The notes beneath the pieces were generated by a model. That model was not told the origin of the DNA. It made no database searches and saw only the letters and a list, made by a program, of their open reading frames with translations. This document shows, one piece after another, positions 1-64,000 of a stretch of DNA of 64,000 nucleotides; within the stretch, counting starts at the first letter, position 1; every line of letters begins with the position of its first letter. The DNA comes from Tubulanus polymorphus. Lineage: Eukaryota > Nemertea > Palaeonemertea > Tubulaniformes > Tubulanidae. Location: positions 11,475,001 through 11,539,000 of the forward strand of contig NC_134025.1 of the NCBI RefSeq assembly GCF_964204645.1. The letters run 5' to 3'. Both the position numbers and the translations under genes were made by a program.

Positions 1-455
1 ACAAAGATGAAAAATGATAAATTACTTCGATATCTCAAGTTTAATCTAACACAAAACGGCGGAGCTGGATCCAGTTTTACCGCGAAGGAAAACTGGTATG
101 AGTGAGATTTTTTCTTTCCGTTTTATGCTGGCCATCGATGCAATCAGGCTGTCCGGGGCATTTTTGAAAAATCTGTATGATGAAATTGCGAAGCGTCGTC
201 TACGGCATCGACTTCGAAAAACGCCATTTCCAGTATCAATTTCTCCGATTTCGAAGAAGTCACCGACGACGAGACATTTTGCTTATTAGTTTTCACAGAA
301 GCCGTATCTAGTCGACGTAGACCTGTCGTGTATTCGCGCGCGTGTTATCATTAGATTGCACACAGTTTTTGTACAGGCTTATTTAGAAAAATTTTGACAT
401 CCGGTCTTCACTAATACGTTTCGCTGACTGGATTCAAAAAAGGTTGATGACATTT
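1..455. other. Left edge, no gene recognised
   Basis: Short overlapping reading frames occur around 98-350, but none shows a recognisable domain or convincing exon boundaries. A GGATCC palindrome near 68 resembles the ends of palindromic elements seen elsewhere in the window. I see nothing else to annotate. Confidence 0.4.
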
Positions 456-745
456 AAGCCGCCATCGCACGAGCGTTTTTTGCCAAATTTGGCCCGGAAC
501 AACTGTTCACACAGGTGCCAAATGGGCCGGAGCCTGCTTGGCCCGGGCCAAATTTTAGCACCAGACAAATGATCGCGTTTGAATTGCAACTGGCACCGGA
601 AATGATCCACTCTGCTTTTTTTTAGCATTGTTTAGTATCGAGTGAATGGTTTGCGTGTGAACGAGCTCTCTGATTAGGCACGGGCCAAATTTGGTCCGAG
701 CCTGATCTGTGCCAATTTGACCCGCGCCAAATCGTCTCCGCGGCT
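456..745. mobile_element. MITE family 1, copy 1 (GGCCCGGGCC type)
   Basis: The left end reads AGCCGCCATCGCACGAG and the right end CTCCGCGGCT, degenerate versions of the ends seen on better copies. TTA flanks both sides, a possible 3-bp target duplication. The interior has repeated palindromic blocks such as TTGGCCCGGGCCAAATT. There is no coding capacity. The 3-bp TTA/ATA duplications here and at copy 3 suggest a PIF/Harbinger-like mobiliser, which is inference. Confidence 0.75.
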
Positions 746-1756
746 TTAGAGAACACGAAGAAAGATGGTCGGCTTTGATTATAATAAGGCTTGACTCGTT
801 CCACAGCTCTGGATTAAAATTCTAGGATCTGAATATTCAGAAATGAACTTATTTGTCTCATCAATTTTTAGTTAAAACGAAGAAGAATTGGATTTCAGAG
901 GGTTCTTTATTAATTTTGCATTTAAAACCCCAATTTAACATCGATTTACGCGATTTACCCCTTTACTTTTTGTAGAATGAAGATCAAAATATCTGAATTT
1001 TCCTACAGAATTATTCTTTATAGTTCTGTATAGAAGGCCTTTTTAAACTATTCAGTACGGAGCCAGCACCCAGAATTCAGCCAAAAGCATCATAGCTATT
1101 AGAAAAATATTTTTCAGTCGTCCACTGTGTTTTCATCGTATTATTTTTCACCCCAAAAAGGTATATTTTTCCTGATATTTTACTCTTAGTTTTCGATTTG
1201 CTGAGTTAATTTTCTTCGTCAAGCATTGCACCAAGTGGCCATGATCTTCCTGTACCCCTAGATTAGTTTTTCCACAGTCGTTCCAAGTAATTTTTGAAAA
1301 AAAGGCCTGTAATATCATGGCTGGCACGAACCCCTTTACGATATTTTCCCCGCCCTGTACACGCGAAGGGTTTAGCCTCTTACTCGAAATTCTACGCGTG
1401 TTTTGTCACATCAAAACCTGATGCGCGCGGCATCAGGTTTCTGTCAATAGTTCACGGCTATCAGCGCTGTCCAGAATTGGTCGTTTGACCGGTCAATAAC
1501 TGTCGTCGTTGGAATTTCAATGAACGCGAATGTTAATCGGGATAATGAAATATTTCGCGATAACGTCGATAGATATGCTGTAATCTATCAAATGCATGGG
1601 ACGGGTCCCGACGACGATACAGCACGGATGATTCGCGATGGCCTTATCGTTTTCGAAACACCGTCGACGGATCGATAACGACAGGTGTATCGCGTCTTTA
1701 TTAATCCCATTGCTCTATCGCTTGAAAACAGTATTCGTGTAGTCGGAGATGTTTCC
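746..1756. other. Intergenic, nothing recognised
   Basis: AT-rich sequence without a recognisable gene, RNA or transposon end. Confidence 0.4.
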
Positions 1757-2026
1757 AGGGGCGGATCTAGGAAATTTGGTATGCTTCTGGGGTCCAGAAG
1801 AAAGGAAAAGGCATTTTTCAGGTAACGCAGCCTTTCTGTAGGTTACTATTGGAGTCCCGCCAATGTTTAAAAATTTTTTCGAAGAAACACATTCGAAAAG
1901 ATGCAATTTCTGAAAGGATAGGTGGAAAATTAGCAAGTTTCAATGATCTTCGACTTGACGAAAAGGGCAACCTCAATAGGAAGGCACAGAGGTCCGGACC
2001 CCGAGACCACCCCCTAGATCTGCCTC
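1757..2026. mobile_element. Palindromic-end element, GGGGCGGATCTAGG type
   Basis: The left end AGGGGCGGATCTAGG is mirrored by CCCTAGATCTGCCTCT on the right, about 270 bp apart. The same ends bound 12093-12410 and, more diverged, 27410-27691. Short open frames here are part of the repeat and not genes. Confidence 0.6.
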
Positions 2027-4402
2027 TAAAGTTTTACCTATTTCATATATCTCCACCTTTGGCAGAGACTGTCAGACACTAATTAGCAAGCATTGTTGCA
2101 AAACATTGGCAGGTGAGATTTGACGACGTTTTTGAAAATGGCTCGTCGAAACGTCGATATCCTCGTACTGTTTTTCTTCGATTACGGGCTTTACTCGTCT
2201 CGTATGAATTCGACATACATGATTTGTCAATGAAAAACCAAACAATCAGATTTGCCCTTCGATCAAAAATCATTCACTCAATTAACCGTTATTCCCGAAA
2301 GATATTTCCGTGCGTGTTCATAACTATGAAAATCTAGTCGATGCTGCGCGCGCGCGGCACTTGTCATCAATATCCTACACTAGGTAAAACATTACACCTA
2401 CATTCGTATTGCGTATCCCATCACTCATGCATACTTAGCTCCATAAATAGTTATTTATGCGGCGATTTTTATCGTCAGTGTCGGTGGTAGATTCATTCAG
2501 TCTTCGATTTTCTAGATTGATGATGGAATCGTGGTAAATTTCAATATGTACCTGCATTCAGCAGTACTGTTGGTTGGAATCAAATTTTCTTATCGACGAC
2601 TCCCAACATACGCTCTGTTTTTGCTTATCTCCGGGTCCTGGCAGAAACTACGTAACTGGCCCTTGAATCACAGGGAACACGAGACAATTTGACATTAAGA
2701 CCATGCTTCCTCATTTCGATCAACACTTTATTTAGTTATAGCAACCTATACAAAAATCATCTCGAAAATGTAATATGTAATAGATGTAACAAATTGAAGA
2801 TGGGATCATGTGATAATACAAGGTAGTTAATTGAGTCTGGGGGGAGCATATTTAACCAAGTGGGCATGGTGTCCCTGGACTTCTAGTTGATATTGCTCTC
2901 ATGGCACATTGTTGCAATTTTGTGAAATAAATTTTGCTTGACCAACAACTTGAGATTTGCAAGGTCGTTGAAGATGGGTGAACTATTTTAAAACAAACAT
3001 TACAAATACTTAATAGTTTGTTGAAAGAGAAAAAAACCGACCCAACAATACAGCAAAAAGTGTCCTAACAAAAAGGCTGCACAACCATTGTAAAATGGTC
3101 GTTTACATGTTTTCCTGCAAAGGAAGAAATGGAATCTGGCAAGTTGACCTTACTGACCGCAGTGAAAAATAATATTCCCATTTGTTTTGCCGAACACATT
3201 TGTTGTTTTGTTTCATTTTTTCTTTATGGAATATTACGCTCTTAGACGTCATAGATATATAAATAGAATTGCGGAGTGGGCGAGAGCCGACAAACGAGAT
3301 ATCACTTAAACTAATCTTAAGTAACGTTGTTACATGTTTTCATCTCCCAATGGAGTTCATTTGAATGACATATGGCGGCACGTCACGTCGGTAATGGACT
3401 GCTCATAGATTACATATACAACGCAAACCGATACCCTTCGAAAGAGTCACAGCCGGAGAGAGAGAGCGAGAGATAGCTGCATGCTACGCGCTCTAGAGTG
3501 GATGGTGAGGGATGGTTGCCTAGCAATGCACACTGTCGTCGTAGTTGATCAATCACATTTCTATTGATGTCATTAGAAGTTGCAATCGTTACCGCACTCC
3601 CTCTGATTTCGGCCCGTTTATACGAACGTGTGAATTCGCATGCATAGATGGCATGTTCGGAAAAAATCCGTATTCTTTCCTAAGCATTTTTCGGGATGGT
3701 TTTTCGTTAGAAACTTAAGTAAAGACATTTAATCGAAGACGTTTAAAGAGGGTTTCAGTTAATGTGATATACACCTGCTTTTGTTCGTTATCTGTAGGTA
3801 ATTGAAAGGATATCTTAGAATCTAGGATTTTTTTTCGCAAAATTTATGATTTATTTCGTGTTGGATGTCCACTCCATGCCATGGAATTTTTCCTTCACGC
3901 ATGGCAGTTGATTCCCTGAAAATTGGCAAACAACTTGGAATTTTACCAAAATTTTGTCTTCACGAATTTTATAGTTTTTTTTCCTCATTTGTGTTGAAAG
4001 CTACCCCCAAATTACAAGTAGACCGTTCTGTATTGAGGACTCAAAGGACTAGATATAAAGACTTCTCCCCCTTTGATATGTATACTAGTTATCATTCATG
4101 ACATTGAATATATATTTTCACGCATATGTATGTGTAAGGTCATTGTCAAATAAAAACTATGTGTACGACCTTAATATTCATTGTAATTCTTTCATCAATA
4201 ACAGCTACAACATCTGTTCTGCTATGATTGGATTGTGTTTGACAGCATTTATGATGATGACTAGGTTAGTCGTTCTGTTAACCGACCCTCTTGATTAGTT
4301 CATTTTTATCTGATCGTCAAATCTTGATGATCGGTTAATGGTGGCGGGGACAAAATGTGCGCTCAGACAAATATACGATGATGTAACGATATCAGAGAAT
4401 TT
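2027..4402. other. Intergenic, no gene recognised
   Basis: No coding exon is recognised. The one structured signal is the core-promoter-like block at 3246-3266, listed separately. A GA-rich run (gagagagagcgagag) lies at about 3456-3470. Confidence 0.4.
3246..3266 (+). promoter_or_regulatory. CRE-half site plus TATA box candidate
   Basis: ACGTCA (3246-3251) is followed five bases later by TATATAAATAG (3256-3266), a near-ideal TATA box. GC-richer sequence follows at the distance where transcription would start. It could be an upstream promoter of the synaptotagmin gene, a non-coding transcript, or chance. No exon can be tied to it from sequence alone. Confidence 0.35.
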
Positions 4403-4522
4403 GCAATTCAAACGCAATCGTTTGTCTGGTGTTAAAATTTGGCTCGGGCCTGGTCCTGAAATTTGGCTCGGGCCTGGTCCGACGTTATTGGTCATGCCAA
4501 AAATGCTCGTGTGATCGCGGCT
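4403..4522 (+). mobile_element. MITE family 1, copy 2 (truncated)
   Basis: Only the right half is present. It ends in CTCGTGTGATCGCGGCT, the reverse complement of the AGCCGCGATCACACGAG terminus. The block AAATTTGGCTCGGGCCTGGTCC is duplicated in tandem inside it. Confidence 0.7.
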
Positions 4523-4560
4523 GAAGAGTGTAAAGAGTCAAAAATGTTTATTCAAGTTAA

Positions 4561-5245
4561 TGCTGGGTTCACACACACAACTTTTTGAAGAGAAAATTGA
4601 GAAGTTGTCTCAACTTCTCGATTTCTCAACTTCTGACCCGGTTAGATAAATAAACAAAGTTGTGTCAAAATGTGTGTTCACACACACAGCTTAATTCACA
4701 CAACTCCAGCTGGGCGTAGATGCAGCAGTGCATAGAAGGCATAGAAGGATGAACAAGAAATTGCAATTTAAGCAGAAATCAAAAAGATAATTGTGATAAA
4801 ACGACTTTGGCCTATCCAGCATCCATATGGATATATCATGCCCGGTGTTAGGGGATCCTGGTACCGCCTGACTCCAGAAATTTTAAAGAGAATTCATGAG
4901 TCTCATATATCAATTATCTGATAGACATGCGATTGATGAGATTTTAAAGGTTTATTCTTTTATTGTAGAAATTGTAGAAATATATTGCCCTCTCTTACCA
5001 GAAAGGAAGACTATTAAAATGCGCGCGAATATACTGCATGTTGATTGGTTAGATTTCTCTCAACTCCTGGACTGAGTTGAGAGAAATAGAACATGTTCTA
5101 TTTCTCTCAACTAGTCGAGACTAGAGTTGTGTCGAGGAAAATCGAGCAACTTTTTCGTTCACACACATGACTCACTTCAAAATAGTTGTCCTCGACTGTG
5201 AGTTGCTCGATTCCTCGACGAAAAATCGTGTGTGTGAACCTAGCA
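4561..5245. mobile_element. Foldback transposon with TGCTGGGTTCACACACA ends
   Basis: The left terminus tgctgggttcacacacac pairs with gtgtgtgtgaacctagca at the right, about 685 bp apart. Inside, further inverted pieces occur: CTCAACTTCTCGA-like and TCGAG-rich arms, and a second pair of GTTCACACACA motifs near 4677 and 5155. The middle (about 4720-5030) is AT-rich with no recognisable transposase. It is likely a non-autonomous DNA transposon, superfamily undetermined. Confidence 0.7.
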
Positions 5246-5679
5246 TGATGTTTATTCTACGTTTCGCCTGAAAACGTGGCCTAAACTCATAGGACTGGCA
5301 GAATTGGTCTGAGTTAAGCGAAGTCCGAGTTTGGGTTAGGAAAATATGTTTGGAAGTCAGAAAAATGATTTCGCTTTCGTCCGAATCAGTCAAAAGTCCT
5401 AGTTGGCCATGTCTTGAGTTAGGCGAGGGTTGTTACACTGTAAATCGTAATAGTCATCTTCGGGAATACTATTAAAAACAATTCGTCAGGAATCACTTCT
5501 ACTTCGGGATAATATCATGCGTACACAACCCATTACGCGCGGACTCGATAGTTACGGCGATAGATTCTGAAACCGGGAGTCGTAACACTTCACGTAAGGG
5601 CTATCACTCGATTATTCATTCTTTCTTCGCGCTTATCCATAAATTATGCTGATAAAAGTCGATCGATCGGAGTCTGCGG
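5246..5679. other. Intergenic, nothing recognised
   Basis: Between the foldback element and the CpG-rich island I see no gene, RNA or repeat end. Confidence 0.4.
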
Positions 5680-6041
5680 GGTTCACGCGTGTGCGCGCGG
5701 CGCGTTATTTAAATCCACGGCTACGACGCCGACCTCCGACGACTGATGTGTTGTTCTAAACCCTATAACGCGTAACTCCTATATATCGCACAAAAGACCT
5801 CTTCGCGTAATTCATGAAGATACCCCTGTGTCATCATCGCGCTTGTGTACGTTCGCGGCGGGTTTTAGTGTATGCGCGCATATCAATTATTGATCCCGCT
5901 CGCTCGCTACTCGGTGTGTTGCTACCCATGATGCAGTGCTATTCAGTCGGATGACAGGAGACTGGTGGCTAGTTCGCCGTATGGAAGTATTATTATTATT
6001 CTATGAACTTATTTAATTTCGGTTCGTCTCTTGCCTTGTAG
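5680..6041 (+). promoter_or_regulatory. CpG-rich promoter candidate for synaptotagmin
   Basis: A local rise in CpG and GC (cgcgtgtgcgcgcggcgcg near 5687-5705) precedes a TATA-like TTATTTAAATC at about 5705. It lies just upstream of a likely 5' UTR exon with good splice signals. The next coding exon downstream on this strand is synaptotagmin exon 1, so that gene is the natural partner. This is inference, because no transcript links them. Confidence 0.35.
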
Positions 6042-6119
6042 GAGTATACGTTGACTTACCGATAAGAGATTACCGGCTTGAGGGGTGGAACTATCATTCG
6101 GACTATACCCTGTTGAAGG
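6042..6119 (+). other. Candidate 5' UTR exon of synaptotagmin
   Basis: A pyrimidine-rich acceptor (ttcggttcgtctcttgccttgtag) ends at 6041 and a donor (gtatgttt) starts at 6120, leaving a 78-base exon. It has no coding signature. The acceptor implies at least one further exon upstream. Assignment to synaptotagmin rests on position and strand only. Confidence 0.4.
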
Positions 6120-6166
6120 TATGTTTTTCGCTTTTCATTCAGTGACCAGACGCTGGAGCGTTTATA

Positions 6167-6452
6167 CAGTAAAACCCGCTTAATCCGGTTCAGTTAGATC
6201 TGTACTAAGATGTCATCTGGATATCGCGCTTGATCAGCCTATATTCATAGTGTGTAAATCATGATTTTTAATCCTGGGCCCGGTTTTATAGACTGGCATT
6301 ATCTTAAACCCGGGGTTTAACTCAATTGAAAATGAATTAAGTTAGCCCCCGGGTTAAAGTTAATACCAGTCTATAAAACCGGGACCAGATTTCTAGTGAA
6401 CTGGATTAGTTTTGTCGGTCACAAATGATCCGGATTAAGTGGGTTTTACCAT
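6167..6452. mobile_element. pogo-like MITE (CAGTAAAACCCGCTTAATCCGG)
   Basis: The left end CAGTAAAACCCGCTTAATCCGG is preceded by TA. The right end is CCGGATTAAGTGGGTTTTAC, an inverted match. TA flanks and this terminal pattern resemble pogo/Tigger-type elements. The copy is interrupted by an unrelated palindromic element at 6274-6387. Related copies lie at 33607-33770, 38083-38252, 55059-55170 and 61003-61052. Confidence 0.65.
6274..6387. mobile_element. Palindromic MITE nested inside the pogo-like MITE
   Basis: The arms TTTTATAGACTGGCATTA and TAATACCAGTCTATAAAA, followed inward by AACCCGGGG and CCCCCGGGTT, make a near-complete palindrome of about 114 bp. A fragment of the same family is visible near 33905-33950. 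It lies wholly inside the element at 6167-6452, so it inserted later. Confidence 0.7.
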
Positions 6453-7648
6453 TACTTTACACCTTTACATATAACAGAAAATCAATGTTTCTTCTAGACC
6501 CTAAACTCAAAATAAACTCGGATATCGTAACCTTACAATTTGGCTATTGATTCCCAAATCTACGACAGACGATCTGCGATCGATTTAAGTCGATTTGCCC
6601 CGCCTGTAAAAGCAGAATTTTAAAAATCGCTTAATCGGTCTGGTACTTCGATTATCAGTGTTATCGTCTTATTGGCGATTCGTAACGTCGGTGGCACCAC
6701 GGCGGACACTATGCCGTTTTTCGTTTAAATGATAAAAAAATCTTAGATCGAGACATCGATCAGTCCGATCAGAGGTTTACGATGCCCGGATAGCTTATAA
6801 GTAATAAAGGTAAAAGCCGACGTCCGTTTTTGACTTATATATTGGCTTATATCGTAGTCAGTGTTTACATGTGACCCTTCTGGACGGAGGTAAAAGTTAC
6901 GTAGGTAATTCGACAATCACATTACTTGTAGGATCGCTAGTGCTTTCAGGTAATCAGGTAATGAAGAGTTGTTTTATGAAGTCTCGATAAGAATTGAATC
7001 GTAAATCCACCAGTTTTTCATTCAGATAATTCAGAAGGTATGCTTTGATTTTCGCACCTAAAGCAATATAATGAACTCTTTTATCGTAATCTTTTGATGG
7101 CGGAAATATTACAGTAAAGTTTTCCGAGAATAAGGAATCAATTTTATCTACGCCCCGAGCTCATCTCATGATATTACAGACTTCTGACAAACCCAACTAC
7201 TATCACTACTACTATTTGAGAGTAGTTCAACTCTGTGAAAAGTTCAATTACTTTTTGAAATTTGAAAAACGAATACTTGAAGACAAATCGGACGATTTCT
7301 ATTGAATTATCTTTTAAAAAGATGAACATTTTTAAAAAGATTTAAAATTATCTTTTTAAGACCCGTAAGGAGAGGAAACTGCTACGAATGGATATGTCAT
7401 TTTCAACTCGAAGCGGCGCATCAGTTTCGATTATCTCATTTTCAAAAAATTCAACAAATAAAAGTCGCTCGCAAGCTCCAAGCTGTAGGGTTATATTCCA
7501 ATATGTCCATCGTCATTCCTGGTTTCTCTCGATCATCGTAACCATGGTAATTAGTTTTTCAGCTCGCAGGTTCTTCAAGTCGTCTATGCTATGAAACTAG
7601 ATGTGTTTCCTAAGTGTATTTTGACTGTCATGAGAACCGTATCGAAAC
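6453..7648. other. Intron or intergenic, nothing recognised
   Basis: If the 6042-6119 exon belongs to synaptotagmin, this is the start of its roughly 12-kb first intron. No gene or clear repeat end is seen. Confidence 0.35.
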
Positions 7649-7922
7649 TCATTTCATACAATAAGATAAAAACCCACTATTTACAAATTAAAAGAAATCT
7701 AAAATCGAGAATTTATTAATTGAAACACTAGAGATCATCACCTGACGATGATCTCTAGTGTGAGATCGAAACGTCGTGTTCTTATATTTTAGATTGTTTT
7801 TTAGATTGTTTGATTAATAAATTCTCGATTTTAGATTTCTTTTAATTTGTAAATAGTGGGTTTTTATCTTATCATCTGTTCACCACGTTTGAGTGTGGTA
7901 ATCGTACCATCATTTCATACAA
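7649..7922 (+). mobile_element. Foldback element carrying a hammerhead-like core
   Basis: A perfect 59-bp inverted repeat occupies 7662-7720 and 7813-7871. The 13-base direct repeat TCATTTCATACAA lies at 7649-7661, abutting the left arm exactly, and again at 7910-7922. It therefore looks like a target-site duplication around an inserted unit at 7662-7909. Between the arms is the hammerhead-like motif described separately. A long duplication fits reverse-transcription-based insertion better than most cut-and-paste elements. Penelope-like elements and retrozymes are known animal retroelements that carry hammerhead motifs; membership here is inferred. Confidence 0.65.
7742..7775 (+). ncRNA. Hammerhead ribozyme-like motif
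   Basis: CTGACGA (7742-7748) matches the conserved CUGANGA box. A stem follows: GATCTC (7750-7755), six-base loop, GAGATC (7762-7767). Next comes GAAA (7768-7771) and then CGTC, giving a GUC cleavage triplet at 7773-7775. Flanking CAC (7739-7741) and GTG (7776-7778) can form a short stem I. One unpaired T sits between the CUGANGA box and stem II. Stem III would be only the self-complementary ACGU, as in hammerheads that work as dimers. An alternative 14-bp hairpin (cactagagatcatc with gatgatctctagtg) competes with this fold. Activity is unproven. Confidence 0.5.
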
Positions 7923-7959
7923 CCGTTGATAAAAATGCTTTATCCGTGTGATGATAATG

Positions 7960-8153
7960 TGTGGAGAATCCCGCAGGCAATGATAATGAAAAAAAGTAAT
8001 ATGAAGTCGGAAAATGTTTGTTCGAGCTAGTATAGTAGTTTAGTAATCCTGAAGATGACTTTAAGAATAAAGTCAAAACAACGAATAAACTACTAGCTCA
8101 AGGAAACATTTTCAGACATATTACTTTTTTTGTTATTATTACGGGATTCTCTA
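7960..8153 (+). mobile_element. Second foldback element with degenerate hammerhead-like core
   Basis: Imperfect arms at about 7960-8042 and 8085-8153 share long matching stretches (AAAAAAAGTAATATG, AAAATGTTT, GAGCTAGTA, TAGTTTA in inverted order). The spacer holds CTGAAGA, a 7-bp stem with AGAA loop, and AAAA. The arms differ in sequence from the neighbouring element at 7662-7871, but the layout is the same. Confidence 0.55.
8049..8079 (+). ncRNA. Degenerate hammerhead-like motif
   Basis: CTGAAGA (8049-8055) fits CUGANGA. The stem GACTTTA/TAAAGTC (8057-8063 and 8068-8074) is perfect, with an AGAA loop. The invariant GAAA is AAAA (8075-8078), a G-to-A change at a catalytic-core position, so cleavage is not expected. 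It is best read as a decayed relative of the motif at 7742-7775. Confidence 0.35.
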
Positions 8154-9882
8154 CTCTTTTTCGTACGAACTAATTTGCGAATCTCGTATTCGCTGTCTTC
8201 TAAATAATTCTACTTTCCGTCGAACGTTATTCCGTCTATTTTACGTAACGAAGCCCGAATAAATGGAATATTCATATGTATGTGTGCATATGGCTTAACG
8301 ATATACGACGAATTAAGAAATCATTAATAATATATTGTGTACATGGTTCGGTATATAGCGGTTCAGTGGTCGTGTGTATGCGTGTATATATACGTATTGA
8401 TAGCGAGCGGTCCGCTGCGAAATATCGACGAATCCCAACTGCATCAGCATCAACGACAATGGCGGCCGCATTCGCACAATACTCTCGTCATCTCCTGAAT
8501 ATTGAATAAGTTCGTGATCGGATTCGGGCTGGTTGATAGTATTCGTTCGTATAGAATAGAAATGGCCTGTTCACGGTATTCGTTAGCGAGATGCTCGGTG
8601 TTCGTCATTACCGAATACGAGAGAATAAACCTAGTTGAATACGGCAACGTTAGTCTTAGAAATCGAGCACGTGCTGTGGTTCAATGAAGGGCAGTTCTTT
8701 TTCAAGAAAGAAAAGGGGGTTACTAATCTATTGATGACACAAAAAGAGGTTCTTTGAATACCTCCCCTATTCTGCACCTTGCTCAATGATGAATCTTTAT
8801 GAACTCTAATCATATGAAGGCAGTTATTTCTCATATTTTTTGCGTGTAAGCTACTGGGTTTTAATGGGGAGGTGCTCAGTGTTCAGGTGAATTAGTTCCA
8901 TGACTCCTACACTAGGAATTTTAGTCTTGCAAATAATTTGTTGATTGACACTATTTAGTATAGCCAAATCTCAGCCACGTCTACTGATATGTCAAGCTTT
9001 GTATGAATATTATAGGTTTTTTCGTTCGCTGTCTGTGAAAAGATGTATTTCTATTTTTCACCAAAGTTAAAAACATTCGTGACAAGTTATCCGACAGAAA
9101 TATTACAAATTTTCGAATGTCATTCGGCCTATTATCAATCGATGAATAACCACTTATTACGGATTGTGTTCGGTTAATGAGGCAATCGTGAGGACAGCTG
9201 GAAACGTTCCTATTGTTTCCGTTTGAAACCGTTTCAACGACATCATTTTTTTTTGTTTTTATCCGTGGTTTTAATGACAGGAATTAAGTTATCTGGTTAC
9301 TGAAAACTGGATTTCCATGTTGGTCAATGTTGACAAATTTGGATGATGTTTCAGTCCGTCAAGGCTTTCTATTCATGTCTGTACGCTATGCACGTAGATC
9401 AAGAGGGTACCCAATAGTAAAGTTCCTCTACCCAATCGTAAAGTTCCAGATACTTTCAAATACTTTTGTAAACAAATTATTCCCGCGTGTCTGATGGGTA
9501 TTCTTCCATAAACGTGAGTGAGAAAGAGAAGATAACCTTGTAAAAATTTAGAGCAAAAATATTTGTAAGGAGAGATGGCAGTTTACTATGGCAGTTGAAG
9601 ATTCTGACGAACTGATGTCTGTCAAACTTACCCGTGTCTAGCCGTCTGTCAGGATTGGACGGAATTTTTTTGCTTGGGAAGGGAAATTGTCCTTCAGCGC
9701 CCATTCAGGTGTATAAACACTTCGATTGATATAGATTACCTATATGGTAAACAGATATGTCACCAATGCATAAAATGTTTACATAGCATGTAGGGAACTT
9801 TGACTCGCCTAGAAAATATGTGTAGGCGGGCATCTCACGTGTGTTAATAGTTCATATTTCGACTCATATTGGAAATAGTACT
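8154..9882. other. Non-coding stretch, nothing recognised
   Basis: No exon, RNA gene or transposon end is recognised. A CpG-richer patch lies near 8395-8480. Confidence 0.35.
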
Positions 9883-10577
9883 TTAGTCGAGGCGAAATCC
9901 AAAAATGGATCCGTTTGAAATAAGTTCATGTTCAAATGTTTTAACTCTTTCTCGATCAAATGAACGGAACTGGACTGGTTCTTGAACTTGAACAGTTTCA
10001 AGTACATGACTTAGTACATGACTTAGTCTCAGGTTCGATGGACTTTTAAATCTAGAATAGTGAATGAAGATATTCGCATGTGAAAAATGCATGTTTTGTA
10101 GACCTGTTTCATATAAAATCTCATTCATGAATATCCCTGGGTTGTATTTAGTAAACCTCAATTACGCGAAGGTTGGTTGACGGCGCAAAGATAGATATAT
10201 TTCTCCTTTTTTTTATAATCCTCGTGGATCACTGCATGTCCCTTAGTCGAGGTGAAATCTAAAAATGGATACGTTTCGAGTACATTTTCAAGCATTTTAA
10301 CTCAGTCGGTCAAAAAAGCGAGACTGGGCAAGTTGAACTCGAACAGTCTGACTTATTGGGGGTCGGATTAGTCTCAGTTTCGACAGGCCTCTTGATCTCG
10401 AATAGTGAAGATTACTCGCACGCCAACAAATGTGTATTTTGTAGACCTATACAAATCTGATTCATGAATGTCTCCGGTTTTGTCCTAGAATACTTAGAAA
10501 ATATTTTGTTGGTTGACTACGCGAGGACATTTATGGTATTTCTTTTTTTTGTCTCTAATCCTTCCGGATCGCTGTGT
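9883..10577. repeat. Direct duplication of a ~350-bp unit
   Basis: The unit beginning TTAGTCGAGGCGAAATC at 9883 recurs at 10243 as TTAGTCGAGGTGAAATC, a 360-base period. Shared landmarks include AAATGGAT, GAACAGT, TTTTGTAGACCT, ATTCATGAAT and GGTTGACNNCGC. The copies have diverged well, so the duplication is old. No protein is evident. Confidence 0.75.
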
Positions 10578-10822
10578 GTGCCGCCTACACTGTTGGTTAC
10601 GTTAGTTCTCATTAATCGCATTAGCGGCCATTTTGAACACGATGCCTCATCGTTAATGCTTGATTCTTGTTTCCACTGCTGTCACGTTCGATTTGAAAAG
10701 CAAATATGATGATTTCGATGAAATTAAATCAAACGAAAGTCAACTTGACAAAATCATATTTACTGAGAATGCAATTACTGTGAATTTCGACATAGCCCAA
10801 CTAGGCTATAAGGTGTTTTTTT

Positions 10823-11075
10823 ATGCTGTTGAAATCGTTACAATAATGTTTCTGTATTGGATACCGTATGAGTCGATGTGCACTTACCTCATCAATATTG
10901 GCGTTTCAAAACAGATGATTTGATAAGTTTTCATGTCTTTTTGATATTACGAATTTTGCATGGATGTGCCCTACATAAGGCTAGCCTTGTAAGACTGGTT
11001 GCCAGTCAATTCAATTCAATCATCGATGTATTCAAATTCAAAATAACTTAATTGTTCCTTAATATTACATTACAT
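10823..11075 (+). repeat. Dispersed repeat H, copy 1 (TTGCCGGTCAATTCAATT)
   Basis: This ~300-bp dispersed family opens with a GTTACAATAATGTTT-like segment and ends in TGGTTGCCGGTCAATTCAATTCAAT, then ATTCAAATTCAAAATA and a CCTTAATATT-like tail. All four copies here share the same orientation. There is no coding potential. I cannot assign it to a known class. Confidence 0.6.
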
Positions 11076-11590
11076 TATTCATTATCGATAACATTAAGCA
11101 ATATATGCGATATTTTTCTTCAAGGCGGGCATATACTTTAAGTTTAGTTTTCTTGTTTACTTTTGCATGTTTTAATTTCATTCCACTTAAATTCAATTTA
11201 AAAATCTAACCGTAATGCTAAATAAGCGATCACCTTGTTATCAGTGAACTGCAAATAAAATTCCTTACCTGATTATTTTTGGATAAAATCACATGAGCGT
11301 AATGGTGATGTAGCTAGGTCGAGCAAATATGATCAATACAGCAAATTTGACTAGTCTAATTCAACGCTTTTATACACACCCCCGTCATCAACTAGGTCCG
11401 CAAGTCTAGTATCTGATTAACAGATAGATTGGATAAGTGGTGCGAAGCATTTTTTCTAAAACTATGAATTGACACCCATTTCTATCATTGTTGGAATATT
11501 GGTCAGTTCTCAATACTCTTAGCCATGATGTATTCTTACAAAAAAAACTGAAATACTAGTTACTTTGAATTGACAGAATTGAGTCAGTGT

Positions 11591-11708
11591 GCCCTGGACA
11601 CAGGTTCACAAAAAGGATTAAGGCCTAAATCGATTTAAGATAAACTGAATTAACGAAGGAATTAAATCAACTTAAGAGTTTAACCTTTTTGTGAAACTGG
11701 GCCCTGGG
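11591..11708. mobile_element. Palindromic MITE (CAGGTTCACAAAAAGG)
   Basis: CACAGGTTCACAAAAAGGATTAA on the left is mirrored by TTAACCTTTTTGTGAAACTGGG on the right, giving a ~115-bp palindrome with an AT-rich centre. Confidence 0.65.
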
Positions 11709-11716
11709 CTAGTTTT

Positions 11717-11756
11717 CGAGCAATCATCAATGAGCAATCATTGAAATGATTGCTCG
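11717..11756. repeat. Short inverted repeat
   Basis: GAGCAATCAT and ATGATTGCTC are separated by a few bases. The left arm is also duplicated just upstream as CGAGCAATCAT. Confidence 0.5.
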
Positions 11757-11767
11757 TAGGTTTTATA

Positions 11768-11855
11768 AGCCGCGATCACACGAGTATTTTTGGCCTGGCC
11801 AAATAGGCTCGGGCCTATTTGGCCAGGGCCTAATCATGTCCGTGTGATCGCGGCT
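11768..11855. mobile_element. MITE family 1, copy 3 (compact, both ends intact)
   Basis: This 88-bp copy has both ends intact: AGCCGCGATCACACGAG and CGTGTGATCGCGGCT, flanked by ATA on each side. The centre is the palindrome AAATAGGCTCGGGCCTATTT. It is the best copy for defining the family termini. Confidence 0.85.
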
Positions 11856-12092
11856 ATAGACTGGGTAGCAAGTTTCTCAGCCATGAAATTCTGGATGAAT
11901 AATAAAACTAATGAAACTAGAGATTACAATAGTACCAATGATGTGAAAATCCGTCAAAGGACTGGTGAAATATTGATCATAAAACATTGATCACAGTTTT
12001 TATGAGTGAAACATGGTTCATGGAGTTAAGCAATTCTACAGAACCATCTTGGAACTAGTATGGAATCCCATATCAATATTGATAACATCTTC

Positions 12093-12410
12093 AGGGGCGG
12101 ATCTAGCCTAGGTTTCTGAGTAACTGCTCAGCTGTGGAAGGGCGCCTATGTCATAGAAAATTTTGAATTTTTAGGGCTCTGAGATGCAATCCGAGTCAAT
12201 TTTTGGCATCAAATCCTTCTCTGCATCCGCAAATTATAACATTTTGACCCTGTAAAGAAAGATCATTCACAAAAAAAAGAAGTTTACCCATTTTCGATTA
12301 CTCAAATTGACCTTTTTAATTGCTTCTACGAGAATTTGAAAAACGGAAGGACATTTCTACTATGGTGAGTGCCGCTCAAGCGGTAGTAGCGATGTGCTGG
12401 ATCTGCCCCG
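12093..12410. mobile_element. Palindromic-end element, GGGGCGGATCTAG type
   Basis: AGGGGCGGATCTAG starts the element and GGATCTGCCCC ends it. The interior is AT-rich and non-coding. Confidence 0.6.
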
Positions 12411-13099
12411 GATCTTTATCCAGAACAACTTTTTGAGGTTTTTTGGTCTACTTAACAAAAATAGTACTAATCTGATAGTCTCCCAATATACCGGTCACAT
12501 AGGTACGGAGGTTGAAGGATTAAGATCGTGGAGTTGAAGGATTATTTGATTATATCCAGCCGTCGTCTACCTGATAGCTAATGTTAAATATAAACCTCCT
12601 CGCTAAGTCAGATAGGTAAAGGTGTCAGTAAGGTTAAGGGTTAACTGTTAGATTTTCAATACGAATAATCAGTGAAGTGGGATTTTGATTCGGCTCTGCT
12701 GCAAATATCACATTACTTGGAATCTTAAACACCTTCCTACGTAGTTTCGGTAATATCTATGACAAGACTTGTTGATGTCAGCAGCAATCAGCTAAGAGTG
12801 TTGCGTAGACCTATCATTTCCAATGGGAGTGGCTGTTGCATTAGTGGTTTTCATGCTATAGAAATTATCACTTCTCTCCGTTCTTATTTTCGATCAGTGT
12901 AATGAACAGGATTGAAAATTGCTCTAGGACCGGTAAACCTCAAGTCAGGGACTTAGATCGGGACTTAGATCGTATACCATCAACTTAGAATCTTACGCTA
13001 TGAACACCATTTCTTCAAAAATTTTTCTCTACGACAACGCATGTATTTTGCCAAATAACCAAGGTAGTCTCTGGTTCTGGTCTGCCCTAAACAATTTTT
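12411..13099. other. Non-coding stretch
   Basis: Nothing recognised apart from a short direct repeat of GGACTTAGATCG near 12950-12972. Confidence 0.35.
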
Positions 13100-13465
13100 G
13101 ACTGTTACAATAGTGTTTTGATAACTACTATCAAATATACATGTATTTTTGCTACTATGTGTTACTGTGTGAGTTCAAGTGCACTATGTCATCAATATTG
13201 TCGTTTGAAAATAAAGATTACAATTAGGCCTACAATTGTAAATTTTGGCATTCATTATTTTATTCGATATATTTCGTGATTCATATTTTCTATTTGATAA
13301 ATTCTCATGTCTTTTTGGTGATGAGTTTTGAGTGGACATGCCCTACATCGTTGATATTGGGGCAAGTCTTGTTGCGACAGAGACTGGTTGCTGGTCAATT
13401 CAATGCGATTGTCGAAATATTCAAATTTCAAATAGCTTTATTGATCCTTAATATTTAATTATATT
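13100..13465 (+). repeat. Dispersed repeat H, copy 2
   Basis: Shares the GTTACAATAGTGTTT start, ATATTTCGTGATTCATATTTT middle and TGGTTGCTGGTCAATTCAAT end with the copies at 10823, 15740 and 57226. Confidence 0.65.
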
Positions 13466-14925
13466 ATATTATATCGTCGATGATAATATCAATTGACAAG
13501 TTACGTTTTCGTTTCTTCAAGGCGTCACTAACTATCAAGTTGGTTTTCTTATTTTTTGAAATGTTCAATAGGCCTTTATTGCAAGTTTTCCAATACGAAT
13601 GTCTATCTACGTAGATCGATCGAGTTGTAAGAAGAAAAGCGGTTTCGATTTCTGTATCTTTCCGGGTTGAGGTTAACGACGTTAGGAAATTACAGCTTTT
13701 ATGAGATAAGCGGTATAACGTTTCCATGGTTACCGTGTATATTGTTTTGTAATTTTGTCGGATGAAATTTACCACGCGCGCCAGTTTTACAATTCATGGT
13801 TCATATGCAATGCATCGGGGGGGATATAAAGATATGAAAAGAGGAAAAGCATTTCTATGTGGTCAAATTTGTATAATTATTCATAGTTTCTAGGTCTATG
13901 AAAATCCCTCCTATGTAGCAATGATTGATAGTGACGAAAGTTTTTGCTAGAATTTAGGTTCTTTTGTATTCAAAAAGCGGGAAAATCATCGATGAATTTT
14001 TGATGTTTGAAATTTCTTTTTTGGACACCATTAAATATCGTGGATATTGTTATCCATCATCACTGTACCGATAGGTTATAGGATATGGGGTTGATGAAAG
14101 GATTTTGTTGGTTCGAAACCCACATCATCCAAAGAGATGGAAGCTGGATGCCGCACATTTATTCCTCAAAAGCATCTTACTCAGTATTTATACGGCGCGA
14201 AATTTCTGTAAGGCATCACCTGATTTGAGTAGAGTGAACTTAGGCGAAAAGTTGAAGAAACTTTTGGTTCTAGCTAAATGGTGATGCCACGCATTAATTG
14301 ATGATATTTTCCATCCTTTTGAAATCAGTGCGGAATTTGCGAGAATATTGTGCTTACTAAACGAGTTCATTCACTCGCCAGGGCCGGATCTAGGGAGGAT
14401 GTCAGGGTGTCCGCACCCCCCTCTCAAATTTGAAATGCCCTCAAAAATGTCACCCCAAAATTTTTTGGACCAAGGTTTTTCCGCCTATAATAATTTTGCA
14501 ATGACCGAAAGCACCCCCTAAAATGGTGTAGAAGTATCCGTAGTATGTGGCGTTTCGTAAAAAGTGCCCTTTTTCTCATTGTGTTTTCAAGATATCGTTT
14601 TTTTTTCAGCCGCCTTTGTTTTCTTGTATTTTCAATTTATTCTTATCGTGCTCTCCTGTCGTTTCAAACGGTATTTTAAATTACCAATTCGGCGTAAAAT
14701 CAACTGTACTATTAAGTTTCTCGTGCAACGCGAGCGAAATGTTCGTCCCAACATTGATTTACTGCAACGAACTTATTTCACTCTAAGTCAAATCATGCGA
14801 CTAAAACTGCCTATATGCGGTACTTAGTTATTTCTTGTGGCTTTTTATGTTAAAGACAAATTGAAAAAATTTCACGCTGGTGATTGCACAACAGAATCCC
14901 CTGATTGAGAATAGTGTACTACTTA
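13466..14925. other. Non-coding stretch
   Basis: A single GGGCCGGATCTAGGGAGGATG end at about 14381 resembles the GGGGCGGATCTAG family, but I could not locate a matching right end. Overlapping short frames at 14547-14827 show no domain. Confidence 0.35.
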
Positions 14926-15435
14926 ACAGTATTAAACACCGAATCTGCAATCACCTCCGTGCTTGCTAGGCCCGGTATTTAAGTGCGGTACTGAATAAGA
15001 TAGGTTTTGAATATGAACACTTGGTTTCGTAATGAAATCCTTTTATGAACAAATGCACAATATTGGAGAATAATTATACAAGGGCTGCACCAGGCTTATT
15101 GGCTTAAGTTATGCACGGACCTCATCCATATTATTAAAGTTCAATACAGGATTTAAAGGTTTGAACTTCACGGTATTAAACACTGAATCTGTATCCACGC
15201 TACAGCAGCGATCTGGATCCGGTGGAATCACCTCCGTGCTTGCTAGGCCCGGTTTTTAAGTACGGTACTGAATAAGCCGCGAATTGGTCTTCGATATGAA
15301 CACTTGGCGTAATGCTGAAATCATGGTATGAACAAATGCGCAATAATGGAGAATGATTTTATGAGGACTTCACACCAGGCTTATTGGCTTCAGTTATACA
15401 CGGACCTCTTCAATACAGGATTTGAAAGTTTGAAT
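14926..15435. repeat. Direct duplication of a ~243-bp unit
   Basis: Two copies start at 14926 and 15168. Both contain ATTAAACACNGAATCTG, then CACCTCCGTGCTTGCTAGG, ACTGAATAAG, GAACAAATGC and CAGGCTTATTGGCTT. The second copy carries about 45 extra bases (ccacgctacagcagcgatct region) before CACCTCCGTG. There is no coding potential. Confidence 0.8.
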
Positions 15436-15739
15436 AATGCACATTTTGCATTAAGGGTTAGAAAATAGTCAGAACTAATCTAATGCTGTGTGGATATAAT
15501 TATAGAGATGGTGATTCAGGGAAGAGAAGCATATCTGTATTTATGAAAAATAGAATTTTCTCTTGGATTTGTACATGTAAGTCATCGATGCAGCCACCAG
15601 ATATCGATTAGCTTTTACCATGGACGTATAAACTACGTCGCATGCTTCTACTTATTGGATGACTAGTCAGCAGTTAGGCAACGGTGCTCCGAATTGCAGT
15701 CATATAATGCAGTTATATTCCTTATGTCCTTATTGATTG

Positions 15740-16048
15740 TTTGACGCTGAAAAAACTGTTACGATAATGTTTGTATACACTGATACCTAGTATGCTTTAT
15801 ATGAGGGGTTCTGTCTTGAGTGGATCTGCACTACGTCATCACTATTGGCGTTTAAAAATAACAATTACGAATATGAATTTAGGCAATTAGATATATTTCA
15901 CAAGTCATATTTTATTTTTGATAGATTCTAATAATTATAATTTTGATCGCTATATCGGGGCTATACTGGTTGCCGGTCAATTCAATTCAATTGTCGATAT
16001 ATTCATTCAAATCCGAAATATCTTTATTAATCCTTATTATATAATTTA
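15740..16048 (+). repeat. Dispersed repeat H, copy 3
   Basis: Shows the full order of family landmarks: ACTGTTACGATAATGTTTG, GGGGTTCTG, TTTAAAAATAACAATTAC and TGGTTGCCGGTCAATTCAATT. The overlapping open frame is repeat sequence. Confidence 0.65.
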
Positions 16049-16772
16049 TGTAAAACCATTCACTTTTCATTTCACATTATATGTGTTATTTTTGAAGGCA
16101 TCGATTAACTTCCTAGATATTTTCTTGTTTATAGTACTGTATTTGAAAGAAAACGTTTTAAGCCATTCAGTTAAAAACATCATTATCTTGGTAATGGATA
16201 TATTTTGCATAAAGGACTCTAAAAGTAGGTTGATATGGGGAATGTTAGGCAACTGGGTCACTTTATCCGATCTGCCAAATGGGTGGGTACTGTGAGGGCT
16301 GAATTAGTAAAGTTTACCGTGGCAATTTATTAGAAATTGTGAAAATGACCCTTGTGTGAACGGGGCTGTAATTATCAGTCATATTGTGTCATCTGCAATA
16401 GAAGAGAAGCATAATCAGATTTCAAATAATATCTATTACAAGTGTAGTTGTGAGGGCAAGTAATCTTCTTGTCCATATGATGATCAATCGATAATAATGG
16501 CTTTTCGAGGCGTTGCCCTTTTCTTCGCCTATATGTATGATGCAAACAATTGTTTTGGCTGTGGACTGGATGAACCACTAAGCGGCAGTGCTAAGTAGCT
16601 GAACACATGCATGCAAACATATATCGAATATTCCAAAGACTTTTCAGAATAGAAACAATGCAATCGTCAACAGCGGCGTGAATTTCAGATATGAGCTGTC
16701 TTGATTCCATTAACAGCAATGAGGTCCTCCGCTTTGTTACACTTCCATGTGAAACCAGCCTTCGCAACACCC

Positions 16773-16863
16773 GGGCCCAATTCCACAGTTGTGAGCTTAA
16801 ATCAGTTCATTTTCAATGAGTTAACTCCGCGTCAAATTTTAACTCTGCGGAACTGGATCCCAG
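16773..16863. mobile_element. Palindromic MITE (GGGCCCAATTCCACAGTTG)
   Basis: GGGCCCAATTCCACAGTTGTGAG is mirrored by TTAACTCTGCGGAACTGGATCCC, about 90 bp end to end. Diverged fragments occur near 26040-26105 and 26875-26922. Confidence 0.55.
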
Positions 16864-16877
16864 CTCTCTTTTCATCT

Positions 16878-17017
16878 GGGGCCGGTTGCACAGTCGTGAC
16901 TTAAGTCCAAAAGTGGTCTTAAATTTTAAGACTGGTCTTAAGTTGGTAGATTGGCTTTAGAACTAAGTTGGTCTTTGACTGGTCTTAAGTCTAAGCCATC
17001 ACTATGCAACCAGCCCC
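16878..17017. mobile_element. 140-bp palindromic MITE, copy 1
   Basis: Ends GGGGCCGGTTGCA and TGCAACCAGCCCC enclose a palindrome built from GACTTAAG, AGACTGGTCTTAAG and related blocks. A second copy of the same 140-bp length lies inside the beta-tubulin intron at 46117-46256. Confidence 0.8.
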
Positions 17018-17035
17018 TGTAGACTATCATCACCC

Positions 17036-17225
17036 TTAGCAGGTATTCGAACCTAATGGCATCGCTACACTCAGCCACGACACGAACCCCTGCCACACTA
17101 GACCGGGTGTGCAGGTTTGCCAGGCAAAAACTTGTGGCACCGATCAGATTGCCTATTGTATAATCGCTGAGACCAATTTCATGGAAGAACTATAAATGGG
17201 AAAACCCGGGCTCAATTAAAACAGG
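17036..17225 (-). repeat. tRNA-like repeat, copy 1
   Basis: On the minus strand it carries TGGCTGAGTGTAGCGATGCC, which resembles a pol III A box, followed by a degenerate GGTTCGAATACC B box. It then matches the right part of the foldback at 37196-37591, including the distinctive GCCCGGGTTTTCCCATTTAT. It is likely a tRNA-derived non-autonomous repeat. Confidence 0.55.
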
Positions 17226-17915
17226 ATATCAGCTGTTTGGCTTTACACAAATCCATTTCATTCGCAGCACAGCTTTCTTTTTTGTGTATGTTCAACTTTT
17301 TTAAGACATTTGTTGTAATTTTATTTTCTGTTCAGCCTCAATCATTTATATTATTATTTACTGAATAAATTTAGAATTGAATTGTTTGAGAGAGTGCATC
17401 CAACATAAATGCGACTACGACATTTCCAAATTCAATCATTCTCATTGCTTATCGTAGCAAATAATTGATAAATTCAGAGACATTCCCTAGGGGTGGTGCA
17501 GGCCAGAAGTTGTATCGAGTGTCGTTGTGGGTGGTAATTTCATATGTATACGTCATAAAATCATTGAATATGCATCAGGCCTATATGGAATATGCGTTAG
17601 AACAGCAGACTGTTAGCGAGAGTTTCATTAGCATCTCTGACACCGCGACAGATCTAGGTAATAGATTTGCATCATTATGCCGGTCCATTCACCAACATTC
17701 TAGGTTACTCGCAAAATCATTAAGTATATATTCACCAATTTATTTTGCTGTCGAATCTCTTGGCCAGTAAAACATCAAAAATACATAAAAAGGATCTTTC
17801 TCTTTATGTATTTCTGGTAACACGCATAGTTCATGATTATTTCAATGATCTTCATTAGGGTTTTTTGTTGAACGGATTAGAAAACCCGAATGTTAATGCT
17901 ATTGTTATTCCTTTG

Positions 17916-17950
<35 letters not shown>

Positions 17951-18346
17951 CATCGTGATAACACATTTTTCTCTTTTCTGAACAATTTTTACTGAAAGTA
18001 GATATTCTTTCATTAGCGCTCGTTCCAGAAATATCCTAACAATCGTTTAGAACTATAGATACTCAGAAGAATCAATCATCCCATTGTTGAGCCATAATAT
18101 CATAAATTTGGTCGTACTGAATAGCCCGCCATTGTAGTGAATTATTGCACGTTCCTGCCATCATAGATAGATGGCAGCACCAATTTAATTCCGGATGATA
18201 GGTTAGGGCTAGACACTACGATCGGAAAAATCAATTCAATAAGGATTTATTGCTTCCAAGTAACAGAAAATAACGCTGGAAACCGGGTAAATTGCTGCTT
18301 TGCAGCTTTATTTGCATTAATTGTTTTATGTTTTGCTGTCTTTCAG
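17226..18346. other. Sequence before synaptotagmin coding exon 1
   Basis: It holds an ATT microsatellite and one 101-codon open frame (17465-17770) with no recognised domain and no clear splice context. Nothing else is seen. Confidence 0.35.
17915..17951. repeat. (ATT)n microsatellite
   Basis: About twelve uninterrupted ATT/TTA units. Confidence 0.9.
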
Positions 18347-18389
18347 GTAAAGGGTATCCAGTCGTAGGCTTCGACCCAACCCCGCCGAA

Positions 18390-31849
<13,460 letters not shown>

Positions 31850-33606
31850 ATTCAACCGGGCGACGTCACCATCGGCCATCTTGTCGTCAGCGTTGGCATT
31901 GAGGTCACGACGATACATACTTTACCGGCCTGTGCGTGTGTGCGTACGTTGAATTTTACGCCTACTTAATCAAACATGTGTATTATTTACAACACACAAA
32001 AGTCAAAACCGTGTAAAACCATAAAAATACCGTTTGTCTCATTCTTCTATGATAATCAAATATTACACACCAAAAAAAAAAGTAAATCATGTTGACTATG
32101 ATTTACTTACCTTCAACCCTTTGCCTACAGTCCGCTATTCGTTTTGCACCGACTTCTACACTGGCAGTGTAAAGGTTAAAACGCTATCGATGTCTATGAC
32201 TTTGAAAAATGGCAGTAGAGGGCTGTTGTCTTGCGAGATACTGTATTGTGGCATTCCCTGGTATTTGCGTTTGATGACGACAAGCCAAGGCAAGTAACAT
32301 CTTCCTGAAACCACCGACCGAAGACGCGACGCAATGATAGTATTTACGTACTCCAGTCAGTTGGATACCATGTTGAAAACGCAGTTTCAATTGTCACTAC
32401 CACGTCGGTTGTGCCCTTGAAGCCGAAGCCGCTATTGAGGTGCTCGTATATATTATCATGGTAATAAAACTAGGTTTTACCGCTTGCGAATGGTTATGCT
32501 TAGCGTTAAGTAATGATGCCTTCATTAAAGTCATTAGAAATTGAGAAGAAATTTCAAGCGAACACGCGGGCAAAGGGTTGACGGCGGCGTTCTTTTTGTC
32601 ATATGTTAAGTGCGTGTATCTGTAATGAGATTATCGATAATGTTGGTGATTACAAAAAAAGAAATCATGTAAACATTCTCTGGTAACTAATGTGGTAGTC
32701 GGTGAATGTATCTGTAATAATATGAATAATCGTCAATTAATTCATTGCCATTATTAATCTGATTCTAGTCAGGAGGATGATTGGAGAATCGCGTAATATA
32801 ATCGGAGATGATTATCGATGCGAAACGTGTATGCGTTAATATGTGTATGAAAATAAGGCCAGCACTAGCACTGGTGGCCTCTTTCTAATCTAATCAAACT
32901 ACTACTGGTTTTTTTTTCAGTAATTATTCAGTGCATTTCAAAAACTCTGTAGCGCCACTAATCTTTCGACTTGTTACGTAAACAAGATATTTGCAATCGC
33001 GTACAATGCAGTGGCGTTGGAAGTGCAGCGGCAACTGACTGAATGACGTTTTTCTTCTATCAATGCCACATTTTTGGCGAAAATCGAAGTAAATTCGCCA
33101 TGTCAACATTTAGAACGTGTCAAAAATTGGCAATCGGCCGCGGCAATGAAAAATTGCTTCCAACGCACCTGCAATGCAAAACGTCTTTAAAGCTACGTCT
33201 ACACAGAGAGTCAGGCTTATAGCAGCTGTATGTATATGTTCACGCGAAATGACTTTGACGAGGGAAACCTCTTATATCAATGCTGGCTATTACTAGAGGT
33301 TGGTGTATCTTTATGTTAACTCGAGTTTATCGACTCCGTGCAGATGTGGTTTATGTGAGACAGGTCGGGATGATTTTGAACGATTATGTTGAAAATTTCG
33401 GATCGAAAACCATCCGTAACATTTGAACTTTATTACTATGTTTTAATGCACTCCTCAGCGTACCTAAGAATACCTCCTTTTCTGAATTGCATTTCATCCT
33501 TAGTGTACCGCCAAGCTTTCCAGTTTAGCGGTGGGCATCTAAATTCTTGTGGATAGGTATTAACGCCTGTGAATATGCTGCTATTTGAATTTTTCAGTTA
33601 TTAGCA
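31850..33606 (+). other. Syt1 3' UTR and downstream sequence
   Basis: The first AATAAA after the stop is at 32463-32468. Further AATAAA sites near 34984 and 35037 would give a longer 3' UTR. A small hairpin (AAGTAAATCAT and ATGATTTACTT) lies at about 32080-32109, and an inverted CGTTGGAAG/CTTCCAACG pair spans about 33014-33165. The true 3' end cannot be set from sequence alone. Confidence 0.4.
32463..32468 (+). terminator. AATAAA polyadenylation signal, candidate for Syt1
   Basis: Consensus hexamer about 610 bases after the Syt1 stop codon. A downstream GU-rich region is not obvious. Confidence 0.4.
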
Positions 33607-33770
33607 TACGCAGCGCTTAAAATCCCGATCAGTTGAATCCGGATTTTGATCTAATCTTGATACTATTAAGAGTCCACTTATTGATAAGATAGAAATTTTG
33701 ATCTGGATTTCTCGCAAACTGGATTAATTTCACTGGACCCAAACAATCCGTATTGAGCGGACCATGGTTT
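33607..33770. mobile_element. pogo-like MITE relic
   Basis: Left AATCCGGATTTTGATCTAATC and right AACAATCCGTATTGAGCGG match the ends and interior of the copy at 38083-38252. Confidence 0.55.
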
Positions 33771-36289
33771 CTCATTGTTACCGTGGAAATACAAATTGAC
33801 TTACGATTCAATCTGATTTCTGGGTTAAAGCATGGACTGCAAGGGACGTGGCACAAAAAAGTCACCTTCAATCTCGACAGCTACAGGATTTTGTGTTTGA
33901 GAGTCCTGGGTTAAAGTTAGTAACTGTCTATATATAAAACCAGTACTTGGTTTGTAGAATTTCTTCACACGTTTTCATAGGCGCTTAGGTGGTCTTGTTA
34001 CTTCAATGATTTGACCATTGTAAATTTACGAAAATCAAATGCATATCTATCGAGTTTAGGTATGACAAAACCAATCGATCAAAATTTCCTTCGAAAAACA
34101 TCTAGTTTGAAAACCGATGTATGTGAATAATAGTCATCGAACCAGAGTTACCAGTATTCTCTCCTTGTTAAAGGGGGAGTACTTTTTGAGGGGATTCAGG
34201 GATAGTAATATCTAGCCCATCGTTGAAGCAGTCTCGTTGTATGCCATGATGAAATAAATGCTCTCGTGAACAAACGAACGAAATGTTGAACAAATTTTCT
34301 GATGATAACCCACCTTCAAAACTAATAATGCTTAGAGAATTTCAGGTGATATGTATAAAGTATGATGAAGTTTGTTAATTTGGTATGGAAACGTGTCAAA
34401 GAAAATGTCAATTCGATAAGTTGATCACTGCAAGTTAAACTGAATAGCATGTTTTTTACAATCTGGACAAATGATATATGAAGTTGGCCTTTCCTTTTGT
34501 AGCCATTATATGGAAAACTTACTGTAATTTTTCCATGTAATGCCAACATGCCAGAATTGCCTCTACCACTTACAGCATTTTTCGAGAACATTACCCATGA
34601 TCTGAAGGGATATAGTTCATTTGCTCTTGAGATATGAAATTGAACATGCCTATTTCACTCAGATATACGCAGTGACCCCAGTAGAATTGACATTCCTCGC
34701 GACAACCGTAGAAAATATTCCACGATGTAAATATAGTGATAATACACGATTTTATTTTTTTTGCCACTACCGCCACCGCGAGCAAGACGCGTTTCAGCAA
34801 ATTTCGACTTTAACGACCACCTCCCACTTAAATTTGCGCGAAGTTGAACCAGTACATCGTACGATTATCGTGTATACATTCCAGTGGCTTCGAAAAATAT
34901 CGCCTCTTTCCACCGGGTGAGGCACGCGTTCATGAAATATCGAATAATGATTACTGTTATAAGCATATTGTATATTCTGTATAAATAAATGGATATTTGT
35001 ATATGTATATATATAAATTTATATCTGTACGTCGAGAATAAATTTATGTATATGCATGTATGTTATATATATATTAACATAATATATTAGTATAACGCAA
35101 GTGGACTGCTCACCGTAAGTTGTGACTAGGTTAAGAAGAACCCACATCACAGCCTTTTTTAAACTTCCGCGTACGCGAAAAATACTATCATCCTCCCTCG
35201 AACATGCCTCGTCTATTTTAGCATAAATGTTATTCAGTGCGGTTTCAATATTTTCAGCATTGGGTTTGTTTTGGACAAAACTTGATTTATCGCAAACATT
35301 GCAGAGTTAAGCTATGGTTCAGAGTCGGGTCTTGCCGCCGTGAAAATAGTTAAGGCTTAAATCAAATGTAACCATAGTTCAAGCTTTTATTCACTCTCCG
35401 ATTGGAATTTCGAACTTAACGTTAAATCCATCCTTTCATCCATCGAACAGAGTTTGCAGATAACCATCCATATGACTGACAATAGAGCTACTATTGTTCC
35501 AGGTATAACACAAATTGCCTACGAATATATGCATATACATATAAATATCTATATAAATGGTAAAATGAACGTACTTAGTAATACCAGGGATGCAAAATGC
35601 CCAGGAAATCTAACTACTCATAAAGGTCACAAAATAATGATTTAATTTATTTTGTATTCCGCAAATATTATAAGCCAACGGCTTAAGTGTGTCTACATAT
35701 TTCAATGTTAATTAGCTTTTCCATATTTGCATTTGGTAGCGGCCACAAAAAAAAAATTCGTACTATCGATATCTTAGTGATTAAATAAGTAGTTGAATCA
35801 TTCCATGTTTAGAAAGTCTAGGAGTTGAAAATAGAACTCGAATCGGGTCCAAGCTCATCTTTTCTACAAATGATGTGGCAAATTAGGCTGGCTGGTCCAT
35901 ATTCTGATATCTCGATGTTGAAAATTTGCCAACCTAGATTTTGTTGTATATATGTGTAACTGAAGAAAAGTTTTATCCTTCAAACCGAAAACCTGAGCCT
36001 TGAATGATAATTGGTCCCAAACCGTCGATAACCGTGATAATGGTGTTGGCAAGTGAAAAAAAAATAGATACGTATCTGAAATGAACCCAGAAAACCTAGC
36101 TCAATGTTATGGTAGTTGTACACACCGGAATTTGAATTAGTTCTTTTATGGCGCGGTAAAGCCAAAGGTGAAAAAGTATCTCTTATTCTCAACTCAACTC
36201 TGAATATTCGTGGAACACTGATTGTGATGGCTGACTTTTTTGTCTTTCTCTGCAAACCATAGCCAGGTTTCGATTGTATCTGTATCTGT
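33771..36289. other. Intergenic or 3' UTR, no gene recognised
   Basis: AT-rich sequence with a fragment of the 6274-6387 palindromic family at about 33905-33950 and dispersed AATAAA hexamers. Open frames near 34322-34920 show no domain. Confidence 0.35.
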
Positions 36290-36470
36290 AATTATTAGGC
36301 TGCTTGTGGTCCTTATGAGGATCAGTGGCAGCCGCGGTGGTTGCACGAGCGGGTCGATGGCAGCTTTAAACTGCTCGGCCGACTCTTGACTGGACGAGTG
36401 CTTCCTCGAGGTTATTCCAGTCGATAACGGTTCGCACAAAAAAAGAATGTTCGATTGGTCTCTAGTGATT
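36290..36470 (-). pseudogene. Decayed LINE reverse-transcriptase C-terminus
   Basis: On the minus strand, one frame reads HSFFVRTVIDWNNLEEALVQ. A neighbouring frame continues SAEQFKAAIDPLVQPPRLP. FFxRTxxxWNxL followed by a (S/A)xxFKAAxD block is the usual C-terminal tail of CR1/L2-type non-LTR retrotransposon proteins. The two parts are in different frames, so the copy is broken. An overlapping 172-codon frame (36194-36712) joins the second part to unrelated sequence and should not be called a gene. Confidence 0.55.
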
Positions 36471-37195
36471 CTGGAATACTCTTCTAGTGCGTTTCGACCG
36501 GAATAAACCGCGCCAACTCTGGAATGAAATAAACTTGATAGAAGGCCGCTTGAGAGTTCGTAATCGCGGATACGTTCAACCAATCGAAACCTGCCAAATA
36601 CTTCGAATTTGCCTCTGTCGCGTATGACTTCCAATTTCTTGCCGTTTCCTGGATTTCCGACTATGAATATAATGTAGTAACCCGTCATATTATTACATAT
36701 CATAACTAACAATACATAGCGCCTGAAACGCTCATTAAAAAATCAAAGCAATAAAAGTTATCGCAGCCGGTCGTAAAGAGCAGTCAATGTGTGTACGAAT
36801 ATTTATGTGGGTTCTTCTTCACGGGAAAGATATCGAGTCGAGAATATGTATAATACCGTATTGTAGAATATAGCGCATTTGAATGACGCCGAGTTTTATT
36901 CCTCGTTGATATAATTATGATTATTATTATGATTATTATAACGATTATTATCATTATGTTATATGTAAGATGCTTTTATTCCGATGATGTGTTGAGGATA
37001 TAATTGTTATGAAACCGACGCCGAGTTCATTGTTACGACTTTTGTTTTTAAGTAAAATGTGATATATATATATATATATATATTTAAGAAAAAAATAAGA
37101 AGATAATTCCTGTTCTAGTTATAAGGGAGGCTTCTGAATAAAACTTATATATACGTAGATGAATTATTAAGCGGGAAGCTTTATTTTGAAGTTGT
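36471..37195. other. Intergenic
   Basis: Possible further 5' part of the LINE relic up to about 36700. An ATT-rich run at 36916-36956 and (AT)n at 37062-37083. Confidence 0.35.
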
Positions 37196-37591
37196 ACTAC
37201 GATGTATATGCCCCAGTGGTTCATCCTCCCCCGGCAGGGATTCGAACCTGATGGCATCGAGATTGCCACGGCACGAAACCCTGCCATAATCGACCGTGTG
37301 TGCAGATACATGCGCAGTTCAGATGATGTGATTTTTAGCCAATCAAAAATCCCGTTTTATTTTAGCCCGGGTTTTCCCATTTATAGTTCTTCCTTGAAAT
37401 TTGCCTCAACGATTATACAACGAGCAATCTGATTGGTGCCGCCAGTTTTCGTTCGGAAAGCTGCGCATGTACCTGCGCACCCGGTCTACTGATGCAGGGG
37501 TTCGTGCCGTGGCTGAGTGTAGCGATGCCATCAGGTTCGAGTCCCTGCAGAGGGAGGATGCAGTGGTTGTGTAGCCCCGGTGTATGGTCGT
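37196..37591. mobile_element. Foldback made of two inverted tRNA-like units
   Basis: The arms at about 37196-37322 and 37457-37591 are inverted copies. The right arm reads TGGCTGAGTGTAGCGATGCC, then GGTTCGAGTCC, a perfect pol III B box. The left arm shows GGATTCGAACC, the same box on the other strand. A-to-B spacing is only about 26 bases, so the anticodon arm of a parent tRNA seems lost. The central loop carries GCCCGGGTTTTCCC, shared with 17036-17225. Confidence 0.6.
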
Positions 37592-38082
37592 ATAAAGCAC
37601 TTTCAAAAAAAAAATACCCGCTGGTTAGGAATTGTCGATCGATTTGGTTATTATTGAATAAAGCATAAATGTGATGATGCTAAATTGATTTGTTTTCCTG
37701 GCAGCCAGACGAACGAACGAACGAACTTTTGCTTCTTTTCTGGATATTGCGAAATTCCAATCAGAATGCACCACTACTATGGAATGTAACGAATAAAACA
37801 CATAGTGAAAAAATACTGTACAAATATATCTTATTAAGTGTTAATAAACTTGTTGTCTTAGTCTAAAATGATGTTTAGTTTAGTTTGTTTTGGAATCTGA
37901 TTTCCGTCGCTCGAAAAAGAATGTTGTTCTTGGAAAAGAAGTTGCCAGTTAAAAAGATGACTGAGGCCACTATGATTAAGCCGACAATACAGAACAATTC
38001 CAATGATTTATTCCCTTATAAATCTTTGCGGTGAAATTATGACGATTTCGATGATGAAAAAACGTCAAATATACAAATATTC
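37592..38082. other. Intergenic
   Basis: Contains AATAAA hexamers near 37666 and 37793 that could end an upstream transcript. No gene seen. Confidence 0.35.
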
Positions 38083-38252
38083 TTAACTCGCTTAATCCGG
38101 GTCGGCTTATTCTGGATTTTGGTCTAATCCCGACACTATTTGCAGCCCATTCGTTCATTATTATATAAGAAAATTACTTTGGTCCGGATTTCCCGTAAAC
38201 CAGATGAAACGTGTTGGTCCCAAACGACCCGAATTAAGCCGATTCTACTATA
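38083..38252. mobile_element. pogo-like MITE
   Basis: TCGCTTAATCCGGGTC on the left and GACCCGAATTAAGCCGATT on the right are inverted ends. The interior ATTTTGGTCTAATCCCGACAC is shared with 33607-33770. Confidence 0.6.
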
Positions 38253-38633
38253 TAGTCAAATTCATCGTTATAGATGGGACGATCATAATGTTGACGACTT
38301 ATCCAAATGACGATTTACGTTTAATGAAATAGGACCGGCGATACACAGATTGGGACCTTAGAATAGAAACGACTCGTTAGCTATACGTGACACTTATCGG
38401 GTGATGACTTCAGCGTCCGTTCGCTTTATCCTATACGATCAATCACCTCGACGGATATGACGTTTGACACAATGCAAACCAATCAACCAATCGTCGTATC
38501 GAAAATAAACAAACAGTAGAATAATGTCATCTTCATGTATTTTTAATCGTATGTTAACCGACGACCAACGGTAACACGTTCATACACCTAAGCAGACGTT
38601 CGATTTAAAAGATGTGAACGGGAATCCATCTCA

Positions 38634-38700
38634 ATGATTGGTATGGAAACGCAATTAGCCATTTTAATCGTGCCAATAATAATCCTCTCATTCTCGCATG
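38634..38700 (+). CDS. Ig-like receptor exon 1 (signal peptide)
   Basis: The ATG at 38634 opens 22 codons with a hydrophobic core, ending at a perfect donor gtaagt (38701) in phase 1. Confidence 0.7.
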
Positions 38701-41679
38701 GTAAGTATATCATTTTTTTAAAAATTCTTTTGTTTACTTATGTTTTTTGCACCTTGTCAGTTTCTGCATTTTCGCGTATAGAAGCACGAACCCCATAGAT
38801 GACTCGTGTAGGCATCTGAGAAATACACCGAATCACAGTTGCAGATGCAGCACTCTCTTCCCCACCCCTAGACTCTATATCAATGTTCGAGAGTCCCCCA
38901 GCTCATCGCTATGAGATTTTACACGATAGGGTTATTGGCTTTGGTCTTAAATTGTTTCGAATTGTAATGTGTTTCGATTTGTAATGTATGTTTATGTCAG
39001 GCTCATCTATTAAACAACTTTTACTACCGGTAAGGCCCTGACATTGTTGAGGTCATTCAAGTGAGAAAATCTCCGGGGAGGGACCCGTTTTGTGCTAGAA
39101 TACATACTGGATTTGCAATGAGCACATCCTCATATTAAATCTGAATCCTCCTTCGAAAAGACCGGCTTGCTGCTGTTATTGGATAAGAGCTTTGAACCAC
39201 TCAAACAATAATTCCCGTTCATCAGTACAGTGTAGTATATCAGAAAAATGTTTCCTAAGTTTCAGCGATACAAAATAAAGCGAGTAATGTTTCAATTGAA
39301 ATTGTAAACGGATCTAAGGTGGAATATGGACAAGAAATAGAACTAACTTGTCGGCTCCATGGACGACCTCTTCAGAAACCCTTCTTACTGCGTCACAGAC
39401 CCTTAGGTAAAACTAAATTCAGACCAGCGGCTGAAAATTGCGTGCCGTATACGAATACATTTCCTTCAATGAAAAAGGTAAGAAATGCATCTCCAATATG
39501 AAAAAGGCAGATTTTAATGCATGCCACTATCGTGATTTATGATATGACTCAGGGATCGAACTTAACCAAAAAATTGTAGGTGTTTTATGAAATAGGGGTC
39601 ATCGAAAATCCCTCTCTAGCTCACGACTCAAACTGTCAATGACAAACAACCCGTTTCGTCCTCATGCGTCTATCACTTGACTATAGTATTTGGCAGATAT
39701 AAGATATACATTTTGACTATAAAACTACTAAACCCCTCTTTAATAACAGGTGGACCACGAGTGTCGAAACCAGTTGACTTTTAAAACTCGGTCCAAGACA
39801 TTCAAACTTCTCAGTTGACAACTATGGTGCGCTTAATTATAATCAAACTTCGTTCTGCGTTCCTTTTGACTTAAGCGTATGGGTGTAAGGTGCCAAAATT
39901 ATGAATTTTTCTCAATACCCAAATCAACCAGAAATATACTAAAGCTAAAGTTTTATTTTTCGAGAAATTATTTTAAAAGTTTTATGAAGTACATTTTCAT
40001 ACAGAGAATCTGTGATTGGACTGACGCGATCTTCACTATTTCTTTCGTCGCCAATGAGAACACCGAGGGAACATGGCGCTGTCAACTTTGGAACGACAAC
40101 GCAGATGCATTCCTTCGCGTCGGTACGTGTGATTCGTGTGCATGCATCCTATATCTCGTATTCCACAATTGGTCAAAATCGCAATTTACATAAATTCGAC
40201 TCTTTTCTAGACCCAAGATCAACGGCATATCCAGTTATCTATCAGAAGCTATCATCAAAAGTGTCAGTTTCCGAGGATCAAAACGTAAACAGTGGTAAAT
40301 AACGATAGTTCTTGTATTTTCTATTTGTGGAACTTTGGGCAATAAGCGTAAACTATATGTAAAATAGAAAGATTACCGTGATGTCTGATGATGCTAGCTA
40401 GCTTGAAACTGATCATTCTGAAACAATCGAGGTTTCAATAAAAACAAATTTCGAATTTGGTCTTATTATCAGTGTATCAATGTAGTTAACTACGAAAGAC
40501 TAATTATGTTCGACTCACTTTCTTTCTAGCCGGGAAAATCAACCCAACGGTGATGCAAGCAGTACTGATTTCACTGGCCTTCTTGACGGCCACCATGACC
40601 ATTGCGTTGGTTGTAACATGCGTTGTGTATGTCGGTCGAAGAAGAAGGGAGAATGCCCGTTGGAAGTATATAATTTTTTTTCCAACCGTGTGCAAATATA
40701 ACAAATACCACCGATAACGATCAGTGACCTGATATTTTGAGGACAATAATACAAAATTTTTCAGGCTAATAATGTCGAAAGATTTGACTTTAACGAAGAG
40801 AAAAGATATCCACGTTTATGCGTGGTATATAGGGAGGACGTTAGAAAGTGCGTTTCATTTCATAAGAAAATATTTGTTGCGTCGAGTTACATTTTGTAAG
40901 ATTTTTTCACAGGGGTATGCAAACACTGGAAAGAAATAGATCTTTGGCGAGCAACAACGACCGAATTCGAGTTTACAGTTGTGACAGCGGCGACAATGAC
41001 ATTGGTAAGGTACATATATACATATATTTATATCATGGCGCACGTAGATTACAATGCCGAAATGAATAATGTCATCGTTATTACATATTTCAGCGTACGA
41101 GCACATACGTCACGGCCGCCCAGACATACGTGCGATGGGAGAATCCTCCGAAAGCAGATTTTGGGATTCGACAGGTACGTTGAATCACGGAGTATGATAA
41201 GGTTAAAGGAAGCTATTGCATTTTCTTTACTTTATTCGACAAACCCGGTCTTAGGCTAAAGAAAAATAATACCTTGTTTCTCCTAATCGGTCGGGTCACT
41301 TTTTAAAACCGCAACACAATTTGAAATCAGTTCACTTCTATAGCTGCCGGGTCTGTTATGGTTAGCTTAATCATGATTTAAAAAAAGTTATGTAGACTAC
41401 AGGGTATAGACTCTTAAGCTCAGCAGAAAAGAGCAAGGACGGTATCAATTTTTTAGCCTTATTTACAACGATTACACAAACTACAAGTTTCACGTAATGA
41501 CCACAGATATTCCACGGTCCTTTCTTAGCGCAAATGTTTCAGCAATTTTTCTTTCATTTTGGGATATCTACTTTACAGTGGAGAGTCCATACATGTCAAT
41601 GAGCGCACCCTCGAAGCCAAATTACTACGAAGAACCGGAAGAAGTTTCACAGTATCAGATGATTCCGGAACTGCAATAA
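38634..41679 (+). CDS. Single-pass Ig-like receptor with tyrosine-motif tail (10 exons)
   Basis: Not recognised as a named gene. Exon 1 gives a signal peptide (MIGMETQLAILIVPIIILSF). Exons 2-4 form a Cys-rich ectodomain with an Ig-like B-strand (EIELTC) and F-strand (GTWRCQLW), plus extra cysteines. Exon 6 has one membrane segment (VLISLAFLTATMTIALVVTC) followed by RRRR, so the C-terminus is cytoplasmic. Exons 7-10 encode the tail with YEHI, YMSM (a YxxM motif of the kind bound by PI3-kinase SH2 domains), YYEEP and YQMI. All GT-AG boundaries agree in phase except at exons 3 and 6, each off by one base. This could be assembly indels, polymorphism, or early pseudogene decay. A cell-surface adhesion or immune-type receptor is my inference. 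Confidence 0.65.
39266..39477 (+). CDS. Ig-like receptor exon 2
   Basis: The acceptor aagtttcag ends at 39265 and the donor gtaaga begins at 39478. Encodes VEYGQEIELTCRLHGRPLQ and a second Cys. Ends in phase 0. Confidence 0.7.
39750..39876 (+). CDS. Ig-like receptor exon 3 (frame break inside)
   Basis: The acceptor taataacag ends at 39749 and a donor gtatgg starts at 39877. A gtgtaag donor six bases later is an alternative. The first part reads VDHECRNQLTFKTRSK and the second DNYGALNYNQTSFCVPFDLS, one base out of register. The exon is 127 bases, one more than phase 0 to phase 0 allows. Confidence 0.5.
40005..40122 (+). CDS. Ig-like receptor exon 4
   Basis: Encodes RICDWTDAIFTISFVANENT, then EGTWRCQLWNDNADAFLRV, the Ig F-strand Cys region. 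The donor gtacgt is at 40123, phase 1. Confidence 0.7.
40211..40294 (+). CDS. Ig-like receptor exon 5 (stalk)
   Basis: The acceptor ctcttttctag is strong. Encodes a Ser/Val-rich stalk (YQKLSSKVSVSEDQNVNS). Phase 1 in and out. Confidence 0.65.
40530..40665 (+). CDS. Ig-like receptor exon 6 (membrane segment)
   Basis: The acceptor cactttctttctag ends at 40529. Encodes the transmembrane helix and RRRRENARW. The donor is read as TGGAA|gtatat. One more G (AAG|gtatat) would give both a better donor and the phase 0 that exon 7 needs. Confidence 0.65.
40765..40847 (+). CDS. Ig-like receptor exon 7
   Basis: The frame ANNVERFDFNEEKRYPRLCV continues in phase with exon 8. The alternative frame does not, so this frame was chosen. 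Donor gtgcgt. Confidence 0.55.
40913..41004 (+). CDS. Ig-like receptor exon 8
   Basis: The acceptor tttttcacag ends at 40912. Encodes GMQTLERNRSLASNNDRIRV, then YSCDSGDNDI. Donor gtaagg, phase 1. Confidence 0.65.
41094..41174 (+). CDS. Ig-like receptor exon 9
   Basis: The acceptor acatatttcag ends at 41093. Encodes AYEHIRHGRPDIRAMGESSE. Donor gtacgt, phase 1. Confidence 0.65.
41579..41679 (+). CDS. Ig-like receptor exon 10 (tail, stop)
   Basis: The acceptor ctactttacag ends at 41578. Encodes VESPYMSMSAPSKPNYYEEP, then EEVSQYQMIPELQ and TAA. No clear AATAAA is seen soon after. Confidence 0.65.
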
Positions 41680-43045
41680 TTTTCCGAGGCTATCAAGATA
41701 TCGCTCGATCAAAACATGATAAAAATTCGTCATGTTTTCAATTTGAATTGTGATGATTTATTTACATGTACGATTTAATGTAAATGTTATGATATTTTAG
41801 ACAATTAGATTTGATAAGTTTATTCGAGAACAGGACAAATTCCATGTATACATACGGGTCATTAATCTTATTGTTTTTTTTTATATCTCTATAAAACCTG
41901 TTATTTCTACATTTTTTAAGTATGAAGGGGATGATTTAAAGTTCCGGGATAAACCAGTTCAATTCATAAATCTGCTTCATTTCCTCAAATACCAATTATA
42001 TTGACAATGCCACCTCTTATCACAAATCAAAGCGGACGTTGATTATCAAATTATCAATTTTTTTCTATCAATTCTTTTTTATAATCTAGCAATCATATTT
42101 ATCAAATGCTCTAGTTCATTACGGATTTTCTATTTCAGTCCGATATCATTGTTATCCCCGGAAAATGTTTCTGACCCAGTTAACCAAGTTCCAACTTCCA
42201 ACGATCAAATATTAGCCCAGTCCGATTGAACCTTACCTCGCTTCCTCAGGGCCGTACCTAACATTTGAATTCAGGGGGAGGGGAGAGAATCCCGAAAATG
42301 GGCAGTTCTATTTGGATATAACATAAATATTTGCAAAAAGGGCACTTTTCCAAAATTTCCGGTGGAGGCAACCGCCCCTGCTCCTCCGTCAGGTACGGCC
42401 CTGTTTGTGAAACCACCAGTAAACATCAGTTTCACAAGTGTCGGTTAAGACTTGACTCCAGAAGTTTCGGTTAAGACTTGACTCTAGAAAATGTTTTTTT
42501 GATTAACGTCATGTTTTCCATTGGTCCCAACAGTGGCATTATAAAGGACCCTTACTGTAGGGCTACATCTAATCTGAAATATTAATCATTCGATATATGG
42601 CCCTTCACAATTCCGTGCCATAACAATTTTAGATTCATTTTCAATTCATTTTATGGCATTAGCTGAATATTCCAATGTATAATAGAATAAGGTGAATTCC
42701 AAGAACGCACGATTTGTAAAATATAATCAAATTTTTTTCATTGTTTATTGAGATGATATTGTAATGAGAGTTTATTAACATTATATATATTCTAAAGGGA
42801 TTTTTAAAGGGTAATCAACTTTTTTATTGCTTATAGAAACGACATTGTAACGAGAGTTTATTAAAAAATTTATATGGAAAAAACTTATTTGCTGTCCTAT
42901 TGTTATGAAATGATTAGATATATCATCTCATTGATAAAATTCGATATAATTTCGATGAAATATGTTTCCATTATACCGATTTATGATTCTGAATTTTCGA
43001 ATTTCAAGATTTGTAAAAAGTGGGCTTTGTATATAGAAACATTAT
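41680..43045. other. Downstream of the Ig-like receptor gene
   Basis: Holds the element at 42247-42403, a short tandem (TCGGTTAAGACTTGACTC twice near 42440-42485), and an AT-rich duplicated block with GTAATGAGAGTTTATTAA and GTAACGAGAGTTTATTAA near 42760 and 42848. Confidence 0.4.
42247..42403. mobile_element. Dispersed element, AGGGCCGTACCTA type, copy 2
   Basis: AGGGCCGTACCTA and AGGTACGGCCCT are clean inverted ends about 155 bp apart. The interior matches 22519-22670. Confidence 0.7.
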
Positions 43046-43257
43046 TCGTGATCACACGAGGACGATTTGGCCCAGGCTAAGTTGGCACGGATCAGGCCCC
43101 GAGTCAAATTTGGCCCGTGCCGAACTAGCTGATCGAACTGATCGAAGTGATTCACTTCGGAACCTGTAGTAATAACTACGATTTGACCCGTGCTAAAATT
43201 TGACTCGGGACAGGTCCAACATTTTTGATCGCCCAAAACATTCGTGTGATCGCGGCT
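43046..43257. mobile_element. MITE family 1, copy 5
   Basis: Left GTGATCACACGAGGACGATTTGG and right TTCGTGTGATCGCGGCT (end 43257). The interior GGCACGGATCAGG and AAATTTGGCCCGTGCC blocks are shared with the other copies. Confidence 0.75.
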
Positions 43258-43275
43258 ATCGACTTTATGGTATAT

Positions 43276-43384
43276 GCATCCTTCCTCGGCGGGGATTCGA
43301 ACCTGATGGCATCGCTACTCTCAGCCACGACACGAACCGTGACAATTTCGGTGCCATCAGGTGGAGGATGTGGTATATGGTGTA
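43276..43384. repeat. tRNA-like repeat, copy 3 (collapsed)
   Basis: GGGGATTCGAACCTGATGGCATCGCTAC on the left is followed by GGTGCCATCAGGTGGAGGATG on the right, a shortened inverted pair of the units at 37196-37591. It directly follows MITE copy 5. Confidence 0.55.
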
Positions 43385-45424
43385 AGTTATATCATTGAAA
43401 AGGTCCGTTCGACAAATCTGAAAAATTTGAATAGAACCATAGTAATATCTTTATTGTCAGAGAATATTAATATAATATTCTCGTACAAATATCTAAATAA
43501 TAAACCTTGACCATTTTTTCTAATAGCTATATCCCCAGGACGCTTCCGTAGTAAAAAAAAATGCATTTAGCAACCTAACATGTCTGTAGCAATATATTTC
43601 ATGTATTTTCCTAAGTTGTGTTACAGAGTTCGCATCTTATTTTTCTTGTAATTGTATTAGTTCAGCTGGTCTGTTATTTTGTTTTTATACAATTTGAAAG
43701 ATTCTTAAACGATGGATGCATGTTTGCAACGATAGACAAGTCTATAATAAAAATATTCGACGAAAACAACTTAACTGAAATTTATGTATTTTTTTGTTTG
43801 GTTTTATATCTGACGTATCACTGTATAATAAGTAATTAGGCCGTTGTTTTTATTATTTGGATTACGGTTCCATCGACGAACTTTTCCGATTTCTAAGTAG
43901 AAAGACAAAAATTATTTCTATTTTTTTCCATTTTTTTCTAATGGATATATTTGTCGGATTCGTTCAGTAAATGGCGACGGTCCATCGAATCCGTAATCCA
44001 GCTTTTAATAAAAAACAGCCTTATTCTGCCAGCCTGATTACTCCATTACTCCTGATTACTACAGCAACTTGGCCTTGGCCCGGCTCATATCTAACGCCAC
44101 AAGGTGTTAACCGCGGGAGAAAATGTACATCTTCTTTTTCCCGGTGTTCCTGGAGAATTATTTCTAAATGGTCGCATTCAAAGGCCCTTGGGCTTTTTGC
44201 GACCATGATTTCCCGGTATCATTATTCAGGAAGATTGAATCACTTGGTTTTTGATTGTTCAAATCGTAATGTTTTAGACGCCGCTGCTTTCACAGTCGAT
44301 TACAAGAATCGTTGTCAAAAAATCATCGTCAAAATTATCGGCCCGGCCAAAGCCAACCCCGATGACACCCCAGGCCTCACTTCGGATGTCTGCAGGGTAT
44401 ATAGACTTTGTTAATACAACGTCCCTAAAAATATCGGGTCAAAAAACCAAGGACTTCGGCCGAATAAACGAACCCCCAAGAATGAAGGATGCACGAACGT
44501 GTACCTGTGTAAACCTGTCAAAAATGCTGATGCGGACTTGCTGTGGAAAGGTGAATTCATTTTTAAAAGTAATTTCTATAATTTTCTACCTAGGACGAGC
44601 ATTATTCCGGGGTTTGAGTCAACGACCACGTATAATGCGACGACGTGTGTGTTATCAGATAAGAGTCCCTTAAATACGATTAGTGAAAATGTGTGTAACG
44701 AAAGAATCGATATTGTAATTCAACTTTGGAATATGCGCTTAGTCAACTAACATTTTTCCACAGCGAGTCACCGAAATTGACGATTAAAAAGGCTACAAGA
44801 AACAAGATATTGCCACGGCGATTTGGCTGTCCCGGCCTTCATTTCGTGGAATGAAAAGATATAATGATGACTACAATATCTAAGTAAACGTATTGATTTG
44901 ATCTCAAACTAAATGAATCAGTGAAATGTAGAGATATCAATGAGAGAGGAACCTTTGGTGAAAATAAATCGGTATAAAACAAAACAAAAATCCTTTGATA
45001 TTTCATAAAATGATAGCGGAGCGTATGTAGCTTATTAATAAGCTTGAGGCTCGTATCGACAATCGTTATTAGAGTCACCTCGGGGTGTTATGTTACAAAA
45101 TATGATATAGTAACTATTTGATATTTGACGCATGATCCCGACATATGTATTATTGGATTTTTACTGTAATTTACTATACTATAATGTAGATGAGCCCCGA
45201 GCTATATCCAGGAAAATCCGGTACCGCTAAAAGCGTATAAGCCTGTATAGGTTCTATTTGTTAATTGGTGGAATTGGTTGTTTATCGGAATATCCGTGTC
45301 GCAGATATATGATAAGGAGAGATATAAGATTTGGACGTCCCGATTGATTTCGAGTGCATACGTTAGTTACAACTTGCAGATTGGAAAGGCTGTATAACGC
45401 TTTTAGTTTTTATAGTTGCACAAA
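43385..45424. other. Region between receptor and beta-tubulin genes
   Basis: Includes the unassigned open frames at 43960-44752 and, close to the tubulin ATG, the tubulin promoter region. TATAACGC lies about 30 bases before the ATG, but no confident TATA box or initiator is seen. Confidence 0.4.
43960..44752 (+). other. Cluster of overlapping open frames, unassigned
   Basis: The GC content is higher than the flanks. A 147-codon frame (43971-44414) is followed by an open frame from about 44420 to 44750 reading NVYLCKPVKNADADLLWKG, then TTTYNATTCVLSDKS. I recognise no family. Possible splice sites exist (donor gtgaat after LLWK, acceptor ttctacctag), but the implied intron of about 43 bases is very short. 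It may be a decayed transposon or a divergent small gene. Confidence 0.25.
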
Positions 45425-48344
<2,920 letters not shown>

Positions 48345-48366
48345 AATAATAATTATTCAAATTTGA

Positions 48367-48412
48367 AATAAAAACTCATTTTATTCTGTAACTTAAATTA
48401 TATACAAATAAA
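48367..48412 (+). terminator. Beta-tubulin polyadenylation signals
   Basis: Two AATAAA hexamers, at 48367-48372 and 48407-48412, begin 22 bases after the stop codon, so the 3' UTR is very short. Confidence 0.8.
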
Positions 48413-49860
48413 ACGTATTCATTCTTTAGCCATATAAATCGGATCTAGGTCGGACATTTTTCCACTCGTCAATGGTGGTGCATATGGTGTGGAATCATGG
48501 CTGTGCCGATTGCAGTTGAAATGTTACCAGCCTATAGTCTGCAGGATGTAGGGCGTGCTTCACCGGATTTTCATATCGGCAATAGCTTACCGGTGGGCAT
48601 ACCGGACCTCGGGTGGATCAAACCGGACCAATAGAAATAATGCATCATGAGGACATCGGACCATATCGGACCAGTGAAAATAAATTTCATGATAAAGAGG
48701 ACAAGGATTATACCAGACCCATAAAAAGAAATATCATTGAGGAAATATCGTAGGAGGGGGAAAATTGTAATCAATGAGTGAATTCCTGAGCCTACAAAAA
48801 TATCCTACGCAAAACTAACCCAGCCAGCGATTGAATTCGTGGATTAAGTAAGACGGAGCTGGAATTCATAATCGCATAAAACACTGACTTGTTTGTACAC
48901 TTTATACTGGGGACAATTGTTCAAGATTCCACCGTATAAATACTGGGCAAACCGATTTATCGATGTGAATTTAGGCGTTGGTAAACTTTAAACTAGGGCC
49001 CTGGAATATCTAAGCGCCTTATTAGTGGAAAACCTGTTTTAAAATCTCCCAACGGCATAGTGATCCGCAATTGAAGTTACCTGGTATTTTCTTTGAAATA
49101 GGGAAATAGGGATTACTGTCATCTGTTGATTGATTGATTTGATGTATATACATAATTCTGTTTGCTACATCTATACACCCAACAACCCGCCTCGTACGAA
49201 ACAGGGGGTTGAAATGCCTGGAATCGATGCATTCGATCTCGAATCACCGATTGAATCCTCACGATCAAGAATTGCAAATCGATATCGAGGTATTAACAAG
49301 TCGTTCTAAGCCATTTGCAAATAAAAGGAAACCAATCTTAAAAGTGCATTAGCATTTTTTGATTTTTTTTTTTACAGGGCGTTGACTGTTTTGTATACGG
49401 ATAAATAAAAGGACAGATTTGAATTGTATTTGTTTGCAAGTTTTCATTTTAGTAAATAAACGTGCCCGTAACGCTACCGTTTACACGTAACGCGTGCAAT
49501 TCTGCATTCTCGAGAATTGATGTAACATTTTCATTGCGTAACTTAACGTCGATTGAATATCACTCTAAACTTCGATACCCGAATCAACCAGCGAGAAGAA
49601 CCAGAATCTGTTGGTCTAACATTCCAGTAGGGCGTAGATTGAACCATTCGTCCACCGCTGGCATCATAGGGAAAGGCGCAATCAATTCAAATTAAATAGA
49701 ATTTTTGGCCAAAAGACGAGTAGCCTATCATCCGATTCCTTCGTTCACCAGGTCAGTTTCAACAATTAATCATATCATATCAATTAATGGAAATTGAGCC
49801 TTGTGGTTATGTCCCTAACCTATGTAACCCTTATGATATCCTTTGTGAAAAGTTAACGTT
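48413..49860. other. Downstream of beta-tubulin
   Basis: Near 48590-48720 there are three related ACCGGACC/ATATCGGACCA/ATACCAGACCC blocks. A CpG-richer stretch at 49460-49750 ends in a possible donor (caccag|gtcagt) and could be a non-coding first exon; evidence is thin. Confidence 0.3.
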
Positions 49861-52356
49861 TCATTAGGCCTAATAAAGTAACGCTGTTAAGAGCAGGCCT
49901 GTGTAGGCAAGTAGCGTGATCGATGTTTCGGTGCTTCATTTCCTTATTTTGCGATTTTTTTGGTGGACCTGTTTGAAACGATGCTTGAAGGTAAAAGTGT
50001 TGTGATGGCAAGTAACAAGTTCACAATTCAAGGCTTCCGATGGAATTAAATGCCAGTCTCAAGTAGGCCTATTACCTTTGTAGGCCTCTGACTAAGATCA
50101 GGAGTATGGAGGTCATGCCTATGATTTTATCCAATTTCTGAAAATTCATAGGCTTTTTTGAACACAGGCCTTTTTACGGGATTATGGGCGGTTATTCTTA
50201 TCTGCCCATGCTTGTAACTAGTGTATGGAAAGCAGAACTTTTTGTTTACCGTAATTTTTTGCCACCCCCAAACAAGTTAGATATATTGGCATCCATTTGA
50301 GACGTTAGATAGTTAATGATAGATTGGATAAAGTTTCGGTTTTTTTAGGCCATGTTGAAACCACCTACGTATGTGACGAAGATAAATAGGGTAGGCCTAC
50401 AACAAATCAGATAAGATGACGGATGACTATGGTTTTTGATGATTTTGAAATTCTGGTAGATTTTTGGTAAAAGAATGAAATGAATAGCGAGGTGAAAGTT
50501 GACAGTGTGGGTCTGACTTGAAATGAATGCTGCCACGTACGAGCTCTACGAGTGAACCGCAAACCTTTAGGATCAGTTAGACCAACAAAACCCTGTTTTA
50601 GTTGTTAGTTACTCATAGGACCTTATTGGTGATGACCACAGGCCTATAGCACAATGTTAGCAATGATTATTGATGCCATCTTATTGGTATATTAATTTTC
50701 ATCGATTTTTTCCTTAAGTTAGATAGGCCTACCATTCTGCAATGTATTGTGCTTTAGGTCAGAAATAGAGCTCTCTGTTTTTACACATGCAATTTTATGC
50801 TGTCTTAACCGAGAAACAAGCTAAGTCTATCTGATATTAAGTGCTGATTTTACCTCTTGGTAATGTGTACCAATACGGTATTCAAATCATAAGTGAATCC
50901 TGAATACCTAGGGCATAGGCCTAGGCCAAACTGATCGGAATAGCCATTTGTCGAACTAAACCTCAGTCGAGTTAGGCTACTGAATAGGGCTTTGGTTAGC
51001 CCAACCCCAATTAACTAAAAAAAAAAGCGAACCAACATGGTATAATTTGTCATATCCCTCAGAAAAAATTGGACTTGCATGATTCTTATAGGCCCGTTTG
51101 GCTAATGGAGTGCAGCATTTAAGTCTGAAGCCCCAACAGGTTTAGGCCTATTTAGACTTAAAACATTTTGATGAATAATTTGCGCTATGAGCATGCAGAA
51201 AAGCCTTCTAATCCTGGTCATTTGCGAATCGCTTATTGAAAGATTTGAGAGAGATTGAAATTCACTATGCTAACTGCTTAGGGCTCTTCATTGGCCTAAA
51301 GTAAAAAGCATAATAAGCCTATAGCCTAATCATTGGTGTGTGATTTGAAAAGGGGTGGGTATGCCTAACATAAGGTCCTCAAAATCTGGAATTACATAAG
51401 TAGTTATTATATGGTTTCCAGACACTGTTCATTGTTGTTGACGTATTTTAGGTTACTTATAGTTTTCTCATTGACGGGGATCACAGATCTTCTTGTGTAG
51501 TCATGCATTAATAATGCAAAAGGCTTTAGTAGGGTGTAAAGTGCGCTTGCACTTAATCCTCCCGGCGAGCCAGGCAGCCAGCACCATTTGCCCAGTTGGA
51601 AAGAGTGTAACAGAAGGGTTTTAGGTCGCTGCTGTTGATATTGCTACCAGTTCTCGTGGCTCATGCTGTTTTAGGCCTATATGTTTGGGGAGCTTTAGGT
51701 CTCTCTCTCTCCCTCCCTCTCTCTCTTTCTTGCTTTCCTTCTGGAAAATCTTGTTAAAGGTTGAAGAAGGTATATATTCCCCATTCAATGATGGTTGATA
51801 TGATGTTTTTTATCTGTTTAAAATTAAATAACATGACTCGCAGATATTCCGTCTTAGTCCAGTTTATGGTGGCTTCACTCAGGTTCGGTAATGATATCTG
51901 TGATAAGTATCCTTACGGATAATATGGATATTTCAAGTCCCTAGGCCTACTTACTTATTTTTCAACAATGATTTTTAGGTTCAATTGTTTTCAGTTCGCC
52001 GAGACGTGAATTTATGTTGTTTTTGTTTTCAACAATACGAGCTGCTGTGATCGCAGCTGGTCTCCGATTGAAAAGGGTCCAGTCATTTCTGATGATTTCT
52101 AGCAAAATGAATAATGCATTGGCCTTTAATCGTACGTACAACATCATGTGGTATAACGGTATATGGGAGTTAGTTTGAAAATTGCGTTCGAGTAATTTTT
52201 GCAAAACAATGACACGCAGCTAAGCGAGCTCAATGTTGCTATTCAGGGTTCCCGAGGGTGAGCAACCACACCTAAGGCTAGTGCAATGAGTTGAGAATTG
52301 TTTTGCAAGGCCCACGTGATAAAGCGCTGTGTATCGTTTGTAAGATTTTTAGAAAT

Positions 52357-52395
<39 letters not shown>

Positions 52396-52420
52396 CTTTC
52401 CTTGAGTTATATTAGGCCTA
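49861..52420. repeat. Cluster of AGGCCT (TAGGCCTA-like) motifs
   Basis: I count 13 AGGCCT hexamers here, most extended to TAGGCCTA or TAGGCCTAT. About 0.6 would be expected from equal base frequencies. They are irregularly spaced in otherwise unremarkable AT-rich DNA. The same motif is scattered more thinly elsewhere (for example near 13221, 18745, 19800, 20470 and 58670). The function is unknown. Confidence 0.7.
52359..52390. repeat. (AT)n microsatellite
   Basis: Sixteen uninterrupted AT units. Confidence 0.95.
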
Positions 52421-54530
52421 CTGCTTTTCTGTCAGATAGATATTAAAGTTGAATTGAAGTTTGGCGCATGGACTTATTAACACAACAACATCTGGGAAAC
52501 TGGGTACACATTCAATGTAGTTGAATTGATGCGTTTTCCTGGCATTTTGACTGTTTGACCTCCTGACCAGTCTTGCGCTATATTTATGCCGTATTTCTTT
52601 ATGTCTTTGTTGATAAGGAAACCTAAGCTAAAAGAGACCGCTGTGATAGGAATAGATCTCTATGGTGATATCAGTCATATGAAACTGTCAGTTTTTGCTC
52701 CGTTTCTATGGAATTTGCATATATTTTGTGAACGCAAAAACAAAGCAGCTCGTGGTGTTGAAAAATCATTTATTCGCGTATTTTCGTTATTTTCACTCCG
52801 TGGTACTATAGCCTACGCATAGTATTTAGATTGGTTTTTGCATTCTAAACTGATGTATGAGCTGTAAATCCGATGGCGCGCTAGTCACATTTTCTTGATG
52901 ATATTTCGCTGATTTTTGCTGCGAGTAAATGAATTTTTTGACAATATTGTCTAGTATGAGCCTACTTGCAACTTTTGTCGGCCGACAAATACGCAAGTGA
53001 CAAGATCACTCAGTATCTAGCATGCTAGGTATTCGATGACGACAAGATTGGCAGCAAGTCTACGCCAGTCACCTACCTAGTTAAGTATGCTGACTTTTCA
53101 CTTATGGAAATTAAGGGCTTTTTCCGAGTTTCGCACTGATTTCGTTGAACACATACACAATTATGTTTTCAAGAACTTCTGTAATGGGAAAAAAACGAAA
53201 ATACCACAGCAAAATTTTGATTCGGTTGTTCAGGCTTTGATTTCTGAAAATATTTCATGAATTTTTTGTGGATGGAATTTTTAAGGGACCTTAAAATTTG
53301 ACTGGGGGTGCGGACCCACGCGGACATCCCCTGTATCCCCCACTGAATGTAGAATGGTCTAAACTAGAGGTAGGCCTAGTGTGAATGCAGCTTATTATGA
53401 ATTATGCGAGGGATGCCGGTTTGCACTTGGAACAGTAGTTTTGAATTCCTTAGAACGAAAATCGAAATCTGACCTCTGATAACTTTCGATCAGATCGGAT
53501 CAGGTCGCTGTATTGCTATACATAGTGTACATATGAGACAATGAGAGTCACACGCTATTTTCGCTTAAATCTCGATGTGCAAACAGATTAATTCTTAATC
53601 TTCCCTATGCCGCCGTTCTGTTGACCCAGGAGCCCGCTATATCTAGTGTTTGAGATCTATTTTTCACACTGTGATAAATCCAGACATTCTCCGACTACTT
53701 GATACAACACAACTATAAAAGGCCCCATAGACATTCGCTGGCCTAAGATCATAAAGACTGCTCATATAATGATGGGAGGTCGGATTTGTTTCTAACTACT
53801 CCCAGCTTTTAATCACAGATTTTTCTTCAATCCACATGTAGACAGTCGCGCATGTGTGCGTGTATGAAAACTGATATTTCAACGCCAACGCGTTGTTATG
53901 AGATGCATATCGATCTACGCAGACTGTTGTCTAGCCGGTCAATTTCTATACTGTGTACGTAGCTGATTGGTATCCACATCGACACAAACGACATCGGGCT
54001 TCCAACAAGATTGTCTGGTGACCGCTGCTTGACCACACGAAACACCAGCCATACGTACTCTACGCTTCACCGCCCTCGGGCTAGCCTTTCCGAGTAGTAA
54101 GCTTTTGGTCGCTTCGATAATAATTTATGCCCGTCCCGGATTAGAAATGGCTCGATAATCCATGGAAATCTTTTCGTTGCGTACGTTTATTAATTGATTC
54201 GATTCATTTTATCCGGCTTCGTCGACCGAGACGATATAAAATTTGACTCCCGGAGTTGGAATGAGTCAACAATTCTCGATTGCAGCTCGGTGAAATTTTA
54301 ACCTGTTGTAATGTCCAGATCGTCGTATCTTTTTATGTCTATGAGTTGAATATGATTGATTTTTCTTTCGAAAGTGAATTTCTTTGAAAAGGTTTTTGAA
54401 GAATTGAGGAAGAAACTACGACGATCAACTGCAGAAATTATGCAGGCATTAAAAGTCTACTCAGGGTTTGCAGCGGTCCTTCCAAGTCCTTCTATCGGAA
54501 AAAGTTAGGACGAAGGTCATCTTTGTCAAT
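52391..54530. other. Intergenic, no gene recognised
   Basis: A GGGGGTGCGGACCCACGCGG block at about 53305 resembles a lone end seen near 14400. CpG content rises modestly around 53870-54240, without clear exons. Confidence 0.35.
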
Positions 54531-54573
54531 AAATGAAGAAATCCCACTTCGAAAGTGTGGGATTTTTTCATTT
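54531..54573. repeat. Short hairpin
   Basis: AAATGAAGAAATCCCAC and GTGTGGGATTTTTTCATTT are inverted across the seven-base loop TTCGAAA. Confidence 0.6.
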
Positions 54574-55058
54574 ATCTACAGTATAGGCCTACACGGATTA
54601 TAGTGTTTATTCGACAACTATCATCTTAGTCCTTCCTTTTGAAAAAAATGTCCTTACAAATTTGATTTTTATGTATTTTTTCGCGCACAAATTTGTCGCG
54701 AATTTGACTGTGTAAGTATTTTATTAGTAAGGCCTGGTAACTCACTTGTCAGTTAGATTGAATGTACAGGAAAGTGTTATGGAATTAGCCTGGTATATAT
54801 GATTGGTCTTCATGACTAGTATTCCGGTAAAGGCTTTGCGAAAATGCTTCCTTATGGGCCCTCATTTAACTGGAAAGTACTTCTTTTTCGAGTCAAAAAG
54901 TTTGTCCTTTTGGGTCTAAAATTGCCGAAAAAGTCCATTTGAGCATTTCTTTTTACCCTGGCCTTACCACTGTAAACCCTGCTACTGTTAAGTCCTCGAT
55001 TTTCATGGAATCTGTTACTCATATAGCGTTAATCACGTATTAGCGTCATAGTCAAACC

Positions 55059-55170
55059 TGCATAATCTGGACCAGTTTGATTTATTCGGATTATGGAAAT
55101 CGTCAATGGTCCGCTTATAAAATGAAATGGTGAATCCGCTCAAAACAGGATTAACATACAGTTGGGTTTA
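55059..55170. mobile_element. pogo-like MITE relic
   Basis: CAAACCTGCATAATCTGGACC on the left and GGTGAATCCGCTCAAAACAGG on the right are weak versions of the pogo-like ends. A further single end, GTTAAGCCCGCTTAAGCTGG, lies at about 55903. Confidence 0.4.
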
Positions 55171-55582
55171 TACAGCGTTAAATCATTGATCAGGTCTCGA
55201 AACACATTTCAAATCACAATTTTTACCCTCTCTTGTTTACTGATCAATTAGACAAGAGCTCATCAATCTGATCCTTGCGTTTCTATGAAGAGTTTGTTTA
55301 GAATTCTGACTAGAATTCTCCTGAAGAACTTCAAAAATGCATGTATAATCTACGCTTTGCGGGATATGAAGTTTTTAATTTTAAAGTCATTATTCCATCA
55401 TTTTTCAGGTGTGGTCCCAGTAATAATGTAGTGCGACGGCGACTGTCATGCAATAATGATAATTCGCGGATTTTTATTCAGGATTAATAATAATCGCGGC
55501 CGTGTCAGAACATGTGACTTAGGTATTAACAACCAATACCGGGTGAGTAGAATCTATTCGTTGATTTGTGTAGTGGCTCTAT

Positions 55583-55860
55583 AGCCAGGATCGCACAAGC
55601 ATTTTTGGCCCATGCCAAATTAGGCCCGGAACAACTATTCACACGAGTACTTACGAAATGGGCCTGAGCCTGTTTTGCCGAACATAAATGCCGGATCAGG
55701 CCCAAGCCAAATTTTAACAGGTTCAACAGTTGCTACAGGTTTCGAAAGTGGCACACTGTTTTAGCATTGTTTAGTATCTAGTGAGTAATTACGTGCATAT
55801 GCACTCTCTAATTAGGCACGGGTCAAATATGACTCTGGCCTGATCTGTGACCGTGGGTTA
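55583..55860. mobile_element. MITE family 1, copy 6
   Basis: Left end AGCCAGGATCGCACAAGC. Interior TTTTTGGCCCATGCCAAATT and the TTTAGCATTGTTTAGTATC block are shared with copy 1. The right end is decayed. Confidence 0.7.
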
Positions 55861-57225
55861 TGATTCTAAGGCTATTTGATGAAGAGTTTTATGAAAATTA
55901 CCGTTAAGCCCGCTTAAGCTGGATCGGGATATGTCAGAATTTGACATCTACTCGTATCGTAGTAGGTCTCTGGTATTATTCAGTGACTGCGACAAAGCCC
56001 ATTAAACATTCGCATTTACGTCAGATTTTTAGATAAGTCGTTGCTCATTTTATATGGTCCAAATGAGAGATCAGTATCCATTCATCTGTTTAATTTTTTG
56101 TTTAAGTCGTACCAATTCTCAAATCTGGTTGTTTGATTTGAGTGATTTATTCAGCTGCTATGTAGACTGACTTTTCTATTGTCGGCGTAAATTATCGATC
56201 TCCTGCGAGTTTTCCTGGCGTGGCAAATGCGGTCGCGTACATGTGTTTTCGATATCAAAACCCCTAATAATAGTTAGAAATCAAATAATCGCGAAAATCA
56301 TCTGTGTGTTTCAAGGTCCTAACACCAGCACCCGACTAGAAAAAGGTCAAATTGCTGAATTTCCCAGCTAATCAGCTGAACATTTTTCAATCTCATTAAT
56401 GGCAAAAACAACATATTAAATGTGGAATTATATGAATCTTAACCTTGTATTTGACCAATTATTCAAAGCAGCTCGCGGGAAATTTCTTAGCTTGTTTTCA
56501 GCAAATTTGCCGCCTGGAGAAGTCTTTTATATGGGAGGCGATAGGTTAAGTAATGGACTAAGTCCGTGGATAAATTGAAAAATTGTGTGCGCATTTTTTA
56601 TATGATTTTTTCAAGGACGCACTTGAAGTTCAGCATGCAGAGGGTATAATTACATCTGTGAATTAATGATCATCATTCCAAATTTGGTGCGAATACTCTA
56701 TGGTCCGAGACCTACAAAGTTACTGAGCCATTGTTCGATTTGTCCCCCTCCCCCCCTGGAGGCGCCCCTGGGGTGGAGCTTCTATTTCTTCAAATTGCTG
56801 CTTGTCCTACAGTTTCAATCGGATCATTTCCAAATTTCATACGTCATCATTGATGATATGAAATTCACGACGGCGTATGTTATTTACCTGAATGCTACAA
56901 AAATGACCACCAGGTGGCAGTATCAGATAGGTAACCATTAGTTCGAAGACGGGTTTGGCGACGAATCAAGATGAAACTTTTACAGTGTTGTTACTTACAT
57001 GTACTTCAAAGTGATACCGCATTTTAGCGCAGTACGAGCAAGGGTTACACGAAAGCTGCTTTCGCAGGTCTCAACAAAAGCTTAATTCATAGATACATCC
57101 GCTTATTTCTTTCATGGCTAAGTTGCGAAACAAGGGCGGCTCCCGATCTCAGGCGTACTTGTTAGATAGATAGTAAGTTAGTATGTATTATTTATCTGGC
57201 TTCGTATATTAACTGGAAACATCAC
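55861..57225. other. Intergenic
   Basis: No gene recognised. A 91-codon frame at 56666-56941 has no domain. Confidence 0.35.
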
Positions 57226-57532
57226 ACTAATTTGATGCCGTAAAAACCGTTACAATAATGTTTATATACATTGATAACTAGTTTGTGTTATCTAAGGGGT
57301 TCTGCATTTCAAAATAACAATTACAATTGTGAATTTTGCCGTGTGTATTTTGTGATCGAATACATTTCATAACTCTTATATTAAATTTTTGATACATTCT
57401 GATGATTACTTTTGAGAGAATATGCACTATTTCATCAATATATCTAGGATCGACTGGTTGCCGGTCAATTCAATTCAATTATCGATATATTCAAATTCAA
57501 AATAACTTTATCGATCCTTAATAATGGATAAT
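57226..57532 (+). repeat. Dispersed repeat H, copy 4
   Basis: Starts ACCGTTACAATAATGTTT and ends TGGTTGCCGGTCAATTCAATT with ATTCAAATTCAAAATAACTTT, matching copies 1-3. Confidence 0.65.
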
Positions 57533-57575
57533 TCATTACTGCCGACAATATTAACCAATATTTGTTATTGTTTAA

Positions 57576-57848
57576 CCCTTTCAGTGCTGACTTATTAATT
57601 TCCTGGAGATAATTTGAAAATTTTGAAAAATTCCACCCCAGTGTGTTGAATAACGGGAATACCACTATAGTGCATCAACACCGCAGTGCGGTGTATCATT
57701 AGTTGCTAATATATCACTATGTTTGACAGGAGCTGCCATTGTTCAATAGGGATAATTACTAATTATATCAATACACCGCAGTGCGGTGTACTAGCAAAAT
57801 CCATCACCGATTTATACACCACACTGAGGTGTAGATGCACTGAAAGGG
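57576..57848. mobile_element. piggyBac-type MITE with TTAA duplication
   Basis: TTAA (57572-57575) and TTAA (57849-57852) flank ends CCCTTTCAGTGC and GCACTGAAAGGG. TTAA targets with CCC/GGG termini are the hallmark of piggyBac elements. The 273-bp interior has two copies of the 16-bp palindrome ACACCGCAGTGCGGTG and a degenerate third. No transposase is encoded. Confidence 0.85.
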
Positions 57849-58187
57849 TTAAGGCGCGAAAAAAAATTTTAAGTTGGTCGGAGTTGCTTGCACTTGCCAA
57901 TAGCAACACCGGGCGCCTGACAATCATCCGTGCTAAGTCCATAGTATGCCTTTCAGCGAAAATACATACTCTTTATGTATTTTTGCTTTCAGTCATGTTG
58001 AGCGTCAGAGTCCCAGAAAGTTGCGACTTCTGTGGTGCCTGCATTTATTCTTCATGTTCAAAACGAAAGTATAAAAGCCATGTTTTGGTTTTCACGCATC
58101 CTAAGGCCTTTTTTAAATTACTCGGAGAACAGATTTTTTCAAGAATAAAGTTGGAGGGCGAAGGGGTAAAAATTATAAATGCGCTCG

Positions 58188-58265
58188 AAAAGGCCCCCGC
58201 ACATGAGCCGAAAACTGCGCTGCGCCATTTGCGTACGCAGTTTTCAGCTCGTGTGTGGGGCCTTT
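58188..58265. repeat. 78-bp palindrome (AAAGGCCCCCGCAC)
   Basis: Left AAAGGCCCCCGCACATGAGC then AAAACTGCG; right CGCAGTTTT then GCTCGTGTGTGGGGCCTTT. Only about 16 bases separate the arms. A G13 run follows at about 58301-58313. It may be a small palindromic MITE. Confidence 0.65.
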
Positions 58266-58759
58266 AAATTTGATCGAAAACTGAAATTGGGGGGATTTTT
58301 ACCGGGGGGGGGGGGTTTACCTACATTCGGCAGATCCGTACTCCAAGTAATTAGAGAATAAGCCTGTAAGTATGCAAATCATCCATAAGATTCAAATCTT
58401 TTAAATCGTCACATTTCTCTAGTGGGTGACTGTCTTTTGGTATCATCTATTATTTTGAATTTTTACTGTTACAAATAAAACCAAATAGGGTAAAAGATAA
58501 TATCAATGCAACAAAGGACATGTAGTTCAATGAGTGTATAGGTCTACTATATTTGTAGAAATATTCAGTTAAAAAAGCCCTGTTGCCGTTACTTTCATTG
58601 TTGATGTTCAATAGAAATGTAAGTTTTTAAGTGAAATAAGGCTTGTCCGAGCTTGTGTTTATGGCCTAGGCCTACATTACTCAATGGGGTCCGAGAGATA
58701 AACATCGCGCCATTATCGAAAGGCCCATTGGCCACCTCTATGTCCTACACCGGGCCTGA
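58266..58759. other. Intergenic
   Basis: Poly-G run and AT-rich sequence. No gene recognised. Confidence 0.35.
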
Positions 58760-59802
58760 CCTCATTTACCGAGGTACGCGATACAGCGCTAGATTTCTCA
58801 TTTAACGCGACCTACAGCTACAACCGCGGTCCTCTACACGTGATAATTTGATAATGAAACTGATCGTTTGTAGTCGTTAACTTTCGTGATAATTTCATAC
58901 CTGGCTTTGGCAGGAGTTTCGCTCGGTTGTACCGGCTGAAAGCGCACTAGTACTGGTAACCTGTGAATTGCGCGGGCTGATATACGAGAAAGTTCAATAG
59001 TTCAGATTGTTGTTGTTTACTACATGTATATGCATGATCCAACTAGTAATTGTATCGGGTCTGGCCTATACGCGCGCGTCGTAGAACCGTGCGCCTTCTA
59101 AGTTCAGCTGTGCGTATGCTCGTACCCCTGCGCGCTCTCTCTCCTCACCTCGCGCGCATGATAAGTAAATGAATAAGCCGGAATAGAATCTATTGAGAAA
59201 TCACTCTCTACGTTGGCATTCGATAGTTTTCTTAATCATTAATTATAGTGCGAGCGGCGGCGGCTGCCTATGCCTGTGACAGCGAGTCTCTTGTTCGTAA
59301 ACTTCGGACTCCGGTCAAGCGGCGCGGCGCTATTTTCGTCGAAGCTTTTCAAAACCGTTGACCATTGCGCGCACGGCTGTTGTTGCGCTGAATGAATTTC
59401 GTCTCGGCGGGTTTTGAACTTCGAGTGAACTTGCTCGCTGGCGCTCCGGCATTCACCAGCCTAGGCTATATCGCCAGTTCTAAAACCTGTGATAATTTTA
59501 CTACCTGATACGGACGAGAGACAACGGCATTCTCGGATAATCTATTCCGGGTTATCAATCGTTCCGCCGGTCAGAATTCGGTACTTTTTGCGCGCGAGTG
59601 GTTCGATGGATAACGACGATTGGCATAGGCTTTAATTTTCGTAAAAATTTATCGATCGGTCGACGACGCGCCGTCAGCCTGCTTGTCTGGCTGTCATTTG
59701 CTGTTGAATACTTCAATCTGTGCGTAGTTGAACAATCGGGAATAGATTCGTTATTAACATTTCACAGTTGGGATTTACGAATTCTGGTGTGATTCTAAGA
59801 AG
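58760..59802 (+). promoter_or_regulatory. CpG-rich promoter and 5' exon of a gene running right
   Basis: This is the most CpG-rich kilobase of the window, with many CGCG and GCGCGC motifs around 59070-59160 and 59250-59370. It ends at 59802 in AAG|gtaagtac, a perfect splice donor. A 64-codon frame near the end (59598-59792) shows no domain and may be an upstream ORF or chance. The rest of the gene would lie beyond this window or in unrecognised exons. Confidence 0.45.
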
Positions 59803-60664
59803 GTAAGTACATCGGGTCGATAAGAAATTTCGAATTAATAATAAGTCATTTAGAAAATTTTTAGCGCGTATGTACAGGAAATACATGAAAAGTTTCAAAG
59901 CACTTAACAAAAATTGCCAATGTTTTATATGTGTGACTTGGGAAAATTGAAGCCTGTTACTTATATAGCCTAGATTATTATGAAGCGCGTCTTTTACGTC
60001 TTAATTTTATCGTTATGATTTTCAAACGAGGCCCTATATCATGTTTGATGATCTTTGCTAAACGGGAGTAAAGTTCGCAAAAGTCTGCGCGAGTTATTGT
60101 ACTGCGTTGGTTGATGAAGAAAAGTGAAGATATGATCGCGAGTTTAAAGATATTGTAGTTAGTTGGTTGATGAAGAGAAGTGAAGATTCTCGCATTGAAT
60201 TTCAAGGTCTAATCCCATATTATATAACGTTTCCCTTCGAAATGTAAGGGGCCATAAACTCGTTTTAATAACGATGTGTCTGAGCAGACACGCGCAATAT
60301 CCTGTTCAAGGTGAAAAACGAGAGAAATCCCATAATCGGTTTTTTCATTTTTGGCCGAATCTATTGCGAGATTTAATTATGTTTGTTCCACTATTGTTGA
60401 ATGCGATCAAAATATGAATTTACATTTTAAAGTGTTAAATATATTGATTACCACGGGAATAGTATTTAGTTTTCTATCTTTTGCTGGCCCTAAAATATCA
60501 AGCCTATTATTGTTTAGGAGATTTTCAAAGCTTTGGTCAGTTTGAATTTGAAAACACGACTGAAGTCATATCATTCTGATCGTTATAGAACCTAAGATAG
60601 CATTCTTGCGGCAATTGTTTGAAACTGCAGGATTTTGCTTAGGTCTATTTATACTTCATCTAGG

Positions 60665-60784
60665 CATGGACTCTAAAACGAAGAGGGTCCATGATCTATT
60701 CTAGGAAAGGAAGGCATAACACATTTTTGTTATGCCTTCCTTTCCTAGAATAGATCACAGGCCCTCTTCGTTTTAGAGTCCATG
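60665..60784. repeat. Long near-perfect hairpin, 56-bp arms
   Basis: Arms 60665-60720 and 60729-60784 match with only a few mismatches around an eight-base loop (acattttt). Part of the arm (CATGATCTATTCTAGGAAA) occurs a third time directly after, at 60781-60799. Transcription would give a pre-miRNA-like or long dsRNA stem. Confidence 0.85.
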
Positions 60785-61002
60785 ATCTATTCTAGGAAAA
60801 AACCAAAAAATATCTAGCTTGATTATGTTTGTAAAATTCATAATTTTGCTGAACTTTTTTCGCCGTTTATTTTTCTTGAGACGTGGAGACACTATTAAAC
60901 CTGCTCCATCTAGACCATTTGGGTTTGTTGAAATTCATGTTTCTGAAGCAATATATTTAACTTAAACATTATTGCGCGCAAGCGCACTTTGTTAACGATA
61001 TC

Positions 61003-61052
61003 CAAACTAGATCATTATCTGGATTAAAATAATCCGGATTTAGCGGGTTTGA
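61003..61052. mobile_element. pogo-like MITE fragment
   Basis: Short inverted pair CTGGATTAAAATAATCCGGAT with AGCGGGTTTG, the end motif of the pogo-like family. Confidence 0.35.
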
Positions 61053-61494
61053 TGAGGATAAGGAATGCATTGTACGGCTAGGCATTATTACATTCTGCTC
61101 GATGCTCAAAAATTAGAAAGCTCAGATTTTATTCTTTATTCACGTTTAATTTCAGTTGGAAAGTGCTTGATATTTTCGAATATCAATTTTCCGGTTGATT
61201 TCTATGGCCTATAGAAATGAAAATTTTCTCGCGCATTGTGTGCGGCCGGCCCGCGCGGCCAGTGGGATTATGGTTGGTTATAAATTTGTTATAGTTGTTG
61301 TTGTTACCAGTCTGACATTCTACGTTGCAAACTATGTGCAACTGAGGTCTAGACTGACTTGTGGTCAATTCAGTGTGCCGTGCACTAGTTGAAATCGATT
61401 AACAATGCGGTTGGTCAGTGTTTATGATGTACGTGTCTAGGCCAGTGTATGTTCTACTCAATGCTCTCGGCGCATAAAGCCATTCGTTCGATAG

Positions 61495-61554
61495 ATACAA
61501 GTATTAATTTCATAAGGCGATAACATACAAGTATTAATTTCGTAAGGCGATAAC
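61495..61554. repeat. Tandem duplication, 30-bp unit
   Basis: ATACAAGTATTAATTTC(A/G)TAAGGCGATAAC occurs twice in a row with one base difference. Confidence 0.9.
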
Positions 61555-61834
61555 ATAACGACAAAATCCTACTAACGTGTTAGTATTGAAAACCGATTAT
61601 CAGGTTTTTACAGATACAAACAAAAGCAAGTCTGAAGTTTTATACCGAGAAGAAAATCGGCCCAAGTCTGATGTAGGCCTAAGTACAAAATAGTGAAAAT
61701 GTAGAAAATATTGCATGGGCGTAGGAGTATGGTGAATGTGCAGACAATTTCGCTTTATATCGGACTGAGGCCGAAAGTCTTCTGAGGGTGTTGTTACGAG
61801 AGTAGAAACGCGCGGACTTCATACATAATCCATG

Positions 61835-62015
61835 ATCGTGCGGAGCGGGCCCGAGTCAAATTCGGCCCATGCCTAATCGGAGAGAGTGCGTTCACATGAA
61901 AACCACTCACTCTATACTAAACAATGCTTAAACAAAGCGAAGTGAGTCACCTCCGGAACCAGTCGCAATTCACATGCAATAATTTGACCGGTGCTAAAAT
62001 GTGGCGGTGACTTGG
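61835..62015. mobile_element. MITE family 1, copy 7 (decayed)
   Basis: GCGGGCCCGAGTCAAATTCGGCCC and the AAACAATGCTTAAACAAAGCG interior match copies 1 and 4. The termini are lost. Confidence 0.6.
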
Positions 62016-63331
62016 TACTTTAGAAAACTGCATTACCTCTATGCATGATATAAATCCTGAGAAATTGTGGCTAATGGTGGCTTTCTACCGCTAAACGGGC
62101 GATTACTACTCGCATATCTCAAATTAGTTTAATTTTAATTCTATAATCATTCATTAGTATTAAGGTAATATCCTTTCCGAATGAAAATCGTCATCACGAG
62201 CTACAAAAGGACGGGTATAGTTGTTCAGTGATCATTTATTCAGTTCTCGAAGAGAGAATTTGGTTAGAGAAATTTTGATGCCCGTAATATCAGTCCGCAT
62301 GTAACTTGCATTTGCAATCTATAAGTTGGCTATTAGTCCATAGGGATCTGATGTATCGCTATATCAAATATTCAGTGTCAATGATTCCTCGTGGGGCGAT
62401 CACATTTTTATGTTTTCCTGCCTGATTGCTCGATAAAGGGTTGATATAGTGTAGAAACTATAAGCTTAAATGCGTAACTCGATTTCAAGTCCGCTTGGAC
62501 TTCGTATAAGCATGCTTTGATTTCATATATAAGCATATCGACTTATTGTGATTTCGCTTTCGAACTTGAAAATTGTCATCGCTCCGCCGTTTTGAAAAAC
62601 CAGCTTCGATGGAACGCAAATGTCACCTTCGCTTATTTTGGCGCGACGATATTGTTCTAAAAAGTAAGCGCACACGCTCGCGATCCATGAAAGCTGAAAA
62701 CTACATTTACCGCGATGATGATCATCTATTCGTTTTCCTTGTAGTCGAGGCCAGAGCCTCTCTTCAATTTACCTTTACGTGAACTTTGCGTACGTCACGA
62801 TATAAAAATAAAACTGCCCAAAAATGGCCACCGGAACGAAACCTTTAGTCGCGCAGCGAGGGGCGTTACGGCCTCGGGCGCGATATCAAAGGTATCGATC
62901 GGCGTGAAATGGTTATTATATCGTCGCATCAAAGTATGTCTCTATATTAATCTGCATTTACGGATACAAAGACAATGTAAATTCATCGCTGTTTGAGAAA
63001 TGTTAAAGTAAAATTTCATCGACGGGGCGTCGTCGTCGTGAAGCGGAACTTTGATGTAATGCGGGGAAGCGATGGAAGACGGGGAAGCGATGCCGGGTTT
63101 TTTTTTTCAAGGTTCGCGCAAACGCTCGGCTTTCGCGTTTATTTCGCGTCGCGGCTTTTAAAGCGATGGAAAATAGAAACCGATGGGTTCGCATGAATTT
63201 ACAGTAGATATCGAGCCAAGACTTTTTTCAATAGGATACCGGTAATGCTTCGTTGGCACGCAAGGATTCGGCAATGATCTGCCAGGATCGCTAGTGGCGC
63301 CGGGTTACCGCACTTCAATTTCTTTCTACAT

Positions 63332-63959
63332 TTCAATAGGGAAGTTTCCAGGCGCCATTTTGAGGCGGTCCCACAGGTCCTGCATTGTTGGACAGATTTT
63401 CACATTTTTTTAAAAATAGCATACAACGCATGCAGAAAATCGATGGTCAACCACTCACGAGCCCTTTGCGCTTGGCTCAACCAGTGGCCACGTGTTTCTA
63501 TGAAGATATTTTTGCCAATGTTGTATCAATAAAATCCTCAGATGCGTTTGGCTCAACCAGTGGCCACGCGTTTCTATGAAGATATTTTTGCCAATGTTGT
63601 ATCAATAAAATCCTCAGATAAAACTATCTTCAATGAAAAATTCATCTCAAAACATTAAAAAGTTACATTCAATAACACAAAATTACCAATCTTTTTGAAG
63701 CGCCTTCCTTAAAGTGACGTATATTTTTTAAACTGTAACTGTATCCGATTGTTGCAGCCGAGAAAAATAAAATAAACACCATCTGAAAATAGAAATTGTC
63801 ACCTTTCTAACGATGCATGACTTAAATTTTTGAAGCAAATGGGGGATGGACTACAATGAATCGCGCTAAAGGTTTTAGTTTCAAAAATGTGAAAAATCAT
63901 TCCAACAATGCGGGACCGCCTCAAAATGGCTCCTGGAAACTGGAAAATTCCCTATTGAA
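63332..63959. mobile_element. DNA transposon-like element with long inverted ends
   Basis: TTCAATAGGGAA and CCATTTTGAGGCGGTCCC on the left are mirrored by GGGACCGCCTCAAAATGG and TTCCCTATTGAA on the right. Similarity continues inward through GCATTGTTGG and TTTTCACATTTTT. The element is about 628 bp, non-coding, and has a tandem duplication inside. Confidence 0.75.
63474..63625. repeat. Tandem duplication, 76-bp unit
   Basis: GGCTCAACCAGTGGCCACG begins at 63474 and 63550. The two 76-base units differ at very few positions, so this duplication inside the transposon is recent. Confidence 0.9.
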
Positions 63960-64000
63960 TTCCAGTCAACTTTTCTCATGAAGTAAATCAATTCTCAGTA

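What the first reader, a model, noticed from the sequence alone, without database searches (positions are those of the whole stretch)
7649..7922. Mobile foldback element with a hammerhead ribozyme core at its apex
A perfect 59-bp inverted repeat surrounds CTGACGA, a 6-bp stem, GAAA and CGTC, which fits the hammerhead core. The unit is framed by a 13-bp direct repeat that abuts the left arm exactly. Penelope-like elements and retrozymes in animals are known to carry hammerheads. A core held between long perfect arms is unusual and could be a separate non-autonomous class that spreads through a self-cleaving RNA. The palindromic ACGT at stem III suggests cleavage as a dimer.
Basis: partly seen in the sequence, partly recalled or inferred. 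Interest (0 to 1): 0.78.

Follow-up and report, generated by a model that had tools for sequence, protein, structure and literature searches.

The report
Paired ends of a Penelope retrotransposon
The hairpin is a short insertion left by a Penelope-like retrotransposon: two head-to-head copies of the element's end, which carries a small hammerhead ribozyme; it is of a known kind, but its many relatives in this genome bear on the open question of how such inverted insertions form.

Summary
In detail: 60-bp perfect arms, a hammerhead-like core, a 13-bp direct repeat. The core pattern has 1310 genomic matches against 23 for its reversed control, and stem II covaries. It is not a separate foldback class. 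Between right arm and right repeat lies a 37-nt stem-loop, the Penelope 'tail'. The same core, arm and tail follow RT/GIY-YIG coding pieces. So the foldback is a truncated, head-to-head pair of Penelope pseudo-LTR ends. Related copies have 10-16 bp target duplications (32 of 61 loci; control 16 of 1195), 25 of 25 different apex junctions, and a tail on exactly one end in 23 of 23 arm pairs and 3 of 3 multi-kb head-to-head insertions checked. Arm 5' ends cluster at a predicted transcription start just before the core (29 of 57), none at the hammerhead cut (0 of 57). Best explanation: both target strands prime reverse transcription of uncleaved RNA from two start sites; the ribozyme sits at the apex because the RNA begins there. 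Spread through self-cleaved RNA is not supported. Known kind; the mechanism is the interesting part.

The parts
7649..7661 (.). target-site duplication, left copy (TCATTTCATACAA)
   Evidence: exact 13-bp repeat; 32 of 61 tail-anchored loci have a repeat of at least 10 bp in this geometry, swapped-flank control 16 of 1195
7661..7720 (-). left arm: antisense copy of the pseudo-LTR unit, starting at the tail-less reverse-transcription start
   Evidence: 60-nt perfect complement of 7813-7872; aligned to the unit of L035, 65 of 68
7725..7739 (-). rest of the left arm: antisense piece of the core region, joined to the outer arm across an internal deletion (by eye)
   Evidence: 15-bp perfect complement of 7747-7761
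7742..7775 (+). minimal type I hammerhead core (CUGACGA, extra U, stem II 7750-7755 / 7762-7767, GAAACGUC; predicted cut after 7775)
   Evidence: stem II covariation; model R1 E 1.8e-10, the same sequence being in the model
7776..7812 (+). inner part of the right pseudo-LTR unit, with a 12-bp tandem duplication at 7787-7811
   Evidence: Tandem Repeats Finder; alignment to L035 unit
7813..7872 (+). right arm: sense copy of the pseudo-LTR unit
   Evidence: alignment of the right unit -3 to 156, 152 of 170
7873..7909 (+). tail with stem-loop (CACCACGTTTGAGTGTGG), present on this end only
   Evidence: 411 exact genomic copies of its core pattern, reversed control 0; one-tail rule
7910..7922 (.). 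target-site duplication, right copy

Best explanation
The feature is a short insertion of a Penelope-like retrotransposon (PLE): two 5'-complete or truncated copies of its pseudo-LTR end, joined head to head, with the element's hammerhead at the joint. Proposed working: (1) the PLE promoter (TATA at -31, TCA initiator) starts the RNA 4-7 nt before CUGANGA, so the hammerhead is the first thing on the RNA [inferred from TATA spacing and cDNA ends]. (2) The PLE protein (RT plus GIY-YIG nuclease) makes a staggered cut that leaves about 12-13 nt 3' ends, and both ends prime reverse transcription of the same kind of RNA [inferred; both-strand cleavage and extension is shown in vitro for another PLE]. 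(3) One strand starts after the tail stem-loop, the other before it, giving one tailed and one tail-less end [shown as a rule in the copies; starts inferred]. (4) Both cDNAs run towards the RNA 5' end, often reach it, and are joined at or near the hammerhead; the gap is filled, which duplicates the target [junctions shown, joining inferred]. (5) The template is uncleaved RNA [shown: arms cross the cut site, none begins there]. The foldback shape is a by-product of insertion.
For: Same core, arm and tail follow GIY-YIG/RT coding pieces in L035, L101 and L102; a 100-aa GIY-YIG piece from L035 matches many genomic places, 58-60% identical to frames of other PLE families; RVT_1 in L102, RVT_1 and GIY-YIG in L017 and L018. 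Target duplications in 32 of 61 loci, lengths 10-16, commonest 12. Tail on exactly one end: 23 of 23 class-1 pairs, 6 of 6 class-2/3 short copies in which both ends were found out of 29 loci, 3 of 3 multi-kb head-to-head PLE insertions with 12-, 14- and 13-bp duplications. Arm 5' ends at -7 to +5 in 29 of 57, expected 4.1 if uniform; 0 of 57 at +32 to +36. TATA at -31 from the initiator A in 20 of 21 cores, three families. Both arms of a copy agree at a diagnostic base in 23 of 23 and are closer to each other (0.043) than to other copies' arms (0.101), 0 of 2000 permutations. PMC11167929 (main text read): the Anolis PLE cuts and extends both strands, starts internally at two sites that bound the tail, and inserts without hammerhead cleavage.
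Against: No RNA data: the start site rests on TATA spacing and cDNA ends. The source PLE of this class was not seen intact: L101 frames are broken (at most 191 aa) and L102 has 547 aa and no intact tail at its arm; Pfam gives RVT_1 but no GIY-YIG for L102 at E 0.001. 29 of 61 loci had no duplication of 10 bp or more and were left out of the end counts. The own arm is the nearest or tied only in 12 of 28, and L026 has arms of different diagnostic type. Why exactly one tail is used each time is not explained by two independent choices of start site. Palindromes lose DNA at the apex after insertion, so some junctions may be later deletions.
Confidence: 0.8

Rival explanations
1. Self-priming: a single cDNA (or antisense RNA) folds back on itself and is copied, making the head-to-head repeat. 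This is what the Adineta vaga PLE authors preferred (PMC3846280, Discussion read).
For: Arms of one copy are alike; a palindrome marks many junctions; L060 and L051 arms are identical over the compared stretch.
Against: The tail is on one arm only in 23 of 23; in 14 of 25 copies the tail-less arm holds at least 10 nt of 5' unit sequence that the tailed arm lacks as aligned, so neither arm can be a copy of the other. By eye, 5 of these 14 (L043, L057, L062, L063, L072) have more right-arm sequence in the gap, joined across an internal deletion; the argument still holds for them, but later apex deletions could weaken it for any copy. The tail-less end is at one fixed place in the 23 pairs (selected for an intact arm end).
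Confidence: 0.12
2. A distinct non-autonomous foldback element that is transcribed and copied as a whole through a self-cleaving, perhaps circular RNA.
For: Hammerhead, size and target duplication resemble animal retrozymes of about 170-400 nt (PMC7229834, abstract seen).
Against: 25 of 25 distinct apex junctions; single-unit copies without left arm, L029, L033, L034, L047, L081; 0 of 57 ends at the cut site; multi-kb PLE copies end alike.
Confidence: 0.05
3. A DNA foldback transposon or MITE with long terminal inverted repeats.
For: Long perfect inverted repeat and direct repeat.
Against: Ends are asymmetric (tail on one side), one arm may be missing, duplications vary in length (10-16), and the unit follows RT-bearing reading frames.
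Confidence: 0.02

Closest known systems
Penelope/Poseidon-type PLE with GIY-YIG endonuclease (Adineta vaga Pen2a, PMC3846280; Anolis PAc, PMC11167929)
   Same: Pseudo-LTR with hammerhead (PAc), inverted pseudo-LTR completing the insert with an optional 31-bp tail on one of the inverted copies and short target duplications (A. vaga, passages seen); 30-40 bp tail between two internal RT start sites in an AC-rich stem loop, and extension of both strands (PAc, main text read).
   Different: Here the insert is reduced to the two pseudo-LTR ends; duplications are longer (10-16 against 8-10 bp in the A. vaga passages); one-tail rule and start-site clustering shown on many copies.
Minimal type I hammerhead variants of PLEs (Cervera and de la Pena 2014; Lunse et al. 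2017)
   Same: CUGANGA, stem II, GAAA and a near-absent stem III, in PLE pseudo-LTRs (passages of the review PMC7761336; both original papers not held, contents recalled).
   Different: All but a few motifs here carry an extra U after A9; whether this is described I could not check.
Animal retrozymes (PMC7229834)
   Same: Small mobile units with type I hammerheads.
   Different: Those occur as tandem units and circular RNAs (abstract seen; passages of PMC7761336); these copies are head to head, end at a predicted start site, not at the cut site.

Membership tests
Penelope-like element (truncated copy) | RT plus GIY-YIG reading frame in the family that carries the same ends | tested here: met
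   GIY-YIG-like coding piece directly upstream of core, arm and tail in L035; RVT_1 in the 547-aa frame of L102, no Pfam GIY-YIG hit there at E 0.001; its L035-like piece is 96% identical. No intact class-1 frame seen.
Penelope-like element (truncated copy) | 30-40 bp tail with stem loop, on one end | tested here: met
   37 nt, one end in 23 of 23 pairs; stem loop in the fold
Penelope-like element (truncated copy) | short target-site duplications | tested here: met
   32 of 61 loci, control 16 of 1195
Penelope-like element (truncated copy) | hammerhead in the pseudo-LTR | tested here: met
   three PLE families with cores next to RT/GIY-YIG frames
Hammerhead ribozyme, type I minimal | conserved core CUGANGA ... 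GAAA with helix II | tested here: met
   87.9% of cells paired against 68.1 shuffled, covariation 0.677 against 0.308, 0 of 500; slid versions at most 0.257. Two measures do not exceed shuffles: pairs changed on both sides (152 of 500), further pair types (338 of 500)
Hammerhead ribozyme, type I minimal | helix I closed by the flanks | tested here: met
   4, 6 and 3 bp with different sequences in three families
Hammerhead ribozyme, type I minimal | match to an Rfam hammerhead model | tested here: not met
   such minimal variants may lie outside those models (recalled)
Hammerhead ribozyme, type I minimal | self-cleavage | not testable with these tools
   needs RNA in vitro
Retrozyme | unit bounded by hammerhead cuts, tandem copies, circular RNA | tested here: not met
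   0 of 57 arm ends at +32 to +36; tandem arrangement and circular RNA were not counted or not testable
Foldback DNA transposon / MITE | both ends defined by the inverted repeat | tested here: not met
   tail on one end only; single-armed copies

The most novel reading that the evidence does not exclude
PLE insertion is an obligatory two-strand reaction on one RNA: a protein dimer sits on the tail stem-loop, one subunit primes from the top strand on one side of the loop and the other from the bottom strand on the other side. This gives exactly one tail, same-source arms, a 12-13 bp duplication and a head-to-head insert whatever its length, and the hammerhead is simply the capped 5' end of the RNA, uncut until after insertion. 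The dimer and single-RNA steps are inference; the one-tail rule and the ends are data.
Probability: 0.4. Interest if true: 0.72.

Novelty: new member of a known kind. Interest (0 to 1): 0.5.

Why it matters
How PLEs insert head to head is open: self-priming on an antisense template was proposed (PMC3846280), and the later enzyme study left the steps after first-strand synthesis unvalidated (PMC11167929). This genome holds hundreds of short copies of one class (arm ends 962, arm end plus tail 409), so the two models can be told apart by the ends alone. It also suggests that the hammerhead is at the RNA's 5' end and is not needed for, nor used before, reverse transcription.

Tried and rejected
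Rfam searches gave no hammerhead; MIR8562 and similar matches are far below their gathering scores and reflect a long hairpin. An autonomous partner was first sought among GIY-YIG hits; those belong to other PLE families, and the class-1 partner was found through L035. RVT_1 listed 150 places and was not followed. Template use of hammerhead-cleaved RNA was considered and rejected (0 of 57). A foldback copied as a unit was considered and rejected (25 distinct junctions of 25). Papers: seven searches; in their listings I saw no paper that derives PLE head-to-head copies from two-strand priming, but only listings and the named passages were seen, and many journals are not held. Empty sites were not searched. 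The organism was not identified.

Rows left out: the 61 tail-anchored loci are the window copy and 60 of the 100 places listed (of 411); 29 of 61 without a duplication of at least 10 bp were dropped from end counts. In one search the left-arm alignments of L029, L033, L034, L035, L047, L069 and L081 (9-12 nt) were dropped as spurious, and L077 was added to the 24 copies flagged as inverted. L047 is entered as aligned (+48), though by eye it begins at +2. The 23 pairs come from the first 100 of 962 places. One search used 28 copies whose arms both cover unit 62-112, some of them chosen by similarity or by core.

Full report
What is there. The window (G000:C1:11475001-11539000) holds at 7649-7922 a 60-bp perfect inverted repeat (7661-7720 / 7813-7872), a 15-bp inner inverted repeat (7725-7739 / 7747-7761), a core CTGACGA-U-GATCTC-TAGTGT-GAGATC-GAAACGTC (7742-7775) and a 13-bp direct repeat. 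The right copy of the direct repeat is separated from the right arm by 37 nt with a stem-loop.

The core. CTGANGA-N5-30-GAAACGTC has 662+648 matches in the genome, the reversed pattern 15+8. The printed matches fall into three main sequence classes: CTGACGATGATCTC (this one), CTGATGATGGCTAA and CTGAAGATGACTAT. On 33 distinct 34-nt motifs copied from the printed list, stem II pairs in 87.9% of cells (shuffled 68.1) with covariation 0.677 (shuffled 0.308, 0 of 500; slid versions at most 0.257); two of the five measures do not exceed the shuffles. Stem I pairs with different sequences in three families: 4, 6 and 3 bp. Nearly all motifs have an extra U between A9 and stem II (column 8 at least 90%). 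Rfam hammerhead models do not match.

The copies. The tail core GTTCACCACGTTTGAGTGTGGTNATCG has 199+212 exact genomic matches, reversed control 0. Of 61 tail-anchored loci, 32 have a direct repeat of 10-16 bp (commonest 12) around the unit; with right flanks swapped between loci, 16 of 1195 do. Of these 32, I count 25 with an antisense left arm that begins at the same point (24 flagged, L077 added by eye), five single units (L029, L033, L034, L047, L081) and two with longer upstream sequence (L035, L069).

The source. L035 runs from GIY-YIG-like coding sequence into the core, arm and tail. Its 100-aa piece matches many genomic places, up to 96% identical in other copies and 58-60% in frames of other PLE families (150 of 783 candidates scored). 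L101 carries this in tandem units of about 4.5 kb with broken frames; L102 has a 547-aa frame with RT (RVT_1), followed by TATA, core and arm, but not by an intact tail. Two further PLE families have 817-841 aa frames flanked by their own hammerhead classes, in tandem and head to head. So the foldback is a PLE insertion cut down to two pseudo-LTR ends.

Ends and junctions. With 0 at the C of CTGACGA, 13 of 32 right arms and 16 of 25 left arms begin at -7 to +5 (29 of 57; 4.1 expected if uniform over -60 to +120); none begins at +32 to +36, where a hammerhead-cut RNA would begin; the nearest are +31 (L040) and +29 (L063). A TATA-like box begins 31 nt before the A of the last TCA in 20 of 21 cores of three families (L102: 29), that A being at -4 (class 1) or -7 (classes 2, 3). 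I read this as the RNA 5' end. All 25 apex junctions differ.

One tail per insert. In 23 of 23 arm pairs the tail is on exactly one end (scores 21-31 against at most 7 on the other; random flanks at most 9). Short class-2/3 copies with both ends found: 6 of 6 (of 29 loci). Multi-kb head-to-head PLE insertions on C12, C5 and C2: 3 of 3, with 12-, 14- and 13-bp duplications. Genome-wide, 409 of 962 intact arm ends are followed by the tail start.

Same source. The two arms agree at a diagnostic base in 23 of 23 pairs; their mean distance is 0.043 against 0.101 to other copies' arms, lower than any of 2000 permutations, though the own arm is nearest or tied only in 12 of 28. L026 is an exception with arms of different type.

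Mechanism. Two 3' ends of a staggered cut, each extended on the same kind of RNA, explain the orientation, the duplication, the fixed ends and the single tail. PMC11167929 (main text read) shows for the Anolis PLE that both strands are cut and extended, that synthesis starts at two internal sites which bound the tail, and that hammerhead mutants insert normally. Self-priming of one cDNA (preferred in PMC3846280, Discussion read) cannot give a tail on one arm together with extra 5' sequence on the other, as aligned in 14 of 25 copies, though later apex deletions could mimic part of this.

The ribozyme in this copy. The best fold of 7661-7909 puts CUGACGA in a loop over the 15-bp hairpin. Forcing the hammerhead costs 13.2 kcal/mol here and 59.3 in L036, but 5.6 in three single units. 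So the arms are more likely to silence the core than to serve it; this is a secondary-structure estimate only.

Verdict. Observation confirmed; hammerhead and mobility supported; separate class and spread by self-cleaved RNA not supported. New member of a known kind, with data that bear on an open question about PLE insertion.

Noticed in passing
window 7921-8175: A second, older foldback of PLE class 3 lies directly beside the first: core-like 8049-8082 (CTGAAGATGAC...AAAACAAC, model R1 E 2.7e-4), arms 7989-8032 / 8091-8134 and 7953-7973 / 8142-8162, and by eye a decayed tail at its left end (score 14, equal to the background maximum).
   Followed up: partly
window 7648-7661 / 7909-7922 / 8163-8175: The class-1 insert sits exactly at the tail end of the class-3 foldback; the flank CTCATTTCATAC resembles CTCTTTTTCGTAC at the other end of the class-3 copy, perhaps its worn target duplication, so two PLEs may have used the same site.
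   Followed up: no
L017, L018, L101: PLE copies with identical-looking tandem units, some head to head, with long open frames of 817 and 833 aa in L017 and L018, suggest recent activity in this genome.
   Followed up: partly
unit RNA of class 1 (L083, L101, L029): GACG of the core can pair with CGUC of the cut site, so the best fold of the single unit is an extended hairpin 5.6 kcal/mol below the hammerhead fold.
   Followed up: no
window 2132-2155 and 21561-21585: Weak core-like matches ending in CGAAACGUC (E 0.4 and 1.2).
   Followed up: no
window 47232-48344 and 28946-29467: A beta-tubulin-like open frame of 370 aa and a C2-domain-like piece (named by eye), pointing to an animal host.
   Followed up: no
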